A stretch of 64,000 nt of DNA from Planctomycetota bacterium (lineage in GTDB: Bacteria; Planctomycetota; B15-G4). Every line of letters begins with the position of its first letter. Positions within the stretch are counted from its first letter, which is position 1. The position numbers were made by a program, and so were the translations under genes. Of this stretch, positions 1-64,000 are shown one piece after another. The stretch covers positions 828,665 to 892,664 of the forward strand of contig BQJR01000002.1 in the NCBI GenBank assembly GCA_021604805.1, given 5' to 3'. The notes under the pieces are model-generated. The model was given only the letters and a program-made list of their open reading frames with translations, made no database searches and had not been told where the DNA came from.

Positions 1-1
1 G

Positions 2-745
2 CTCGATCCCGTGGGCGACGGCGCGCGCGTGCTGCTCGACGCCCCCGTCGGCGACGCGCGCCTGCGGGTGGCGATCGACTTCGGCACCGTCACGCCGCTG
101 GCGCATGGCGAGGAACCCGGGCTCTCACTCAAGGGTTCGGAAGCCGGGCAGGCGTCCTGGTACTACAGCCTGCCGCGCCTCCCACTCAGCGGCAGCTTGC
201 AACTCGCCGACGGCAGCGAGCTCGCAGTGAGCGGCGAAGCCTGGTTCGACCACGAGTTCGGCAGCAGCCAACTGGGCGACGAGCAGGTCGGGTGGGACTG
301 GTTCTCCGTAGCGCTCGACGACGGCAGCGAACTCATGCTCTATCAGCTGCGTCACACCGACGGCAGCGCCGACGCCACCAGCTCCGCCACGCTGCGCCGC
401 CCGGACGGCAGCCAACGCCATCTGCGTCGCGAAGATTTCGAACTCGAAGTCCTCGAGCGCTGGACGAGCCCGCGCAGCCGCGCCCGCTACCCCGCCGAGT
501 GGGCGCTCCGGATCCCGAGCGAAGCGCTCGAGCTGCGCGTGCGCCCGCGCTTCGCCGACCAGGAACTCAGCACATCGGGCAGCACCGGCGTCGTGTACTG
601 GGAGGGGTTGTGCGAGTTCGTCGGCGAACGGGCCGGAGGCGCGGTGATGGGCGCTGGCTACGTGGAGTTGGTGGGCTACGCCGACTCGATCCAAGGCGCC
701 TTCGCAGCACCGCCGCGCGCCGTCGAGCCTACTCAGGACGCGTAA
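2..745 (+). CDS. CrtC/AttH-like secreted hydrolase, C-terminal part (5' truncated)
   Basis: The reading frame is open to the left edge, so the true start lies outside the window; the GTG at 11 is only internal. The visible 247 or so residues match the second half of the lipocalin-like 'predicted secreted hydrolase' family (COG5621, related to CrtC hydroxyneurosporene dehydratase and AttH). Signature stretches are GEAWFDHEFGS near the middle, GWDWFSVALDDGSELMLYQLR after it, and YWEGLCEF with GYVELVGY near the end. Family members are exported, beta-rich and often around 350 to 400 residues, so roughly the first third is missing. The substrate is unknown for this branch. It is followed by a separate radical SAM gene about 170 bases downstream. 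Family assignment is fairly secure; enzymatic function is not. Confidence 0.75.
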   Translation, partial: LDPVGDGARVLLDAPVGDARLRVAIDFGTVTPLAHGEEPGLSLKGSEAGQASWYYSLPRLPLSGSLQLADGSELAVSGEAWFDHEFGSSQLGDEQVGWDWFSVALDDGSELMLYQLRHTDGSADATSSATLRRPDGSQRHLRREDFELEVLERWTSPRSRARYPAEWALRIPSEALELRVRPRFADQELSTSGSTGVVYWEGLCEFVGERAGGAVMGAGYVELVGYADSIQGAFAAPPRAVEPTQDA

Positions 746-916
746 ATACTACGCGTCGCGCATCGAGATTAGAGCGCCTGTGAAGCACCCGTCGGCCCCC
801 CCGGCATGGAAACCGATGGTATCTTGAGCTGTTCGCGCTGCGCCGCCGATAGACAAGAAGCGCCATCCGCCGAGCCCACGTCAGCGCCCGACTCCCCAAC
901 CGGATCACCACCAGCG

Positions 917-2464
917 ATGCGAGTCCTCTTCCTCTCGCCGTTCCTCGCACAGGAACCTCTAGGCATCATGTACCTCTCCGGCGCGCTCAAGAGCGCAGGC
1001 CACGAGACGCGCATGATCTTCATGCCCGATCCCGACTTCGAGTCCAAGTTCAAAGACTTCGATCCCGAGATCATCTGCTACTCCTTCACCACCGGGATGC
1101 ACACCGGCATCCTCGGCCTGAACAAGATGGTCAAGGAGTTGAAGCCCGAGGTGATCTCGATCGCTGGCGGTGCGCACGTCACCGTGGTGCCCGAGTTCAT
1201 CTACGAAGACGGCATCGACGCCATCTGCCGCGGCGACGGCGAGTACGCGTTGGTGAACTTCGTGAACTGCGTGGCCAAGGGCGAAGACACCACCAAGCTC
1301 TCGAGCTTCTGGGTGAAGGACGCCGACGGCGAAGTGCACAAGAACGAGCCCGGCGCGCTCGAGCAAGACCTCGAGGCCTTCGGCTTCTGCGATCGCGCGA
1401 TCGTCTACGACGCAGCAGACTTCTACAAGCTGAGCGAGCGCAAGGTCATCAAGACCGACCGCGGCTGCCCGATGAACTGCTCCTTCTGCTTCCACCACGC
1501 TTGGAAGAAGAAGGTCTACAAGGTCACGAACAACGAGTACGTGCGCCGCCGCTCCGTCGACCACGTGATCGAAGAAGCCAAGCGCATGAAGGCGGACTAC
1601 CCGCTGAGCTTCGTGCACTTCCTCGATGACATCTTCAACATCAACAACAAGTGGCTCGAGGAGTTCGCGGAGCGTTGGCCCAAGGAAGTCGGGCTGCCCT
1701 TCGACGCGATCTTGATGGCCAACATGGTCACCGAGAAGCACATCAGGCTGCTCAAGCAGGCCGGCTGCATCTACGCGCGCATCGCTTTCGAAGCCGCCGA
1801 CGACCACATGCGCAACGCCGTGATGAAGAAGAACACCACGCGCGCGCAGCTGGTCCGTGCCGCCACCTTCATCCGTCAGTACGGCATCCGCCTCGGCAGC
1901 CTCAACATGCTCGGCGGCCCCGGTTCCACCATCGAAGACGACATCGAGACGATCGAGCTCAACATCGAGTGCAAGGTGGACCACCCGCTGGCCAGCCTGC
2001 TGCAGCCGTACCCGATGACCGACATCAACGACATGACCCAGGAGATGGGCCTGGCGACGGACACGTGGGAAGAGTTCCCCTCGCTGTTCAACCGCACCAC
2101 GTCGATCGCGCTGCCGCAGCGTCATTACTTCGAGAACCTGCACAAGTGGTTCCCGGTGGTCGTGCGCTTCCCGTGGACGCTCCCGATCGCCAAGCGCGCG
2201 ATCAAGTCGAAGCTGATGAGCAAGCCCTACCTGATCATGTACATGTTGTGGAGCGAGTGGCTCGTCACCGAGCAGAACATGCTCTTCAACAAGGCGCAGG
2301 GTCGTAAGGGCATCAAGACCGTGTCGGTGGTGGACTTCACCTCGCGCGTGTTCACCAAGGGTTTCATCCGTCTGTTCACGACGATCTTCGGCAAGAAGAA
2401 CGTGAAGATCGGCCTGAAGATGAAGCTCAACGACGAGCGCGTGATGAACCACATGGACGAGTAG
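917..2464 (+). CDS. B12-binding domain radical SAM protein
   Basis: This 515-residue protein begins with a cobalamin-binding-type Rossmann domain (residues 1 to about 140, with IAGGAHVT near 82-89). A radical SAM core follows, with the cluster motif C184-x3-C188-x2-C191 in DRGCPMNCSFCFHH. Such enzymes bind a 4Fe-4S cluster and S-adenosylmethionine and typically methylate or rearrange unactivated carbons or phosphorus; the substrate cannot be told here. The C-terminal 130 residues are basic with a hydrophobic stretch (PYLIMYMLWSEWL). I chose ATG 917 because the protein family begins at MRVLFLSPF; the frame is open upstream to 806 but that extension is low-complexity. It stands alone, with a hairpin about 35 bases downstream. 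Confidence 0.85.
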   Translation: MRVLFLSPFLAQEPLGIMYLSGALKSAGHETRMIFMPDPDFESKFKDFDPEIICYSFTTGMHTGILGLNKMVKELKPEVISIAGGAHVTVVPEFIYEDGIDAICRGDGEYALVNFVNCVAKGEDTTKLSSFWVKDADGEVHKNEPGALEQDLEAFGFCDRAIVYDAADFYKLSERKVIKTDRGCPMNCSFCFHHAWKKKVYKVTNNEYVRRRSVDHVIEEAKRMKADYPLSFVHFLDDIFNINNKWLEEFAERWPKEVGLPFDAILMANMVTEKHIRLLKQAGCIYARIAFEAADDHMRNAVMKKNTTRAQLVRAATFIRQYGIRLGSLNMLGGPGSTIEDDIETIELNIECKVDHPLASLLQPYPMTDINDMTQEMGLATDTWEEFPSLFNRTTSIALPQRHYFENLHKWFPVVVRFPWTLPIAKRAIKSKLMSKPYLIMYMLWSEWLVTEQNMLFNKAQGRKGIKTVSVVDFTSRVFTKGFIRLFTTIFGKKNVKIGLKMKLNDERVMNHMDE

Positions 2465-2496
2465 TCGCGGCACCGCGCGCCACGCGTTCGGCGTTC

Positions 2497-2547
2497 ACGA
2501 GCCCCGTTGCTCCGTCGGCCTTACCGTCGCGGGGCAGCGGGGCTCGT
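2497..2547 (+). terminator. hairpin after the radical SAM gene
   Basis: Arms ACGAGCCCCGTTGC (2497-2510) and GCAGCGGGGCTCGT (2534-2547) pair over 14 positions with one G-T wobble, around a 23-base loop. It lies between the radical SAM stop codon and the next promoter-like element. There is no T-run, so intrinsic termination is uncertain. Confidence 0.45.
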
Positions 2548-2570
2548 TCGCTCCCGGGCGAGCTTCTTCC

Positions 2571-2576
2571 TAGACT
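2571..2576 (+). promoter_or_regulatory. -10-like hexamer TAGACT
   Basis: TAGACT lies 33 bases before the ATG at 2604, with a GGAGGA ribosome site (2589-2594) between them. The same TAGAnT pattern recurs ahead of other genes in this window. No clear -35 element is visible. Confidence 0.35.
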
Positions 2577-2603
2577 GCTCGCATCCTCGGAGGACACGTG
2601 ACC

Positions 2604-3632
2604 ATGACCCGCTTCGCCCGTCTCGCTCTCACGCTCTCGCTCGGCGCCCTCGCCGTTTCGCTCGCCGCCTGCGGAGGTCGCCCCGCCGACGTGGTGCTCT
2701 ACTGCGCCGTGGACCGCGCGCACAGCGAACCCATCGTGCGCGCCTTCGAAGAACACACCGGCCTGAAGGTCGACTTCGTGCCGGACATCGAGGCCAGCAA
2801 GTCGGTCGGTCACCGTCGCCGCCTGCAGGAAGAGGCGAACAACCCGCGCTGCGACGTGTTCTGGAACAACGAGATCGTGCAGACCGTGTTGCTCCAGGAG
2901 CAGGGCTTGCTCGCGCCGTACACGCCGCAGGGCAGCGAGGACATCCCGGCCGTCTTCAAAGATCCCGAGGGTTACTGGACGGCCTTCGGCGCGCGCGGTC
3001 GCGTGTTGATCGCGAACACGGAGCTGCTGCCCGACGCGAGCTCGCGCCTCACGGGCATGGCCGACTTCCTGAACCCGGAGCGCGCCGCACGCGCCGGCAT
3101 GGCCAAGCCGCTCACCGGCACCACGGCCACGCACGCCGCCTGGCTCATCGCCGACCGCGGTCTGCAGGCCACGCTCGCGCAGTTCGACGCCATGCGCGCC
3201 GCGGGCACGGCCTTCGGCGCGAGCAACGGCCAGATGATGCGCCTGGTTCGCGACGGCGAACTCGACTTCGCCTGGACCGACACCGACGACGTGCGCACCG
3301 CGCTCGCCGAGGACTACCCGGTGGTGCAGATCGTGCCCGACCAAGGCCCCGGCGACGACGGCCTCCTCGTGATCCCCAACACCGTGATGCTGATCAAGGG
3401 CGCTCCGCACCCCGACGCCGCGCAACGCCTGATCGACTACCTGAGCTCGGCCGAGGTCGAGGAGATGCTCGCGCACGGCCCGTCGGCGCAGATCCCGGTG
3501 CGCGCCAGCGTGCCGCGTCCCGCTCACGTGCTCGCGCTCCAGGACTACGAGCTCGCCGAGGTCGACTGGGCCGCCGTGGGCCGCGCCTACGCCGAACACG
3601 GCGCCGCCCTCGACGCGCACTTCTTGCGCTGA
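2604..3632 (+). CDS. iron-type ABC transporter substrate-binding lipoprotein
   Basis: The 342-residue protein starts with a lipoprotein signal peptide: a charged start, a hydrophobic stretch and the lipobox LAAC, followed by GGRP. The body fits the Fe(III)/sugar extracellular solute-binding family: VVLYCAVD, then a hinge region, a DVFWNNE segment, and LDFAWTDTDD in the second lobe. It would bind ligand outside the inner membrane and hand it to an ABC permease. No permease or ATPase gene lies next to it, so its partner is elsewhere or absent. Both GTG 2598 and ATG 2604 are possible starts; the GGAGGA at 2589-2594 is 9 bases before the ATG but only 3 before the GTG, which favours the ATG. Confidence 0.85.
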   Translation: MTRFARLALTLSLGALAVSLAACGGRPADVVLYCAVDRAHSEPIVRAFEEHTGLKVDFVPDIEASKSVGHRRRLQEEANNPRCDVFWNNEIVQTVLLQEQGLLAPYTPQGSEDIPAVFKDPEGYWTAFGARGRVLIANTELLPDASSRLTGMADFLNPERAARAGMAKPLTGTTATHAAWLIADRGLQATLAQFDAMRAAGTAFGASNGQMMRLVRDGELDFAWTDTDDVRTALAEDYPVVQIVPDQGPGDDGLLVIPNTVMLIKGAPHPDAAQRLIDYLSSAEVEEMLAHGPSAQIPVRASVPRPAHVLALQDYELAEVDWAAVGRAYAEHGAALDAHFLR

Positions 3633-3757
3633 AGCGGCCCGACCGCGCCCCGCCCTCGCAGGACAGACCTGGGCGCGGCGCCGACCTCACGGCCGCTGCG
3701 CGCAGGCGCCACGCGAGCAGGCGCGTCACCCGGAGCATCAAGCGGGCCCCGCACTGC

Positions 3758-3763
3758 TAGAAT
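3758..3763 (+). promoter_or_regulatory. -10-like hexamer TAGAAT
   Basis: TAGAAT sits 26 bases upstream of the proposed CTG start at 3784 and 10 bases before a strong ribosome binding site. The sequence 17 bases further upstream does not resemble TTGACA. Confidence 0.35.
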
Positions 3764-3772
3764 GCGCCGCTC

Positions 3773-3780
3773 GGAGGTGA
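3773..3780 (+). promoter_or_regulatory. strong ribosome binding site GGAGGTGA
   Basis: GGAGGTGA is a full-length match to the 16S anti-Shine-Dalgarno complement. It ends 3 bases before CTG 3784 and is 30 bases from TTG 3811, which itself has no visible site. It therefore decides the start of the downstream gene in favour of CTG. Confidence 0.6.
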
Positions 3781-3783
3781 CCG

Positions 3784-4218
3784 CTGAGTCCGTCCAGTAC
3801 CAGCCGCGAATTGACCACGCTGCGCGAGAAGGCCGAGCAACTGCTCGCCGCCTCGGTGCGTGAATTCGAGCGCAAGGGCGAGCGTTTCGTGGTGCCCTAC
3901 CAAGACACGCAGATCATCGTGCATCCGATCGACTGGACGCGCGGCCGCACGATCTTGCGCCTGATCGCCCCGGTGGTCACCGACCTCGACGAGAGCGCCG
4001 AGCTGCACCGACGCCTGGGCGAGTTCAACAACACGACCATCTTCGGCAAGTTCTATCACCGCGACCGCACGGTCTTCCTGGAGCACAACCTGCTCGGGGA
4101 GTCGGTGGATCGCAACGCCTTCCAGGCGGCGCTGGCGTCGGTGGCGCACAACGCCGACCACCTCGACGACGTGTTGCTGGCCGAGTTCGGCGGGCGCAAG
4201 TGGAGCGACGATGCCTGA
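3784..4218 (+). CDS. YbjN / type III secretion chaperone-like protein
   Basis: A 144-residue soluble protein resembling the YbjN/CesT-like fold, by its length, alternating strand-helix pattern and segments such as FVVPYQDTQIIVHPIDWTRG and DRTVFLEHNLLGESVDRNAF. Proteins of this fold are usually dimeric chaperones or adaptors. No enzymatic motif is present. The proposed CTG start is set by the adjacent GGAGGTGA; the first ATG/GTG/TTG alternative is TTG 3811, giving 135 residues. Its last 8 bases overlap the start of the ClpA-like gene, so the two are almost certainly co-translated. I infer that it may feed or regulate that unfoldase. The fold assignment is moderate; the partnership is inference from gene overlap. 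Confidence 0.65.
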   Translation: MSPSSTSRELTTLREKAEQLLAASVREFERKGERFVVPYQDTQIIVHPIDWTRGRTILRLIAPVVTDLDESAELHRRLGEFNNTTIFGKFYHRDRTVFLEHNLLGESVDRNAFQAALASVAHNADHLDDVLLAEFGGRKWSDDA

Positions 4219-6610
4219 ACCCGCAGCGACCTTTGTCGCGCTTCCGGTCTACACCGAGCGCAGCTTGCGTCCCGATGTCGTCGAGCTGCTCGACGCGGTC
4301 ACCGATGTCGCGCGTCGCCTCAACCACAACGTGCTCGGCGTGGAACACCTGCTCGTGGTGGGCGCCGAGAACGGCGTGGAGGACATGGCCCGCGCCGTGC
4401 CCAGCCTCACGGCCTTCCGCGAAGCCCTGCTCGACGCGCTCTTCCACGACCGCGAAGAGTTCCGCTACGAAGCCGAGAGCGGCGACGACCTGATCTACCT
4501 GCGCAGCGAGCTGGCCGCGGTGCTCGACCGCATCCAGGCCGGCGAAGACGCGCCCGACCTGCTCGCCGAGCTGATGCTGCTCGACGTGAAGCGCGTGCGC
4601 GCCGCGCTCACCTACGCACGCGGCACCGAACCCGACGTGATGCCGCCCGACAGCTTGAGCCTCGACCGCTCGCACGACCTCTCGGCGGACCTCTCGGCCG
4701 ACGAGGCCGCAGCCAGCGCCGACGGCGCCGCGACCGCCAGCCAGTCCGCGGCGCCCAACCCCTCGAGCGGGCGCGGTCAGGCGCCCGGCCCCGCACTGCG
4801 CCCCGAGTTGCCGCTCACGCTCGACCTCGGCGTCGACACGATCGACGACCCCGAGTTCGTCGGCCAGAAACCCTTGCTCGACGGCATCGCGCGCATCCTG
4901 CTGCGCTTCCACCAACCCGCGCTGCTCATCGTGGGCCCGGCCGGCTCCGGCAAGAGCGCGCTCGTGCGCGGCCTTGCGCGCGCCGCCACCGCCGGCGAGT
5001 TGCCCGGTCTCGAAGGCTTCAAGTTCCACCAGCTGCGCCTGCTCGAACTCGTGGCGCAGAGCCATCGCGGCCAAGACCTGCACGGCCTGCTCGATCACAT
5101 CTTGGGTGAGATCGGCGAGGACCCCAAGGCCGTGTTGGTGGTCGACGACCTGCACTTGCTCGTGGCCAAGCAGGGCTACCCGCTGCTCTCCGACCTGATC
5201 GACACGATCAAGCTGCACATCAGCAAGGGCAAGGTGCGCGCACTGCTGACGGTCGACGCCGACGTGTACGCGCGTTCCTTCGAGAGCGACGGCTTCTTCG
5301 GCTCGCAGATCACGGTGAAGACGCTGAGCGTGCACGAGCGCGACGCGCTGGCCGACATCATCCGCGTGTACCGCCCACGCCTCGAGACGCACTTCGGTCT
5401 GCAGATCGAGGACGACGCGCTCGAGGCCGCCGTCGACGCCACGCTCAACGACGACAAGTCGGACTACTCGCCGCCCGGCAGCACCGTGCGTCTGCTCGAC
5501 GAAGCCTGCGCCATGGCGCGCTCGGCGAGCGAGATGAACGTGAACGCGGGCCACGTGCACCGCTGCCACAGCGAGGAAGCCAGCGACTCGGCCCACGTGG
5601 ACCGCAAGCGCCTGGCGAACATCGAGAGACGGCTGGCCACGCGCGTGCTCGGCCAAGAGGTCGCCGCGGGTGCCGTGGCGCGTCGTGTGCGGCTCGCCAA
5701 GTTGCACTTGGACCGCAAGCCCGAGCGGCCCGACGGCGTGTTCCTGTTCATGGGCCCGTCGGGTGTGGGTAAGACCGAGATGGCGCGCGCCCTGGCCCGC
5801 GCGCTCTACGACGACGAGAGCCGTCTCGTGCGACTCGACATGAGCGAGTACATGGAGCCGCACTCGGTGGCGCGCATCATCGGCGCGCCACCCGGCTACG
5901 TGGGCTACGGCGAGTCGGGCGCGCTCACGGCGCCGGTGGCCGAGCTCGGCCACTGCGTGGTGCTGCTCGACGAGATCGAGAAGGCGCACCCGCGCGTGCT
6001 CAACCTGTTCCTGCAGGTCTTCGACGACGGCCGTCTCACCGACAGCAAGGGCCGACTCGTGAGCTTCGCCGAGACCGTGCTGATCATGACGTCGAACATC
6101 GGGCGCGAGCTCTACGCGATCCACGGCGAGCCCGCGATCGGCTTCGGCGGCGACCAGCGCGCCGCGCAACCCGACGGCCCCGTGCGCGACGTGGTGCAGG
6201 ATCACTTGCTGCGCGTGCTGCCCGCCGAGTTCGTGAACCGCATCGACGAGATCGTGCCCTTCCGCGTGCTCAACGAAGAAGACATCGTGAGCATCGCGCA
6301 ACGCCTGATCGAGCTCGAGGTCGACCGCTGGCGCGGCCGCGGGAAGACCATGACCTACACGCCCGAGGTGCCGGAGTTGCTCGGCAAGTCGGGCTACGAC
6401 CCGCGGCTCGGCGCGCGTCACGTGGAGCGCAACCTCGAGCGCTACGTGATCTCGCTGATCAGCGACGCGGCCGTCACCGATGAGTTCGAGGGCATCAAGG
6501 AACTCGCGCTGAGCGTGGTCGACGGTGCGATCTGCTTGAAGCTCGACGGCGAACAGTTCGTGTGTCTCGCCGAGAGCGGCAAACTCTCCCGCGGCGACGG
6601 GAAGAGCTGA
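4211..6610 (+). CDS. ClpA/ClpC-like AAA+ unfoldase
   Basis: A 799-residue HSP100 protein with two AAA+ modules. Residues 20-130 resemble a Clp N domain (LNHNVLGVEHLL). A Ser/Ala-rich linker (about 145-205) follows. D1 has Walker A GPAGSGKS (242-249) but a diverged Walker B, VVDDLH, with Asp where Glu is usual. D2 is canonical: GPSGVGKT (515-522), LLDEIEKAHP (585-594), sensor TSN (627-629), the FVNRIDEIVPF finger region and a GARHVERNLE sensor 2. An IGF tripeptide (643-645) matches the ClpP-docking loop of ClpA/C/X, so it probably works with ClpP. It lacks the long middle domain of ClpB. Overlap with the YbjN-like gene by 8 bases suggests coupled expression. ClpA versus ClpC naming is uncertain because D1 is so divergent. 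Confidence 0.85.
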   Translation: MPEPAATFVALPVYTERSLRPDVVELLDAVTDVARRLNHNVLGVEHLLVVGAENGVEDMARAVPSLTAFREALLDALFHDREEFRYEAESGDDLIYLRSELAAVLDRIQAGEDAPDLLAELMLLDVKRVRAALTYARGTEPDVMPPDSLSLDRSHDLSADLSADEAAASADGAATASQSAAPNPSSGRGQAPGPALRPELPLTLDLGVDTIDDPEFVGQKPLLDGIARILLRFHQPALLIVGPAGSGKSALVRGLARAATAGELPGLEGFKFHQLRLLELVAQSHRGQDLHGLLDHILGEIGEDPKAVLVVDDLHLLVAKQGYPLLSDLIDTIKLHISKGKVRALLTVDADVYARSFESDGFFGSQITVKTLSVHERDALADIIRVYRPRLETHFGLQIEDDALEAAVDATLNDDKSDYSPPGSTVRLLDEACAMARSASEMNVNAGHVHRCHSEEASDSAHVDRKRLANIERRLATRVLGQEVAAGAVARRVRLAKLHLDRKPERPDGVFLFMGPSGVGKTEMARALARALYDDESRLVRLDMSEYMEPHSVARIIGAPPGYVGYGESGALTAPVAELGHCVVLLDEIEKAHPRVLNLFLQVFDDGRLTDSKGRLVSFAETVLIMTSNIGRELYAIHGEPAIGFGGDQRAAQPDGPVRDVVQDHLLRVLPAEFVNRIDEIVPFRVLNEEDIVSIAQRLIELEVDRWRGRGKTMTYTPEVPELLGKSGYDPRLGARHVERNLERYVISLISDAAVTDEFEGIKELALSVVDGAICLKLDGEQFVCLAESGKLSRGDGKS

Positions 6611-6734
6611 GTCGAAGTCGGTCGGGGCGACCGCAGCACGCAGGCGCCGCAGGGCGCGGCGCGGCTCAGCCTCCGGCGCACGCAGGCAAGGCGCACGCAG
6701 CGCCGATGAAGCCCGCGAGCCGTCGCGACTTCGC

Positions 6735-7952
6735 TCAGCCTTCGGCGCGTGCTCGCGCGGCGATCTCGGCGAGGCCGTCAGCCAGGTTCGCGATGACGCG
6801 TTCGCGGTTGAAGCGCGCCATGTCGGCGGGCGGGTTCGCGGCGCGCAGGCTCGTCTCGAGTGCCGGCGTGCCGAAGAAGCGTTCGAGCTCGGCGGCGAGG
6901 GCGGGCGTGCTGCCGTCGAAGATCAGGCCGTTGGCGCCGTGCTCGATGAGTTCGGGGACGATGCCCACGGGCGTGGAGAGCGAGGGCGTCCCGCAGGCCA
7001 TGGCCTCGGGCACCACGCGCGGGCCCCCCTCCGAGGTGCTCGCGCAGACCAGCAGGCGCGCGCGTCGGTAGAGTTCGGCGAGTTCTTCTGCGCCCTCGAC
7101 CCACTCGATGTGTTCCACCCGATGGCGACGTCCCGGCTTCGAAGCGAAGCTCGCGAGCTGCGCGGCGAGCGGTCCACGTCCGAGCACGCGCAGGCGCAAC
7201 GGCGGCAGCGACGAGCTTTCGAGCTGGTCGAGCGCGGCGAGCAACACGCCGAGCCCTTTGTTCGGCACCAAGCGCCCGACGAAGAACAGGTCCGCGTCGA
7301 AGTGGGCGCTCGCACCGCCGGGAGCGCTCGCACCGCCGGACGCGGCCTTCGCGCCCGGCGCAGTCGGTTCGCGCGCGGCCGGTGCGCCCGATTCGCTCGC
7401 GGTCGCCGGCCGGAAGAGTGAGGTGTCGAGGTAGAGCGAGGGCAGCACGTGGATGCGCTCGTCGGGCACACCCCAGCGGCGCAAGAGCGGCGGCAACTCG
7501 CAGCCGTTCACCACGCGGAAACCGGCGGCGCGCTTCAGGGCCCAGCGCGTGTACATGCGCGTGGCGCGCAGGTCGAAGCGTTCACGCAGGTTCGCAGGGC
7601 GCGGGTAACCGGGCACGTGATGCAACTCGGCCACGTAGGGGATCCGCGCGTGCTTGCTGATCTGCCAGCTGCCCCAACCGTTGTAGAAGGGGTTGTAGTC
7701 GTGGCTCGTGATCACGGTGTAGTCGCGCTCGGCGGCGAGACGCTTGCCCGTGCTCGCGATGAAGCTCGCCTGACGCAGCTTGCCCGTGCTCGGATGGTGC
7801 AGGTGCACGTTGCCGAAGACTTCGGTCTGCACCACCTGCGACGGCCGCGTGCCGATCACGTCGACGCGCTCCCAATGCTCGCTGAAGCTCTCGAGCATGT
7901 AGTGGAACGGCCCCTTTTCGCCCGCGACCACACCGCGGTCGGCGGACACCAT
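6735..7952 (-). CDS. GT-B glycosyltransferase (family 4-like)
   Basis: A 405-residue glycosyltransferase with the usual two Rossmann-like lobes. The C-terminal half has FFVGRLVPNKGLGVLLAAL, HIEWVEGAEELAELYRRA and a nucleotide-sugar binding stretch SEGGPRVVPEAMACGTPSL, with the E-x7-E pattern of family 4 enzymes. Between the lobes is a Gly/Ala/Pro-rich linker of about 35 residues that includes a short tandem duplication. The start is ATG 7952, 24 bases after the stop of the upstream oxidoreductase gene; GTG 7958 is an alternative. It is co-transcribed with that oxidoreductase, suggesting joint work on a glycan or glycolipid. The acceptor and donor cannot be told from sequence. Confidence 0.85.
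   Translation of the reverse strand: MVSADRGVVAGEKGPFHYMLESFSEHWERVDVIGTRPSQVVQTEVFGNVHLHHPSTGKLRQASFIASTGKRLAAERDYTVITSHDYNPFYNGWGSWQISKHARIPYVAELHHVPGYPRPANLRERFDLRATRMYTRWALKRAAGFRVVNGCELPPLLRRWGVPDERIHVLPSLYLDTSLFRPATASESGAPAAREPTAPGAKAASGGASAPGGASAHFDADLFFVGRLVPNKGLGVLLAALDQLESSSLPPLRLRVLGRGPLAAQLASFASKPGRRHRVEHIEWVEGAEELAELYRRARLLVCASTSEGGPRVVPEAMACGTPSLSTPVGIVPELIEHGANGLIFDGSTPALAAELERFFGTPALETSLRAANPPADMARFNRERVIANLADGLAEIAARARAEG
7306..7340 (-). repeat. 18-bp tandem duplication in glycosyltransferase linker
   Basis: The 18-base unit at 7306-7323 is followed directly by a second copy at 7324-7340, nearly identical. It encodes the repeated GGASA in the inter-lobe linker and looks like a simple slippage duplication. 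Confidence 0.7.
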
Positions 7953-7975
7953 CAGCACGTTGCCGTGCGTGTTGC

Positions 7976-9457
7976 TCAGGGCTCGTAGCGTCCCAGCAGG
8001 TCGTTGGCTGTTTCCACGCCGACGCGCATGGAGCGCGCCATGTTGTTGTACCAGAACTGTCCGGAGCGCCCGATCGAGCGCAGGTTGTCGAACTTGTCGT
8101 GCTCGGCCCAGATGCGATCGAGCTTCTCGCGGTAGTCCATCGGGTACACGGGGTAGCTGTCGGGCACGAACATGTACTCGATGTCTTCGATGTCCTCGCG
8201 CTTGCACACGCCGAGCTTCTCGAGGCCTTCGGCGATCTTGTCGAGCAAGCCCGCGCGCTCTTTCTCGTCGCGGAACTCGGTGCGCGTGATCTCCACGCAC
8301 AGGCTGTCTTTGCCTGCGGGGCAGAGTCCGCCGACGGAGCGGTTCGGGTAGTAGATGCGATTGAAGACGATGTCTTCGTCGGCGATGTAGGTGTAGAGGT
8401 CGTCGCCTTCAGCGAGCGGGCGATTGATCTTCATCAGGCCGAGCATGATCGTGAAGAAGGGCAGCTCTTCGCGCGGGATGCCGGCCAGCGTGCACATGCG
8501 GTGGATCGAGCCGGTCCAGATCACGCACTCGGGCTCGACGACTTCGCCGCCGTCCCAAGTGACCTTGGTGATGTGGTGCCCTTCGGTCTCGAAGGCCACG
8601 TTCGACGCCTTGAGGTGCAGCGTGCCGCCCTCGCGCTCGTAGGCCTCGGCCACGCGCTCGGTGATCATCCCCACGCCGCGCGGCGGGTAGAGCACCTTCT
8701 TGTAGTTCTTGGCGAAGGCCGTGCGGAACAGGCCCTGCACGATGAGCCAGGCGCGCTTGATGCCCTTGGGATGGCTGCGCTCTTCCTTCGAGTCGCCGCC
8801 TTCCGCGGGCTGCTGCGCCTTCACCTGCGGGTAGCGTTCGAGGTAGCGCTCCACGAGCTTGGGCTCGAGCTGCAGCGTCTTGTCGCGCTTCACGTCGGGC
8901 ACGTTGTGCACGGTGCGCGCGGTCTGGTTCCACCAATCGCGGTGAAGCTCGCCCTTGAGCCCGGTGCGGCTGGGGACCTTCTTCTCCATGTACGGGCCGA
9001 GGAACACGTCCCACAACTTGCCCCCGAACATGCCGCGCATGTACTCCTTGGCGGAGTAAGCGGTGGGGATGTTCTGCGTGAAGGAGTTGCGCAGGAAGGT
9101 GTAGATCGAGCTCGGCGGCAGCTTGAAAGCCGCGCTCGCCGACGGGGGCCAGGGCACGTTGCGCTTGCCGATCTTCGCGCCGATCTTGAAGTCGATCGGA
9201 CGCCACTCCTCAGGCTTCATGCTCGACTTGATCAGTTCGTTGACCTGATCGCTGACGTCGAGGAAGAAGTAGTGCGGACCGACATCGAACACGTGCTCGC
9301 CGAAGGACACCGTGCGCGCCAATCCGCCCACCACGTCGAGCCGCTCGAGCACGATGACTTCCTTGCCGGCGCGATGCAGAGTGGCCGCGGCGCCGAGCCC
9401 CGCCATGCCGGCACCCACCACTACGATCGGGCCGCTACGGGGAGGTGCGTTGGTCAC
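7976..9457 (-). CDS. FAD-dependent oxidoreductase, amine oxidase/UDP-galactopyranose mutase-like
   Basis: A 493-residue flavoprotein. The N-terminus has the dinucleotide-binding motif VVVGAGMAGLGAA followed by VIVLERLDVVGGLARTV, typical of the protoporphyrinogen oxidase/phytoene desaturase/UDP-galactopyranose mutase superfamily. Later segments such as GVGMITERVAEAYEREGGTL and the C-terminal SIGRSGQFWYNNMARSM (FAD pyrophosphate region) fit the same group. GTG 9457 is chosen because AGGAG lies about 7 bases upstream; the TTG at 9478 is too close to the likely transcription start. Neighbouring glycosyltransferase suggests a sugar- or lipid-linked substrate. The exact reaction is unknown. Confidence 0.8.
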   Translation of the reverse strand: MTNAPPRSGPIVVVGAGMAGLGAAATLHRAGKEVIVLERLDVVGGLARTVSFGEHVFDVGPHYFFLDVSDQVNELIKSSMKPEEWRPIDFKIGAKIGKRNVPWPPSASAAFKLPPSSIYTFLRNSFTQNIPTAYSAKEYMRGMFGGKLWDVFLGPYMEKKVPSRTGLKGELHRDWWNQTARTVHNVPDVKRDKTLQLEPKLVERYLERYPQVKAQQPAEGGDSKEERSHPKGIKRAWLIVQGLFRTAFAKNYKKVLYPPRGVGMITERVAEAYEREGGTLHLKASNVAFETEGHHITKVTWDGGEVVEPECVIWTGSIHRMCTLAGIPREELPFFTIMLGLMKINRPLAEGDDLYTYIADEDIVFNRIYYPNRSVGGLCPAGKDSLCVEITRTEFRDEKERAGLLDKIAEGLEKLGVCKREDIEDIEYMFVPDSYPVYPMDYREKLDRIWAEHDKFDNLRSIGRSGQFWYNNMARSMRVGVETANDLLGRYEP

Positions 9458-9795
9458 GGGTTGCTCCTGGGTCGACAAAAAGGGCGCGCATCATAGCGCG
9501 CGAACAGCGTGGCGTGGACTCGCGTGACTCCCCGTCGACCAGCCGGTGGGGGTGGCTTGACCCCAGCTCCAGAACCCGTCTCGCGAACCGCCGTGTGGGG
9601 CGTTCGACCCCCGATGCACAACTCGGGCTCGATACTTTCAAGAGACGCCGACGTCGAAAAAGCGATCCGAAACGGCCGGGCCATCGGGTAAGAAGGGTTC
9701 GGGTCTGCTGGCGGTAGGCCCACCACGCTGCGAAACCGGCCTCGATGGGGTCGCCACGCATCGATCTTGAACACGAGCAGGAGGGAGTCCAGCGC
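9458..9795. other. 338-base divergent intergenic region
   Basis: This gap separates the minus-strand oxidoreductase start from the plus-strand ArsR gene. Besides the TATGAT element and the ribosome sites I see no hairpin, no RNA gene and no convincing small protein gene. It may hold operators for the ArsR protein, but no clear inverted repeat stands out. Confidence 0.4.
9490..9495 (-). promoter_or_regulatory. -10-like TATGAT for the oxidoreductase-glycosyltransferase pair
   Basis: On the minus strand TATGAT lies about 33 bases before GTG 9457, with the AGGAG site in between. No good -35 match was found. Confidence 0.35.
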
Positions 9796-10200
9796 ATGGA
9801 CATGATGCAGGCCAACAACATGTCGCGAAGCCTCAAAGCGCTGTGCGACGTGAACCGCATCCGGATCCTCGAGATCCTCGTGCGGGGTGAGTTCTGTGTC
9901 ACGGAGCTCGTGGAGCAGCTCGGGATCGACCAGCCCAAGGTCAGCCACCACTTGGCGATCTTGCGCAGTGCGAGCGTGATCCGGAGTCGTCGCGACGGGC
10001 GACACATCAACTACTCGCTGCTGCCCACGGTGCACTCGCGCACCGAAGGGGATCAGGGTCCGGTCGACGTGTTCAACCTGGGCGAGCTGAGCGTGAGCTT
10101 CCGCTTCGAGCGCCCCGAGGAAGCCGGGCGTCGTCAGCGGCTCGACGGTCGACCCGCCAGCGACGACGGCGAACTCTCGGCCTCCGAAGCCGGCGCCTGA
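9796..10200 (+). CDS. ArsR-family transcriptional regulator
   Basis: A 134-residue winged-helix repressor. Residues 8-75 carry the ArsR fold: SRSLKALCDVNRIRILEIL, then the helix-turn-helix CVTELVEQLGIDQPKVSHHLAIL, and the wing RRDGRHINYSL. The metal-binding ELCVCDL box of classical sensors is reduced to one cysteine (EFCVTEL), so it may sense something other than metal. The C-terminal 50 residues are polar and likely disordered. ATG 9796 follows AGGAGGGAG (9779-9787); an in-frame ATG at 9745 precedes that site and is less likely. It is divergent from the oxidoreductase gene, a plausible target. Confidence 0.85.
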   Translation: MDMMQANNMSRSLKALCDVNRIRILEILVRGEFCVTELVEQLGIDQPKVSHHLAILRSASVIRSRRDGRHINYSLLPTVHSRTEGDQGPVDVFNLGELSVSFRFERPEEAGRRQRLDGRPASDDGELSASEAGA

Positions 10201-10225
10201 GTCCAGGCCTGAACGGACGAAGGGC

Positions 10226-10495
10226 TCAGCCCTCGCTCGCCACGTCGTCCTCTTCATCATCGAGCACGGGCTCTTCTTGCTTCGTGTGTTTGCGAAGCTC
10301 GAACTCGAAGCGCGCATTCGACGCGGCGTAGCGCAGCTTGCCCGCGCTGCACTCGGGGCACACCCAATCGAGCAACGCGGACATGTCGGCGTTGTAGTGG
10401 GTGAGCATGTTGTTGTTGCGGTTCACCCAACACTCGAACAAGCACTGTGGGCCGTCACACTCGAACTTCAGAAGTGACAACATGGTGCTCTTCAT
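10226..10495 (-). CDS. small zinc-ribbon-like protein
   Basis: An 89-residue protein with five cysteines: C13, C18 and C22 near the start and a CPEC pair (C46, C49), as in small zinc-binding domains. The tail is highly acidic (LDDEEDDVASEG). The start at ATG 10495 is supported by GGAG 9 bases upstream. I do not recognise a family or function. It is convergent with the ArsR gene and lies downstream of purF on the same strand, with a hairpin between them. Confidence 0.65.
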   Translation of the reverse strand: MKSTMLSLLKFECDGPQCLFECWVNRNNNMLTHYNADMSALLDWVCPECSAGKLRYAASNARFEFELRKHTKQEEPVLDDEEDDVASEG

Positions 10496-10685
10496 GTGCG
10501 GTGTCTCCGTGCGGGGGCGTCCGAGGGGCTTCGGCTCCTCGAGGTCGCTGCCGCGAACGTGGCTTCGAATTCTAGGGGTGAGGGCGAAGACCACAAGACC
10601 TTCACCGGGTCAGAACCTGAGGCGCGCCCGAATCGCGCCGTGAGTGCTCAGAGCGCGTGATCGCCAACGCGAGCCCGGGGCGGGT

Positions 10686-10706
10686 CGAGCGCCAACTCGG
10701 CGCTCG
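10686..10706 (-). terminator. hairpin after purF
   Basis: CGAGCGCC and GGCGCTCG form a perfect 8-base-pair stem around loop AACTC, starting 7 bases beyond the purF stop codon on the minus strand. No T-run follows. Confidence 0.5.
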
Positions 10707-10712
10707 CGGGTG

Positions 10713-12185
10713 TCAGCCTGGCGGTTGCTCGGCGCCAGCCACGATGCGTTCGGCCTCGATGTTCGCGAGGCGGGCTTCGTCGACATCGCCGGTGGGATAG
10801 TGGCCGGAGAAGCACGCGTTGCAGCTGTCGGTGAGCGCGTCGTTGCCTTCGAACACGGCCTGCTTGAGGCTCTCAAGAGGCAGGTAGACAACGCCGTCGG
10901 CGCCGATCTCTTGCGCGATGGCTTCGTCGCTGCGATCGCGCGCGACGAACTCGTTCTTGGTGGCCATGTCGATGCCGTAGATGCACGGGTAGCGCAGCGG
11001 CGGCGACACCGAGGCGAAGTACACCTTGCGCGCGCCAGCGCGGCGCGCCACCTCGACGATCTTGCGCGAGGTGTTGCCGCGCACGATCGAGTCGTCGACC
11101 AAGAGCACGTCTTTGCCGTCGAACTCGAGCTGGATCGGGTTGAGCTTCATGCGGATCGCGTCGCGCCGCAGGTCGTTGCTGCCCATGATGAAGGTGCGAC
11201 CGATGTAGCGGTTCTTCACCAGGCCTTCGCGGTAGGTCATGTCGAGCGCGCGCGCCATGGCCATCGCCGAGGTCGTGGCCGACTCGGGCACGGGGATGAT
11301 CACGTCGGCCTTCCAGCCCGTGGCTTCCCACACGGGCGCCATCAACTCGCCGAGACGCAGGCGCGTCTTGTAGACCGAGACCTTGTCGAGGAAGGAGTCG
11401 GGGCGCGCGAAGTAGACCCACTCGAACAGGCAGGGCGTGTGCGTGTTCTCGCCGATCTGCTCGCGATGCAGCTCACCGTGCTTGTCGATGAACACGGCCT
11501 CGCCGGCGGCCAGGTCGACGGTTTCATGGAAGTCGAGGATGTCCATGAGCACCGATTCGGAGGCCACGCACCATGTCTTGCGGCCCTGCTCGTCGAGGCG
11601 ACTGCCCATGATGATCGGCTTGATGCCGTAGGGGTCGCGGAAGGCGTACATGCCTTCGTCGGCCACGATGCCGACGACCGAGTAGGCGCCCTTCACGCGG
11701 CTGAACACACCGCGCACGGCGTCGAAGATGTTCTTCGGTTGCAGCGTCTCGATCTTCTGGCGGGCCAATTCGTCGCCGAAGACATTGAGGATGCCTTCGA
11801 GGTCGCAGGAGCTGTTCACGTGCCAGTGCGAGCCGGCCGACATCTCGTTGCGGATCTCGTCGAAGTTGGTGACGTTGCCGTTGTGCACCATCCCCACGCC
11901 GAAGGGGTAGCCGATCATGAACGGCTGCGCGTCCTCGGCGCCACCCAAGCCCACGGTGGGGTAGCGCACGTGCGCCACGCCCATCCAACCCGTGAGCGAC
12001 TCGGCGGCTTCGGGGGTGAACACGTCGCGCACCAAGCCTTGCGACTTGTGCAGGTGGAAGCGGCCATCGTAGGTGAGCGCGCCGGCGGCATCCTGACCGC
12101 GGTGCTGGATGGCGAGCAGGCCGGTGGCGAGTTGCGGGAAGACCTGGCTGTCGCGAGGTCCGAGGATGCCGATGAATCCGCACAT
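10713..12185 (-). CDS. purF: amidophosphoribosyltransferase
   Basis: The 490-residue enzyme makes 5-phosphoribosylamine from PRPP and glutamine, the first step of purine synthesis. Cys2, directly after the start methionine (MCGFIGILG), is the N-terminal glutamine-hydrolysing nucleophile; HRGQDAAG and HNGNVTN are conserved glutaminase segments. The C-terminal transferase domain has the PRPP loop VLLVDDSIVRGNTS. Cysteines in CLFEWVYFARPDS, YPCIYGID and CNACFSG match the four 4Fe-4S ligands of the Bacillus-type enzyme, but there is no propeptide before Cys2. It is a single-gene unit with its own -10-like element at 12215-12220. Length is normal for the family. Confidence 0.96.
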   Translation of the reverse strand: MCGFIGILGPRDSQVFPQLATGLLAIQHRGQDAAGALTYDGRFHLHKSQGLVRDVFTPEAAESLTGWMGVAHVRYPTVGLGGAEDAQPFMIGYPFGVGMVHNGNVTNFDEIRNEMSAGSHWHVNSSCDLEGILNVFGDELARQKIETLQPKNIFDAVRGVFSRVKGAYSVVGIVADEGMYAFRDPYGIKPIIMGSRLDEQGRKTWCVASESVLMDILDFHETVDLAAGEAVFIDKHGELHREQIGENTHTPCLFEWVYFARPDSFLDKVSVYKTRLRLGELMAPVWEATGWKADVIIPVPESATTSAMAMARALDMTYREGLVKNRYIGRTFIMGSNDLRRDAIRMKLNPIQLEFDGKDVLLVDDSIVRGNTSRKIVEVARRAGARKVYFASVSPPLRYPCIYGIDMATKNEFVARDRSDEAIAQEIGADGVVYLPLESLKQAVFEGNDALTDSCNACFSGHYPTGDVDEARLANIEAERIVAGAEQPPG

Positions 12186-12214
12186 AAAGCGTCGCCAGAG
12201 CTGAGGAGTGATCG

Positions 12215-12220
12215 ATTCTA
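12215..12220 (-). promoter_or_regulatory. -10-like TAGAAT for purF
   Basis: On the minus strand TAGAAT lies about 30 bases upstream of the purF ATG. No ribosome site is evident between them. It is back to back with TAGGCT (12256-12261) facing the next gene. Confidence 0.4.
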
Positions 12221-12255
12221 GCGGTCCGGCCTCAGCGTCGCCACGCGCGTGCTGT

Positions 12256-12261
12256 TAGGCT
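12256..12261 (+). promoter_or_regulatory. -10-like TAGGCT for exported protein
   Basis: TAGGCT lies 62 bases before ATG 12324 in the purF divergent gap. The match to a -10 element is partial. Confidence 0.25.
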
Positions 12262-12323
12262 GGTCGCCCGCTCATGCGCGCGGCGCGGGGCGAGTTCGTC
12301 TTCCTCATCCACGACCTATCGCC

Positions 12324-13193
12324 ATGCTCAGCCTGCTGCTCGCCGCCGCCTTCGCCCTGCCGCAAGACACGCCCACGGAACCGGCACCGCCGGTTGCTGC
12401 GCCCGAAACGCCCGCTGCGGTCACGCGTTTCCTCGCCAGCGCGCAGGCCAAGCTCTACGACCCGCGGCAGAACGGCCTGGAATCGCTGAGTTTCAGTGCG
12501 CCGCTGAAGTTTCCGATGGGGCCCGAGATGCTCGAGCTGGGAGCGGTCGACGTGGCCTGGATGGCCGATGAGCCGGTGAACATCGAGCCGCGCTTGGGCG
12601 AGCTGCCCGACGCTCTCAAGGCGGCGCTGCCAGCCGAGATGATTCCGCAGTTCCGCGCCACGATCGAAGCCGCGCTGCCCAGCCTGGCCGAGCAGCTGCT
12701 CTCGATCGCCATCGGCGACCTGTTCGGGCCGCTCATGCAAACCCACAGCGGCGCGCTCGGCACGACGGACGGCGCCGTGTCGATCACCTTCACCTCCGCG
12801 CAGGATCCGACGGGAGTCGGCGCCACTGTGGTCTGGACCTTCGACGACGACGGCCTGCCCCTGATGTCCGTCACGGAAGCGCAGCAGGAGGGCCCGATGG
12901 GTCCGATGACCGTCACCGTGAACACCGAGCACAGCTGGCGCGCAGGCCCCGGCGGCAAGCTCGTGCTCGACAAGGTCACGGCCACGCGCAGCATCGCCGG
13001 TCAGAGCATCGTGGAGACGACCACCGCCGAGTACGTCACCCACGCCGACATGCTGTTGCTCACGGCCATCGAGAGCAAGCAGTCGATGATGGGCCAGGAG
13101 CTCGTGAACCGCATCGACCTCAAGAACCTCATGGCGAACGGCGAGGCCGTGCGTGCAGTGAGCGCGCCCGCCGACGCAGAGAGCGACGGCTGA
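12324..13193 (+). CDS. exported protein of unknown function
   Basis: A 289-residue protein beginning with a short hydrophobic signal peptide (MLSLLLAAAFALPQD), followed by a Pro/Ala/Glu linker. The body alternates strands and amphipathic helices, with a VVWTFDDDGLPLMSVTEAQQ segment and a TVTVNTEHSWRA strand. I recognise no family. The upstream in-frame extension to 12249 would put the start inside the promoter element and spoil the signal peptide, so ATG 12324 is chosen; no clear ribosome site is present. It is likely periplasmic. It converges on the aminotransferase gene, separated by a strong hairpin. Confidence 0.7.
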   Translation: MLSLLLAAAFALPQDTPTEPAPPVAAPETPAAVTRFLASAQAKLYDPRQNGLESLSFSAPLKFPMGPEMLELGAVDVAWMADEPVNIEPRLGELPDALKAALPAEMIPQFRATIEAALPSLAEQLLSIAIGDLFGPLMQTHSGALGTTDGAVSITFTSAQDPTGVGATVVWTFDDDGLPLMSVTEAQQEGPMGPMTVTVNTEHSWRAGPGGKLVLDKVTATRSIAGQSIVETTTAEYVTHADMLLLTAIESKQSMMGQELVNRIDLKNLMANGEAVRAVSAPADAESDG

Positions 13194-13195
13194 AC

Positions 13196-13236
13196 CGAGC
13201 TCGGGCCGTCGTGCTCGCGCGCGACGGCCCGGCTCG
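13196..13236. terminator. convergent terminator hairpin
   Basis: Arms at 13196-13211 and 13222-13236 form a 15-base-pair stem with one bulged T (core GGGCCGTCG/CGACGGCCC) and a 10-base loop. It sits between two convergent genes and could serve both strands; neither side has a T-run. Confidence 0.6.
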
Positions 13237-13252
13237 TCGATCTGAATCGAGC

Positions 13253-14887
13253 TCAGTCGATCTCGATGCCGGTCTCGGCCTCGACCGCGGTGAACACGCG
13301 GTCGAGCGCGTCGATGATCTCGTCGATCTCGCGGGTGAGCACGTCGGACAGCAGCAGGATGCGCAGGCGTGACACCTCGCCCGCGCCACCGCAGCCGAGC
13401 AGTTTGAGCCCCATGCGCCAGCCCGTGTCCACGATCTTGGCGCGGTGACGCACGCTCAGACCCCACATGCAGCCGAGGCCTGAGAAGTCGGGGAAGAGCT
13501 CGTCGTGCTTGCTGCTCAACTCGGCGAGGCGCATGCGGATGTACTCGCCCTTGATGCGCGAGTTCTCGAGGTAACTGCGGCCGTCGAGGTGCTCATCGAG
13601 CTGATTCACCAGCATGTCGACGCAGGTGTAGGCGAGGTTCACGTCGAACAACTTGCCTGAGCCGAAGGTGTTGCTGTGCCAACCCTGGTGGCAGTCGTCG
13701 ACGAGGCTGCTGCGCACCATGGTCATGCCCAGCACGGCGGCTTTGGCGGTCCACACCAGGTCGGGCGTGACGTCGAAGTGTTGCGTGGCGAAGAGCTCGC
13801 CCGTGCGCCCGAAGGACTGCACTTCGTCGGTGCCGAACAGGATCCCGCGCGACTGACAGGCCTCGGCGATGCCGCTGAGCCAGGCCGGATCGGCGAGACG
13901 GTAGCCGCCCTCACCCTGGAAGACCTCGGTGAAGAAACCGGCGGCGAGCTCGCTGGGCACCTTGCCGGCGGCGATCACGGCGGCCACGCCCTCGGCCTGC
14001 ATGATCTCGGGCAGCGGACGGTCGTCGAGCAGCGCCGTGAACTCTTCCACGCTGCCGTTGAAGGGCACGTGCCGCACCCAGCGCAACTTGGAGTAGCCGA
14101 TGTGCTGCGCCTTCTTGCTGCGCGTGAGGTTGAGCACGCCGAGCGTGCGGCCGTGGAAGGCGAAGTCGCAGCCGAAGATGAAGAGCGGGTAGTCGTTGTA
14201 GACGGGGTCGGGGTGGTTCGTGTCGGCGTCGTAGAAGGCGTCGCGCTCGATGCCGAGGTCGGCCATCACGGCGGCGATGAGCTCGTCGCCATAGCTGCGC
14301 TGCAGTCGACGGTAGGCGTGCAGCTGCGCGAGCTTGAGCGCGGCCTCGCCCGACTCGGCGCCGCTGTTCGAGAAGAAGGTGCGGAAGCCGCCGGCCTCGG
14401 GGAAGGCCTGGCCTGTGAAGCGGTTCATCAGCGCGCCCAGCTCCACCGGACTCACCAAGCCTTCGATCGCGTCGCCGAAGAACATGAAGTCGTCGGTGTT
14501 GATCTCGCGCCGGAAGGCCAAGCCGCTCTCGGCCAGCGCGCGGATCACGCCTTGCACGCGCGGATGGTGTTCGTCGACGAGCTTCTGCGCCACGCCTTGG
14601 TAGAGGTCGAGGTACACACCCGCCGGCGACGCCACGAACATGCCCGCCGTGGGCCAACTCAGGTCGATCGCCGGGCTCACCGGGCCGGAGAGCGTGCTCG
14701 GCACGATCTGCTTCACGTGCTCGCTCTTCACGTCGGCGTAGTCGGGGTGCGGCGTGCCGTCGGTCGACACACTGGCGGTGCCGCGATTCAGGCGACGCCC
14801 GCACACGACCTGATCGGCGAAGGTCAGCCGACGGACCTCGGCCAGAAGGTCGTAACCGTCGATCACGATGCTCTCGGTGGATGTCAC
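13253..14887 (-). CDS. class III PLP-dependent aminotransferase
   Basis: A 544-residue class III aminotransferase. Visible motifs are FFSNSGAESGEAALKLA (cofactor phosphate region), FAFHGRTLGVLNLT, DEVQSFGRTGELFA (aspartate contacting the pyridine nitrogen) and the probable Schiff-base lysine in LVWTAKAAVLGM. It is longer than the usual 400 to 460 residues because of an N-terminal extension and an insert before FAFHGR. The amino donor cannot be told. Its GTG start overlaps the pyrI stop by 4 bases (GTGA), so it is translated with the pyrimidine genes, which may point to nitrogen metabolism linked to aspartate. That link is inference. Confidence 0.85.
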   Translation of the reverse strand: MTSTESIVIDGYDLLAEVRRLTFADQVVCGRRLNRGTASVSTDGTPHPDYADVKSEHVKQIVPSTLSGPVSPAIDLSWPTAGMFVASPAGVYLDLYQGVAQKLVDEHHPRVQGVIRALAESGLAFRREINTDDFMFFGDAIEGLVSPVELGALMNRFTGQAFPEAGGFRTFFSNSGAESGEAALKLAQLHAYRRLQRSYGDELIAAVMADLGIERDAFYDADTNHPDPVYNDYPLFIFGCDFAFHGRTLGVLNLTRSKKAQHIGYSKLRWVRHVPFNGSVEEFTALLDDRPLPEIMQAEGVAAVIAAGKVPSELAAGFFTEVFQGEGGYRLADPAWLSGIAEACQSRGILFGTDEVQSFGRTGELFATQHFDVTPDLVWTAKAAVLGMTMVRSSLVDDCHQGWHSNTFGSGKLFDVNLAYTCVDMLVNQLDEHLDGRSYLENSRIKGEYIRMRLAELSSKHDELFPDFSGLGCMWGLSVRHRAKIVDTGWRMGLKLLGCGGAGEVSRLRILLLSDVLTREIDEIIDALDRVFTAVEAETGIEID

Positions 14888-15360
14888 AGCAGGACGACCT
14901 CTCCCTTTCTCAACGAGCGTTCGCAGTAGTGGCAGCGGATGTGCAGCGGGTCGATGCGAACGACACGGAACTTGGTTTCGACGCGATCCTCGTTGCTGAT
15001 GCAGGAGGGGTTCGGGCAGCGGATCAGGTTTTCGATGATCTCGGGCGGCGTGGGTTGGAACTTCTCCACGACCTGGAACTCACGGATGATCGAGAAGCTC
15101 GCGCGCGGCGACACGAGCGCGATCTTGGCGACCTCTTCGGGCGTCACTTCGCGGCGCTCGATCTTGATGATGTCTTTCTGTTTCATCTTCGAGCTCTCGA
15201 GATTGAGCCCGATGGTCACGGCGCCTTCGAACTCGATGCCGAGGATCGCGAGCACCTTGAGCGCGGTGCCGGCCACGAGGTGATCGATCACGGTGCCTTC
15301 GCGCAGCGCCGTGACTTTGATCGACGGTTGGTACTCCGACTGCGGCTGCTGCGAACTCAA
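14884..15360 (-). CDS. pyrI: aspartate carbamoyltransferase regulatory chain
   Basis: The 158-residue regulatory subunit of aspartate transcarbamoylase. It binds nucleotide effectors with its N-terminal domain (TALREGTVIDHLVAG, GLNLESSKMKQKDIIKIE) and contacts the catalytic trimer through a C-terminal zinc domain with C115, C120, C143 and C146. The TTG start overlaps the pyrB stop by 4 bases (TTGA), and GGAGTG lies 6 bases upstream of it, an unusual but well-supported start. It overlaps the following aminotransferase gene in the same way. Together with pyrB it should make an allosteric ATCase. Confidence 0.95.
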   Translation of the reverse strand: MSSQQPQSEYQPSIKVTALREGTVIDHLVAGTALKVLAILGIEFEGAVTIGLNLESSKMKQKDIIKIERREVTPEEVAKIALVSPRASFSIIREFQVVEKFQPTPPEIIENLIRCPNPSCISNEDRVETKFRVVRIDPLHIRCHYCERSLRKGEVVLL

Positions 15361-16295
15361 AATTTCACTCCGAGCAAGAGTGAGAGCACCGCCTTGCGCA
15401 CCGTGAGGCCGTTGCGCGCTTGGTCGAAGTAAGCCGAGCCCGGGTAATCGTCGAGGTCGGTGCTGATCTCATTCAGGCGCGGGAGCGGGTGCAGCAGCGT
15501 GACCTCGGCGCCGATGCGCTCGATGGCGGCGCGGTCGATGCGGTAGGCGTTCTTGACCTTCTCGTACTCGACCGGGTCGGGGAAGCGCTCCTCTTGGATG
15601 CGGGTCGTGTAGATCACGTCCACGTCGGAGGCGATCGAGAAGAAGTCTTCGTCTTCGGTGTAGACCGTGCCGCGCGTGTCGAGCTCGTCGATGAAGTCGG
15701 GCGGCATGCGCAGGGATTGCGGCGACACGAGGAACAGCTCGTTGTCGAAGTGAGTCAGCGTCTCGATGAGTGAGTGCACCGTGCGGCTGTACTTGAGATC
15801 GCCGATGAAAGCGATCTTGAGGTTGTCGAGTCGGCCGCGCGTCTTGCGGATGGTGTAGAGGTCGAGCAGGGTTTGCGTGGGGTGCTGGTTGGTGCCGTCG
15901 CCTGCATTGATCACAGGCAGGCGCGTGCTCTCGGCGGCGAGGCGCGCGGCGCCTTCGCGCGGGTGACGGATCAGGATGATGTCGCAGTAGTTCTCCACCA
16001 CGCGGATCGAGTCGTGGAGCGATTCACCCTTGGCGGTCGACGAGACCTTCGCGTCGGCGAAGCCCACCACGCTGCCACCGAGCCGCTGCATCGCCGCTGA
16101 GAAGGACAGCCGCGTGCGCGTGGAGGGTTCGAAGAAAAGCGAACCGAGCACCTTGCCCTGCAGCACGGGCTGAGTCAGCGACTCGAACCTCTCGGCCATG
16201 TCGAGGAAGGCGTTGATCTCGTCGCGGCTCACATCGCGCATGGAGATCAGGTCACGCTCAGCGAACGCGAGGAGATCGTCGGCCTGCGTGCTCAC
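15357..16295 (-). CDS. pyrB: aspartate carbamoyltransferase catalytic chain
   Basis: The 312-residue catalytic subunit joins carbamoyl phosphate and aspartate, the second step of pyrimidine synthesis. Carbamoyl-phosphate binding motif FEPSTRTR (residues 55-62), GDGTNQHPTQTLLD and the aspartate-loop HPLPRLNEI are all present. Length is typical. GTG 16295 has GGAG about 6 bases upstream. It is the first of three overlapping genes (pyrB-pyrI-aminotransferase) and may also be read through from the acyltransferase gene 63 bases upstream. A -10-like TATCAT at 16353-16358 could give it its own promoter. Confidence 0.96.
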   Translation of the reverse strand: MSTQADDLLAFAERDLISMRDVSRDEINAFLDMAERFESLTQPVLQGKVLGSLFFEPSTRTRLSFSAAMQRLGGSVVGFADAKVSSTAKGESLHDSIRVVENYCDIILIRHPREGAARLAAESTRLPVINAGDGTNQHPTQTLLDLYTIRKTRGRLDNLKIAFIGDLKYSRTVHSLIETLTHFDNELFLVSPQSLRMPPDFIDELDTRGTVYTEDEDFFSIASDVDVIYTTRIQEERFPDPVEYEKVKNAYRIDRAAIERIGAEVTLLHPLPRLNEISTDLDDYPGSAYFDQARNGLTVRKAVLSLLLGVKF

Positions 16296-16352
16296 GATGA
16301 GCTCCGGTGCGAGTGGGACTCGCGGATTCGGTAGGGGTGCGACAGCGTCGCG

Positions 16353-16358
16353 ATGATA
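16353..16358 (-). promoter_or_regulatory. -10-like TATCAT for pyrBI
   Basis: On the minus strand TATCAT lies 58 bases before the pyrB GTG and directly after the acyltransferase stop. It is one mismatch from TATAAT; no clear -35 was found. Confidence 0.35.
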
Positions 16359-17069
16359 TCAGCCCACCACGGGCTCACGCAGGCGCAGGCAGGAACGCGC
16401 GCGAGCTTCTTCGACGCGCATGGCCTCGGCGAGCTTCGGGCGATAGGTCTCGACCAGCTCCTCGCGGTCGAGGCCGCGTGGCACGTGCAGCTCGGGGCCC
16501 AGGGTGACCGCCACGCGCGTGAGCGGTTTGCCGAGGATCAGGCGGTCCCAGGTGTTGAGCTCCCAGGCGTCTTGCACGGCGAGACCCATCGGCACGATCG
16601 GAAGGCCGGTGAGCGCGGCCGTGAAGAGCACGCCGTCCTTGATCTCGCGGGCGGGGCCGCGGGGCCCGTCGACCGTGACACACAGATCGTTCTCGGTTTC
16701 CTTGGCGGCCCGGGCGAAGTCGCGCAGCGCACGCGCGCCACCACGCGTGGACGACCCGCGCGCCAAGGTGAAACCCCATCGCGCGAGCACCCGCGCGATG
16801 ATCTCGCCGTCGCGATGACTGCTCACCATCGTGCACACGCCCTGTCCCCGCAGCGCCTTGGTGCAGTGCCAGAGGTAGCTGTGCCAGGCGGCGTAGATGC
16901 AGCGCCCTTGCTCGCCGCGGGCCCGTCGTAAGGCATAGGGTTCGTCGACGACCTGCGTGCTGTAGCTCTCCTGAAACAACCAGTTCAGCGAGCCGAGCAC
17001 CGCGGTGGTGGCTCGTAATCGGAACTCACTCGGCAAGCGCTGCTTCGTCGAACGCTGCTTCGCCGTCAC
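16359..17069 (-). CDS. lysophospholipid acyltransferase-like protein (DUF374)
   Basis: A 236-residue protein of the DUF374/LPLAT-like group. Diagnostic segments are SSHRDGEIIARVLARWGF followed by RGSSTRGGARAL, and VTVDGPRGPAREIKDGVL with PIVPMGLAV. These proteins carry an acyltransferase fold and are often found near lipid A/Kdo genes, so a role in membrane lipid or LPS acylation is plausible. A hydrophobic stretch near residues 25-35 may touch the membrane. The start is GTG 17069. A strong hairpin precedes it and separates it from the next gene upstream. Confidence 0.8.
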   Translation of the reverse strand: MTAKQRSTKQRLPSEFRLRATTAVLGSLNWLFQESYSTQVVDEPYALRRARGEQGRCIYAAWHSYLWHCTKALRGQGVCTMVSSHRDGEIIARVLARWGFTLARGSSTRGGARALRDFARAAKETENDLCVTVDGPRGPAREIKDGVLFTAALTGLPIVPMGLAVQDAWELNTWDRLILGKPLTRVAVTLGPELHVPRGLDREELVETYRPKLAEAMRVEEARARSCLRLREPVVG

Positions 17070-17102
17070 GCGTGAAAGCTCCGGGATGACTGGGAAAACG
17101 AG

Positions 17103-17138
17103 GCGCGACCGGAAGGAGTGAGTTCCTTCCGGTCGCGC
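17103..17138 (-). terminator. perfect 15-bp hairpin after the GspG-fusion gene
   Basis: GCGCGACCGGAAGGA (17103-17117) and TCCTTCCGGTCGCGC (17124-17138) are exact complements around a 6-base loop. Read on the minus strand the stem is followed by CTCGTTTTCCC, a short T-run, so it should end transcription of the gene at 17171-19411. Confidence 0.75.
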
Positions 17139-17170
17139 AGACGATACCTCAGCGAGCTGGGGTCAGGCGC

Positions 17171-19411
17171 TCAGCGCCAACCGCTCTCGACGACGTCGTC
17201 ACCCTCGCCCGACTCATCGATCCCGTTCGGGCCCATGCTCCAGAGCTTCGGCATGATGCGGCCGCTACGGCTCGGACTCGGCTCCATGCTGAAGCGGTAA
17301 GCGCCGCCCCACGGGTCGCTCGGCAGGGTGTCGCTCGCGGTGTAGGCGCCTTCCGGGAAGTCTTCCAGCGGACGCACGAGCTCGTCGAGTGAACTCGGGT
17401 AGTCACCCGTGCCGATCTTGTAGACCGTCATGCTGGCCTTGAGCTCGCGCAGGTCACCACGGGCCACATCGGCGGGATCCACCTCGGGAGCTTCGATCAC
17501 AGGCTCGATGCCCTCCGCCTGACCGAAGCCGATCAAGCCGGCCACAGCGAGGAGCGGCAGCATCTCGAGCGCCGAGAACGACGACTCGCTGCGCTGCACG
17601 AACATCCCACTCTCGGTGCGGTACCCACCAGCCAGCGCGATGTCGAGGTGCTGCGTGATCGACTTCTCGCGCGGCAACTTGCTGAAGTCGATGGGCAACT
17701 GAACCGAGCCCATCATCATCGGCAACATCGGTGCGAAGCCCGACACCTGCGCGTACATCGTGGAGAAGTTCGACGGCGTATCGGAGTAACTCAGCGTGAC
17801 CAAGTCACCTTCCATCGCGAGCGCTCCCGCGAAGGCCTTGAAGCGCGGATCCGAACCGAGACGCGGACCGTCGTTCATGCCACCGTCGAGGAAACCACGC
17901 AGGCGACCGGAGTTGTCGCTGAAGGTGATGCGACCGTCGCGCACGGACAGCGCGGGCGAGACGCCCATGGCGGCGAGCGGGGTCTGACTCAGGTCGAGCT
18001 CGAAGAAGCTCGTGCCCGCGTGCTCGCCTTCCTTGAGGCTCACCGACATTCCGGCGCCGGAATCGTCGAGCATGGTGCTGGCGAAAGCGATCAGGTTCGA
18101 GACCGCCGCGACGAAGTCGTCCGGACGCGCCATGCCGACGCTCACGATCGAGTTCGGCGTGCCGGGGAAGCCCGTGCCGGGCACCGTCATGCTCACGACC
18201 TGGTCTTGCATGTTCGCGAGGATGTCGTCGCGCAAGCTCCGGCCACCGAGGGCGCCAGCGATCATGCCTTCGACACCTGCGAACTCCTCGGGAGCGAAGC
18301 TGCGCCCCGTCTCCATGATGAAGTCGAACATCTGCACGAGCTCGGTTCCGATGCCGCTCGCCGACGCGCTCAAGCAGTCGGCCGGGATCGTTCCGAAGAC
18401 CGAGGGGTCGATGAGGCCGCCGCCCGCTGCCATTGCAGACACCAAGCCCGTCGCGCTCTCGTTCACGCGGACCACGTTGGTGCTGTGGATACGCCCGTTG
18501 TCAGCGATCGAGGACACGCTGCCGATGAGCTCGATGGCGTCCAGGCCGAGGCGGTCGAACAGGGCCAGGATCCTGGCTGCGTCTTCGGCCGGCATCTCGC
18601 CGGACATCTGCGCCTGAGCCAGACCGATGTTGAGGCCCACCTTGACCAGGCCGGCGAGCGCGGGCACGCGCACCATCATGGCGCTCGAGCCAGAAGCGCG
18701 CGCTCCGGCTGCGGTCAACATCGACTTGTAGTCAGCGGTCTCCGCGAGGCTGCCCGCCCCCTCACCCTTGGCGCGGTCGATGAAAGCGTGCAGTGAGCGC
18801 GGCGAGGTCGTGAGCACAGCCATCCCGTCGACGAAGGCCAGGGACGGGCTCGGAGCCCCTTCACCCAGGAACTTCGCGTGGACCTCGACACCCTTGTAGT
18901 CACCTTGCTGTGGCGCGCCGGGGACCTGCGACCAGACGCCGCGCAACATCTCGACATGCTCTTCGTCGAGCAGATCGAGGGCGACGAGCAAGCCCACGTC
19001 GGGCACCGGACCGAGCTCAACGTGCGTGAGCGCGAAGAGCGCGCGGCCAACCGGCATCGGCTCAGCGCTGGCTCCGGGGTAGAGCGAGATGCCGAGATCG
19101 CCTTCGAGCTGACCTCCGAACATGCCACCCGCAGCTTCTGCGGCGGCCTGGCCGAGAATCACCTTCAAGATGCCCTCAGCGGCTGCAACTGGCTCGTGCA
19201 GGAAGGCGCGGACCTCCGCCTCCTCGAAGACCCTTGCCATCGCGGTCTTTCGCGCGGCGACAGACCCGGCTTTGACGCTGTCAGTGCCGAAGTAGATCAG
19301 CGTGTCAGCGGGGACCAGGTGGGCGGGATCCTGTTGGGGTGTCGCGGCTGCGATGGGAGCCAACAGAGAAAGGAGCAGTATCGGCTTGAGCATCTTGATC
19401 GTGGGGACCAT
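17171..19411 (-). CDS. exported protein with C-terminal GspG (pseudopilin) domain
   Basis: A 746-residue protein with an N-terminal signal peptide (KMLKPILLLSLLAPIAAATPQQD). Residues 25 to about 600 form a long region with repeated hydrophobic helices and strands, reminiscent of DUF3352-like exported proteins. At about 612-630 a pilin-like helix begins FSALEMLPLLAVAGLIGF, resembling the F-T-x-x-E start of type IV pilins. The last 100 residues match the globular domain of type II secretion pseudopilin GspG: YKIGTGDYPSSLDELV, LPSDPWGGAYRF and WSMGPNGIDESGEGDD. ATG 19411 has GAGG 8 bases upstream; ATG 19393 is possible. No other secretion gene is nearby, so function is unknown. Confidence 0.75.
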   Translation of the reverse strand: MVPTIKMLKPILLLSLLAPIAAATPQQDPAHLVPADTLIYFGTDSVKAGSVAARKTAMARVFEEAEVRAFLHEPVAAAEGILKVILGQAAAEAAGGMFGGQLEGDLGISLYPGASAEPMPVGRALFALTHVELGPVPDVGLLVALDLLDEEHVEMLRGVWSQVPGAPQQGDYKGVEVHAKFLGEGAPSPSLAFVDGMAVLTTSPRSLHAFIDRAKGEGAGSLAETADYKSMLTAAGARASGSSAMMVRVPALAGLVKVGLNIGLAQAQMSGEMPAEDAARILALFDRLGLDAIELIGSVSSIADNGRIHSTNVVRVNESATGLVSAMAAGGGLIDPSVFGTIPADCLSASASGIGTELVQMFDFIMETGRSFAPEEFAGVEGMIAGALGGRSLRDDILANMQDQVVSMTVPGTGFPGTPNSIVSVGMARPDDFVAAVSNLIAFASTMLDDSGAGMSVSLKEGEHAGTSFFELDLSQTPLAAMGVSPALSVRDGRITFSDNSGRLRGFLDGGMNDGPRLGSDPRFKAFAGALAMEGDLVTLSYSDTPSNFSTMYAQVSGFAPMLPMMMGSVQLPIDFSKLPREKSITQHLDIALAGGYRTESGMFVQRSESSFSALEMLPLLAVAGLIGFGQAEGIEPVIEAPEVDPADVARGDLRELKASMTVYKIGTGDYPSSLDELVRPLEDFPEGAYTASDTLPSDPWGGAYRFSMEPSPSRSGRIMPKLWSMGPNGIDESGEGDDVVESGWR

Positions 19412-19841
19412 GGGGTGAGACCTCGTCGAAAGTGATCTCCAAGGACACGCCAACTTGAAGCAGCGCACCGGCCTGGAGAAGCGCGGCGCAAAGGAAGCGC
19501 GACGCGAAGCCGAAATCATGGCGCACGATGTGCCTTCCTCACAAGCTCCCCCATGACGCAGCCACCAAATCGACACCCGGCGGGCGGCGTTCAGCCAATC
19601 GAGCACATGGCCAGACGTGAGCATGGCCAACGTCGCAGTCTGCGCAGCGCCGGCTCGGCGAACCGGTCTGGCATCGAGCAACGACTCTCTCGGCCGTGAA
19701 GCCGGACACCAAGGAAGGCAGCTCCACGATGGGCGCTTGCCCCGAACAGAGTTCGCTCGCACAATCACGCGTCCTCAACGTTGTTGGCGATGCAAGGGCC
19801 CACGCAGCACGGGCACCAAATAACCACCAAAGAGCAATCAA
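19412..19841. other. 430-base intergenic region
   Basis: This lies between the minus-strand GspG-fusion gene and a plus-strand small membrane protein. Open frames across it (for example 19617-19823) lack ribosome sites and family resemblance. I see no strong hairpin, repeat or RNA gene. It should contain two divergent promoters, which I cannot place. Confidence 0.4.
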
Positions 19842-20195
19842 ATGAACAACATGTTCAAGGCTTTGATCGTCGCTGGCGTTTTGGCCATGGTCGTCATCGT
19901 GATTCAAAACAACGCGCGCGAGAGCGAGCTCGACGCCTGGCGCGCGAGAACCGCCGCCCGAACGGCCGAGCAGAACACCGAAGCCCTCGAGGAAGCGCTT
20001 TCCAGCGCCAGCGGCTCACCGGCATCTGCCTTCATCAGCTATGACCTGGCCCAGGCCTATCTCACCGAGGGCGAGCCTGCCGACTTGGAGCGCGCCATTC
20101 AGGTGGCTGAGGCGGCGATTGAGGAGGACCCGGGCGAGCCACTGAGCAGCTGGCTGCAGCGCGTCGCCGATTCAGCCCGAAGCTTTCAGAACTGA
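19842..20195 (+). CDS. small membrane-anchored protein, TPR-like
   Basis: A 117-residue protein with one N-terminal membrane segment (FKALIVAGVLAMVVIVI) and a polar helical domain outside it. The segment ISYDLAQAYLTEGEPADLERAIQVAEAAIEEDPGE has the spacing of a tetratricopeptide-type helix pair. The start ATG is preceded by only a weak AAAGAG site. It stops just before the convergent end of parB. No family is recognised, and function is unknown. Confidence 0.65.
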   Translation: MNNMFKALIVAGVLAMVVIVIQNNARESELDAWRARTAARTAEQNTEALEEALSSASGSPASAFISYDLAQAYLTEGEPADLERAIQVAEAAIEEDPGEPLSSWLQRVADSARSFQN

Positions 20196-20224
20196 TCGAG
20201 TGTGCCCGGGACAGCGCGGTTGCG

Positions 20225-21148
20225 TCAGTCCTCGTGGAACGCTCCGGCCGCTTGGTCGGCGCTGAGCAACATCGTGATGAGTCGGTCACGATCTCGCGCG
20301 GAGTAGAAGCTCAGCTTCACCTCCCCGCGACCATCCTGCTCCGCAACCATCACCTTAGTTCCGTACAAGTTGCGCATTTTTTCCTCGTAATGCGACTTAT
20401 TGCCGAGCGGCTTGGGCGTCGCGGCTTTTCCCGAGCGAGCCGTAGCTGTCCCCGATCCACGTGGGGAGGTGGACCCTGACCGCGCGCTCGAAGGCGCGCC
20501 GGCCCCACGGACTCGGCGTTCGAGCTCACGCACGCTCAACTGATCGGTGACAGCCTCATCACCCAACCGCTCCCTCTCGGCTGGGTCACTCACACCAAGA
20601 AGCGTGCGGGCTTGGCCAGCGTTCAACAAGCCATCCGCCAGGTACTGCTTCAAGCTGGGTGGAAGCTCCAGGAGGCGCAGAGAATTCGAGATCACGGACC
20701 GACTTTTGCCCAGTCGGTCAGCGAGCTGCTGGTGAGTCATCTCAGAAGCCACCAGCAGATCTGAGAAGGCAAGCGCCTCCTCAAGGGGGCCGAGGTCTTC
20801 GCGCTGGATGTTCTCGATCAAAGCCATCTCGAGAACCGCAACGCCCTCTGCGTCCACAATCACAGCTGGGACAGCCTTGAGGCCCGCCTGGAGCGATGCG
20901 CGACAGCGCCGCTCCCCAGCGATCAGGTCGTAGGCGGCCCCCTTTTTCCGCACGACCACCGGCTGCAAGACCCCGTGCTGGCGAATCGACTGAGCCAACC
21001 CGGCAAGCGCCTTCTCATCGAAGACCTTGCGCGGTTGGTTCGGGTTGAAGCGGATCTCTGCGAGCAAGACCTCCTGCGTGGAGGTGTCATCCGGCCGAAC
21101 CGTGTTGGCGATGAGGCTGTCGAGCCCCCGACCCAGTCGTCGTTCCAT
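20225..21148 (-). CDS. parB: chromosome partitioning protein ParB
   Basis: A 307-residue ParB/Spo0J. The N-terminal CTP-binding domain has FNPNQPRKVFDEKALAGLAQSI and the GERRCRA box (78-84) followed by ENIQRED. The helix-turn-helix region includes THQQLADRLGKSRSVISNSLRLL, which binds parS. A Ser/Gly/Pro-rich linker (about 215-250) leads to the C-terminal dimerisation region. ATG 21148 has GGAG 8 bases upstream. Three parS sites lie directly upstream at 21209-21331. No parA gene is adjacent, which is unusual. It marks the origin-proximal domain, about 10 kb from dnaA. Confidence 0.96.
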   Translation of the reverse strand: MERRLGRGLDSLIANTVRPDDTSTQEVLLAEIRFNPNQPRKVFDEKALAGLAQSIRQHGVLQPVVVRKKGAAYDLIAGERRCRASLQAGLKAVPAVIVDAEGVAVLEMALIENIQREDLGPLEEALAFSDLLVASEMTHQQLADRLGKSRSVISNSLRLLELPPSLKQYLADGLLNAGQARTLLGVSDPAERERLGDEAVTDQLSVRELERRVRGAGAPSSARSGSTSPRGSGTATARSGKAATPKPLGNKSHYEEKMRNLYGTKVMVAEQDGRGEVKLSFYSARDRDRLITMLLSADQAAGAFHED

Positions 21149-21208
21149 GTCACTTTCTCCGTCGAATTCGAGCTGCAGCGTAGGAATGCGTCGGATGGGA
21201 GTCCACGC

Positions 21209-21224
21209 CGTTTCACGTGAAACA
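21209..21224. promoter_or_regulatory. parS site 1
   Basis: CGTTTCACGTGAAACA matches the parS consensus TGTTTCACGTGAAACA at 15 of 16 positions and keeps the full core palindrome. ParB should load here. Confidence 0.93.
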
Positions 21225-21259
21225 CGTCGTGCCCCCGAATCGACGACACACCCAGCTTG

Positions 21260-21275
21260 GGTTTCACGTGAAACA
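21260..21275. promoter_or_regulatory. parS site 2
   Basis: GGTTTCACGTGAAACA matches parS at 15 of 16 positions. It starts 51 bases after site 1. Confidence 0.93.
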
Positions 21276-21288
21276 TGACCAACCTGCA

Positions 21289-21307
21289 GCCGCCAGCTTT
21301 TGGCGGC
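21289..21307 (-). terminator. hairpin between parS sites 2 and 3
   Basis: GCCGCCA and TGGCGGC form a perfect 7-base-pair stem with a 5-base loop. It lies downstream of the HPr-fusion gene on the minus strand and may end its transcript before parB. No T-run follows. Confidence 0.4.
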
Positions 21308-21315
21308 GGCGTCAG

Positions 21316-21331
21316 TGTTTCACGTGAAACA
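21316..21331. promoter_or_regulatory. parS site 3 (perfect)
   Basis: TGTTTCACGTGAAACA is an exact 16-base parS palindrome, 56 bases after site 2 and 11 bases from the stop of the HPr-fusion gene. Confidence 0.97.
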
Positions 21332-21342
21332 CCGACAGTCGC

Positions 21343-22641
21343 TCAAACTTTGATGCGCAGGTACCCGAGCTGCGGTGGCATTTGCACCCCGACCGACTCA
21401 CCGAGCCCGACCTCGAAGAGCGCTCGCACGTCCTCAAGCGAGCGCGCGTCGCCGCGGAACACGATCTCAGCGGGTGTCGGGTGCGCCCCCCCGAGCATGA
21501 TGAGGCTCATTAGGGAGCTTGCGGAACAGGCTTCACCCTCGATCTCAACCTCAAGTGGGGTGCCATGATGACGCGCGATCTGAACAATCAGCGCCAGCGG
21601 GCGGGCATGCAGAACGACCCCATCCGGAAGTGGGAGAGCGAGCGCGCGGTCGACCACGAAGGTGTCCAGGATCTGCTTGGCGGTGCTCGAACACCCCTCG
21701 ACATAGAGGTAGGCCTGGCGCAAGCAGACGTTCACGGCGATGTGCAAGACATCACCCTTGTCGACCACCCGGGAGATCAGCTCGCGGGCGACTTCATGCC
21801 TCAGATCGTTCTCATGGCGCTCGTAAAAGTGCACCAGGCCTGTCGCCATCTCCAAGAGATGCAAAGCGATTGATGTGTGGCCACGCAACACCAGAAGCCA
21901 ATCGTTCTCCTTCTCCAGCGCCGTTCCGAGCACATAGGTGTCGTACATCGACTGAATGTTGTGGACGGCAGACTCATACCAGCGGCAGCGATCCTCACTC
22001 GCGCGCTCGCGTACGAACTCGGTGAGCTCCTCTGAGGGCCGGATGGCTTCGAGCCCCAGCGAGCGACTTGCCTGCAACACGGCGAGGAAGCGCGCACCAA
22101 GCTGAGCGATGTGTTGGCGCTCATCATCCGCGAGGTCTGCATCGAGATCGCGGGGCAGCTGGCGCCGCAAGGCGACCGCGGGAACTGCGTACGCCTCCGT
22201 CACCTTCCAGGAGAGGCCCAGTTTCGAGGCCTCCGTGACAGCCTCAGCGGCAAGTCGGGCGATCGCACGGTCGAGGGTTGCGTGTGCAGACCCCAATTCA
22301 GCGACGAGTTCGAGGTTGTCTCGCGCGGTGGCGTAGCGTGGCAGCCGGCTGATCAGGTGTAGGCCGGTGGCCTTCACGAGGCCGAGACCGCGAAGCGAGG
22401 CGACGAGCTCGCCGAAGGTCACGAAGGCGCGATTCTGGCGCGCTCCGTAGTCATCCATGAACAGTTCAAGCGAGTTGGATCGCTCGCAGAAGTGCCCCAT
22501 GAAGCTGATCTGGCCAAGCACTGCGGGTTGGTCGATCAGAGCAATCAACTGCTCCCCAAATTCCTTCGTCGCATCCTGGAGGAGCGGGAGGAACTCATCC
22601 TCGCGGAGGATGGGGCGTCGAGACGTTTCGGTCTGCGTCAT
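21343..22641 (-). CDS. large protein with C-terminal HPr-like domain
   Basis: A 432-residue protein. The last 90 residues resemble the phosphocarrier HPr: VVLHARPLALIVQIARHHG carries the active-site-type histidine (H345, motif LHARP), SASSLMSLIMLGG matches the regulatory-serine region, and AEIVFRGDARSLEDVRALFE the final strand-helix. The first 330 or so residues are helical, soluble and unfamiliar to me. HPr domains accept phosphate from enzyme I of the sugar phosphotransferase system, or act as regulators; no enzyme I or EII gene is nearby, so a regulatory role is more likely. It sits directly upstream of the parS cluster and parB. The start is ATG 22641 with only a weak GGGA site. Confidence 0.75.
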   Translation of the reverse strand: MTQTETSRRPILREDEFLPLLQDATKEFGEQLIALIDQPAVLGQISFMGHFCERSNSLELFMDDYGARQNRAFVTFGELVASLRGLGLVKATGLHLISRLPRYATARDNLELVAELGSAHATLDRAIARLAAEAVTEASKLGLSWKVTEAYAVPAVALRRQLPRDLDADLADDERQHIAQLGARFLAVLQASRSLGLEAIRPSEELTEFVRERASEDRCRWYESAVHNIQSMYDTYVLGTALEKENDWLLVLRGHTSIALHLLEMATGLVHFYERHENDLRHEVARELISRVVDKGDVLHIAVNVCLRQAYLYVEGCSSTAKQILDTFVVDRALALPLPDGVVLHARPLALIVQIARHHGTPLEVEIEGEACSASSLMSLIMLGGAHPTPAEIVFRGDARSLEDVRALFEVGLGESVGVQMPPQLGYLRIKV

Positions 22642-22772
22642 GGGGTGTCCCGGGCGGCCGTCGAGCTTAGCACAGCGTCATCGCGCTCTGGTCCCGAGGG
22701 GAACGACTCAAGCCGCCTCCCCCCAGAGCCCGATGAACCCGACGCGCTCCTCCCCGAGATCGGCATCGAACC

Positions 22773-23615
22773 ATGGGTGACCATGCGAAATCTTCATCAG
22801 ACATCACCATCGAGATCTATCTGCGTGAGATCAACCGCGTCAAGCTGTTGACCGCAGATGGAGAGAAAGAGCTCGCGAGGAAGGTGCAAGCCGGCGACAT
22901 GGCCGCCCGCGATCACCTCGCTCTCGCAAACCTCCGGCTCGTGGTGAGTATCGCGAAACGCTACATGCGTCGCGGATTGAGCCTGCTCGACCTCATCGAA
23001 GAGGGCAATGTGGGCCTGATGCGGGCGGTCGAGAAGTTCGACCCCGACGCGAACTGCCGCTTCTCGACCTACGCCACGTGGTGGATCAAGCAAGGCATCC
23101 GCCGAGCGCTCACCAACACGGTGAAGACGGTGCGAATCCCGTCCTACATGGTCGAGCTCATCACCCGCTGGCAGCGCACCACCGACCAGCTGCTGCTGCG
23201 CCTCGGACGCGAACCGGCCCCGGATGAGATCGCGGAGGTCATGGAACTCGACGCCAACGCCGCCGCCGCCGTTCAGGGCGCGCTCAACACCAACTCTCGC
23301 TACACGCAGTCCTTCGCCACAACCGATGACGAGAGCGGAAACCTCTCCGATGTGCTGGTCGACCCGAGCTCTCCTGACCCGCGCGCTCAGCTGCTCCAGT
23401 CCACAGAGCTGAACCGAATGCTGGAGCTCCTCGAGAACCTCGATGAGCGGCAGCGTCGAATCCTCCAGATGCGCTTCGGCCTCGGCTACGCTGACGGCAT
23501 GACCCTCAAGCAGATCGGGGCCGAACTCGGCCTCACTCGCGAGCGGGTCCGCCAGATTCAAAACGAGGCATTGGCTCGACTCTTCGCAGGCATGAGCGAG
23601 GGCGAGCCCGTCTAG
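22773..23615 (+). CDS. RNA polymerase sigma factor, sigma-70 group 2-like
   Basis: A 280-residue sigma-70 factor without region 1.1. Region 1.2 is [25 protein letters not shown]. Region 2 follows from [38 protein letters not shown] to [17 protein letters not shown], and region 4 ends [17 protein letters not shown], the -35 helix-turn-helix. It is close to RpoD/SigA in regions 2 and 4 but short, so a non-essential or stress paralogue is likely, though a primary factor cannot be excluded. The ATG 22773 lacks a clear ribosome site. It heads an eight-gene run with hemW 13 bases downstream, which hints at condition-dependent expression of that run. Confidence 0.92.
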
Positions 23616-23628
23616 AGGGCTTCGCCGC

Positions 23629-24816
23629 GTGCACACTCTCGTCGATCGGGGTCCACCCGGTCCGCTGTCGAGCGTCTACATCCACATCCCGTTCTGCCGG
23701 GATCGGTGTACCTACTGCGCTTTCGCCACGATCGCCGACGACACCGCGCTGCACCAACGAGTGGTTCGTGCGCTGATCTCTGAGCTGCAGCGTCACGAGT
23801 TCAGTGGTACCTGGAAGACGATCTACCTCGGCGGTGGCACCCCAGGCCTGCTCTCGGCCGCTCACCTTGACCACCTCCTCGACGGGATCCGGGCCTCAGC
23901 CAGCCCCCGAACTCCCGAAGAACTCACGCTCGAGGCGAACCCAGCGAACATCACCCGCGAAGCGCTCACGAGTTGGGCCGCGATGGGGGTCACGCGGCTC
24001 TCGCTCGGCGTCCAGACCTTCGATGATCGCGCACTCCGCTCACTCGCTCGACTGCACTCCGCCGAAACAGCCCGCAGAGCACTCGAACTGATCGCGGAGT
24101 TCTGGCCAGGCACCTGGTCGGCAGACCTCCTCCTGGGTTGGGAGGGGCAGTCACAAGCGCAGCTCGCCAGCGACCTCACCGAGCTCGCGCGCTTTGAGCC
24201 CCCTCACATTTCGGCCTACCCGCTTGAGCTCGAGCAAGGCTCGCTGCTCTTTAGTAGACTTCAAAACACGTTCAAAATAACCTCAAAACACACAGAAACT
24301 CACATCTCAGACACCCTCTTCCGGAAACACCTCGAGCCGGCGGGGTTGGTCCGGTACGAGGTTTCGAACTTCGCCAACTCAGGCCACGAGAGCCGACACA
24401 ATCAGGCTTATTGGGCGAATTCCGAGTACCTGGGCCTCGGACCCGGCGCGTGCTCCTCGCGAGCGGGTTTGCGCTGGGGCAACCTCCGCGACACCCAAGC
24501 GTGGCTCGCTGCAGTCGAGTCAGGACGTAGCGCTCGCGCGCGAGCCGAGCGCATCTCACCGCCGCAGCGCTTGCTCGAGAGCCTCGCTATCGGCCTGAGA
24601 ACTGCAGAGGGTCTCTCGCGCGCTGAACTGGAACGTCGCTTCGGGGCCGCCTGGCTCCCCGTGCTCGAGTGTGCCGCGGAGGCACCGCTCGACGAGCTCG
24701 GGCTCCAACTCACGGAGACTCGGCTGATCGCACCGGGCGAGCATCGCTTGCGCATCGATGCAATCCTCTCGCACATCGCGCGCAACTGGCCAGACCACGA
24801 AGTCGAACCCGCTTGA
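23629..24816 (+). CDS. hemW: HemW-like radical SAM heme chaperone
   Basis: A 395-residue member of the HemN/HemW group. The cluster motif C23-x3-C27-x2-C30 lies in PFCRDRCTYCAF, followed by YLGGGTPGLLSAAHL and RLSLGVQTFDD. The C-terminal HemW-type domain includes RYEVSNFANSGHESRHNQAYW and GLGPGACS. The C-x3-C-x2-C without the extra cysteine of HemN favours HemW, a heme chaperone rather than coproporphyrinogen dehydrogenase. An unusually AT-rich patch (24250-24309) encodes residues about 208-227. GTG 23629 is the start; its stop overlaps the next gene by 4 bases. Confidence 0.9.
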   Translation: MHTLVDRGPPGPLSSVYIHIPFCRDRCTYCAFATIADDTALHQRVVRALISELQRHEFSGTWKTIYLGGGTPGLLSAAHLDHLLDGIRASASPRTPEELTLEANPANITREALTSWAAMGVTRLSLGVQTFDDRALRSLARLHSAETARRALELIAEFWPGTWSADLLLGWEGQSQAQLASDLTELARFEPPHISAYPLELEQGSLLFSRLQNTFKITSKHTETHISDTLFRKHLEPAGLVRYEVSNFANSGHESRHNQAYWANSEYLGLGPGACSSRAGLRWGNLRDTQAWLAAVESGRSARARAERISPPQRLLESLAIGLRTAEGLSRAELERRFGAAWLPVLECAAEAPLDELGLQLTETRLIAPGEHRLRIDAILSHIARNWPDHEVEPA

Positions 24817-25385
24817 TCCTCCTCGTCGACAACTACGACTCGTTCACCTTCAACGTGCACCAAGCGCTCGGCTCGTTGCCGCAACTGGAGGGCGAAGAGA
24901 TCCGCGTCGTGCGCAATGACGCCGCCTCGGCTGAGGACGTGGTGCGCTGGAGACCGCGCGCCGTGATCCTGTCACCCGGACCGGGCCACCCACGCGACGC
25001 AGGCCTCTCGCTCACGCTCCCCGACCACTTACCCGACACCCCTTTACTCGGCGTGTGTCTCGGTCACCAAGCGCTCGCGCATGCGGCGGGCGGCCTTGTG
25101 GGTCGCAGCGAACGACCAACCCACGGTCAGACGGTCTCTATCGAGCACGATGGCGGGCGCCCCTTCCGCACACTTCCCTCGCCGTTCAACGCCGCGCTCT
25201 ACCACTCACTCGTCGTGCTCGACGAACAGCTCCCGGAAACACTCGAGGTGGCGGCGCGCACCTCGCACGGCGACATCATGGCCCTCCGACACCGCCAGCG
25301 ACCGCACTGCGGTGTGCAATTCCACCCCGAGTCGTTTATGACCGAGCACGGCTCCCGACTCCTCTCCGATTTGCTGACATGGTGA
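24813..25385 (+). CDS. pabA: anthranilate/aminodeoxychorismate synthase glutaminase subunit
   Basis: A 190-residue class I glutamine amidotransferase of the TrpG/PabA type. It begins ILLVDNYDSFTFNV, has VILSPGPGHP, the nucleophile C82 in GVCLGHQA, and the catalytic H171/E173 in QFHPESF. It supplies ammonia to a chorismate-using partner for folate (PABA) or tryptophan synthesis; the partner is not in the window, so PabA versus TrpG is open. The TTG start overlaps the hemW stop (TTGA), and it in turn overlaps pyrF by 7 bases, so it is part of a tightly coupled operon. Confidence 0.88.
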   Translation: MILLVDNYDSFTFNVHQALGSLPQLEGEEIRVVRNDAASAEDVVRWRPRAVILSPGPGHPRDAGLSLTLPDHLPDTPLLGVCLGHQALAHAAGGLVGRSERPTHGQTVSIEHDGGRPFRTLPSPFNAALYHSLVVLDEQLPETLEVAARTSHGDIMALRHRQRPHCGVQFHPESFMTEHGSRLLSDLLTW

Positions 25386-26302
25386 CCACCCAGGCCTTCG
25401 CGGACCGCCTCGCCGACGCTGTGTTGAGCAAGCGCTCACCGCTCGTCGTGGGCCTCGACCCCTTCATTGATCGCATCCCTTTGGAGCTGCGCGAACAAGC
25501 CGCACGCGACCACGAAGACCCGCGCGCAGCGAGCGCGGCCGCCGCCCAGAGCTTCTTCGAATCCGTGCTCGAGGCCGTCGCGCCCTACGCCTGCGCGGTG
25601 AAACCGCAGAGCGCCTTCTTCGAGGGCTTCGGGCCCGCCGGATGCGTCGCGTGGGAACGCGTGGTTCAGCGCGCCCACGAGCTCGACTTGCTCGTGATCG
25701 GCGACATCAAGCGCGGCGACATCGGCAGCACGGCGCGCGCCTATGCCGACGCGCACCTCACCGGCCCGGCCGCTTGCGACGCCGTCACCTTGAACCCCTA
25801 CATGGGCAGCGATTCCGTGCTTCCCTTCCTCGAGGTCGCCGACCAAACCAGCGGGGGAGCCTTCGTTCTCGTGCGCACGTCGAACCCCTCGGCCGCGGAG
25901 CTGCAAGACCAAACCCTCGCGAAGGGCGCGCGCGTTCACGAACACGTGGCCGACCTGGTGGCGGGTTGGGGACGCGAGCGCGTGGGCACAAGCGGCTTCT
26001 CCAACGTGGGCGCCGTCGTCGGCGCGACGGCACCCGCCGAACTCACCGCACTCCGAGAGCGTCTCCCACACGCGTGGTTCCTCGTTCCGGGAGTCGGCGC
26101 GCAAGGCGCCTCGGCGCAGGACGTCGCCCCGGCTTTCGACGCTCGTGGACTCGGCGCCGTGGTGAATTCATCGCGCGGGATTCTCTACGCCTTCGGTGAC
26201 CCCAAAACGCGCGACTGGCGCAGCCCGATCGAGCAGGCTGCGCGCGACCTCGCCGCGCAACTCCGCGACGTCTCCACAGCACAGAGCTCGCCGCCGCGAT
26301 GA
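25379..26302 (+). CDS. pyrF: orotidine 5'-phosphate decarboxylase
   Basis: A 307-residue OMP decarboxylase that makes UMP in the last step of pyrimidine synthesis. It is the longer type 2 form. Substrate-site segments are VVGLDPFIDRIP, AVKPQSAFFE and the catalytic DIKRGDIGSTARAYA; the phosphate-binding end is VPGVGAQGA followed by NSSRGILYA. ATG 25379 overlaps the preceding stop by 7 bases, and its own stop overlaps the bshC start by 4 (ATGA). The upstream open frame to 25055 is not used. Confidence 0.95.
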   Translation: MVTTQAFADRLADAVLSKRSPLVVGLDPFIDRIPLELREQAARDHEDPRAASAAAAQSFFESVLEAVAPYACAVKPQSAFFEGFGPAGCVAWERVVQRAHELDLLVIGDIKRGDIGSTARAYADAHLTGPAACDAVTLNPYMGSDSVLPFLEVADQTSGGAFVLVRTSNPSAAELQDQTLAKGARVHEHVADLVAGWGRERVGTSGFSNVGAVVGATAPAELTALRERLPHAWFLVPGVGAQGASAQDVAPAFDARGLGAVVNSSRGILYAFGDPKTRDWRSPIEQAARDLAAQLRDVSTAQSSPPR

Positions 26303-27738
26303 TTCACCGCAGTCATGCGCCGCGCGTTCACGGCGAGTGGACCGCGCGCTGGTTCGCTGGCGACGCACAACTCACCGAGCTCTTCGGCCCCGCGCCAACG
26401 CTCGACGCGCTCGCAACACACGCGGCCACGATTCGCGCTGCGCCCGGTTGGACCTCGCTGCTCGAGCCGGAACCGGGCCCCGCGCTCGACAGCGACAGCC
26501 TCGTGGTCTTGGCCGGCCAGCAGCCCGTGTTGGCGGGGGGCGCTGCGCTCGTGGTGCACAAGGCCGTCACGGCCCTGGCCCTGGCCCGCGACCTGGCGAA
26601 GCGCGTGGACCGCCCTGTGGTGCCCGTGTTCCTGCTCGCCACGCAAGACGCCGACACCAGTGAAGTCGACCACGTCGATCTACTCGGCGAGCGCGATCAG
26701 ATCGTGCGCCTGCGATGTCCTGTACAACCCGCACAAGAGATGTTCGCGCGGGCGCACTGGGAGCGCACCGGCCTCCAGCGCGTGTTCGACGAACTCCGTC
26801 GCCGCGTGCCCGGCGCCGCGAAGCTACTGCAAGACCTGAAGCACGACGCCTCCGGCGGCGCCGCGCTCACCGACCACGTGCTCACGCTCCTGCGCAGGAC
26901 ACTCGGCCCGTTCGGTTTGCGCTTCGTTCAAGCCCACAAGCTCGCCGAAGTCGGTCGCCCAGTGCTCGACCTCGCGCTGAGCGATCATCGCGCGCACATC
27001 GCGCAGCTCGAGAGCGGCGCCGCTCGCCTCCGTGAGGCCGACCTGAAAGTGGCCTTCGACCCGCACGACCCGCGTCCGCTCGTGCTCGAATCGCGCGACG
27101 GTCGCCGCAAACGTCTCGAAGCCGACGACGAGCAAGCGCGCACTCGCCTGTCTCGGAGCCCCGGCGACTTCTCGCCCCACGCAGCGCTGCGACCCATCGT
27201 GCAGGCCGCCGCGCTGCCCGTCGTGGCGCAGGTCGCGGGGCCCTCCGAGATCCTTTACCTCGGCCAAGCTCGCGAGCTCCACGCGCTGCACGACCGCCGG
27301 CGACCGCTGCTCGTGCCGCGCATGGAAGCCACGCAGTTGAGCGCCGCGCAGTTCGAACACCTCGCGCCCGACTTTCGGCTCGAGCCCGAGGTGCAGGCCT
27401 ACGCGAACACTCGCGAGCAGCTGCTGGCCGACGCCGCCGTCTTCGCCCGCGAACTCCGCCAGGACGAGCCGCGCCTCGCCGTGCAGCTCGATCGCTGGCA
27501 ACAGCGCCTTCAGCGCGACCTTCAGCGCCTGGCGGCACAGCCATTCTGGGCGCAACGACAGCGCGGCGCTCTGAGCCAGGCGCTCGTTCCGCGCGGCCGC
27601 CCGCAAGACGCCGTGTTCGCGTGGCTGCCGCAGGCTTGGGGGCGCGGCGATCCGAGTGCATGGGTTGAGCAACTTCTCGACATGTCGCGCGGGCATGAGC
27701 CCCCGGTTCACTTGTTCCACCACCTCTCGGAGCGCTGA
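26299..27738 (+). CDS. bshC: bacillithiol synthase (cysteine-adding enzyme)
   Basis: A 479-residue BshC, the enzyme thought to add cysteine to glucosaminyl-malate as the last step of bacillithiol synthesis. Family hallmarks are LAGQQPVLAGGAALVVHKAVTALALA (nucleotide-like loop), PVFLLATQDADTSEVDH and VAGPSEILYLGQARELH. A long helical C-terminal part (RWQQRLQRDLQRL) matches the BshC coiled-coil dimerisation region. It is slightly shorter than the usual 530 or so residues. bshB and bshA follow directly, which makes the assignment firm. Confidence 0.9.
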   Translation: MIHRSHAPRVHGEWTARWFAGDAQLTELFGPAPTLDALATHAATIRAAPGWTSLLEPEPGPALDSDSLVVLAGQQPVLAGGAALVVHKAVTALALARDLAKRVDRPVVPVFLLATQDADTSEVDHVDLLGERDQIVRLRCPVQPAQEMFARAHWERTGLQRVFDELRRRVPGAAKLLQDLKHDASGGAALTDHVLTLLRRTLGPFGLRFVQAHKLAEVGRPVLDLALSDHRAHIAQLESGAARLREADLKVAFDPHDPRPLVLESRDGRRKRLEADDEQARTRLSRSPGDFSPHAALRPIVQAAALPVVAQVAGPSEILYLGQARELHALHDRRRPLLVPRMEATQLSAAQFEHLAPDFRLEPEVQAYANTREQLLADAAVFARELRQDEPRLAVQLDRWQQRLQRDLQRLAAQPFWAQRQRGALSQALVPRGRPQDAVFAWLPQAWGRGDPSAWVEQLLDMSRGHEPPVHLFHHLSER

Positions 27739-27741
27739 GAC

Positions 27742-28470
27742 ATGGCAGACGTGCTGGTCCTCGGCCCACACCCCGACGACATCGAAATCTGCGCGGGAGG
27801 CCTGGTTCTCTCCATGATCGCTCGCGGCTACAGCGTGGCGGGCGTGGACATGACCGCCGGCGAATCCGGCACGCGTGGCTCGCCCGAGGAGCGTCGCGCG
27901 GAGGCGCTGGAGGGCGGCCGCCGGCTCGGCTTGAGCGCGCGCGAGTGCCTGGGTTTGCCCGACGGCGGCCTCCAGAACGACAGCGCGTCGAGGGACTTGC
28001 TGATCAACGCGATCCGCAAGCACCGCCCGAGGCTGCTCGTCGCGCCCTATCCGATGGATCACCACCCCGACCACGCGCGCACCGGCGCACTCGCGAAGGA
28101 CGCACGCTTCCTCGCGGGCTGCGCACAGATCGGCCCGCAGGAACACGCCGCGTGGCGACCCGGCCGCGTGCTCTTCTACCCGTCGCGCGAGGTGCTCGAA
28201 CCCAGCCTGGTGGTCGACGTCACTGACGTGTTCGAGCAGAAGCTCGAGGCCGTGCGCGCACACCGCTCGCAGCTGCATCAACCGGCGTCGAACGAGCCGC
28301 GCACGACCATCTCGGCCGAGGGCTTCCTCTCAGAGATCGAGGCCCAGGCTCGAACCTACGGCGCACAAATCGGCGTGCGTTTCGGAGAAGCCTTCGTGGT
28401 GGACGGCCCGCTCGCCGTCGAGGATCCGCTGCCCGTGGTGCGCGACAAGGGTCAGAGTGTCTACCTGTGA
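27742..28470 (+). CDS. bshB1: bacillithiol pathway deacetylase (PIG-L family)
   Basis: A 242-residue zinc deacetylase of the PIG-L/LmbE family. The zinc-binding and catalytic motif PHPDDIE lies at residues 9-15, and HHPDHARTG supplies the third metal ligand. BshB removes acetate from N-acetylglucosaminyl-malate. It starts 3 bases after bshC and overlaps bshA by 4 bases (GTGA). The location between bshC and bshA supports bshB1 over other PIG-L deacetylases. Confidence 0.92.
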   Translation: MADVLVLGPHPDDIEICAGGLVLSMIARGYSVAGVDMTAGESGTRGSPEERRAEALEGGRRLGLSARECLGLPDGGLQNDSASRDLLINAIRKHRPRLLVAPYPMDHHPDHARTGALAKDARFLAGCAQIGPQEHAAWRPGRVLFYPSREVLEPSLVVDVTDVFEQKLEAVRAHRSQLHQPASNEPRTTISAEGFLSEIEAQARTYGAQIGVRFGEAFVVDGPLAVEDPLPVVRDKGQSVYL

Positions 28471-29603
28471 GCGCGCTCCGCATCGGCATCGCCTGTTACC
28501 CGACCTACGGCGGAAGCGGTGTGCTGGCCACCGAGCTGGGCCTCGCGCTGGCGGATCACGGACACGAGGTGCACCTGTTCAGCTACGCCCGGCCGACACG
28601 CCTCGCCGCGTTCCACAGCGGCATTCAGTTCCACAACGTCACCGTATCTTCCTACCCACTGTTCGAGTACCCACCCTACGACCTCGCGCTGTCCTCTGTG
28701 ATGCGCCAAGTGATGGCCGAGCGCGAACTCGATATCCTGCACGTGCACTATGCCGTGCCGCACTCCATGTGCGCATATGTTGCGCGTGAGATGTTGGGCA
28801 ATTGCCGCACCAAGATTGTGACAACCTTGCACGGCACCGACATCACGATCCTTGGGCGTGACCCGTCCTATCGCGATGTGATCCCCTTCGCGCTGCGCAA
28901 GAGTGACGCCGTGGTCTCGGTGTCGCAGTGGTTGGCCGACGAAACCCGCGCCGTCTTCGACTACGGCGGCAAGATCCACGTGCTGCCCAACTTCGTCGAC
29001 GAGACGCGCTTCTGCCCGCGCCGCGACGACCGCGTCCGCAACGAGCTCGGTGGCGACAAGCACCCGCTCGTGGTGCACATGTCAAACTTCCGCAGCTTGA
29101 AGCGCCCGATCGACGCCGTCGAAGCCTTCAACAAGCTCGACCGCAAGCACGGCGCGCGCCTCGTGCTCGTGGGTGAAGGCCCCGAGATGACGAACGTCCG
29201 CGAGCTCGTGTGCCGCTACGAGCTCGGCGACTCGGTGCTCTTCCTCGGCGCCATCGATGCCGTGGAAGACGTGCTCGCCGCCGCCGACGTGGCACTGTTC
29301 CCCACGGAGAGCGAGTCCTTCGGGCTCGCGGCCCTCGAGGCGCTCTCGAGCGCGGTGCCCGTGGTGGCCACGCAGGTCGGCGGCCTCCCAGAAGTCGTGG
29401 AGCACGGTGTGTGTGGCTTGTTGGCGCCCGTCGGCGACACCGACATGTTGGCGGCGCACCTCGACACACTGCTGAGTGACCGCACGAAGATCGCGCAGTT
29501 CGGCGCGGCTGGTCGCGAACGCGCCACGGAGCTCTTCTCCCTGAAGCGCAGCCTCCAGCAACACGAGGCGCTCTATGAAAGCCTCGTGGGCGCGCCGTGC
29601 TGA
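28467..29603 (+). CDS. bshA: N-acetylglucosaminyl-malate synthase
   Basis: A 378-residue GT-B glycosyltransferase that joins UDP-GlcNAc to L-malate, the first step of bacillithiol synthesis. The start IGIACYPTYGGSGVLATELG is diagnostic for BshA, as are TTLHGTDITILG and LPNFVDETRF. The C-terminal lobe has ESFGLAALEALSSAVPVVATQVGGLPEVV, the donor-binding E-x7-E region. GTG 28467 overlaps the bshB stop. Its own stop overlaps the next gene by 7 bases. With bshB and bshC the full known pathway is present. Confidence 0.95.
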   Translation: MSALRIGIACYPTYGGSGVLATELGLALADHGHEVHLFSYARPTRLAAFHSGIQFHNVTVSSYPLFEYPPYDLALSSVMRQVMAERELDILHVHYAVPHSMCAYVAREMLGNCRTKIVTTLHGTDITILGRDPSYRDVIPFALRKSDAVVSVSQWLADETRAVFDYGGKIHVLPNFVDETRFCPRRDDRVRNELGGDKHPLVVHMSNFRSLKRPIDAVEAFNKLDRKHGARLVLVGEGPEMTNVRELVCRYELGDSVLFLGAIDAVEDVLAAADVALFPTESESFGLAALEALSSAVPVVATQVGGLPEVVEHGVCGLLAPVGDTDMLAAHLDTLLSDRTKIAQFGAAGRERATELFSLKRSLQQHEALYESLVGAPC

Positions 29604-30739
29604 AGCGCGTCTACTTCGACCACAACGCGGGATCACCGCTGCGAGAGGTGGCGCGCGAACGTTTGCTGCAGGTTCTCGGCGGACACCTCGCCAACGCGTC
29701 GAGTTCGCACGCCGAGGGGCGTGCTGCGCGCGACACCTTGGAGGAGGCGCGCGAAGAGCTGGCAGAACTCGCAGGCTGTCAGCGCGACGAGTTGTTCTTC
29801 ACGTCGGGGGGCACGGAGTCGAACGCGTTGGCGCTGCAACTTGCGCCCGCCGGTCACGGGGTCGCGGCTTCGGCGACCGAGCACCCGTCGCTGCGAGCAG
29901 CTGTCGCTGAACGCGAAGATGGTGTGTTGCTCGCCGTGGATTCTCGTGGAGAACTCGCTACGCGCGACAGCTGGCCACGCGTCGCACTCAGCAGCTGCGC
30001 CTTCGCGAATCACGAAACCGGCGTGCTTCAGGATCTGGAACGCGTAGTCGTTCTCGCGCGCGCAGCGGGCTCGTTGGTGCACAGCGATCTCTGCCAAGCC
30101 TTCGGACGCGTGCCGCTCGAGCTCGCGCGTTGGGACCTCGACGCAGCCAGTTTGTCGGCACACAAGTTGGGCGGCCCGGCCGGCGTCGGCGCGCTCATCT
30201 TGCGTCGCGATGCGCAACCGACTCCGCTCTGGAAGGGCGGCGCGCAGGAGGCTGGGCGCCGACCTGGTACCGAGTCGGTGGCGCTCGCCGCGAGCTTCGC
30301 TGCCGCGGCCGCCGAGGCCTGCGCGGAGCTCGAAGAACAACGGAGTCGAATGGTCAAAACCACTTTGGATCTACGTTCGTCGATTCTTGGCGTGGCGCCC
30401 GATGCGCGCGTGTTCAGCGACCCGGAACGCGGCCTCCCGAACACGCTCACCGTGGCTTTTCCCGGACACAGTGGCGCCGCGCTCGTGATGCGTCTCGACC
30501 TCGAGGGCGTCGCTGCGTCGTACGGATCGGCGTGCGCTTCGGGCTCGCACGAACCGTCACCCGTGCTGCTCGCGATGGGTTGCGACGAAGCACTCGCGCG
30601 CGCTGCCGTGCGCTTCAGTGTGGGTCACAACACCGAGCCCGGCGACGTGCGTGTGTGTGCGGAACGCCTGTGCCGTGCGCTCGACGAGAGCGCGAACACG
30701 CGCGCGCGAAAAAATGCTCCGCGCACACACGACGGATAA
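29597..30739 (+). CDS. cysteine desulfurase (NifS/IscS-like)
   Basis: A 380-residue class V aminotransferase-fold enzyme. It starts VYFDHNAGSPL, has TSGGTESNALAL, the PLP-binding lysine in SLSAHKLGGPAGVGAL and the persulfide-forming cysteine in YGSACASGSHEPSPVL. It takes sulfur from cysteine for iron-sulfur clusters or thiolated tRNA. The GTG start overlaps bshA by 7 bases. Its place at the end of a thiol-synthesis operon links it to cysteine use, but whether it serves clusters or tRNA is open. The last 15 residues are basic and likely disordered. Confidence 0.9.
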   Translation: MLKRVYFDHNAGSPLREVARERLLQVLGGHLANASSSHAEGRAARDTLEEAREELAELAGCQRDELFFTSGGTESNALALQLAPAGHGVAASATEHPSLRAAVAEREDGVLLAVDSRGELATRDSWPRVALSSCAFANHETGVLQDLERVVVLARAAGSLVHSDLCQAFGRVPLELARWDLDAASLSAHKLGGPAGVGALILRRDAQPTPLWKGGAQEAGRRPGTESVALAASFAAAAAEACAELEEQRSRMVKTTLDLRSSILGVAPDARVFSDPERGLPNTLTVAFPGHSGAALVMRLDLEGVAASYGSACASGSHEPSPVLLAMGCDEALARAAVRFSVGHNTEPGDVRVCAERLCRALDESANTRARKNAPRTHDG

Positions 30740-31107
30740 CAACCGCGCGCGCGGGGCTTTGTGTTCGTCATCGTGCACGACTCTGCACATCCACCGTGGA
30801 GAGCCGTTGACAGATCGTACGCGCGCGAGAATCATGGCTCGCCTCTCGCAGTTGGTTGAGTGCGCGCTTCGGCTGTTGTCGGTTCCGAAACGCGTGGGTC
30901 AGGTGCACCGGCATGGTCAGCTGGTGCGAGTCAGAGCGCGCAGTGCGCATGCAGGTTCGAGGCGGCGCGGAGTGGTCGCACGGGCCTCGCAGGAATCAGG
31001 GAGGAGCGCTTAGCGGAGGGCCCAAAGCCCCAAGCTTTGCGAAGAGTCCGTACCGAGATCTCTCGTGGCGGCGGTTGAGTAGACGCAGATGCACAAGTGG
31101 AGCGACG
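30740..31107. other. 368-base region upstream of dnaA
   Basis: This gap between the desulfurase and dnaA contains no supported gene. Visible elements are a TTGACA hexamer at 30807-30812, with a weak AATCAT 17 bases later (30830-30835), a plausible dnaA promoter. There are also weak DnaA-box-like words GACGGATAA (30731-30739) and ACATCCACC (30787-30795), each only 6 of 9 matches to TTATCCACA or its complement. It is a secondary candidate for origin function. Confidence 0.35.
30807..30835 (+). promoter_or_regulatory. possible dnaA promoter
   Basis: A perfect -35 TTGACA is followed after 17 bases by AATCAT, a weak -10. It lies about 270 bases before the dnaA start. Confidence 0.3.
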
Positions 31108-32496
31108 ATGAGCCTCGCGGAATCCCAAGCACCTCTCGGAAGTGGCGACCAACCCGCCCAGGACGCTGATCAGGATCCGTTGCGCGCTTACCTGCGCGGC
31201 TTGGTCAGTCCGCGCAAGTTCGAACTCTGGTTCTCGACGATCCAGATCGTCGACAGCACGAGCGATCCCGTGATCGTGTCCTTGGGCAACGACTTCCTGT
31301 GCGAATGGGTGGCTCGGAACTACCTCGACGAGGTGCACGAAGGCGTGGCCGAATGCCTCGGCCAGCCGCGCCGGGTCGAGTTCAGCGTGGACTCGCTCGC
31401 ACGACCGGCTCCGCCGCAGCCGCAGCGCGACTCGGGCGAGCGCAACCGCGACTACTTCATCAGCAACTCCGACGTCGGGCTCAACCCGCGATACACCTTC
31501 GACAACTTCATCGTGGGCCCGAGCAACCAGCTCGCGCACGCCGCGTCGGCGGCTGTCGCTGAGGCACTCGCCGGCTCGTACAACCCGCTCTTCGTGCACG
31601 GCAGCGTGGGCCTCGGCAAGACCCACCTGCTGCAGGCGATCTGCCACAAGGCGATGGCCTCGAAGCGCTCCCTGAAGGTGCTCTACCTGTCGAGCGAGAC
31701 CTTCGTGAACCAGTTCATCGCCTCGATCGAGAAGGGCGACTTGGAGCGCTTCCGGTACCGCTACCGCAACGTGGACATGCTCGTCGTCGACGACATCCAG
31801 CTGCTGGCGCACAAGGAGCGCACCCAGGAAGAGTTCTTCCACACCTTTAATGCGTTGCACAACGCCGAGCGCCAGATCGTGCTCGCCAGCGACAGCCCGC
31901 CCGACGAGATCCCGACGCTGCGTGAACGACTGAGCAGTCGCTTCAAATGGGGTTTGGTCGCGCAGGTGGCTCCGCCGCGCTTCGAAACGCGCCAGGCGAT
32001 CCTGCGTCGCAAGGCGCTCGACCGCGGCGCCGAACTCCCGCCCGAGGTGCTGAACTTCCTGGCCGAGAACATCGACAGCAACATTCGTGAGCTCGAGGGC
32101 GCCGTCACCAAGGTGCTGGGTTACGCGCAGCTGATCGGTGGATCGATCGACGTGGGCATGGCCCGCGATGCCCTCGGCACGAGCGCCAGCAGCTCCGCCA
32201 CGCGGGCCGTCACCGGCGTGGAGCGCATCCAGGAAGTGGTCTGCGAGCACTTCGGCGTGAAGATCTCCGATCTCCAAGGGCGCCGCCGCACCCAGTCGAT
32301 CGCGCTGCCGCGCCAGGTCGCCATGGCGCTCGCGCGCCGCCTCACGGCGCTTTCGCTGGAAGAGATCGGCGGACGCTTCGGCGGGCGCGACCACTCCACC
32401 GTGCTCTACGCCGTGTCGCGCATGAAAGACCGCGCCGAACGCGACCCCTCGTTCCGCAGCCTGCTCACCGAGCTCCAGGACAAGGCGCAGCGCTGA
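31108..32496 (+). CDS. dnaA: chromosomal replication initiator DnaA
   Basis: A 462-residue DnaA. Domain I (about 20-95) is followed by a short domain II. The AAA+ domain III has YTFDNFIVGPSNQLAHAA, Walker A HGSVGLGKTH (164-173), Walker B MLVVDDIQLL and the LSSRFKWGL sensor/arginine region. Domain IV ends with the DnaA-box-binding signature GRDHSTVLYAVSRM. ATG 31108 matches the family start; the frame is open far upstream but that sequence has no DnaA similarity. dnaN, dciA and gyrB follow on the same strand. Confidence 0.97.
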   Translation: MSLAESQAPLGSGDQPAQDADQDPLRAYLRGLVSPRKFELWFSTIQIVDSTSDPVIVSLGNDFLCEWVARNYLDEVHEGVAECLGQPRRVEFSVDSLARPAPPQPQRDSGERNRDYFISNSDVGLNPRYTFDNFIVGPSNQLAHAASAAVAEALAGSYNPLFVHGSVGLGKTHLLQAICHKAMASKRSLKVLYLSSETFVNQFIASIEKGDLERFRYRYRNVDMLVVDDIQLLAHKERTQEEFFHTFNALHNAERQIVLASDSPPDEIPTLRERLSSRFKWGLVAQVAPPRFETRQAILRRKALDRGAELPPEVLNFLAENIDSNIRELEGAVTKVLGYAQLIGGSIDVGMARDALGTSASSSATRAVTGVERIQEVVCEHFGVKISDLQGRRRTQSIALPRQVAMALARRLTALSLEEIGGRFGGRDHSTVLYAVSRMKDRAERDPSFRSLLTELQDKAQR

Positions 32497-32861
32497 CGTG
32501 AATTCGAACAGCTCAGTCCGACACACCCATGGGGTGGCCACCACCGAGCGGTTCGAACACGTCGCGCGCGATCTTGAGAACTCGTGGATTCGTCGCGGGC
32601 AGCTCGGTGAGGTTAGGGAAGCTTTCCCGTCAGCGACCTGCGCAGGCCCTCGCATCTCGTGGATCGACGGTGCAGGTCGGGGCATACTGCGGAGGATCTT
32701 CCGCAAGCCGTGGCGCGCGTCGCCCCAGCGGGAGCAGGGCTGGCGCACCGCTGGCCCCGCGCTCTCCACAATCCGAGCGCACTTAAGGAGACGAAGTCTC
32801 TTTAATTAATAGAGAAGCTGTTTCTAAGCGCGACTCGCGCCCCGAAAGGGAAAGCCACCAC
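32497..32861. other. dnaA-dnaN intergenic region, candidate oriC
   Basis: A 365-base gap between dnaA and dnaN. CTCGTGGAT occurs twice (32581-32589 and 32656-32664) and CTCTCCACA once (32762-32770), all partial matches to the DnaA box or its complement. Next to the last is the most AT-rich stretch nearby, TCTCTTTAATTAATAGAGA (32798-32816), a candidate unwinding element or the dnaN promoter. A short GGGAAGCTTTCCC hairpin (32616-32628) follows dnaA. None of the boxes is a perfect consensus, so this is a candidate only. Confidence 0.4.
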
Positions 32862-33962
32862 ATGAAACTCGAAACACCACGCGACCTCTTCCTGACCCAC
32901 CTGCAGGCAGCCGCCTCGGTGTGCCCCACGCGCAGCACGCGTCCGATCCTCACGGATGTCTTGGTGAGCGTTGAGGGACAGCGCGTAGAGATCACCGCGA
33001 CCGATGGCGAGATCACCGTTCGCCGCAGCTACGAGCACGAAGGCGTTTCAGGCGAGGGGCAAGCCGCGCTGCCAGCGGGCACGCTGCTCTCTGCCGTGCG
33101 CTCCATGACTTCCGACACGCTCAGCCTCGAGCCGCAGGGCGGCGCGCACGAGCTCACCGGCGGCAAGGCCTACTTCAAGCTGCAGGGTGACGATCCTGAG
33201 CTGTTCCCCGCCGTGCCCGAGGTGAACGCCGAGCGCGGCCTCGAGTTGCCGCTGGGTGACTTCGTGGGGCTCTGCCAGCGCACGATGTTCGCGGCGGCGC
33301 GCGAGATGGGCCGCTACGCGTTCAATGGCGTGCTGCTCGAGGTGGATCCGAAGGAGCTCACGCTGGTTGCCACCGATGGCCGTCGTCTGTCGAAGGCGGC
33401 TTTGGCTGTCGACACCGGGGTGACCGAGCGCTTCAGCGTGGTCGTGCCGCTCAAGGGGCTCCAGCAACTGCAACGTCTGGGCGCATCCGACGACACCCAG
33501 CTGCGCATCGAGTTCCGCCAGACTTTGGTGGCCTTCTCGGTGCCCGGAACCGAGGTGCGCGCGCTGCTCGTGGAGGGCGAGTTCCCCGACTTCCGCGCCG
33601 TGATGCCCAAGGAAGCCGACGTCCCGTCCACAGTCACCGTGGATCGGCAAGAGCTCGCGGGCGCCATCCAGCGCGCCACGATCACGGCCGGCGATGAAGG
33701 GCCCGCCGTGGCGCTCTCGCTCAGCGCCGGCAGCTTGCGCGTGGCGTCACGCCAGGAGGGATTGGGCGAGTCACGCAGCGACCTGGTCGTCGACTACTCG
33801 GGAGACGACGTCGAGATCCGCTTCAACCCACTGTTCCTGGGCGAGTACCTCAAGACCATGCCAGAGACCCAAGTGACCTTCCGCTTCAAGGATCGTGCTT
33901 CGGCAGGCCTGTTCAGCTCGCAGGAGAGTTCGGTCTACGTGGTCATGCCGATCACGTCCTGA
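32862..33962 (+). CDS. dnaN: DNA polymerase III beta subunit (sliding clamp)
   Basis: A 366-residue beta clamp. It begins with a helix and has the three-repeat clamp layout: THLQAAASVCPTRSTRPILTDVLVSV, then MFAAAREMGRYAFNGVLLEVD with ATDGRRLSKAAL, and ends SVYVVMPITS, like the M-P-M/I-R-L end of other clamps. It encircles DNA and holds the polymerase. Position after dnaA is the classic order. The ribosome site (GAAAGGGAAAG) is imperfect. Confidence 0.97.
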   Translation: MKLETPRDLFLTHLQAAASVCPTRSTRPILTDVLVSVEGQRVEITATDGEITVRRSYEHEGVSGEGQAALPAGTLLSAVRSMTSDTLSLEPQGGAHELTGGKAYFKLQGDDPELFPAVPEVNAERGLELPLGDFVGLCQRTMFAAAREMGRYAFNGVLLEVDPKELTLVATDGRRLSKAALAVDTGVTERFSVVVPLKGLQQLQRLGASDDTQLRIEFRQTLVAFSVPGTEVRALLVEGEFPDFRAVMPKEADVPSTVTVDRQELAGAIQRATITAGDEGPAVALSLSAGSLRVASRQEGLGESRSDLVVDYSGDDVEIRFNPLFLGEYLKTMPETQVTFRFKDRASAGLFSSQESSVYVVMPITS

Positions 33963-33990
33963 GCGTGATCGCTCGCGAGGGAGGAGGGCT

Positions 33991-36692
<2,702 letters not shown>

Positions 36693-36768
36693 GGCCCTGC
36701 GTTCGGGGTGCGAGCTGGCGGTTCGCCGGCGGCCGCTCGCCCGCCACGGCCCAGCGTCCCTACGCGAC

Positions 36769-37185
36769 TCAGGCTTCGTCGTCGTCGAGGCGGCTGGGCT
36801 TGTCGGCGCCGCTCTCGGGTTCCCAGTTGGAGTGATCTGCGGGGGTGTCGCGTTCGCGTGGGTCGAGCTCGGGGGCCGTGTCGCTCTCTGAACTCGCGTG
36901 GTCTTCGGTGTCGGTGAACTCGTCGGCTTGCATGAAGTCGACGGGGTCGGCGTCGGCGAAATCGACCGGGGGCGGAGGGAGTTGAGTTCGAAGACTCTCG
37001 GGCGGTTGCTCGTAGCGCCCGTGGAGATCGACCTCGCGGCTGAGGTCGCTGGCCATGGCGCGCAGACGCCCGAGCACCTGCGCGAGCTTGCGCACCACGC
37101 CCGGGAGGTCGCCACCGAAGAGCAACACGGCGCCGCCCAGCAGCACGATCCACTCCAGCGGTCCGATGTTCAGCAGCCCGAGCAT
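36769..37185 (-). CDS. TatA/TatB-like translocase component
   Basis: A 138-residue protein with one N-terminal membrane helix (IGPLEWIVLLGGAVLLFGG), then DLPGVVRKLAQVLGRLRAMASDL, the amphipathic helix of TatA/TatB. The remaining 80 residues are very acidic and disordered. It would form part of the pore for folded proteins. TatA versus TatB cannot be decided. Its ATG overlaps the lptD-like stop by one base, so it is the last gene of the Kdo/LPS-transport operon; tatC is not in the window. Confidence 0.8.
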   Translation of the reverse strand: MLGLLNIGPLEWIVLLGGAVLLFGGDLPGVVRKLAQVLGRLRAMASDLSREVDLHGRYEQPPESLRTQLPPPPVDFADADPVDFMQADEFTDTEDHASSESDTAPELDPRERDTPADHSNWEPESGADKPSRLDDDEA

Positions 37186-39659
37186 CAGCGCACGCGCCCG
37201 AGGCGTTGCAGCAGCGACTCTTCAGAGCGCCCGCCGACGCGCGGCCAGAAGCGCAGCGACACCCGGCTCTCATCGCGGTCACGGTTCGACGAGCTGCCAC
37301 CGCCGATGGTGTTCGTGCCGCGTCGCTGACTCAGCTCGAGGTCCATCATCCAGCACTCGGCGCGCTGACGCAGCACGACGCCGCGCCGCGCGGATTCCTT
37401 GGTGAGCTGGTCGCGCTCGAAGAACACCGCGGTCGTCCAGCGTTGGGTGAGTTCCCACTCCACGCCGGCGCTCACGAAGTTCGAAGCGTGGCGCGCCTTG
37501 TTCTCGGACACGGCGAAGCTCTTGGTCTCGTCGATGCGCGTTTCGTAGCTGAGGAAGGAGCGCTTGTAGCCCCAGCCGTTCGGGTCGATCGTGGCGCGCC
37601 AGCGCACCATGGCTTGGCGCAAGGCGAAGAGGCGTGCGCCCGGCGTCCAGCGCGTGTCCACCACGATGTCGCCCGAGGTGCGCCCTTCATCCTGATCGTA
37701 GACAGCCACGCCACCCGGCGCGTTCACGTCGAGCACGGGGTTGTCGCGGCCTTCATTGGGGTAGAAGGGCACGGACACATCGGTGTCGAGGATCGTCTTC
37801 ACCTGGTTGTCTTGGTGCGTCTGGATGCGGTGCCGGAAGGCGAGCTCGAAGCGCTGCATGAGGTCGAGCTGCTCGACCTCGTCGATCTGCACGAGGTCGG
37901 GCGGACGATCGTTCAGCTCGAACACGCTCAGGTAACCGGCCCGCGGCTCGAGGATCTGACGCACGCCGTCCAGGTTCCAGGTTTCGCTCTGCGCTTCGCC
38001 CGTGCCTGAGTAGGTGCGCGACCACTCGGCGCCGCCGGTGAGCGCGTAGCGCACGTCGCCCGTGCCTTCTTGCGTGGTGTCCACGCCCGTGATCGACGGG
38101 TCGTCGGGCACATCCACGGTGCGATCGAAGGCGGTCACGTCGTAGCCGGCCTTAAGCTGCACGCGGTCGCCGTTCTCCAGGTCGAAGGGCCAGGTGAGCG
38201 AACCCGCAGTGCCCGCGCGCGTGTTGCGACGACTGTCTTCCTGCGGGTCCGGCGACGTGGGGTCCTCGCCCGGCGCGTAACGCACGGCGTCCACGAAACT
38301 CTTCTGCGTGAGCACCGGTTCACCCAAGACGCCGAGGTCGAGCACCTCCCCGGTGCGACGCCACTCGGCGTGCGGCAAGTACTCCGCCTGACTCTGGAAG
38401 TCGTTCAGCCGACCGCGCGCGAGCAGCGAGAAGGCGTTGTTGTCGCTCACGTCGCGGTAGTTGACGTAGGTCTCCTGCTCCTTGCCGATGCGCGACTCGC
38501 TCTCGTAGTACTCGCGCAGGAACTCGGAGTCGCTGAGGTAGGAGAGCTCGATGTCGATGACCTTCTCGTCGTCGAGGCGCGTGCGGTGCTGCAGGTCCAC
38601 GCGCCCGCGCGTCTTGTCTTCGAGCCTCGGCAGCGAGTTCGGCTGGAAGTCCTGGCTCGAGCGGTCGCGGATGTAGGCGCCGAAGAGCTTGCCCTTGCTG
38701 CTCGCCGTCTCGTACTCCCAGGACGGTTCGTAGAACACGCCGCGGTCGGTGTAGTTCGCGAGCATGAAGCCCCAATCGCCCTTCACGGGGCCTTCGACAC
38801 CGAAGGCTTCGGCCACGCGCGACATGGCTTCGTCGGCGTTGCCGCCCCAGATGGTTCTGACCTCGGTGCCCAACCTGCGGCTGCTGCCGATCTCCACGCG
38901 ACGCAGCGGCGGGCGGTCCTTGTCGGTGTTCAGGTGCAGTCCGGGCAGCCAGAACACGGGGAAGCCGCCGACCTCGACCACGTTGCCCGCGGTGTGCAAC
39001 ACCTGACCGTCGAGGGTGTCTTGCAAGGTGGCGCGCTCGGTCTCGAGGTTCCAGTCGGGATCACACGAGGAGCACGTGGTGGCGCGCACGCCGCGCAACT
39101 CGCGCGTGCCGTCGGGATGACGCCGCATCGATTCGAAGTGCACGTAGAGCGAGTTGTTGCCGGTCTTGCTGCGCCAGGTGCCGCGCTCGATGCTGAGCGT
39201 GCCGGTCTGGTTGTCCACGTAGATCGACTCGGCGCCGACCACGCGCTCGTTGGCTTCGTCGAGCGTGACATCGCCTTCGAGGAACAACTCGAGCACGCGG
39301 CTGCCGGGCACGATGTAGCCGGTGTTGCTGCTTTCCGGCGCGGGCAAGCTCGACGCGTCGTCGTCCGTGGAGCCGTCGGCATCACTTCCTGAGGCGCCGC
39401 CGCGCAGCACGAGCACGAGACGTCGCGCCAGCAACAGTCGCGCGCCTTGTTGCACCTCGACGCCACCCTGGAACACGACCACTGTGCGATCGGGTTCGCG
39501 CTCGTCGGTGAAGCCGTGCTGATTGCCCAGCGTGCGCACCTGGATCGGAGCGTTCGACTGCGCGGCGGCGCGCGGAGCACCCCACACGAGCAGCGCGCAC
39601 ACGCCGAGGAGCACCGCGAGCCGAGGCGGCCAGGATTGCTGCGAACGATCAGCCGTCAT
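37185..39659 (-). CDS. lptD: LptD-like LPS-assembly outer membrane protein
   Basis: An 824-residue protein with a signal peptide (RLAVLLGVCALLVWGAPRAAAQS). Residues about 35-240 are an OstA/LptA-like jellyroll domain: RTVVVFQGGVEVQQGARLLLARRLVLVL and VVGAESIYVDNQTGTLSI. The rest is a beta-rich region of alternating aromatic strands, as in the LptD barrel, ending SRVSLRFWPRVG. It would insert LPS in the outer leaflet. It has a CSSC pair but not the four-cysteine pattern of E. coli LptD. ATG 39659 overlaps the preceding gene by 11 bases; the extension to 39728 lies inside that gene and is rejected. Confidence 0.82.
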   Translation of the reverse strand: MTADRSQQSWPPRLAVLLGVCALLVWGAPRAAAQSNAPIQVRTLGNQHGFTDEREPDRTVVVFQGGVEVQQGARLLLARRLVLVLRGGASGSDADGSTDDDASSLPAPESSNTGYIVPGSRVLELFLEGDVTLDEANERVVGAESIYVDNQTGTLSIERGTWRSKTGNNSLYVHFESMRRHPDGTRELRGVRATTCSSCDPDWNLETERATLQDTLDGQVLHTAGNVVEVGGFPVFWLPGLHLNTDKDRPPLRRVEIGSSRRLGTEVRTIWGGNADEAMSRVAEAFGVEGPVKGDWGFMLANYTDRGVFYEPSWEYETASSKGKLFGAYIRDRSSQDFQPNSLPRLEDKTRGRVDLQHRTRLDDEKVIDIELSYLSDSEFLREYYESESRIGKEQETYVNYRDVSDNNAFSLLARGRLNDFQSQAEYLPHAEWRRTGEVLDLGVLGEPVLTQKSFVDAVRYAPGEDPTSPDPQEDSRRNTRAGTAGSLTWPFDLENGDRVQLKAGYDVTAFDRTVDVPDDPSITGVDTTQEGTGDVRYALTGGAEWSRTYSGTGEAQSETWNLDGVRQILEPRAGYLSVFELNDRPPDLVQIDEVEQLDLMQRFELAFRHRIQTHQDNQVKTILDTDVSVPFYPNEGRDNPVLDVNAPGGVAVYDQDEGRTSGDIVVDTRWTPGARLFALRQAMVRWRATIDPNGWGYKRSFLSYETRIDETKSFAVSENKARHASNFVSAGVEWELTQRWTTAVFFERDQLTKESARRGVVLRQRAECWMMDLELSQRRGTNTIGGGSSSNRDRDESRVSLRFWPRVGGRSEESLLQRLGRVR

Positions 39660-42339
39660 CGCGAGGCGCGAACTCCATGTCGGCTCGGGGAATGAACCAG
39701 CGCATCTGGCCGGGCCAGATCTCAACACGCTCCATGCTCATCCATGCGCCCAGCGCAAGGAAGCGACAGTTTCCCTCCAAGCGCAGATGATCCTCAGCGA
39801 CGTCCCACTCGAGTCGGTCGGCTTCGGCGCGCAGATCTCCGCGCTGCAGCGTGACGCGGCCCTCGGCGTGAGCGCTGCGCAGCGAACCGTCCTTGTTCTG
39901 CAGCACCTTCACGCTGGCGCCGGGCTCGGTGGTCAAGCTCGTGAGGCCGCTGGAGTCTTCGCGTTCGATGCGCACGTCGCCGCGCAGCTCGGTGCTGAGT
40001 TGCGCCTCGGTGTGGAACAGTTCCGTGGCGAACATGCGCAGGCTCACGCCGTCTTGATCGCGCTCGGCCGTCACGCCGCCGAAGGCCTCGAGGGTCTCGA
40101 GCGCGCCCGACGCATCGCGCCCGAGCCGGAGTGCGGCCTCGGCCTTCAGCCAGCCGCCGTCGTCGCGCTCGAGTCGGCAGGGTCCGCGCAGTTCGAGTTC
40201 GCCTTCGGCGTCGCGCGCCACGAGGCCTGCGGCTTCGAAGCGGCCCCACTCGGCGTGTTCGCCCGAGACCTGTCCGCGCACGTCCACGCGCTGCTCGGCT
40301 TCGTCCCAACTGAGGTCGCGGCCTTGCACGTCGAGCTGATCGCGAAGCAGCGTGAACTCGGCGGGAGCGTTCAGCAGCGCGCCTTCGGGCCGCTGACGCA
40401 GGCGTAACTCCGGCCCGGCGAGCCGGCTGCCGTCTTGGCGCGACAAGCTCGCGTCGCCGATCAACTCGAGCTCTTGCGCCGGGCCGTGCACGCGCACGAG
40501 CCGCGCTGCGAGCTTGGATCCCTCGGCGTCGAAGCCGGTGACGGGGCCGCGCAACTCGCCGCGCCCGTCGGCGATCGCGGAGCCCTCGTCACCGAACCAC
40601 CAGGTGAGTCCGGCGGGCGCGTGCAACTCGGCGGCACCGCCCGTGTCGTCGCCTCGCGTGGAGAGCACGGCCTCGCTGTGCACATCGGCCTGGCGGCTCA
40701 ACTCGTCGAGCAACAGACCCACGCCGGAGAGACGCAGCGGACCCTGGCGCACTTCGAAAGCACCGGTGAGACGCACGCGTTGGCCCACGCGCTCGAGTTC
40801 GCCGGTGAGCAACTCGAGGTCGTCGTCCCCCTCACGACGCGCCAGCACACGCACCTGACGCTTGGCGAGCACGCGCTGCCAGGCGCCGGCGTCGTCGCGC
40901 CAGAGGTGCAACTCTTGGGCCTCGAAGCGCTCCTCGTTCTCGCCGGATTCGTCGACGCGTTCGATCCAGGCCTTGCCGAGCAGCGCCAGCGAACCGGCCT
41001 CGCGATCCGCCTCGAGCGTGTCGGCGCTCAAGCGCGTGCCGTCCGGCAAGCTGCCGCTGACGGGGCCGAGCAGTCGCGTTTGCGCGCCGATCCACTGCAG
41101 GCCGCGCGGGCTGCTGAGGCGCGCGTTGCGCCAGGCTTCGGGAGCGTCGTGCGCGCCGATCAGTTCCACGTCGTGCAGGATGTTCAGTTCGCGACGGACT
41201 TCATCGAAGCGCAGGTCGGTGCCCTTGGCGTTCAGGCCTTGGTGCGACCAGCGCACGCTGCCGGGGCCGCGCAACACCTCGCCGTCGCGGTGGAGACGCT
41301 CGCATTCGAAACTCGAGAGCGTGCCGTCGAGGCCGATCAGCGCGGCGCGCACACGGCCGCGTGCTTCTTCGAAGTGCAGCGCGCCGCTGTCGTCGCGGCT
41401 GAGGCGGATTTCGTCGGCGGCGAAGCGTCGCGCGCCCTCGCTGGTTCCCTCGCGCAGCTCGGCGCGCCCCACCAGGCTGAACTCGCCGAGGTCGGCGTCG
41501 GCGCGCAACATGTCGGCGCTGAGTGTGTGGCCGAGCTCGTCGCTGCCGCGCACGGGGCCGCGCAACTCGCCGCGTCCGCGCCCACCTTCCGGGAGCTCCC
41601 AGCGCAAGCCGGCTTCGGCGCTGAGTGTGGTGATCGAGGCGGTGACGCTGTCGCGCACGATCACCTCGGCTCGCGAAGCGTAGGTGAGTTCGCGTGTGGC
41701 GCCGTTCCAGAGCAGGTCGTGTCCGCTGAGCGTGAGTTCGTCGCGCGTCCAGACCACGAGCCCGGGGCCGCTCACGGTCTGCGCGCGACGGTCGACATCG
41801 AGGCGGTCGGCGCTGAGCTGCGCGAGGCTGCCGTCTTCGAGCGGGAGTTCGCCGCGCACTTCACCTTCGAGGCTCATCGCGTCGGCGACGAGCTGCGACA
41901 TGTCGAGCCCGAAGCTGTCGCCGAGGCCGCCGGCGCCCGTGTCGAAGCGCCCTTGCAGCGCGCTGAGTTCGCCGAGCGGTTCGCCCGAGAGCTCGTCGAG
42001 GAAGGTGATCAGCGGGCGGTCGACCACGTAGAAGCCGTTCGGGTCCGGGCTGCCGCTCATGATGTGGATGCGGTAGATCGGGCGCTCGACGACGCGGCCG
42101 TCGGGCAGAGTCACCTCACCCGTGACGCTGAACTCCACCTCGCCGAGGTCGATCTGTTCGCTCGTGTTGTCGTCGCGGTCGTGCACGCGCAGGCCGCGTC
42201 CACCGCCACCGCTGCTGCGCTGCACCGTGCCGATCGGTTGCACCGGGTTCGCGCTGTCTTCGGCCAGCAGCACGATGGTCGCGAGGCCGGCGGCGACCAT
42301 CACCACGAAGGTGAGCGTGCGCCGCAGCACGGGATTCAC
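39649..42339 (-). CDS. very large LptC/LptA-like LPS transport protein
   Basis: An 896-residue protein with one N-terminal membrane helix (TLTFVVMVAAGLATIVLLA), like LptC, and then a long beta-rich periplasmic part. At least six segments repeat an OstA-like pattern of 'A-D-x-L-x-x-D ... L-x-G': for example DRLDVDRRAQTVSGPG, DMLRADADLGEFSLVG, DTLEADREAGSLALLG and ADRLEWDVAEDHLRLEG. LptC is usually about 190 residues and LptA about 180, so this appears to be a fused or expanded bridge. GTG 42339 overlaps the kdsC stop (GTGA) and has GGAG 8 bases upstream. Context with kdsC and lptD supports LPS transport; the exact role is inference. Confidence 0.72.
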   Translation of the reverse strand: MNPVLRRTLTFVVMVAAGLATIVLLAEDSANPVQPIGTVQRSSGGGGRGLRVHDRDDNTSEQIDLGEVEFSVTGEVTLPDGRVVERPIYRIHIMSGSPDPNGFYVVDRPLITFLDELSGEPLGELSALQGRFDTGAGGLGDSFGLDMSQLVADAMSLEGEVRGELPLEDGSLAQLSADRLDVDRRAQTVSGPGLVVWTRDELTLSGHDLLWNGATRELTYASRAEVIVRDSVTASITTLSAEAGLRWELPEGGRGRGELRGPVRGSDELGHTLSADMLRADADLGEFSLVGRAELREGTSEGARRFAADEIRLSRDDSGALHFEEARGRVRAALIGLDGTLSSFECERLHRDGEVLRGPGSVRWSHQGLNAKGTDLRFDEVRRELNILHDVELIGAHDAPEAWRNARLSSPRGLQWIGAQTRLLGPVSGSLPDGTRLSADTLEADREAGSLALLGKAWIERVDESGENEERFEAQELHLWRDDAGAWQRVLAKRQVRVLARREGDDDLELLTGELERVGQRVRLTGAFEVRQGPLRLSGVGLLLDELSRQADVHSEAVLSTRGDDTGGAAELHAPAGLTWWFGDEGSAIADGRGELRGPVTGFDAEGSKLAARLVRVHGPAQELELIGDASLSRQDGSRLAGPELRLRQRPEGALLNAPAEFTLLRDQLDVQGRDLSWDEAEQRVDVRGQVSGEHAEWGRFEAAGLVARDAEGELELRGPCRLERDDGGWLKAEAALRLGRDASGALETLEAFGGVTAERDQDGVSLRMFATELFHTEAQLSTELRGDVRIEREDSSGLTSLTTEPGASVKVLQNKDGSLRSAHAEGRVTLQRGDLRAEADRLEWDVAEDHLRLEGNCRFLALGAWMSMERVEIWPGQMRWFIPRADMEFAPRDDG

Positions 42340-42851
42340 TGGAACATCTCCAGCAAAGCGTTCCACTCGCCGCGACCGCGCAGGATGTGTTCCACGAGAT
42401 CGCGCACGGCGCCGTGACCGCCGGCGCTCGGCACCACGAGGTCCACGCGTTCGCGCACATCGCGCACGGCGTCGGCGGGGCAGGCCGACAGCGCCACGCG
42501 CGAGAGCAGCGGCAGGTCGACGATGTCGTCACCCATGGCCGCCACTTGGTCGGCGCTCAGCTCGAAGTGATCCAGGATCTCGGCCAGCGCGGCGGCCTTG
42601 TCTTTGACGTGCTGCCAGATGCGCGGCAGACGCAACTCGCGCGCGCGACGCTCCACGGCGGCGCCGCCGCGGCCGGTGAGGAACGTGCTGTGGTATCCGG
42701 CGTCGCGCCACAAGGCGAGGCCCGCGCCGTCCTTTGTGTTGAAGGCCTTGACCTCGTCGCTGCCCACGCCGAAGAGCACCGTGCCGTCGGTGAGCACGCC
42801 GTCCACGTCGAGCACGATCAGCTTGATGTCGGACAACTCGACCGTGCTCAT
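42336..42851 (-). CDS. kdsC: 3-deoxy-D-manno-octulosonate 8-phosphate phosphatase
   Basis: A 171-residue HAD-family phosphatase of the KdsC type. It has the nucleophile motif VLDVDGVLTDG, then NTKDGAGLALWRDAG, TGRGGAAVERRA and the metal motif MGDDIVDLPLL. It removes phosphate from Kdo-8-phosphate in LPS core synthesis. It lies 52 bases after kdsD and overlaps the LptC-like gene by 4 bases. Confidence 0.93.
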   Translation of the reverse strand: MSTVELSDIKLIVLDVDGVLTDGTVLFGVGSDEVKAFNTKDGAGLALWRDAGYHSTFLTGRGGAAVERRARELRLPRIWQHVKDKAAALAEILDHFELSADQVAAMGDDIVDLPLLSRVALSACPADAVRDVRERVDLVVPSAGGHGAVRDLVEHILRGRGEWNALLEMFQ

Positions 42852-42903
42852 CGCAGACCGACCGCGCGAAGTTCGAGCACGCCTGGGTTGCCGGCGGCTG
42901 TGC

Positions 42904-43914
42904 TCACGACGGCGGACCCCATGCGAGCGCGCGGATCGTGAGCAGGTCTTGGATGTCGAGCAGCCCCACGGGGCGGCCGCTCGGGTCGACCACGGGCACT
43001 TGGTCGATGCGCTTCTCGCGCAGCACGCGCAAGCCTGTGCCCACGAGTTCGTCGGGGCCGAGGGTGGTGGGGTTGCGCGTCATCATCTCGTGGATCGGAC
43101 GCGCCAGCAGCGAGGCGTCGCCCGAATCCGCGCCCTCGAGCAGCGAGCGGCGCAGGTCGCCATCGGTGTAGAGCCCGGCGAAACGGCCTTGCGGGTCGAC
43201 CACGAGCACGGCGCCGGGGCGACCCGGTGTGCGGGTCATGGCCTCGACGGCTTCGGCCAGCGTGCAAGTCTCGGGCACCAGCGGCAGCGCGTCGTCCTTG
43301 CGCATCACTTCGCTGATCAGCATGAGCGAGCGGCCCAGGTTGCCGCCGGGGTGGAAGCGCGCGAACTCCTCGCTCGAGAAGTCGCGCTCGCGCAGCACGG
43401 CCATGGCGAGTGCGTCGCCCAAGGCCAGCATCACGGTAGTGCTCGTGGTTGGCGCGAGGCCGAGCGGGCAGGCTTCGGTCACGTGGCCGTAGTCGAGCAC
43501 GATGTCGGCGTTCTGCCCCAGTGGCGAGCTTTCCGACGCGGTGATCGCGACCACGCTCACGCCCAAGCTGCGCACCGGGCCGAGCAGGCGCAGCAGCTCT
43601 TCGGTGGTGCCGGAGTTGGAGAGCGCCAGCAGCACGTCGCGGCTGGTGACGCGGCCGAGGTCGCCGTGGATGGCCTCGGCCGGGTGCAGGAAGTCGCTGG
43701 GCGTGCCGGTGGAAGCCAGCGTGGCCGAGATCTTGCGCGCGATGATGCCGGCCTTGCCGATGCCGGTGAGCACCACGCGGCCCTCGCAGGCACGCAGCAG
43801 CTCGACCGCGCGCACGAAGTCGCCGTCCAGCGTTTCGGTCATCAGCGCGAGCGCTTGGCTCTCGGCCGCGAGCAGCTCGCGGGCGCCCTGGAGGATCTGG
43901 TCGTCGTCGGCCAC
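42904..43914 (-). CDS. kdsD: D-arabinose 5-phosphate isomerase
   Basis: A 336-residue KdsD. The SIS sugar-isomerase domain has LTGIGKAGIIARKISATLASTGTPS, FLHPAEAIHGDLG, ALSNSGTTEELL and the substrate-binding FHPGGNLGRSL. Two CBS domains follow (LYTDGDLRRSL; VGLLDIQDLL). It makes D-arabinose 5-phosphate, the precursor of Kdo. GTG 43914 is the start. It is the first gene of the minus-strand kdsD-kdsC-lptC/A-lptD-tat run. Confidence 0.94.
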   Translation of the reverse strand: MADDDQILQGARELLAAESQALALMTETLDGDFVRAVELLRACEGRVVLTGIGKAGIIARKISATLASTGTPSDFLHPAEAIHGDLGRVTSRDVLLALSNSGTTEELLRLLGPVRSLGVSVVAITASESSPLGQNADIVLDYGHVTEACPLGLAPTTSTTVMLALGDALAMAVLRERDFSSEEFARFHPGGNLGRSLMLISEVMRKDDALPLVPETCTLAEAVEAMTRTPGRPGAVLVVDPQGRFAGLYTDGDLRRSLLEGADSGDASLLARPIHEMMTRNPTTLGPDELVGTGLRVLREKRIDQVPVVDPSGRPVGLLDIQDLLTIRALAWGPPS

Positions 43915-43971
43915 GCAGAGGCTCGAACAGGGTGGAGGAAGTTCACGACGGGACGCCGCCGAAGCGTTGGC

Positions 43972-43977
43972 TAGAGT
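43972..43977 (+). promoter_or_regulatory. -10-like TAGAGT
   Basis: TAGAGT lies 65 bases upstream of the GTG at 44037, in the divergent gap with kdsD. It fits the TAGAnT pattern seen elsewhere in the window. Confidence 0.35.
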
Positions 43978-44036
43978 AGCGATTCGCTCCGGCCCTCCCC
44001 AGCGAACAGAACCCCCGAGAACGGTCTCCCACGCAC

Positions 44037-44810
44037 GTGATCGAGCAGTACGCGCTCCCCGTCACCTTCATCGCCGTGCTGCTGCTCTCGCTGAGCTGGC
44101 ACGAGGCGGCGCACGCTTGGGTGGCCGACAAACTGGGCGACCCCACGGCGCGCTCGCTGGGCCGCATCACGCTGAACCCGATCAAGCACATGCATCCGGT
44201 GCTCTCGGTGGCCCTGCCAGCCTTCCTCTACCTCGCGAATCTCCCGGTCATCGCGGGCGGCAAGCCGGTGCCGATCAACCCGACCTTCTTCAAGAAGCGC
44301 TCGCGCGACTTCATGCTCGTGGCGCTGGCCGGGCCTGGTAGCAACCTGTTGATCGCGCTGCTCTGCGGTGTGGGTTACGCGGTGTCCGTGAGCACGGGCT
44401 GGATCGGTGGCCATCAAGAGGTCGTGATCGGTCAGGCCGCTCGCATGGGCATGGACCACGTGACGGCAGGTCCGCCCTCCATGTTCGACGACGCCCGCAC
44501 CTTGCTGAGCAACCCCTCGGGCATCGACTCGCTGTTGCAGCTCGCGCTCGTGCTGGGCGCCGCGCTCAACGTGGCGCTCGCGGTCTTCAACATGTTCCCG
44601 CTGCCGCCGCTCGACGGCTCCCGCGTGGTCGGTTGGCTGCTCCCCAACTCGCTGAAGGGCTCGTGGTACCGTCTGGACCGCTTCGGGATCATCATGGTCT
44701 TCGTGGTGATCTTCTATCTGGGTGGGGGTCGGGTGGTTCTTGGCGCGGTGCTTTGGGCGCTCACCTGGCTCACCGTCGGCGTCGACCAACTCATCGCACT
44801 CCTCACATGA
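44037..44810 (+). CDS. site-2 protease family (M50) membrane metalloprotease
   Basis: A 257-residue multi-spanning membrane protein of peptidase family M50B. The zinc motif H22-E-A-A-H26 lies in SLSWHEAAHAWVADKLGD, in the first membrane segment, and the third ligand is in NMFPLPPLDGSRV. ARSLGRITLNPIKHMHPV is the conserved loop. It cleaves substrates within the membrane. ATGA overlap with scpA indicates co-translation, a common pairing. No PDZ domain is present. Confidence 0.92.
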   Translation: MIEQYALPVTFIAVLLLSLSWHEAAHAWVADKLGDPTARSLGRITLNPIKHMHPVLSVALPAFLYLANLPVIAGGKPVPINPTFFKKRSRDFMLVALAGPGSNLLIALLCGVGYAVSVSTGWIGGHQEVVIGQAARMGMDHVTAGPPSMFDDARTLLSNPSGIDSLLQLALVLGAALNVALAVFNMFPLPPLDGSRVVGWLLPNSLKGSWYRLDRFGIIMVFVVIFYLGGGRVVLGAVLWALTWLTVGVDQLIALLT

Positions 44811-45703
44811 CCGACCAAGTCTTCGAGCTCGACAACTTCCGCGGTCCTCTCGACCTGCTGCTGCACTTGGTGCGCGAGCAGGAGCTCGAGATCGAAGATG
44901 TCGACGTGTCGCACCTCTGCGATCAGTACTTGGCGGCGCTCGAGGCGCTCAAAGCCGTCGACATCAACGTGGCGGGCGAGTTCCTGGTGATGGCCAGCAC
45001 CCTGCTGCTCGTGAAGTCGCGCGCGCTGCTGCCTTGCGAGGAAGAGGTCGACCTCGAAGAGGAGCTCGATCCGGGCGACGAACTGATCCAGCAACTGCTC
45101 GAGTACCGCCAGTTCAAAACCCTCTCGATGGAGCTCGGTCAGCGCGCCGAAGATCGCGGCCTGCGCCAGCAGCGCGGTACCCGTGAGCTGCCACCCGACG
45201 AAGAGAACGAACTCGAAGAGATCGAGATCTGGGATCTCGTGGGTTCCTTCGTGCGGCTCATGGAAGAGATCGGGCTCAAGCGCGAGTTCCACACCCTCTC
45301 GGCCGAACGCCCGCTGCGCGAGTACATCCGCGACACGCTGCGTCTGCTGTCGAGCCGCCCGCGCTGGACCTTGCGCGAGATCGTGGAGGCCTGCGGGCCG
45401 CGCGATCAGGTCTACGGCTTCTTCCTCTCACTGCTCGAGCTCACCAAGACTCAGCAGATCCGTGTGCGCCAAGACGGCCACGTCCAAGCGATCCTCATCG
45501 AGCTGCGCGAAGACCGCGACCCAGGTCGGCTGGCTTTCTCCGACGCCGATTCGCTCCGCGAGGAGCAAGACGCGCCCGCCGAACGGGCGCTCGAGGAAGT
45601 CGAGGCTATCTCGGCGCGCCCTCCCACGGCGGACGGCTTGGACGCCTCCGACGCGATGAGTAAGGTAGTCCCCGCTCCGCGCCACGGAGAGGCCGACGGC
45701 TGA
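44807..45703 (+). CDS. scpA: segregation and condensation protein A
   Basis: A 298-residue ScpA kleisin, which bridges SMC heads with ScpB. The start FELDNFRGPLDLLLHLVREQELEIEDVDV is diagnostic, and INVAGEFLVMASTLLLVKSRALLP follows. The winged-helix C-terminal part ends around QIRVRQDGHVQAILIE. A polar tail of 50 residues is unusual and probably disordered. The ATG overlaps the M50 stop; scpB is not next to it. Confidence 0.94.
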   Translation: MTDQVFELDNFRGPLDLLLHLVREQELEIEDVDVSHLCDQYLAALEALKAVDINVAGEFLVMASTLLLVKSRALLPCEEEVDLEEELDPGDELIQQLLEYRQFKTLSMELGQRAEDRGLRQQRGTRELPPDEENELEEIEIWDLVGSFVRLMEEIGLKREFHTLSAERPLREYIRDTLRLLSSRPRWTLREIVEACGPRDQVYGFFLSLLELTKTQQIRVRQDGHVQAILIELREDRDPGRLAFSDADSLREEQDAPAERALEEVEAISARPPTADGLDASDAMSKVVPAPRHGEADG

Positions 45704-45762
45704 GCGCGGCGCGCTCGCCGGCCGGAAAGGCGCGGCCCCATCACACCAGGAGAACAGCTTCC

Positions 45763-46104
45763 ATGGCTGGCAACGTCCCCGAATTCACCGACGCGAACTT
45801 TCAATCCGAAGTCCTCGAGTCGGACAAGCCCGTGGTCGTCGACCTGTGGGCCGACTGGTGCGCGCCTTGCCGCGCCATCGCCCCGACCATCGAGGCGCTC
45901 TCCGCCGAGCTCGCCGACTCGATCAAGATCGGCAAGCTCGACATCACGGCCAACCCGAACACGCCACCGCAGTACGGCGTCACGGCGATCCCCACGATCC
46001 TGCTCTTCAAAGACGGCAAGGTCGTGGACCGCATCGTGGGTGGCGGCAAAACGAAGGACGCCTTCAAGCAGGCCTTCTCCAAGGCTTTCGGCGTCAGCGT
46101 CTGA
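45763..46104 (+). CDS. trxA: thioredoxin
   Basis: A 113-residue thioredoxin with active site W-C33-A-P-C36 and the cis-proline in GVTAIPTILLF. The middle proline is preceded by alanine (CAPC instead of CGPC), as in some thioredoxins with a shifted redox potential. The lysine-rich C-terminal helix is normal. AGGAGAA lies about 9 bases before the ATG. It is a single-gene unit between scpA and fmt. Confidence 0.94.
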   Translation: MAGNVPEFTDANFQSEVLESDKPVVVDLWADWCAPCRAIAPTIEALSAELADSIKIGKLDITANPNTPPQYGVTAIPTILLFKDGKVVDRIVGGGKTKDAFKQAFSKAFGVSV

Positions 46105-46218
46105 GCAGCGCGCTCGCTTCGGGGGCGCGCGGCGGCGGATCCGCGCAGCCCTCGAAGGCTCGGCGATCGCGTCGGGTCGAGCGAGTTGCCTGGCGCGCGA
46201 GGCCTCCGGAGAGATCCG

Positions 46219-47184
46219 ATGCCCGCCGCGCGCAACGCGTCCACTGACAGCAGCTCCATGAAAGTCACCCTGCTCGCCTCCGCCGAATTCGCGCTGCCCA
46301 CCGTGCGCACGCTGGTGGAGCTCGGGCACGAACTCACCGTGGGCACGCAGCCCGCGCGCCCGGCCGGCCGCGGGCGGGGATTGCGCGCCACGCCAGTGGG
46401 CCGCTTTGCCGCTGAGCTCGGGCTCGGCGTGGAAGAGCTCGACGACGTGAACAGCCCCGAAGGCCTGGCCTGGATGGGCGCCACCGCGCCGGATCTCGTG
46501 GCCGTCGTGGCCTTCGGACAGAAGCTCGGCCCCGCCGTGCGCGCCGTCGCACCTTGGGGGTGTCTCAACATCCACCCCTCCCTGCTCCCGCGCTGGCGTG
46601 GCGCGGCGCCGGTTCAAGCGGCCGTCTTGGCGGGCGACACGACCACGGGCGTGTGCGTGATCGACGTGGTCGAGCGCATGGATGCGGGCGACGTGCTGGC
46701 CAGCCGCAGCACGCCGGTGGGCCGCAAGACAGCCGGTGAGCTGCTCGACGAGCTCGCCGCCGCCGGCGCGGTCCTGCTAGGTCAAGTGCTCGACGGGCTC
46801 GCCGCCGACGAAGTGCGTCGCACAGCACAAGACGAATCCGCGGTCACGCGCGCGCGCAAACTCAGCGCCGACGACGGTCGCATCCGCTGGGAACACAGCG
46901 GCGCCGAGGTCGACTGCCGCGTGCGCGGTGTCACGCCGCGACCGGGAGCGTTTGCGCTGCTCGGTGAGGAGCGTCTGCGCATCCTGGCGGGTGAGCCGCT
47001 GCCCTGCCCGCGCGGCTTCCTGCCCGGCGAGGTCATCGAAGCCACCGACGAAGGCATCAGCGTGGCTTGCGGCAAGGACGCGTACCGCATCACGAAACTG
47101 CAGCGCCCCGGTGGCAAACCCCTGCTCGCCGACGCGTTCCTGCGCGGCCACGAACTGCCGGCCGGCACGCGCCTGGGTCCCTGA
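46219..47184 (+). CDS. fmt: methionyl-tRNA formyltransferase
   Basis: A 321-residue Fmt, which formylates initiator Met-tRNA using 10-formyl-THF. The N-terminal catalytic domain starts VTLLASAEFALPTVRTLVE and has the key NIHPSLLPRWRGAAP and GVCVIDVVERMDAGDVL. The C-terminal OB-like domain binds tRNA. Two starts are possible: ATG 46219, with GGAGAGA 5 bases upstream, and ATG 46258, where family similarity begins but no ribosome site is seen. I used 46219, which adds 13 residues. rsmB follows after 4 bases. Confidence 0.93.
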   Translation: MPAARNASTDSSSMKVTLLASAEFALPTVRTLVELGHELTVGTQPARPAGRGRGLRATPVGRFAAELGLGVEELDDVNSPEGLAWMGATAPDLVAVVAFGQKLGPAVRAVAPWGCLNIHPSLLPRWRGAAPVQAAVLAGDTTTGVCVIDVVERMDAGDVLASRSTPVGRKTAGELLDELAAAGAVLLGQVLDGLAADEVRRTAQDESAVTRARKLSADDGRIRWEHSGAEVDCRVRGVTPRPGAFALLGEERLRILAGEPLPCPRGFLPGEVIEATDEGISVACGKDAYRITKLQRPGGKPLLADAFLRGHELPAGTRLGP

Positions 47185-47188
47185 ACCG

Positions 47189-48619
47189 ATGAGTGACGAG
47201 AAACAGCGCGCGGCTCGCGCACGCAAGGCGAAGAGCGGCAAGCCAGGCGCGAGCAAGCCGGGCGCCGTCCGACGCGGCGTCGGGAAAGCCCCTCGCGGCA
47301 AGGGCGGTGCGCGCCCCACTGGCGAGATCCCGCGCGCTCGAGCGCTGCAAGTGCTCACCGCCGTCGAACGTGGTGAGGGTTTCGCCGCCGACCTGCTGCG
47401 TGCTCAAGACCCGCCCTTCGTGCGCGAACTCGTGCTCGGTGTGCTGCGTCGTCGGCTCACGCTCGACACGATCCACGACGCGTTCGGGAAGCGCCCCATC
47501 GCCGAGCTCGACGAGCCCATCCGGCACGCGGTGCGCCTCGGCTTGCACCAGCTCGTGTTCCTCGACGGCGTGCCGGCGCACGCTGCGGTGGGAGAAACCG
47601 TGGGTGCCGTGCGACTCGCTTCGCACCGCGCGTACGTGAACGGCTTGTTGCGCGGTGTGCAGCGCGAGATGCGTCGCGTCACGCCGGATCGGGATCGCGG
47701 CGGCGCCAGTCCGCGCAAGCGTTTCGAGCGCGCCGGTCGCGCCGTCTTCTTCTTCTCGAAGCCGGTCTTCTGCGACCCCGAGCGCAACTTGGCGCGCTAC
47801 CTGGCCGAGATCCACAGCCACCCCGAGTTCCTGGTGCAAGCTTGGCTCGACACGGTGGGCGAGACGGATTGTGTGGCGCGACTCGAGGCCGGCAATCGCA
47901 CGCCGCCGCTGATCGTGCGTCCGCGACGCGGTCGCGCCAGCGCCGCGGAGCTCGTGGAAGCGCTCGCCGCCGAGGGCGTTCCTGCCGGCTTGTTCGCGCG
48001 CGAAGCTGGCGAGCCGGCCGTGCAGATCGCGGGTCCGGCGCGCGCGCTTTTCGCGAGCCGCACGTGGCGCGCGGGCCGTTGCAGCGTGCAAGACCCGCGT
48101 CAGATGGACGCCGTCGAGCTGCTCGATCCGCAACCCGGTGAGCGCATCTGGGATGCGTGCGCAGCGCCCGGCGGAAAGACCGCACAGATCGCAGAATGCC
48201 TGCGGGGACAGGGCGAACTGCTCGCGACCGACGTCTCAGAGGGGCGCCTCGAACGCGTGCGCGAAGGCCTCGAACGGCTCGGCCTGAGCGCGGGCGTGAC
48301 GCTCAGCTCCCACGACCTCACGAGCGGCGTGCCACCCAGCGGCGCCCCGGCTGAGGGCTTCCACGCGATCTTGCTCGACGCGCCGTGCAGCAACAGCGCG
48401 GTGCTCGACCGTCGCCCCGAAGCACGTTGGCGCTTGAGTGCCGAGCACATCACGCAGCTCGCGGTCGAACAGTCGCGCTTGATCGAGGCGGCGCGCGCGC
48501 AGTTGGCGCCCGGCGGCCGCCTCGTCTACGCCGTGTGCAGCCACGAACCCGAAGAGGGCAGCGCGCACGGTCTCGCCACCACGCGCTCACCCTTCGTGTT
48601 CACCGAACGCCGCGCCTGA
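47189..48619 (+). CDS. rsmB: 16S rRNA (cytosine-5) methyltransferase RsmB-like
   Basis: A 476-residue RsmB-type enzyme. A basic N-terminal tail of 45 residues precedes a NusB-like RNA-binding domain (ALQVLTAVERGEGFAADLL through VNGLLRGVQREM). The methyltransferase part has SHPEFLVQAWL, the SAM motif DACAAPGGKTAQIAE, motif IV DAPCSNSAVL and the catalytic cysteine of motif VI in YAVCSHEPEEG. fmt-rsmB is a common operon. Its stop overlaps the next ATG by one base. Confidence 0.9.
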   Translation: MSDEKQRAARARKAKSGKPGASKPGAVRRGVGKAPRGKGGARPTGEIPRARALQVLTAVERGEGFAADLLRAQDPPFVRELVLGVLRRRLTLDTIHDAFGKRPIAELDEPIRHAVRLGLHQLVFLDGVPAHAAVGETVGAVRLASHRAYVNGLLRGVQREMRRVTPDRDRGGASPRKRFERAGRAVFFFSKPVFCDPERNLARYLAEIHSHPEFLVQAWLDTVGETDCVARLEAGNRTPPLIVRPRRGRASAAELVEALAAEGVPAGLFAREAGEPAVQIAGPARALFASRTWRAGRCSVQDPRQMDAVELLDPQPGERIWDACAAPGGKTAQIAECLRGQGELLATDVSEGRLERVREGLERLGLSAGVTLSSHDLTSGVPPSGAPAEGFHAILLDAPCSNSAVLDRRPEARWRLSAEHITQLAVEQSRLIEAARAQLAPGGRLVYAVCSHEPEEGSAHGLATTRSPFVFTERRA

Positions 48620-49449
48620 TGCGTCTCGGCTACAACACGAACGGCTTCCCGCAGCACACGCTGGAGCAGATCGCGCGTGTGCTCGCCGAGCTGGGCTACG
48701 ACGCGCTCGCACTCACGCCCGATGTGTTCCAGCTGAACCCGTTCACCAGCGGCGCGTCCGAGTGCAAAGCCTTGCGCAGCCTGCTCGCGGACCTCGGCCT
48801 CGCGGTGGTCGTGGAGACGGGCGCGCGCTTCGTGCTCGACCCCGCGCGCAAGCACCAACCCACGCTGCTCTCGCCGCCCGAGGGCGCGGCGCGGCGTCTG
48901 GATCTGCTGCGTCGTTGCTTCGACCAAGCCCACGCACTCGGCGCCGAGACCTTCTCCTTCTGGTCGGGCAGCCCCGAGCTCCCCGCCAGCCCCGACGCCT
49001 TGCTCGACCGCCTGTGCGAAGGCGCCGCCGCCTTGCTCGATCACGCTGCAGGGGCCACGCCGCGTGTGTGTTTCGAGCCCGAACCGGGCATGTTCATCGA
49101 CTCGCTCGCGCAGCTCGACGCTTTCCTGCAACGATTGGCGCGCCCCGAACTGCTGGTGATGTTGGACGTGGGCCACGTGCCCGTGACCGAGTCGATCTCC
49201 GCTCACGACGCCCTGCGCCGCCTCGCGCCGCGCCTCGGTGGCCTGCAGCTCGACGACTCGCGCGACGCCGTGCACGAGCACCTGCTCCCCGGCGACGGCG
49301 AGCTCGACTTCCCTGCGATCTTCAAAGCCGCACACGATGTCGGCTTCGAGGGCATCGCCAGCGTGGAGTTGCCGCGTCACGGACACGATCCCGTGACGGC
49401 GGCCCGCGCTGCGTACGAGTTCCTCGCCCGGCTACGCACCCCCCACTGA
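48619..49449 (+). CDS. TIM-barrel sugar isomerase/epimerase family protein
   Basis: A 276-residue xylose-isomerase-like TIM-barrel protein. It begins LGYNTNGFPQHTLEQIARVLAELGYDALAL. Probable metal ligands lie in CFEPEPGMFI, MLDVGHVPV and LQLDDSRDAVHEHLLPGDGELDFPAIF, with the final SVELPRHGHDP. The substrate is unknown. ATG overlaps the rsmB stop by one base (TGATG), so it is read with fmt and rsmB despite no obvious link to translation. The extension upstream of 48619 lies in rsmB and is not used. Confidence 0.8.
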   Translation: MRLGYNTNGFPQHTLEQIARVLAELGYDALALTPDVFQLNPFTSGASECKALRSLLADLGLAVVVETGARFVLDPARKHQPTLLSPPEGAARRLDLLRRCFDQAHALGAETFSFWSGSPELPASPDALLDRLCEGAAALLDHAAGATPRVCFEPEPGMFIDSLAQLDAFLQRLARPELLVMLDVGHVPVTESISAHDALRRLAPRLGGLQLDDSRDAVHEHLLPGDGELDFPAIFKAAHDVGFEGIASVELPRHGHDPVTAARAAYEFLARLRTPH

Positions 49450-49563
49450 CGACGGCTTTCGCGCGACAGCCGCCAGGTGCCGCGTGCGACATGCGGCGTG
49501 CAACAGCTCACCCCGTGCCGCGCGCGATTCGCCCGCCGCGACCCTCGCGCATCCGCCCGCGGC

Positions 49564-50823
49564 TCAGTTCGCGGTCGCGCCCGAGCCGGCCTTGGCCAGT
49601 GCGTGCAGCTCGCTGTCTTCGAGCAACTTCGTGGCGTCCTTCGCGGCGGCGAACAGGCGCTCCACCTGGGCGTCGTTGGCGTCGTAGCCGTTCTCTTTCA
49701 GCCAGTACACGACGTTCGACTTCCCGCACATCGGGCCCACGCGGATGATCTGCTTGAGGCCGACCATGTCGGCGGGAACGCCTGAATACACGCGGTTCGC
49801 GAGCCAGGCGTCGCCCTTGTTCTCGGCCTTGATCACGGCGGCGGCGTGCACGCCCGTGCCGGTTTCGAAGGCGTCGCGACCGAACACCGGGTAGCTGACC
49901 GGGATCGGAACCCCGGTGCCCTTGCTCGTGAGCTCCACGTACTCGCCGAGCGCCGAGAGGTCGTTGTCGATCCAGCCGACCAGGCGCAGGTTCACGAGCA
50001 GCTGATCCATCGGACAGTTGCCGGCGCGCTCGCCGATGCCGAGGCCCGTGCCGTGCACGCGGTGCGCGCCGGCCTGGATCGCGGCGATGGCGTTGGGCAC
50101 GCCCAACCCGCGGTCCATGTGCCCGTGCCAGTCGATCTTCACGTCGGTGCGGCCGCTCTTCTTCACGAGCTCGGCGCCCCACTTGATCAGGTTCACGGCG
50201 CCCTGTGGGATCGAGTGACCGACCGTGTCGCAGAAGCACAGGCGCTTGGTGGCCGGGCTCTTGAGCGCGGCGCCGTAGAGCGCCTCGAGGATCTTGGGGT
50301 GCGCGCGCGTGGTGTCCTCGGTGACGAACATCACTTCGAGGTTCTCGCGCTCCGCGATCTTGAGCGCGTTGCGCGAGTGCTTGAGCATCGTGTCGAGCGA
50401 CCAGTCTTCCACGTAGGCGCGGATCTGGCTCGAGCCGATGAAGGTGGAGACCTCGATGGGCACGCCGGTCTTCTGCTGGATCTCGGCCACGGGGACGATG
50501 TCGGCTTCGACCGTGCGCGCGGCGCAGTTCGGCTCGAGGTCGAGCTTGCTGTCGCGGATCTCCTCGACGAGCTTCGTGACCACGTCGACCACGTGTTGGC
50601 CCGCGCCGGGCAGACCCACGTTCACGTAGCCGAGGCCGAGCTGGCTCATGAGCTCGAGCAGTCGCACGCGGTCGGCGAGCGGCGGCGCGTTCACCGACGG
50701 GCACTGCAGGCCGTCGCGCAGGGTCTCGTCGTCGAACTCGATCTTGTGGGGAGGCTTGGGGTAGTCCTCCGTGACGTTCCAGTCGTAGATCAGGTCGTCG
50801 CGATCGGTGTTCGGCTCGGACAT
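49564..50823 (-). CDS. isopropylmalate/homocitrate synthase-like enzyme
   Basis: A 419-residue HMGL-like TIM-barrel acyltransferase. Metal and catalytic residues appear in FDDETLRDGLQCPSV and WHGHMDRGLGVPNAIAA, with GTGLGIGERAGNCPMDQLL. It ends with about 100 residues that do not form the leucine-binding regulatory domain of LeuA, so it is not a standard LeuA; a LeuA-like, homocitrate or citramalate-type enzyme is possible. The ATG at 50823 has GGAG upstream. It has its own -10-like TAGACT at 50879-50884. Confidence 0.85.
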   Translation of the reverse strand: MSEPNTDRDDLIYDWNVTEDYPKPPHKIEFDDETLRDGLQCPSVNAPPLADRVRLLELMSQLGLGYVNVGLPGAGQHVVDVVTKLVEEIRDSKLDLEPNCAARTVEADIVPVAEIQQKTGVPIEVSTFIGSSQIRAYVEDWSLDTMLKHSRNALKIAERENLEVMFVTEDTTRAHPKILEALYGAALKSPATKRLCFCDTVGHSIPQGAVNLIKWGAELVKKSGRTDVKIDWHGHMDRGLGVPNAIAAIQAGAHRVHGTGLGIGERAGNCPMDQLLVNLRLVGWIDNDLSALGEYVELTSKGTGVPIPVSYPVFGRDAFETGTGVHAAAVIKAENKGDAWLANRVYSGVPADMVGLKQIIRVGPMCGKSNVVYWLKENGYDANDAQVERLFAAAKDATKLLEDSELHALAKAGSGATAN

Positions 50824-50878
50824 CTTGGCTGCGCTCCAGCGGTGGGCCCCGGGCCGGTGTGGGCCGGGGCGATCGCTC

Positions 50879-50884
50879 AGTCTA
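50879..50884 (-). promoter_or_regulatory. -10-like TAGACT
   Basis: On the minus strand TAGACT lies about 56 bases before the ATG at 50823. It matches the TAGAnT pattern ahead of other genes here. Confidence 0.35.
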
Positions 50885-51000
50885 ACGCGCAGCCGCCCTC
50901 TCGCGCCTGCCCCAGCGCGGGGTCGCGCGGTGCGCCTCGGGCGTGTGGCGAGGTGTCGCCCACAGGGGCCGGGCGGGCGAGCCCAGGCGCGGGGCGCGCC

Positions 51001-52038
51001 TCAGAAGTCGCCTTCGTCGAGGTCTTGGAAGAACGACTCGGAGGACTCGAGCTTCTCGAGGTAGGCGTGGAAGTCGAGTCGCTCGTCGCTGCCGATGGGC
51101 AGCTCTTCGCCGAGCAGCGCGGCCACGATCTCGTTGGGCAGTGAGGCGTCGGCGGTGAGGTCTTTGCCGGCGTAGGCGCCTTCGAGTCGCAGCAGGCCCT
51201 TGCGCGCGAGCGGACGCAACATCTGGCGGCGGCGCAGCAGGTCGCTCTCGCGTTCGCTCACCAACTTGAGCAAGTCGACCGCGTCGACCGCGCCGACACC
51301 TTCCACGAGCTCCTGGAACAGAACCGTGGTGAGCAAGACGAGCGCGTCGAGCTCCAGGTTGTGCTTGCGGGCCAAGGCGAGCGCGGGGAGTTGATCGGTG
51401 TTCGTGCTCGCGAGCAGGCGCTCGCGTACGCGCCCCGCCTCGCGTTCGGCGCGCTCTTTCAGTGACGCGCTGCCTTCGAGCACGTCGAGCCCGGCGCCGG
51501 TCCACGGGTCGAGATGGAACAGGCGTGCGGCGCGGCGACGGTAGTGCAGCGACAACCGTCGCAGGTCGCCGAGCAGCTCGGCGTTGCTGCGGTACGCGCC
51601 GCGCGGGCGCTCGGCCGGCTCAGGCGCCGGTCGTCCGAAGACCTCGCAAGCGAGCCGGAACAGGTGTTCGCCCACGCGGAAGCGCGTGTCCAGAGCCTCG
51701 GCGGGGTGGCTCGGCAGCGACTCCGGGATGAGCAGGCCAGCGCGCAGCAAGGCGCCGGATTCGTCGAGCTGTGCGAGGGCTTGCAGGCGTTGCGCGCTGT
51801 TCGGGCAGGCGATCTCGAGCAAGCTGCTGCCGCTGGACTGCGCGCGCCCGGCCAGGCGTTCTGAGAGCGCCGCGAGGCACAGCGCGCGTTCGAGCGCGTG
51901 GAGCTCATGTCGTGCGAGCGTTTCGAAGAAGGCGCCGGTGAGCGGCGCCGCAGCGCAGATCTCCACGCGGTCGGGTGCGCGCGCATCCAAGGCGTCGAGC
52001 ATGCTGCGCAGCGCTTGGCGCTCGGCATCAGCCGGCAT
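51001..52038 (-). CDS. helical protein with AAA-ATPase-associated winged-helix-like region
   Basis: A 345-residue, largely helical soluble protein. Segments such as ARKHNLELDALVLLTTVLFQE and VDLLKLVSERESDLLRRRQ followed by MLRPLARKGLLRLEG resemble the N-terminal winged-helix region found before the AAA+ core of some COG0464-type ATPases. Here there is no Walker A or B motif at all, so it would be a stand-alone version. The tail is acidic (SFFQDLDEGDF). AGGAGAG 6 bases before ATG 52038 is a strong start signal. Family resemblance is from pattern memory and weak. It is divergent from mgtE. Confidence 0.6.
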   Translation of the reverse strand: MPADAERQALRSMLDALDARAPDRVEICAAAPLTGAFFETLARHELHALERALCLAALSERLAGRAQSSGSSLLEIACPNSAQRLQALAQLDESGALLRAGLLIPESLPSHPAEALDTRFRVGEHLFRLACEVFGRPAPEPAERPRGAYRSNAELLGDLRRLSLHYRRRAARLFHLDPWTGAGLDVLEGSASLKERAEREAGRVRERLLASTNTDQLPALALARKHNLELDALVLLTTVLFQELVEGVGAVDAVDLLKLVSERESDLLRRRQMLRPLARKGLLRLEGAYAGKDLTADASLPNEIVAALLGEELPIGSDERLDFHAYLEKLESSESFFQDLDEGDF

Positions 52039-52167
52039 GGAAACTCTCCTGGTGGTGGAGCGGAGTAGCGGCTCCGCCCCGCAAGAGTAACCCGCTCAGA
52101 GCGGGTTGGCTGGGCATCGAGAGCCAGTGCTTCGGAAGCAGACGCGCGCGCACGGCAGCTCCGAACG

Positions 52168-52173
52168 TAGAAT
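52168..52173 (+). promoter_or_regulatory. -10-like TAGAAT for mgtE operon
   Basis: TAGAAT lies 30 bases upstream of the mgtE GTG. GAGG (52192-52195) lies between. Confidence 0.4.
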
Positions 52174-52202
52174 CATCCACCGGTTCTCTCCGAGGTCGCG
52201 CA

Positions 52203-53576
52203 GTGGACAACCCCGACATCCAGAAGCTCCTCGCGAGCTTGGATCGCCCCGACGCGGATCCCGCGCGCGCGGCGAGCGGCGAGGTGTTCGCGGCCGACAT
52301 CGCGGCCTCCTTGCCGCACATGGATGAGCCCACCCAGCTGCTCATCTTCCAGCTGCTCGACGACATCAAGGCCGCCGAAGTGCTCGCGCACGCCGATGAG
52401 AACGTGCAGGCGATCGTGCTGGGCAGCCTCGACCAGGAGCGCCTCACGCGCCTGTTCATCGAGATGGAGCCCGACGACGCAGCCGACCTGCTCGCCGTGG
52501 CTCCCGACGAAGCGCGGGACGGCATGCTCGCCGAGCTCGACGACGACGCGCGCCGCTCGGTGGCCATGCTCGGCGAATACGAGCCCGAGTCCGCCGGCGG
52601 CATCATGACCACCGACGTGGTCACGGTGAGCAGCAACTCCGCCACCGACGCCGCGCTGGCCAAGATCGGCGACGACGAGAACAGCGAGTCGATGGACTCG
52701 GTGTTCGTGGTCGACAACTCGGGCGCGCTGGTGGGCGTGGCCGACGTGAAGTCGCTGCTCAAGGCAGAGAGCCCGCAAACCGTCGGCGACGTGATGTCCG
52801 CCGACGTGATCTCGATCCGCGCCGACGAAGACCAGGAAGAAGCCGCGCGCCTCGTGGACCGCTACGACATCACGGCGCTGCCCGTGGTCGACGACGCGGG
52901 CCGCCTCAAGGGCGTCATCACCGTCGATGACATCATCGACGTGCTCGAAGAAGAGGCCAGCGAAGACATGCTGCGTCTCGCGGGCACAGGCGTCACCCAC
53001 CCCACGAGCGAGCCCGTGTTGCGCCGCCTGCGCGCGCGCGCCCCCTGGCTGGCGGTCACGCTCGCGGGCACCTTCGTGGCGGCGTTGCTGATCGAGTACG
53101 TGGAGCGCACCTGGTTCGAGGTCGGTGAAGGCGGCGACGCCAACTTCCGCGCGCTGCTCTACTTCATCCCGCTCATCGGTGGCATGGCCGGCAACGTGGG
53201 CAGCCAGTCGTCCACGATCATGGTGCGTGGTTTCGCTACCGGCGAGGTCGACCCCACGCGACCGATGCGCGTGTTGCGCGGCGAGTTGTTGCTGGCTTTG
53301 CTGATCGGCGCCTTGAGTGCGCTGCTCGTGGGCTGTGGTGTCGCTCTGGCGCATGCCGACAGCGCCTGGCTCGGCTGGGCCGTGGGCCTCGCGCTGCCCT
53401 GCGCGATCTTCGTGGCCGCGTTGGTCGGCACGCTCGTGCCCTTCGCCTGTCATCGCGTGGGTGTCGATCCAGCCTATGCAGGCGGGCCTTTCCTGCTCAC
53501 GCTCAACGACATCGCGGCCTTCCTGATCTACTTCGCCGTGGCCATCCAGCTCATGAAGTTCCTTGGCATCAGCTGA
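52203..53576 (+). CDS. mgtE: MgtE magnesium transporter
   Basis: A 457-residue MgtE. The N-terminal superhelical domain has FIEMEPDDAADLLAVAPDEAR and GEYEPESAGGIMTTDVVTV; two CBS domains follow (VFVVDNSGALVGVADVKSLL; LPVVDDAGRLKGVITVDDI). The membrane domain has the signature GGMAGNVGSQSSTIMVRGFATGE and the Mg-binding aspartate in FLLTLNDIAAFLIYFAVA. It imports Mg2+ and gates by sensing cytosolic Mg2+. GTG 52203 follows GAGGT. The stop overlaps the signal peptidase start by 14 bases. Confidence 0.95.
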   Translation: MDNPDIQKLLASLDRPDADPARAASGEVFAADIAASLPHMDEPTQLLIFQLLDDIKAAEVLAHADENVQAIVLGSLDQERLTRLFIEMEPDDAADLLAVAPDEARDGMLAELDDDARRSVAMLGEYEPESAGGIMTTDVVTVSSNSATDAALAKIGDDENSESMDSVFVVDNSGALVGVADVKSLLKAESPQTVGDVMSADVISIRADEDQEEAARLVDRYDITALPVVDDAGRLKGVITVDDIIDVLEEEASEDMLRLAGTGVTHPTSEPVLRRLRARAPWLAVTLAGTFVAALLIEYVERTWFEVGEGGDANFRALLYFIPLIGGMAGNVGSQSSTIMVRGFATGEVDPTRPMRVLRGELLLALLIGALSALLVGCGVALAHADSAWLGWAVGLALPCAIFVAALVGTLVPFACHRVGVDPAYAGGPFLLTLNDIAAFLIYFAVAIQLMKFLGIS

Positions 53577-54720
53577 GCCGAACACGCCGCGCCGGCGCTG
53601 GGTCTGGGCGCTGCTGGCCGTGGTCGCGCCTGCGCTGTTGCTGCGCGTGTTCGTGTTCGGAACCTATGTCGTCACGTCGCCGTCGATGGAGCCGGCTTTG
53701 CGCGTGGGCGATCACATCGTCGCGTGGAAGCGGGCCCTGGTCGACGCGCCGTCGGCTTGGGACATCGTGCTGCTGAGTCCCGGCGTCGACAACGAAGTGC
53801 CGCAGGGGGTCGAGGCCTTGGTGAAGCGTGTCGTGGCCGCGCCGCGCGACGCGAGTGAGTTCGTCAGCTTGCGCGACGGAGATCTCTGGGCGGGGCCGGC
53901 TCCCAACGAACTCAGTTTGCGTCGTCGCAGCCGAGAGCTGATCGACGCGCAACTCCAGGTCGTGCAGCGCAGCGAAGGTCTCGACGCTGCATGGCAAGGT
54001 GTGGGCGCGAGTTCACTCGCCGCCGGCGGCCTCTTGCTCGACGGTGAGGGCGCGCCTGCCGCGCTGCGTTTCGGACGCGCCGTGCGCGACGGCAACGCCA
54101 GCGAACCAGGCCACGATGTCGTGCACGACACAGGCCTCGAACTCGAGCTCGCCCACGCCTTCACGCGCGGCCACCTGCGCTTGCGATTGCGCGAGGGCGC
54201 CGATGTCTACGAAGCGCGCATCACCGCGCGCGCAGACGGCGTGTCGCTCTCGCTGCAGCACAACCTCGCCGGCGGTGTGGCGCTGGCCGAAGCTCGGGTC
54301 GCCACGCTCGGCCCCGGCCCTCTGCGCTTCCTCAACGTCGACGACGAGCTGCACCTGGAGCTGAATGGTGAGCCCCTGTTGAGCGGCCCGGTCGGCCCGG
54401 CTGCCGAGCTCCCTCCGGGCGCCGCGCTCAACAACGCCCCCGCGATCGAGTTCAGCGGCGGACGCCTCGAGCTGGCCGCGCTGAGCGTGCTGCGCGATCA
54501 GCACTACACGGCCCAGGGTCGCTTCGGCACGCGCGCCTCGGGCGGCTTCCCTGTGTACGAAGTGCCCGCCGGCTCGCTCTTCGTCCTCGGTGACGACAGC
54601 CGCCGCAGCCGCGACAGTCGTCATCTCGGCGCGCTGCCGGGCTCGGTGTTGTTGGGCCGTCCCTTCGCGCTCTACCAGCCCGGCGAGCGGCGTCGCTGGC
54701 TGGATCGCCAGGGCCTCTGA
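53563..54720 (+). CDS. lepB: signal peptidase I with large insertion
   Basis: A 385-residue type I signal peptidase. A membrane helix (WVWALLAVVAPALLLRVFVF) precedes the nucleophile Ser41 in TSPSMEPAL. The general base is Lys88 in EALVKRVVAAP, and the conserved FVLGDDSRRSRDSRHLG box is at about 340-356. Between Lys88 and this box lie about 240 residues, of which about 190 form an inserted beta-rich domain (for example LNVDDELHLELNGEPLL). The start is TTG 53563, inside the end of mgtE. It probably acts at the periplasmic face of the inner membrane. The insert is absent from ordinary LepB of about 200 to 320 residues. Confidence 0.85.
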   Translation: MASAEPNTPRRRWVWALLAVVAPALLLRVFVFGTYVVTSPSMEPALRVGDHIVAWKRALVDAPSAWDIVLLSPGVDNEVPQGVEALVKRVVAAPRDASEFVSLRDGDLWAGPAPNELSLRRRSRELIDAQLQVVQRSEGLDAAWQGVGASSLAAGGLLLDGEGAPAALRFGRAVRDGNASEPGHDVVHDTGLELELAHAFTRGHLRLRLREGADVYEARITARADGVSLSLQHNLAGGVALAEARVATLGPGPLRFLNVDDELHLELNGEPLLSGPVGPAAELPPGAALNNAPAIEFSGGRLELAALSVLRDQHYTAQGRFGTRASGGFPVYEVPAGSLFVLGDDSRRSRDSRHLGALPGSVLLGRPFALYQPGERRRWLDRQGL

Positions 54721-54722
54721 AC

Positions 54723-55388
54723 GTGGCCGAAGATCCGCGCAACCCGCAGGGCGCGGCCCGGTTGAAGGCCGAGACAGCACGGGGAGCTGATCAGGAGGCC
54801 ACCACGGAAACCGACGGGCGCGTGCTGATGGAGGCCGTTCGGGGCGATGTCCCGGGCGCTTTCGACGACCTCGTGCGCCGCTACCAAGCGCGCGTTCGCG
54901 GCACCGTTGCGCGCATCCTCGGCGACCGCTCGCACGCCGACGACCTGGCGCAGGAAGTCTTCCTGAGGCTCTACCGGGCGCGTCATCGCTACCAACCGCG
55001 GGCGCGCTTCGAGACCTACCTGCACCGCATCACCTTCAACCTCTGCCTGAACCATGCCGACTCGTCTCGCCGCCGCCGTGCCCTTTCGCTCGACGCCCAT
55101 CGCGACGAGGACGGACCCGACAAGCTCGAGCTGCTCGACCCCAGCGGTCGCTTGCCGCTGCTCGACCTTGAGGCCGGCGAACGCGCCAAGTTGTTGCGGG
55201 CCGCGCTCGAAGACCTGCCCGACACACAGCGGCGCGCGCTGGTCCTGTCGCGCTTCGAGAACTTGCCCCAGGTGGAGATCGCCAAGGTGATGGGGCTCAC
55301 GGAACAAGCCGTGAAGTCGCTGCTTTGGCGAGCCCGCGAAAACCTGCGCCGCCGCTTGGCGCCGATCCTCGGCGAGGACAAGACATGA
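54723..55388 (+). CDS. ECF-type RNA polymerase sigma factor
   Basis: A 221-residue extracytoplasmic-function sigma factor. Region 2 is FDDLVRRYQARVRGTVARILGDRSHADDLAQEVFLRLYRARHRY; region 4 is LPDTQRRALVLSRFENLPQVEIAKVMGLTEQAVKSLLWRARENL. It has an N-terminal tail of about 40 residues. GTG 54723 starts 2 bases after the signal peptidase stop. The next gene overlaps by 4 bases and looks like its anti-sigma factor. Confidence 0.92.
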   Translation: MAEDPRNPQGAARLKAETARGADQEATTETDGRVLMEAVRGDVPGAFDDLVRRYQARVRGTVARILGDRSHADDLAQEVFLRLYRARHRYQPRARFETYLHRITFNLCLNHADSSRRRRALSLDAHRDEDGPDKLELLDPSGRLPLLDLEAGERAKLLRAALEDLPDTQRRALVLSRFENLPQVEIAKVMGLTEQAVKSLLWRARENLRRRLAPILGEDKT

Positions 55389-55858
55389 CGCACGACTTGG
55401 ACGACCTGCTCGCTCTCGCGCTCGATCCCGACGGTCCCGAAGCACCGCGGCGCGAGGCCGAAGCGAGCCTGGCCGCGCACGCCGAAGGGCGCCGGCTGCT
55501 CGCCGAGCACCGCGCCCTGTGGTCCGCACTCGGGGAGCTCGAAACGCCGCGCGGTGCGCTCTCCGACGAGCATTTCACCGACGAGGTGTCGCGCCGCGCG
55601 CAGCGCTTGGAGCGGCACGCGGCGCGCACGCGATTGTTGCGCGGCGCGAGCCCGGCCCTGGCCGCCAGCTTGCTCGTGATCGTCGGGTCCTTGGCGTGGT
55701 TCGGGCATCGCGCCTGGGTTCATCGCGACGATCAGCTGGTGCACTTCCTGCATCTCGTGGAGAACATCGAGCTCGTGGAGACGCACGCGCAGGCCCTCGA
55801 CCTGCGCAACGACTACGAAGTGCGTCGCGCCTTCGCCGGGGAGCTCAGCGAACGATGA
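55385..55858 (+). CDS. anti-sigma-factor-like membrane protein
   Basis: A 157-residue protein. The N-terminal 70 residues are an acidic helical region (DLDDLLALALDPDGPEAPRREAEASL) like cytoplasmic anti-sigma domains without a zinc motif. One membrane helix follows (ASLLVIVGSLAWFGHRAW), leaving a periplasmic tail of 45 residues. ATGA overlap with the ECF sigma gene and with the next gene supports an anti-sigma role, which is inference. Confidence 0.75.
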   Translation: MTHDLDDLLALALDPDGPEAPRREAEASLAAHAEGRRLLAEHRALWSALGELETPRGALSDEHFTDEVSRRAQRLERHAARTRLLRGASPALAASLLVIVGSLAWFGHRAWVHRDDQLVHFLHLVENIELVETHAQALDLRNDYEVRRAFAGELSER

Positions 55859-56715
55859 AACGCGTCCTCGTACTGCCCTTCCTGGCGCTCCTTCTGCTGG
55901 CGGCGGGCTGGAGCTTCGGCCACTTCGACGTGCGCCCCGAGCAACTCGAGCGAAACGAAGCGCGCTGGGCCGCGCTCTCCGGCGCCGAGCGTTCTGCCCT
56001 GCGCGAGCGCTGGAACGAGCTGCGCTCCGTGGTGCGCGACGGCGGCCCCGAGGCCGATCAGCTGCGCCGGCGCTTGGGCACGCTGAACCGCATGCTGCAA
56101 CAAGAAGGCGATCGCGAGGTGAGCTCCGAGGAACTCGCGGCGCGTCTGGCGAGCTTGCCCAGTCGCATCCAGACACACCTCGGCCTGGCGCCGGAGTTGC
56201 ACTGGGACGCGGCCGAGTTGGTGTCGGTGTTGCGCGCCGACACGCGTCGCCGGATGGACGCCTTCCTCGGGAACTTGAGCCACGAGGGTCTGATGCGCGA
56301 CGAAGACCTGGCTGAGTTCTACGTCGCGAGCTGGGACGCGAAGGTCGACCTGGCGCTCGAGTTGCTCAAGCGTGAGGCGCTCTTCTTCGAGTCGGAGCAA
56401 CCCGCCGAAGAGCTCGATGAGCTCAGCGAGATGAGCCCGCTCGACCTGGCCGCGCGTCAGGAAGAGCAGCGCCGGCGGCGTGGAGTGATCGGGCGCGCCG
56501 GCCGCCTGCTCAACCTGACCGAGGACGAAACCCGTCGCCTGGATTCCCTCGCCGACGAGGAGTTCGAGCAGGCCTTCCGCGAGATCGTGCGGCCCGCCGC
56601 CCGGCGCCTGTTGCTCGAGCAGGGCGTGTCGGCGGCCGTCGTGGAGGATCTCGTGGCGCGGCCGTATCGATCCCTCGAACGCACCATGGAACGCCTGCTT
56701 CTGGCGCGCCGCTGA
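55855..56715 (+). CDS. exported helical protein, DUF3106-like
   Basis: A 286-residue protein with a signal peptide or anchor (RVLVLPFLALLLLAAGW). The body is long charged helices, with RWAALSGAERSALRERWNELRSVV resembling DUF3106 repeats, and acidic stretches around residues 180-205. No catalytic motif is visible. It completes the sigma/anti-sigma operon, overlapping the previous stop by 4 bases, and may be the periplasmic sensor or target; that is inference from order. Function unknown. Confidence 0.7.
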   Translation: MKRVLVLPFLALLLLAAGWSFGHFDVRPEQLERNEARWAALSGAERSALRERWNELRSVVRDGGPEADQLRRRLGTLNRMLQQEGDREVSSEELAARLASLPSRIQTHLGLAPELHWDAAELVSVLRADTRRRMDAFLGNLSHEGLMRDEDLAEFYVASWDAKVDLALELLKREALFFESEQPAEELDELSEMSPLDLAARQEEQRRRRGVIGRAGRLLNLTEDETRRLDSLADEEFEQAFREIVRPAARRLLLEQGVSAAVVEDLVARPYRSLERTMERLLLARR

Positions 56716-56773
56716 GACACGCCGCTGACCGGGCGCCGCAGGGTCACTACCATGGCGGCCCCGGAGGCTCGCC

Positions 56774-57655
56774 GTGCGGTTCCTGAAGGTCGAAGGTGCT
56801 GGCAATGACTACGTGCTCGTGGACGCCTTCCGCGAGCGCTGCGGGAATCCCGCCGAGTTGTCGATCGCGCTCTCCGATCGTCACACGGGCGTGGGCTCCG
56901 ACGGCTTGCTGCTGGTCGGACCGCCGTCGCCCGGCTCGCCCGCGGCCGCCGAGATGCGCATGTTCAATGCCGACGGCAGCGAAGGACGCATGTGCGGCAA
57001 CGGCCTGCGCTGCGTGGTGCGCTGGTTGGTGCGTGAAGGTCGTGGGCGACGCGGCGACGTGCTCGTGCAGACCGCCGCAGGTCTGCGTCGCGGGCGCCTG
57101 CTCTCCGATGTCGGCGAAGGCCGCGTCGAGGTCAGCATGGGACGCCCGAGCTTCCATCCCGAAGACATCCCGGCGCGCCTCCCCGGCGACGGCACGCAAC
57201 CGCCCGCGCTGCAGCTGCCGCCCGAACTCGGCCTGAGCACGCGCGAAGGACACGCCGTGTCGGTGGGCAACCCGCACCTGGTCGTGCGCGTGTCGGACCC
57301 CGCTTCACTCGACCTCGCCGCCTGTGGACGCCCCCTCGAACATCACGCCGCCTTCCCCGACGGCGTGAACGCGCACTTCGTGGCGCTGCACGAGTCGGCT
57401 TCCCTGCCGGGTGCGCGAAGCAACGCGCTGCTCGAAGTGCGTCCCTGGGAGCGCGGCTCCGGTGCCACGCGCGCCTGTGGCACGGGCGCGGTGGCGGTCT
57501 CGGCGGTGGCGCGCGCCTTGGGTTGGAGCGTCGCGCCGAGCTTCCTCGTGGAGATGCCCGGTGGACGCCTCGAAGTGCGCTTCGACGACGACGGCGAAGC
57601 CTGGCTGATCGGGCCCGCGCGACTCGTGTTCCAAGGCGAGTGGGCCAGCGCGTGA
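56774..57655 (+). CDS. dapF: diaminopimelate epimerase
   Basis: A 293-residue DapF, converting LL- to meso-diaminopimelate for lysine and peptidoglycan. The two catalytic cysteines are C74 in MCGNGLRC and the one in TRACGTGAVAVS; FNADGSEGRMCGNGLR and the HTGVGSDGLL loop are conserved. GTG 56774 has GGAGG 6 bases upstream. It implies a DAP-containing peptidoglycan. The stop overlaps the next gene by 4 bases (GTGA). Confidence 0.95.
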   Translation: MRFLKVEGAGNDYVLVDAFRERCGNPAELSIALSDRHTGVGSDGLLLVGPPSPGSPAAAEMRMFNADGSEGRMCGNGLRCVVRWLVREGRGRRGDVLVQTAAGLRRGRLLSDVGEGRVEVSMGRPSFHPEDIPARLPGDGTQPPALQLPPELGLSTREGHAVSVGNPHLVVRVSDPASLDLAACGRPLEHHAAFPDGVNAHFVALHESASLPGARSNALLEVRPWERGSGATRACGTGAVAVSAVARALGWSVAPSFLVEMPGGRLEVRFDDDGEAWLIGPARLVFQGEWASA

Positions 57656-60300
57656 TCGCTTCGGTTTCGTCAGCTCTCGTGTGCCTCTTTGCGGCGCAGC
57701 TCCTGAGTGTGGTGCGCATGGAGTGCGGGCCGCAGGCGTACTTCCTGGCGCCGGGGGTGCTGGCGCTCGCGCTGGGCGCAGGGCTGCTCTCGCGCATGCG
57801 CCTGCCGTATCTCGGCGCGTGTTTCGGTGTCGTCCTGTTGAGCTTGGTGCGCGGGCCGCTCGACGATCTCGCGCAACAGCTCCTCGGTGACGGAGTCCTG
57901 CGCGCGGTCCTCAGCGTGCTGCTCGGCGTGGCGCCCATCGGGTTCCTGCTCGGGCGTCAGTTGGCTCCGCAGTTCGACCGCGCGGCGCTTCCGGCCGTGA
58001 TCGGTGCCGCGGCCGCAGCCCTCGCAACGACCTTCGGTGCCGGAGCCTGGATGCCTCCGATCTGGCTGAGTGGCGTGCTGTGCGCGGTGGTGCTGGCCAG
58101 CTTGGCCGAGGCGGGTCGTCATCGCGGGGGTGCGCGCGAACCCGAGAGCCAAGGTTGCAGCGGATGGACGGCCTTGCCCTTGGCGGCCACGGCCACGGTG
58201 CTCTGGCTCGCGCTCGCGCGTCACATGCCGGCCTACGTGGCGCCGTCGGGGAACGTCACGGCGGAGAGCTTGTTGGCGCTCCTGTTGCCGGGCCTGCTCG
58301 TGGCTTTGCCGGCGCGCGTGTTGTGTGCGCAACCGGGCGCGTTGCGGCGCGTCGTGCTGAGCGTGGGATTGATCACCTTGGCGCTCGCCGCCTGGAACTT
58401 GGCGCAGTCGCTGAGCCTCTCGAAGTTCTCGATGCAGTACGCGCAACGCACCTGGGAATGGCGTGGAGTGGCGCAGCGATGGTCACCTTGGCTCGACGAG
58501 TGGCGCACCTGGCTGCTGATCTTCGGTGGCTGGAGCGCGGCGGGTTGGGGTCTCGGGCTCGGCGCGCTCGGCCGACGTGTCGCGGGGCCGGCCCTGCTCG
58601 GCGTCGGCCTGGGATTCCTCGCACAGGAGTGGGTCGTGCGTGCTGCGCCTGCCGACGCACAGCGCCTGCTCGTACTCGCCGCGGGTTGTGCCGCGCTGGG
58701 CGCCGTCTGGCCCTGGCACCGGCGTGCCTGGTGGCTGAGCCCGCTTGCCGTCTGCGCCCTGTTCCTGTTCCCTCAAGATCGGCGCGACGACTGGTTGTCC
58801 ATCCGGCGCGTGGGCGAGATGAGCGCGACCTATGGGCAGCGCGGGCGCCTCGGCGAAGCGCTGCTCTTCGGGACCGGCACGCGCGACAACCTCTCACCCG
58901 ACGGCCGCGAGGCCGCGCGACGCAGCTTCACGGGCGACCGCAGCTTGCTCGTCCACCCGCTGGAATCGGCCCCACCCGTGCCTGAGTTCAGCGAGACCGA
59001 ACCTGGCCAAGCGGTGCAGCACCAGGGCTTGCGGCTCGCCGGACTCGGGGTGCACGAAGGTGTCGCACCGCTGGGGGCCGAGGGGAGTCTCGGTCGCATG
59101 CTGCGTGGCCTTCACCGCCCAGGCCCCGCGCTCGCGCTCGGTCACGGTGCCGAGCTGCTCGCGGCGGAGCTCTGGATGCAGGAGCCGCAACGCACGCTGG
59201 CCTGGTCCACCGACTTCCCGCTCGACACCCAGCTCGTGGCGCTGCTGCTCGCGGAGCTCGGACTGCCGCCGAGCCTCGCGTCGGAGCTGGCTGCGCTGCG
59301 GGAGCCTGAACTCTTGGAGGCCCTGAGCGAACGTCCTGCCGAGGGTTGGAACCTGGTGACGCTCGCGCCCGAGCGCGCGCGTTGGCCGCTTGCGGGTCGC
59401 GTGTTCAGTGCCGAGTCGCTCGCGCGGGTGCATGACTCGCTGAGCGAGAGCGGGCGCTGCCTCGCCTACCTCGACACCCAAGACCTCGACGAACGCGCGC
59501 TCGCTGGGCGCCTCGCCGCTTTCAGTGAAGCCTTTGCCGAGCGGGCTCTCGCCGTGATCGTGCCGCGCGAGTTGGCGGCGCCCTTCGTGTTGCTGGTCGG
59601 TTGGCGCGCTGCCGACGCCGCCCCGCGCGTGAGTGAGCTGCTCGCGTCGCTGCGCTGTCCGCAACGCACCGGTGAACGGTCGATCGTGGAGTCCGCCGAA
59701 GGGCTGGCGTCGCTGATCGTGTTCAGCGCGTCGGAGTTGACGACGCTCGCCGCGACGCGACCCAGTCATCGAGAGTCGCGACCGCTCCCGCCCGGCCGCG
59801 GCCCGACGGGATGGGCCGCCCTGGCAGCCTTGGCGCCGGCGTCACCCGAGGCGAGACCTGCGCTCGACGACCTGCCCGCCGCCCGCGGCTCGACCTGGCA
59901 GTTGGTGCGCGCGCTCGCCCGAGTCGCCCCCACCGGCTTCGACGTGGATCGCCCGGCCGGCACCATGTCGGTGCAGGTCGCGGAAGACACCGACTGGCCG
60001 GCCTTCGAAGCCCTGATCCACGACCTCGCCGCCGTGAGCGCACAGGACCCGAGCAACCCGCTGCTGCCCGTCGTCCTCGCGGCGCTGCTCGAACCGCTCG
60101 TGGAGTACAGCGAGTACGGACGCTTCGCTTCGGCCTGGGAGGCGCTCGCTGCCGATCAACTCCCCGGCTGGCGGCTCCCGCAAGCGCTCGCACAGGTCGC
60201 GACCGCCATGCAGGAAAACGAACTGGCCGCCGAGGCTGCGGAGCGCGCAAGAGCCTGGGCGGCCAGTCGAGTCATCAGTGCAGACAGTGAGCAGCGCTGA
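57652..60300 (+). CDS. large membrane protein with spermidine-synthase-like tail
   Basis: An 882-residue protein. The first 400 residues contain about ten to twelve hydrophobic segments (for example SVSSALVCLFAAQLL, PYLGACFGVVLLSLV, FLLGRQLAPQF region). The cytosolic tail resembles fused membrane-bound spermidine synthase-like proteins (GWNLVTLAPERARWPLAGRVFSAESLARVHDSLSESGRCLAYLDTQDLD). The canonical SAM-binding GGGDG loop is absent or degenerate (ALALGHGAEL). Activity is therefore doubtful. The last 150 residues have no recognisable domain. GTG 57652 overlaps dapF by 4 bases. Confidence 0.65.
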   Translation: MIASVSSALVCLFAAQLLSVVRMECGPQAYFLAPGVLALALGAGLLSRMRLPYLGACFGVVLLSLVRGPLDDLAQQLLGDGVLRAVLSVLLGVAPIGFLLGRQLAPQFDRAALPAVIGAAAAALATTFGAGAWMPPIWLSGVLCAVVLASLAEAGRHRGGAREPESQGCSGWTALPLAATATVLWLALARHMPAYVAPSGNVTAESLLALLLPGLLVALPARVLCAQPGALRRVVLSVGLITLALAAWNLAQSLSLSKFSMQYAQRTWEWRGVAQRWSPWLDEWRTWLLIFGGWSAAGWGLGLGALGRRVAGPALLGVGLGFLAQEWVVRAAPADAQRLLVLAAGCAALGAVWPWHRRAWWLSPLAVCALFLFPQDRRDDWLSIRRVGEMSATYGQRGRLGEALLFGTGTRDNLSPDGREAARRSFTGDRSLLVHPLESAPPVPEFSETEPGQAVQHQGLRLAGLGVHEGVAPLGAEGSLGRMLRGLHRPGPALALGHGAELLAAELWMQEPQRTLAWSTDFPLDTQLVALLLAELGLPPSLASELAALREPELLEALSERPAEGWNLVTLAPERARWPLAGRVFSAESLARVHDSLSESGRCLAYLDTQDLDERALAGRLAAFSEAFAERALAVIVPRELAAPFVLLVGWRAADAAPRVSELLASLRCPQRTGERSIVESAEGLASLIVFSASELTTLAATRPSHRESRPLPPGRGPTGWAALAALAPASPEARPALDDLPAARGSTWQLVRALARVAPTGFDVDRPAGTMSVQVAEDTDWPAFEALIHDLAAVSAQDPSNPLLPVVLAALLEPLVEYSEYGRFASAWEALAADQLPGWRLPQALAQVATAMQENELAAEAAERARAWAASRVISADSEQR

Positions 60301-60324
60301 ACGCGCCGGCTCGGAGTGCGACGG

Positions 60325-60996
60325 TCAGGCGCTCAGCTCGAGGTGAGCGCAGGCCAGTTCGCGCAGCGGGTGGCCCGGCGCGCGGGCCACCAAGCGCAGC
60401 GTGTAGCGCCCGTGACCGAGCGGCGTGAATCCCAGCGGTTCGCCGCTGAAGGGGCGCTTCTCGCGGGGCTCGCCTTCGGCCTCGAGCACGATCGACGAGA
60501 TCTCGCCGGCCTGGAGCTGAAGCGGTTCGCGGCCGCGCACCGTGAGTTGCACCGAGCCGTCGCTCTGGCTGGAGAGCTCGAGTTCGTCGAGGCCGTGACC
60601 GGGACCGTCGATGCGCAGCAGCTGGAAGCTCTCGTCGCCAGCCTCACCGCGCAAGGCGCCGAGAGCGGGGCGCAGCTGGCCGTCGCGCAGAGTCTGGAAG
60701 GAGAGCTCCATGGCGTTGAGCAACTGCAGGCCGTGACGCTTGATCGAGGCCAGGATGCGCGTGGAGCTGCTCACCGGGCGTTCGGCCTCGGCGAGCACGT
60801 CGACGGCACAGCGCAGCAGCGCGTAGGCGGCGGGGTCGCGCAGCACGCGCGCCTCGAAGGCGCGTCGCTCGGTGAGCGGGAGGGCGTCGTCGAGATAAGC
60901 GGCGAAACTCTCTTCGGAGGGGAAGTCAGGACCGGGTTCGGCAGGCCAGAGTTCGGCGCCGCGGGTCTTGAAGAAGCTTTGGAGTGTGTCGTTCAT
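60325..60996 (-). CDS. anti-sigma-like protein
   Basis: A 223-residue soluble protein. The segment FAAYLDDALPLTERRAFEARVLRDPAAYALLR matches the start of many anti-sigma/zf-HC2-type proteins, but no zinc-binding His-Cys-Cys is seen. The last 100 residues are beta-rich with QLTVRGREPLQL. It has no membrane segment. It lies 105 bases after the sigma gene on the same strand, with a hairpin between. ATG 60996 is chosen; an in-frame TTG at 61029 is less likely. Role is inference from order. Confidence 0.65.
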   Translation of the reverse strand: MNDTLQSFFKTRGAELWPAEPGPDFPSEESFAAYLDDALPLTERRAFEARVLRDPAAYALLRCAVDVLAEAERPVSSSTRILASIKRHGLQLLNAMELSFQTLRDGQLRPALGALRGEAGDESFQLLRIDGPGHGLDELELSSQSDGSVQLTVRGREPLQLQAGEISSIVLEAEGEPREKRPFSGEPLGFTPLGHGRYTLRLVARAPGHPLRELACAHLELSA

Positions 60997-61050
60997 GGCA
61001 GGGGGCGTCCCGGAGAGGGCGGGTCGCAAAGAGACTGGGAGGGGAGAGAG

Positions 61051-61086
61051 GACGCCGGTCTGGAGGTGATCTGACAGGCCGGCGTC
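61051..61086 (-). terminator. hairpin between sigma and anti-sigma-like genes
   Basis: GACGCCGG (61051-61058) and CCGGCGTC (61079-61086) pair perfectly over 8 bases around a 20-base loop, 16 bases after the sigma stop. On the minus strand it is followed by a pyrimidine-rich tract. It may attenuate rather than end transcription. Confidence 0.4.
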
Positions 61087-61101
61087 GGCCGCCGGGCGGG
61101 C

Positions 61102-61965
61102 TCAGGCCTGCATGCGAGCGAGCAGGTCGTCCAGGACCGAGATCGCCGTCGCGACGGGCGTGCCTTTTGGGTCGATGCGTCCCAATTCTTCGAGAGAAAC
61201 GCGGTATTCGGGGTAGCGCAGCAGGAGCAGCCCGATCAGCGCTCGCTGCTTGCTGTCGTCGACCAGCAGGGCCTCTTGCAGCTTGGAGGTCGGGTGCTGG
61301 AGCAGCTCGACGAGACGGCTTTCGACGTCGGGCACCAGCAGGTCGTCGTCGGGCTCGCGGTGACCGCTCGAGTACTCGCCGTCGGCGAAGCGCTGGGTCA
61401 TCTGGTCTTTGGCGCGCTTGTAGAGCGCGTCGATGTTGGCGCGCGAGGTCGACATCACGTCGGCGATGCGCTCCCGCGTGACTCCGCGGAAGACCCACAA
61501 CACGACTGAGATGCGCTTCCACTCGAGCGCGAACAAGAGGTTGTGAAAGATGTCGATGCGCTCTTGGCTGAGGTTCTCGTCGACCGGGCCATGCGGGCGC
61601 GGGTCTTCGACCTGGAGCACGCTGTCGTCGGGGTCGGCTTCGCGTCCGCGGCCGCGCGGGTGACGCTTCCATTTGCGCAACTCGTCGAGCGCGAAGCGTG
61701 TCGTGACCACCTGCAGGAAGGTGGCGAGCGAGCAGTTGTTGCGGCCGGTGAAGGCGCGCAACTTGCGGTAGTCGTCCTTCGTGATGGCGAGGATCAGGCT
61801 CTGGTACACGTCCTCGACATAGTCGCGCGGGAAGGCGAAGCCTTTGCCGTAGAGCACCGAGTAGAAGAGGCTTCGGTAGCGATCGAGGAACGCGTCGAAG
61901 GCGCCGTCTTCGCGGGCCAGAACGGAGTCGATGAGGGCCTGCTCGTCTGGCTTCATGCGTGACAT
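61102..61965 (-). CDS. ECF-like sigma factor with C-terminal extension
   Basis: A 287-residue sigma-70-like protein. Region 2 is FDAFLDRYRSLFYSVLYGKGFAFPRDYVEDVYQSLILAITKDDYRKLRAF; region 4 is LEWKRISVVLWVFRGVTRERIADVMSTSRANIDALYKRAKDQM. After it come about 85 more residues (to ISVLDDLLARMQA) not found in short ECF factors, perhaps a sensing or anti-sigma-binding tail. ATG 61965 or ATG 61956 may be the start; neither has a good ribosome site. It is divergent from gyrA and followed by an anti-sigma-like gene. Confidence 0.85.
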   Translation of the reverse strand: MSRMKPDEQALIDSVLAREDGAFDAFLDRYRSLFYSVLYGKGFAFPRDYVEDVYQSLILAITKDDYRKLRAFTGRNNCSLATFLQVVTTRFALDELRKWKRHPRGRGREADPDDSVLQVEDPRPHGPVDENLSQERIDIFHNLLFALEWKRISVVLWVFRGVTRERIADVMSTSRANIDALYKRAKDQMTQRFADGEYSSGHREPDDDLLVPDVESRLVELLQHPTSKLQEALLVDDSKQRALIGLLLLRYPEYRVSLEELGRIDPKGTPVATAISVLDDLLARMQA

Positions 61966-62076
61966 GGGCTCGGGGGACCGGCGCGCGAAGCCACAGCTGA
62001 CGGCCGTGGGAACGCGGTGCGCCGATGAAGGCTCGGCTCCGGGCTTTGACGTGCTCGCAAGTCCGGAAGACACAAG

Positions 62077-62082
62077 ATCTTA
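62077..62082 (-). promoter_or_regulatory. -10-like TAAGAT for the sigma gene
   Basis: On the minus strand TAAGAT lies 112 bases upstream of ATG 61965. Its -35 region would overlap that of the gyrA promoter candidate on the other strand. Confidence 0.3.
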
Positions 62083-62098
62083 CACGGTCCCGACCGCG

Positions 62099-62127
62099 TT
62101 GAAACAATGGCTCGAATCTGCGAGAAT
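62099..62127 (+). promoter_or_regulatory. gyrA promoter candidate
   Basis: TTGAAA (62099-62104) and GAGAAT (62122-62127) are separated by exactly 17 bases, about 72 bases before the gyrA ATG. The -35 is a good match, the -10 a moderate one. Confidence 0.5.
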
Positions 62128-62198
62128 CGCTGGGTCGCTCGGAGCCCGGAAACGGAGGCCTCGGCGAGCCGTCGGTCCCGCAACGGAAAGACCCATCC

Positions 62199-64000
<1,802 letters not shown>

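Follow-up and report, generated by a model that had tools for sequence, protein, structure and literature searches.

A YbjN-like gene overlapping the gene for a two-ring Clp unfoldase with a degenerate first ring in Planctomycetota

A 64,000-nucleotide stretch of a Planctomycetota genome (the window; the genome, G000, is 4.47 Mb) carries a small gene of the YbjN/TY-Chap1 family that runs into the gene for a two-ring Clp/Hsp100 unfoldase, in which the second AAA+ ring (D2) is canonical and the first (D1) is degenerate. As far as our searches show, the pair is a rare conserved combination of known protein kinds and is new as a combination in the literature found here. The reading we favour, with a probability of about 0.42, is that this gene pair specifies a small proteostasis module: a ClpP-docking unfoldase would be driven by D2 alone, D1 would form a collar that binds ATP, and the YbjN-like protein would act as client-binding adaptor or regulator. 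The features of the locus are as follows.

3784 to 4218, + strand: YbjN/TY-Chap1-family gene, 144 aa counted from CTG 3784, with an alternative start at TTG 3811
4211 to 4218, + strand: overlap of the YbjN-like and unfoldase genes, 8 bases, ATGCCTGA
4211 to 6610, + strand: two-ring Clp/Hsp100 unfoldase, 799 aa, without an M domain
4268 to 4630, + strand: degenerate Clp_N-like N-terminal domain, in which the first repeat alone is recognisable
4808 to 5530, + strand: first AAA+ ring (D1), degenerate by sequence comparison
4934 to 4957, + strand: D1 Walker A GPAGSGKS, kept (motif alignment)
5054 to 5074, + strand: D1 pore-1 loop region AQSHRGQ, without Tyr, Phe or Trp (motif alignment)
5138 to 5155, + strand: D1 Walker B VVDDLH, Asp replacing Glu (Asp-Asp in 5/5 paired proteins)
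5294 to 5308, + strand: D1 arginine-finger region FFGSQ, arginines lost (motif alignment)
5471 to 5485, + strand: D1 sensor-2 region, PPGST instead of PDKA (motif alignment)
5600 to 6490, + strand: second AAA+ ring (D2), canonical (Pfam AAA_2 4.2e-52, ClpB_D2-small 2.1e-9)
6137 to 6145, + strand: IGF loop, predicted ClpP contact (motif alignment)

The overlap, pointed out by the sequence-only reading of this DNA, lies at 4211–4218, and an overlap of 8 bases can be read off the printed sequences of all four pair-bearing Planctomycetota genomes. Because the pair and the same ring-1 changes recur in five genomes from two phyla, the arrangement exceeds what chance would give; a chance or annotation artefact was rejected on the identical overlap length and the shared D1 changes.

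The small protein belongs to known families by curated Pfam cut-offs, matching TY-Chap1 (PF22551) with E=3.3e-17 and 62.8 bits (cut-off 27) and YbjN (PF10722) with E=5.8e-9 and 36.7 bits (cut-off 22); its Riflebacteria homologue scores 48.7 and 22.4 bits on the same two models. An AlphaFold2 model of the window protein (mean pLDDT 89.7) has a predicted class I T3SS-chaperone fold: Foldseek returns the cyanobacterial YbjN-family structure 2plg (E 3e-7) and E. coli YbjN 6vu7 (7e-4), and its best matches also include the T3SS chaperones ExsC (3kxy) and SycT as well as DR1245 (4h5b). Fold and Pfam families are thus common to the window protein and the YbjN/TY-chaperone family represented by E. coli YbjN, AmyR, DR1245 and Tll0839. 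PMC5398634 describes YbjN proteins as working via protein–protein contacts, with family-wide conservation limited to the core and the dimer interface, and PMC3575483 reports that DR1245 binds DdrB. None of the YbjN titles listed names a Clp partner, and titles and abstract openings in the open-licence PMC literature yielded no paper on a YbjN–Clp pair.

Under ATG/GTG/TTG rules the sole start for this gene is TTG 3811. Residues S7 and E9, encoded 5′ of that codon, are invariant across all seven aligned homologues, and a GGAGG is seen on inspection immediately 5′ of CTG 3784, so that CTG 3784 is the likely start codon on sequence grounds. Separately, YbjN-like orthologues begin with ATG or GTG near the site of the window's CTG (3784–3786).

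The larger protein has two AAA+ modules and a ClpABC-type D2, which place it by sequence among the two-ring Clp/Hsp100 unfoldases. Ring 2 contains GPSGVGKT, GYVGY, LLDEIEKAH, MTSN, EFVNRID and GARHVER together with the IGF loop, bearing out the earlier description of a canonical second ring with such a loop. D2 is canonical in all five paired unfoldases, each with an [ILV]G[FL] loop (IGF in four, VGF in one), and docking on ClpP is predicted from this loop. The N-terminal domain is degenerate: hhalign aligns it to one Clp_N repeat with 90% probability over 34 columns only, and HMMER gives a weak match to ClpC N repeats. A fold model of the full-length unfoldase is poor (pLDDT 59.6).

Ring 1 was aligned with E. 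coli ClpA, E. coli ClpB and the window genome's own ClpC and ClpB. The sequence-only reading had called this ring very divergent, with Asp for the Walker B Glu, and VVDDLH agrees; the divergence is real and was understated, since the pore-1 aromatic, the arginine finger and the PDKA sensor-2 motif have gone as well. Walker A is kept and DDLH is invariant in all five paired D1. The pore-1 aromatic is missing from all five, the four Planctomycetota proteins having no more than a His there; an arginine at the finger position is absent from all five (one carries an Arg at a shifted site), and PPGS or PPGA stands in place of PDKA. The search loci supplied 56 distinct ring-1 sequences for comparison, 5 of the paired type and 51 others, the latter a non-random sample, as their loci had been ranked by how similar they are to the query: Walker B Glu, pore-1 aromatic and arginine finger are present in 51/51 of the others and in 0/5 of the paired D1. 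Judged from its motifs, D1 has kept the phosphate-binding loop but no longer has what trans-activated hydrolysis and a grip on substrate require.

These losses bear on whether ring 1 might still be an active, divergent ATPase, for which the Walker B Asp and a substitute for the arginine finger would suffice, an account compatible with any of the other readings. Asp-Asp Walker B motifs are found in some active AAA+ proteins, such as those of the DnaA type, and the retention of Walker A in 5/5 with an invariant DDLH fits the idea; the joint loss of arginine finger, pore-1 and sensor-2 motifs in 5/5 makes it unlikely.

Comparison with the housekeeping unfoldases upholds the earlier claim that this protein is distinct from ClpA and ClpC, on low model scores, the missing M domain and a separate D2 branch. 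It resembles E. coli ClpA in having two AAA+ rings without an M domain, a ClpP-type loop (IGL in ClpA) and a small partner gene immediately upstream, as in clpS-clpA, where ClpS is an adaptor. ClpA differs in its D1, which has KYRG, the Walker B Glu, an RR finger and PDKA where the window D1 is degenerate, and the window protein differs in its degraded N-domain and in a partner that is YbjN-like, not ClpS. On the NCBIfam equivalog model for ClpA (TIGR02639) it scores 332.9 bits, below the cut-off of 993, and the functional D1 motifs of ClpA (pore-1 Tyr, Walker B Glu, arginine finger) occur in none of the five paired proteins; the genome's own ClpC, not a ClpA, scores 798.5 on this model. The ClpB model TIGR03346 gives 344.8 bits against a cut-off of 1232, which the genome's own ClpB, at 1141.1, likewise falls below, and the long M domain of ClpB is absent. 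Rounded, the two models give 799 and 956 for the own ClpC versus 333 and 345 for the unfoldase. The gap between D1 and D2 is 18–20 residues in the four Planctomycetota paired unfoldases measured, versus 84–88 in ClpC-like and 144–159 in ClpB-like proteins, and with one degenerate Clp_N repeat the protein lacks both the short M domain and the two repeats of ClpC. The own ClpC (L067 4104–6641, with a McsB-like kinase frame upstream) shares a similar D2 and ClpP loop and differs in its M domain (gap 84), canonical D1 and both Clp_N repeats. The D2 of the unfoldase branches separately from ClpA, ClpB and ClpC. ClpI of Actinomycetota is likewise an extra Clp unfoldase class defined bioinformatically; it differs in its conserved Walker A/B motifs and, in a subset, a short M domain, and the excerpt of that account mentions no YbjN partner (PMC10149685).

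ClpC and ClpB have genes of their own in the window's genome, so the unfoldase is an extra machine and not the housekeeping one. Besides ClpC and ClpB, G000 encodes on contig C3 a Clp-type ATPase with one ring (AAA_2 + ClpB_D2-small) and a VGFG loop, whose N-terminal region is unfamiliar (L003 295–1815); single-ring frames of similar length occur among the matches in many Planctomycetota genomes. The genomes of the window's family encode ClpP in 6/6 cases and ClpS in 5/6. As a further observation, G000 has a third, divergent ClpP-like gene some 7 kb away from clpS (G000:C1:1121485–1122000 and C1:1128889–1129101), and in G001, G002 and G003 the two likewise sit on one contig, no more than about 9 kb apart.

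Instead, the unfoldase could work without ClpP, as a chaperone or disaggregase to which the YbjN-like protein is co-chaperone. This would suit the T3SS-chaperone fold of the partner, and no ClpP-like gene was noted adjoining the pair among the ORFs of the window or of the Riflebacteria locus L075. We nevertheless regard it as quite improbable, given the [IV]GF loop in 5/5 paired unfoldases, the lack of a ClpB-type M domain and the presence of ClpP in every genome of the family.

Within that family the YbjN-like gene is present in 6/6 genomes and the unfoldase in 4/6 (G000, G001, G002 and G004), each time with the YbjN-like gene. In the remaining two, G003 and G005, the YbjN-like gene is kept in the same slot, directly abutting a glycosyltransferase gene, without the unfoldase, and a search of these genomes found no paired-type D1 elsewhere in them. 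An assembly gap was rejected as the cause at the locus, where the slot is contiguous and the two genes abut. In G005 a B12-binding radical SAM gene stands upstream of the slot in two tandem copies (L043 2342–6062). The two genomes group together in unrooted trees of neighbouring genes (SBP 0.97, PurF 1.00, glycosyltransferase 0.97, radical SAM 0.77); as sisters, they are most simply explained by a single loss of the unfoldase. Their YbjN-like proteins retain 34 and 32 of the 35 positions that are invariant in the five pair-bearing genomes, within the range obtained by leaving out other genome pairs, and because the protein is kept there with normal conservation, it must have a use without this unfoldase.

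More widely, paired-type D1 was found in 4/392 Planctomycetota genomes (E <1e-200, with the next best match, 8e-40, at the level of an ordinary Clp), and the pair is therefore rare. The YbjN profile matches 14/392 Planctomycetota genomes; within the class it matches 6/14, all from the window's family. Nine weaker YbjN-like loci in eight other Planctomycetota genomes were rejected as additional pairs: none has a Clp gene within the fetched stretches, which extended about 3–6 kb either side as far as the contig allowed. Searches for carriage of the pair on a plasmid or phage gave no match. Membership in a defence system was also rejected, as nothing convincing emerged and the PADLOC matches sit on generic AAA+ regions.

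A scan of a collection of genome contigs gave six loci, one of them from Candidatus Riflebacteria. There the YbjN-like gene (L075 8004–8450) is followed by the unfoldase gene (8497–10839) with 46 bases between them; in this unfoldase ring 1 is altered in the same way, ring 2 is canonical and an IGF loop is present, and the two proteins are 35% and 38% identical to those of the window. Only 1/39 Riflebacteria genomes carries either gene. A misbinned contig was rejected, since two other Riflebacteria genomes have cyclase genes 74–75% identical to the one on it, and another two genes of the neighbourhood are matched in one or both genomes at 58–76%. Adjoining this pair, in divergent orientation, is an isolated N-terminal Hsp70 fragment of 123 aa (L075 7539–7910).

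This distribution leaves the notion of a dedicated pair partly standing. Sought in other genomes, as the sequence-only reading had proposed, the two genes recur together in 4/6 family genomes and 1/39 Riflebacteria, that is, in two phyla, yet 2/6 family genomes keep the YbjN-like gene alone and equally conserved, and conservation of the pair, on which that reading had staked its claim, is neither clearly upheld nor clearly broken. The distribution also bears on a rival account, in which the YbjN-like protein has a general role in holding clients or in regulation, the unfoldase works alone, and the overlap merely co-expresses two proteins that do not touch. Unrelaxed conservation of the YbjN-like protein in G003 and G005 speaks for this, although these are a sister pair and so probably reflect one loss, as do the other YbjN-like loci without Clp neighbours. 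Against it, co-linearity persists in two phyla that otherwise share little synteny at the locus, and none of the five genomes that carry the unfoldase lacks the YbjN-like gene. On balance we find two non-touching proteins a somewhat doubtful account.

The patchy distribution suggests joint transfer of both genes; deep ancestry with loss is an alternative that the data accommodate. In the D2 tree the paired unfoldases are sister to an M-less, IGF-type Clp of G010 and G006 (joint clade 0.999), genomes from another family of the window's order. This closest relative shares the IGF loop with the paired proteins and differs from them in keeping the canonical Walker B Glu and arginine finger where readable (L047), so ring 1 probably decayed within the paired lineage and is not primitive. 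No YbjN-like match was found in the G010 and G006 genomes, and their canonical IGF-type Clp genes were rejected as extra pairs on that ground.

The favoured reading of a D2-driven unfoldase with a collar-like D1 and a YbjN-like adaptor is one we infer by analogy with the ClpA and YbjN literature. In ClpA, as PMC9663308 describes, D2 does most of the motor work, with D1 as an auxiliary motor that is important for recognition. In the module, D1 would bind nucleotide and hold the hexamer together while exerting no pull, and D2 would perform all unfolding and feed ClpP via the [IV]GF loops. Probably as a dimer, the YbjN-like protein would bind particular clients or the N-domain/D1 collar of the unfoldase, and may thereby supply the client recognition that D1 and Clp_N give ClpA and ClpC. 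Translation from overlapping frames would keep both proteins proportionate. Some relatives keep the chaperone alone, so it can also act without this unfoldase. A bolder version would make the pair a new class of Clp, with a pseudo-ATPase upper ring, recognition ceded to a co-translated adaptor of T3SS-chaperone fold, force delivered by ring 2 into ClpP, and the pair moving between phyla as a unit; we put this forward tentatively and think it rather unlikely.

YbjN proteins occur widely and are little understood; for one of them, being genetically locked to an AAA+ partner would supply a function that can be tested. A natural Clp protein with a motor-less first ring would directly probe what D1 contributes to ClpA and ClpC, be it recognition, processivity or assembly. 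Were the new-class version true, a YbjN protein would have gained a defined mechanical partner, and there would be a Clp protease in which one of the rings is dead.

What the first reader, a model, noticed from the sequence alone, without database searches (positions are those of the whole stretch)
21343..22641. HPr-like domain fused to a 330-residue unknown domain next to parS
The C-terminus keeps the LHARP histidine motif (H345) and the serine region of HPr, but the protein is five times longer than HPr and has no PTS enzymes nearby. The gene ends 11 bases from a perfect parS and sits just before parB. This could be a signalling protein linking carbon or energy state to chromosome segregation. 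The segregation link is speculation from position only.
Basis: partly seen in the sequence, partly recalled or inferred. Interest (0 to 1): 0.65.

Follow-up and report, generated by a model that had tools for sequence, protein, structure and literature searches.

The report
HPr-tailed planctomycete protein beside parS
A family of planctomycete proteins, found in at least 20 families of the phylum, ends in an intact phosphate-carrier (HPr) domain joined to a large, confidently predicted helical domain of unknown kind; its place next to the chromosome-partition gene is a by-product of conserved gene order around the replication origin, not evidence that it acts in chromosome segregation.

Summary
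The 432-aa ORF is real: 74 full-length homologues align, from 20 planctomycete families. Its tail is a genuine HPr domain: Pfam E=1.3e-6, predicted HPr fold against solved HPr (TM 0.83, rmsd 1.7 A), and H345/R347/P348 invariant in 74/74. Residues 1-329 form a confident all-helical domain (pLDDT 94) with no Pfam, NCBIfam or PDB-fold relative. It carries a conserved His/Arg/Asp-rich face.

ParB lies within 7 kb in 48 of 48 tested loci of the main form. Unrelated genes are nearly as constant (HemW 44/48, PyrF 41/48, sigma factor 47/48), so this is conserved gene order near the origin. In a long form (five families) ParB is near in 0 of 9 loci, over 1.4 Mb away in two single-contig genomes. One relative has lost the gene while keeping parB, parS and the sigma gene.

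Best reading: an undescribed PTS effector, fed by the genome's EI/HPr/EIIA-Ntr chain (encoded elsewhere), whose HPr tail senses phosphorylation state for a novel helical effector domain. The target is unknown.

The parts
21343..22641 (-). hprX (working name): 432-aa protein, novel helical domain plus C-terminal HPr domain
   Evidence: ORF; 73 full-length homologues aligned with it at 23-57% identity; AF2 pLDDT 94.4, pTM 0.91
21655..22641 (-). N-terminal all-helical domain (residues 1-329), no known family or fold match
   Evidence: AF2 pLDDT 94.3, pTM 0.92; no Pfam or NCBIfam family, no PDB sequence or fold match
21394..21654 (-). HPr-fold domain (about residues 330-416)
   Evidence: Pfam PF00381 E=1.3e-6; profile vs PDB HPr 3le5 E=1.1e-12; Foldseek 3lnw_A TM 0.83, rmsd 1.7 A
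21607..21609 (-). codon of H345, the HPr active-site histidine (His15 equivalent)
   Evidence: invariant 74/74 with R347 and P348
21514..21516 (-). codon of S376, position of HPr Ser46
   Evidence: Ser in 62/74, Thr in 3
21316..21331 (.). parS, perfect TGTTTCACGTGAAACA, 11 bp past the hprX stop
21260..21275 (.). parS, one mismatch
21209..21224 (.). parS, one mismatch
20225..21148 (-). parB (chromosomal), downstream and codirectional; neighbour, not part of the same system
   Evidence: Pfam ParB_N E=1.7e-30 and HTH_ParB E=2.5e-30
22773..23615 (+). divergent sigma-70-family factor, best NCBIfam score RpoS-like but below cut-off; neighbour
   Evidence: near hprX in 47/48 short-form loci

Best explanation
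HprX is a PTS effector. SHOWN by sequence and prediction: its tail is an HPr domain with the complete phosphorylation motif, its first 329 residues are a separate helical domain, and the genome carries EI, a stand-alone HPr and an EIIA-Ntr. INFERRED: EI, with PEP, phosphorylates H345 (possibly reversibly via HPr). The phosphorylation state, which follows the PEP/pyruvate balance, changes how the HPr tail sits on or communicates with the helical domain. That domain then does the output, by binding a ligand or partner or by catalysis in a polar core lined by D63, N70, H95, R99, R220, H227, Q230, D234, R253, H261, H271, R275 and H276. The output target is unknown. Proximity to parB reflects origin-region gene order.
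For: HPr fold and motif. H345, R347 and P348 invariant in 74/74 although overall identity falls to 23%, which is unlikely if the site were unused. The helical domain has its own set of near-invariant polar residues lying on one face of helices 216-236 and 247-279 by heptad spacing (my reading). EI is found above cut-off in 26 of 29 probed genomes, 28 of which carry HprX, and in 53 of 58 relatives. EI, HPr and EIIA-Ntr/rpoN are in the own genome. HprX tails form one clade apart from stand-alone HPrs (support 100/100), consistent with a single old fusion. High pTM (0.91) suggests a fixed domain arrangement.
Against: No phosphorylation data. EI is nearly universal in the phylum, so co-occurrence is uninformative. 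No IIA, EI or other PTS partner domain is fused or adjacent. G173 and G050 show HprX without a clear EI; for G050 this is probably assembly incompleteness, since same-genus G088 and G149 have EI.
Confidence: 0.5

Rival explanations
1. HprX links carbon or energy state to chromosome segregation by acting on ParB/parS or ParA.
For: ParB lies within 7 kb, downstream and codirectional in 47 of 48 short-form loci. In the window's own family the two genes are 53-200 bp apart in most members, with parS between or beside them. In one long-form genome (L144) a ParA-like gene lies just upstream of hprX.
Against: Equally constant neighbours with no known segregation role (HemW 44/48, PyrF 41/48); dnaA, dnaN and gyrB are 8-12 kb away, so it is origin-region order. 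0/9 long-form loci keep ParB; distances are 1.48 and 1.41 Mb in G310 and G330, 134 kb in G134. G386 lost hprX but keeps parB-parS-sigma. An opposite-strand phosphoesterase gene separates the two in many families, so no ancestral operon.
Confidence: 0.07
2. HprX controls the divergent RpoS-like sigma factor, in the manner of E. coli HPr acting through the anti-sigma factor Rsd.
For: The sigma gene is near in 47/48 short-form loci, usually head-to-head. In E. coli HPr binds Rsd and interferes with its anti-sigma activity (PMC6904343).
Against: HprX persists where this sigma factor is absent: G310, G330, G134 and G208 give only 38-39% RpoD-type hits. The sigma factor persists without HprX in G386. 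The helical domain has no fold or sequence match to Rsd in PDB.
Confidence: 0.1
3. The helical domain is an enzyme or phosphotransfer module that passes phosphate between H345 and a second histidine (such as H261, H271 or H276) or a small molecule, so that HprX is a catalyst rather than a regulator.
For: Clustered near-invariant His, Arg, Asp and Glu residues in the helical domain.
Against: No known enzyme fold matched; no substrate clue from a conserved neighbour across both forms.
Confidence: 0.2
4. The HPr tail is only a structural or protein-binding relic and is never phosphorylated.
For: Crh in Bacillus is an HPr relative that lost the active-site histidine and still functions (established knowledge). 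The long form carries about 83 extra residues right behind the Ser46 helix.
Against: His, Arg and Pro of the active site are invariant 74/74, including in the long form.
Confidence: 0.1

Closest known systems
HPr (PTS phosphocarrier, PF00381 / TIGR01003)
   Same: Fold, HARP motif, Ser46 position, GLGE end of the domain
   Different: Embedded at the C-terminus of a 432-aa protein; scores 31.6 bits against the NCBIfam family cut-off of 47.9; a separate ordinary HPr is in the genome; forms its own clade
HPr-containing multiphosphoryl transfer proteins (FruB/FPr, DhaM type)
   Same: HPr domain fused to a larger protein, often at the C-terminus (PMC2405797)
   Different: Those carry IIA and/or EI domains; here no such domain is found in 74 members
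HPr-Rsd regulatory pair of E. coli (PDB 4xwj)
   Same: HPr plus a helical partner; a sigma factor gene next door
   Different: Two separate proteins in E. coli; no detectable relation of the helical domain to Rsd; the sigma partner is not obligate
ParABS chromosome partition system
   Same: Shares the neighbourhood
   Different: HprX has no ParA, ParB or Noc domain and parts from parB in five families

Membership tests
HPr / PTS phosphocarrier domain | HPr open-faced beta-sandwich fold | tested here: met
   AF2 plus Foldseek: 3lnw_A TM 0.83, rmsd 1.7 A, probability 1.00
HPr / PTS phosphocarrier domain | Active-site His15 with Arg17 and Pro18 | tested here: met
   H345, R347, P348 invariant in 74/74
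HPr / PTS phosphocarrier domain | Above curated family score | tested here: inconclusive
   Above Pfam cut-off (28.8 vs 23); below NCBIfam TIGR01003 cut-off (31.6 vs 47.9)
HPr / PTS phosphocarrier domain | Phosphorylation by EI and PEP | not testable with these tools
   EI present in the genome
HPr / PTS phosphocarrier domain | Regulatory Ser46 phosphorylated by HPr kinase (only in HPrK-bearing bacteria) | tested here: not met
   Ser position kept in 62/74, but no HPrK above cut-off in 58 relatives
Multiphosphoryl transfer protein (IIA/EI-HPr fusions) | Fused IIA or EI domain | tested here: not met
   No such Pfam domain in 74 members
Rsd-type anti-sigma factor | Rsd/AlgQ sequence or fold | tested here: not met
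   No Pfam hit; not among PDB sequence hits nor the 50 best fold matches
Rsd-type anti-sigma factor | Binding to a sigma factor | not testable with these tools
   Needs pull-down
ParABS component | ParA, ParB or Noc domain, or parS binding | tested here: not met
   Pfam finds only PTS-HPr; parS binding itself not testable
ParABS component | Linkage to parB beyond regional synteny | tested here: not met

The most novel reading that the evidence does not exclude
A previously undescribed PTS effector family, ancestral in much of Planctomycetota, in which an HPr domain regulates a helical domain of new fold with a polar active or ligand site: a PTS output of a type not seen in the systems compared here.
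Probability: 0.45. Interest if true: 0.6.

Novelty: new variant of a known kind. Interest (0 to 1): 0.42.

Why it matters
[quoted passage not shown] What the phosphorylation chain does in such bacteria is an open question. A conserved HPr-tailed protein in at least 20 families is a concrete candidate output, testable with one phosphorylation assay. Showing that its parB position is regional synteny also warns against reading function from neighbours near the origin.

Tried and rejected
(1) Segregation link from gene position: rejected as the default by the synteny control, the long-form loci and the G386 loss. (2) Dedicated regulator of the divergent sigma factor: lowered because each occurs without the other. 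(3) HPr-kinase control through S376: no HPrK above cut-off. (4) Fold identity of residues 1-329: Foldseek against PDB with the full model and with the domain alone, and against viral models with the full model, gave only weak low-probability helical matches apart from HPr. (5) The Krumholzibacteriia locus L007 is a chance match; no hit with the 74-row profile. (6) Defence-system role: no PADLOC hit. (7) Promoter and terminator scans uninformative. (8) GC skew of the window is weak and does not place the origin by itself. (9) Literature: nothing found on this protein or on planctomycete ParB linkage in the held library.

Full report
WHAT IS THERE. The ORF at 21343-22641 (-) encodes 432 aa. Its only Pfam domain is PTS-HPr at residues 344-399, E=1.3e-6, above the curated cut-off. 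Three parS sites lie in the 194 bp between it and parB: two with one mismatch and one perfect. They are the only parS in the 4.47-Mb assembly at up to two mismatches. The stop of the gene is 11 bp from the perfect site. dnaA (the ORF at 30856-32496), dnaN (32862-33962) and gyrB (from 34302) lie about 8-12 kb away, so this is the neighbourhood of dnaA and presumably the origin.

FAMILY. A profile search of 392 Planctomycetota genomes found full-length relatives in families coded f1, f2, f3, f10, f19, f27, f32, f34, f36, f38, f40, f49, f56, f59, f63, f69, f70, f71, f75 and f95 (the f2 and f49 sets include copies cut by contig ends). 74 sequences were aligned. Two forms exist: a short one of about 430-450 aa, and a long one of about 511-526 aa with some 83 extra residues directly after the Ser46 helix of the HPr domain (f34, f40, f70, f75, f95). 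A scan of GTDB genome contigs found only planctomycete relatives plus one chance hit; that scan reaches close relatives only.

HPr TAIL. H345, R347 and P348 are invariant in 74/74; S376 is Ser in 62 and Thr in 3. The tail of the AF2 model (pLDDT 94.4, pTM 0.91) matches solved HPr structures (3lnw_A TM 0.83, rmsd 1.7 A, probability 1.00), and the profile finds PDB HPr sequences at E=1.1e-12. HprX tails form one clade apart from seven stand-alone planctomycete HPrs (few columns, so inner forks are unsure).

HELICAL DOMAIN. Residues 1-329 are predicted with pLDDT 94.3 and pTM 0.92 as all helices. No Pfam or NCBIfam model matches more than a few stray members, and weakly, no PDB sequence is related (best was a designed helical bundle), and Foldseek against PDB gives nothing with E<=0.001; the best-ranked matches are spurious alignments to long helices with TM-scores below 0.25 on the query. 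Near-invariant residues include F17, D63, N70, H95, E216, R220, H227, Q230, S231, Y233, D234, E243, R253, S257, H261, H271, E274, R275 and H276. By heptad spacing these line one face of the helices at 216-236 and 247-279, which suggests a buried polar site.

PTS CONTEXT. The genome has EI (L149 7437-9395) and, on another contig, a 101-aa HPr next to an EIIA_2 protein, an S30AE-family hibernation-factor homologue and rpoN, a PTS-Ntr-type cluster. No HPr kinase is above cut-off here or in 57 relatives. EI is above cut-off in 53 of 58 relatives and in 26 of 29 further probed genomes, 28 of which carry HprX.

IS THE parB LINK REAL? In 48 short-form loci with at least 6.5 kb on both sides, ParB is within 7 kb in 48, SigX in 47, HemW in 44, PyrF in 41, and a TPR protein on the far side of ParB in 40. 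The whole block is conserved, so adjacency to ParB carries little information. Where hprX has moved (long form), ParB is near in 0 of 9 loci, and 1.48 Mb, 1.41 Mb and 134 kb away in three single-contig genomes. In G386 the gene is gone while ParB, three parS-like sites and the sigma gene remain in order. An opposite-strand phosphoesterase gene sits between hprX and parB in most of the 33 loci (of 48) that have it, so the tight arrangement in the window's family is probably derived.

THE SIGMA NEIGHBOUR. The divergent gene is a sigma-70-family factor whose best NCBIfam score is RpoS, below cut-off. E. coli HPr acts on the anti-sigma factor Rsd (PMC6904343), which makes this a natural lead. But HprX exists without this sigma factor (G134, G208, G310, G330) and the sigma factor without HprX (G386).

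CONCLUSION. The protein is real, old and widespread in Planctomycetota, with an intact HPr domain and a domain that no library used here recognises. The most likely mechanism is a PTS-phosphorylation-controlled effector of unknown target. The segregation idea rests on gene order that affects all genes of the region alike.

Noticed in passing
26299-29603: Bacillithiol biosynthesis genes bshC, bshB1 and bshA in a row next to the origin region, conserved in gene order in many of the loci (BshB1 and BshA above NCBIfam cut-off, BshC below).
   Followed up: partly
22773-23615: RpoS-like sigma factor gene, usually divergent from hprX; a possible target of HPr-type control but not obligate.
   Followed up: yes
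L144:8371-11137: In one long-form genome a ParA-family ATPase gene lies directly upstream of hprX on the same strand, and a glycogen-debranching-type gene (isoamylase/alpha-amylase domains) is close by; unexplained.
   Followed up: partly
L146:3492-10140, L147:8283-13825: Genes that look like alpha-glucan or amylase enzymes flank hprX in two f70 genomes. E. coli HPr also binds glycogen phosphorylase (PDB 9s8b), so a carbon-storage link is conceivable.
   Followed up: no
L148:8902-11051: hprX overlaps a CYTH-domain gene on the same strand in G134.
   Followed up: no
L046:11980-13957: Seven parS sites strung over 2 kb upstream of and into parB in one f3 genome.
   Followed up: no
L095, L100, L119, L123 and others: ParA lies several kb from ParB, on the other side of the hprX-sigma-HemW-PyrF block, in families f32, f56 and f63, so parA and parB are split around this block.
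   Followed up: partly
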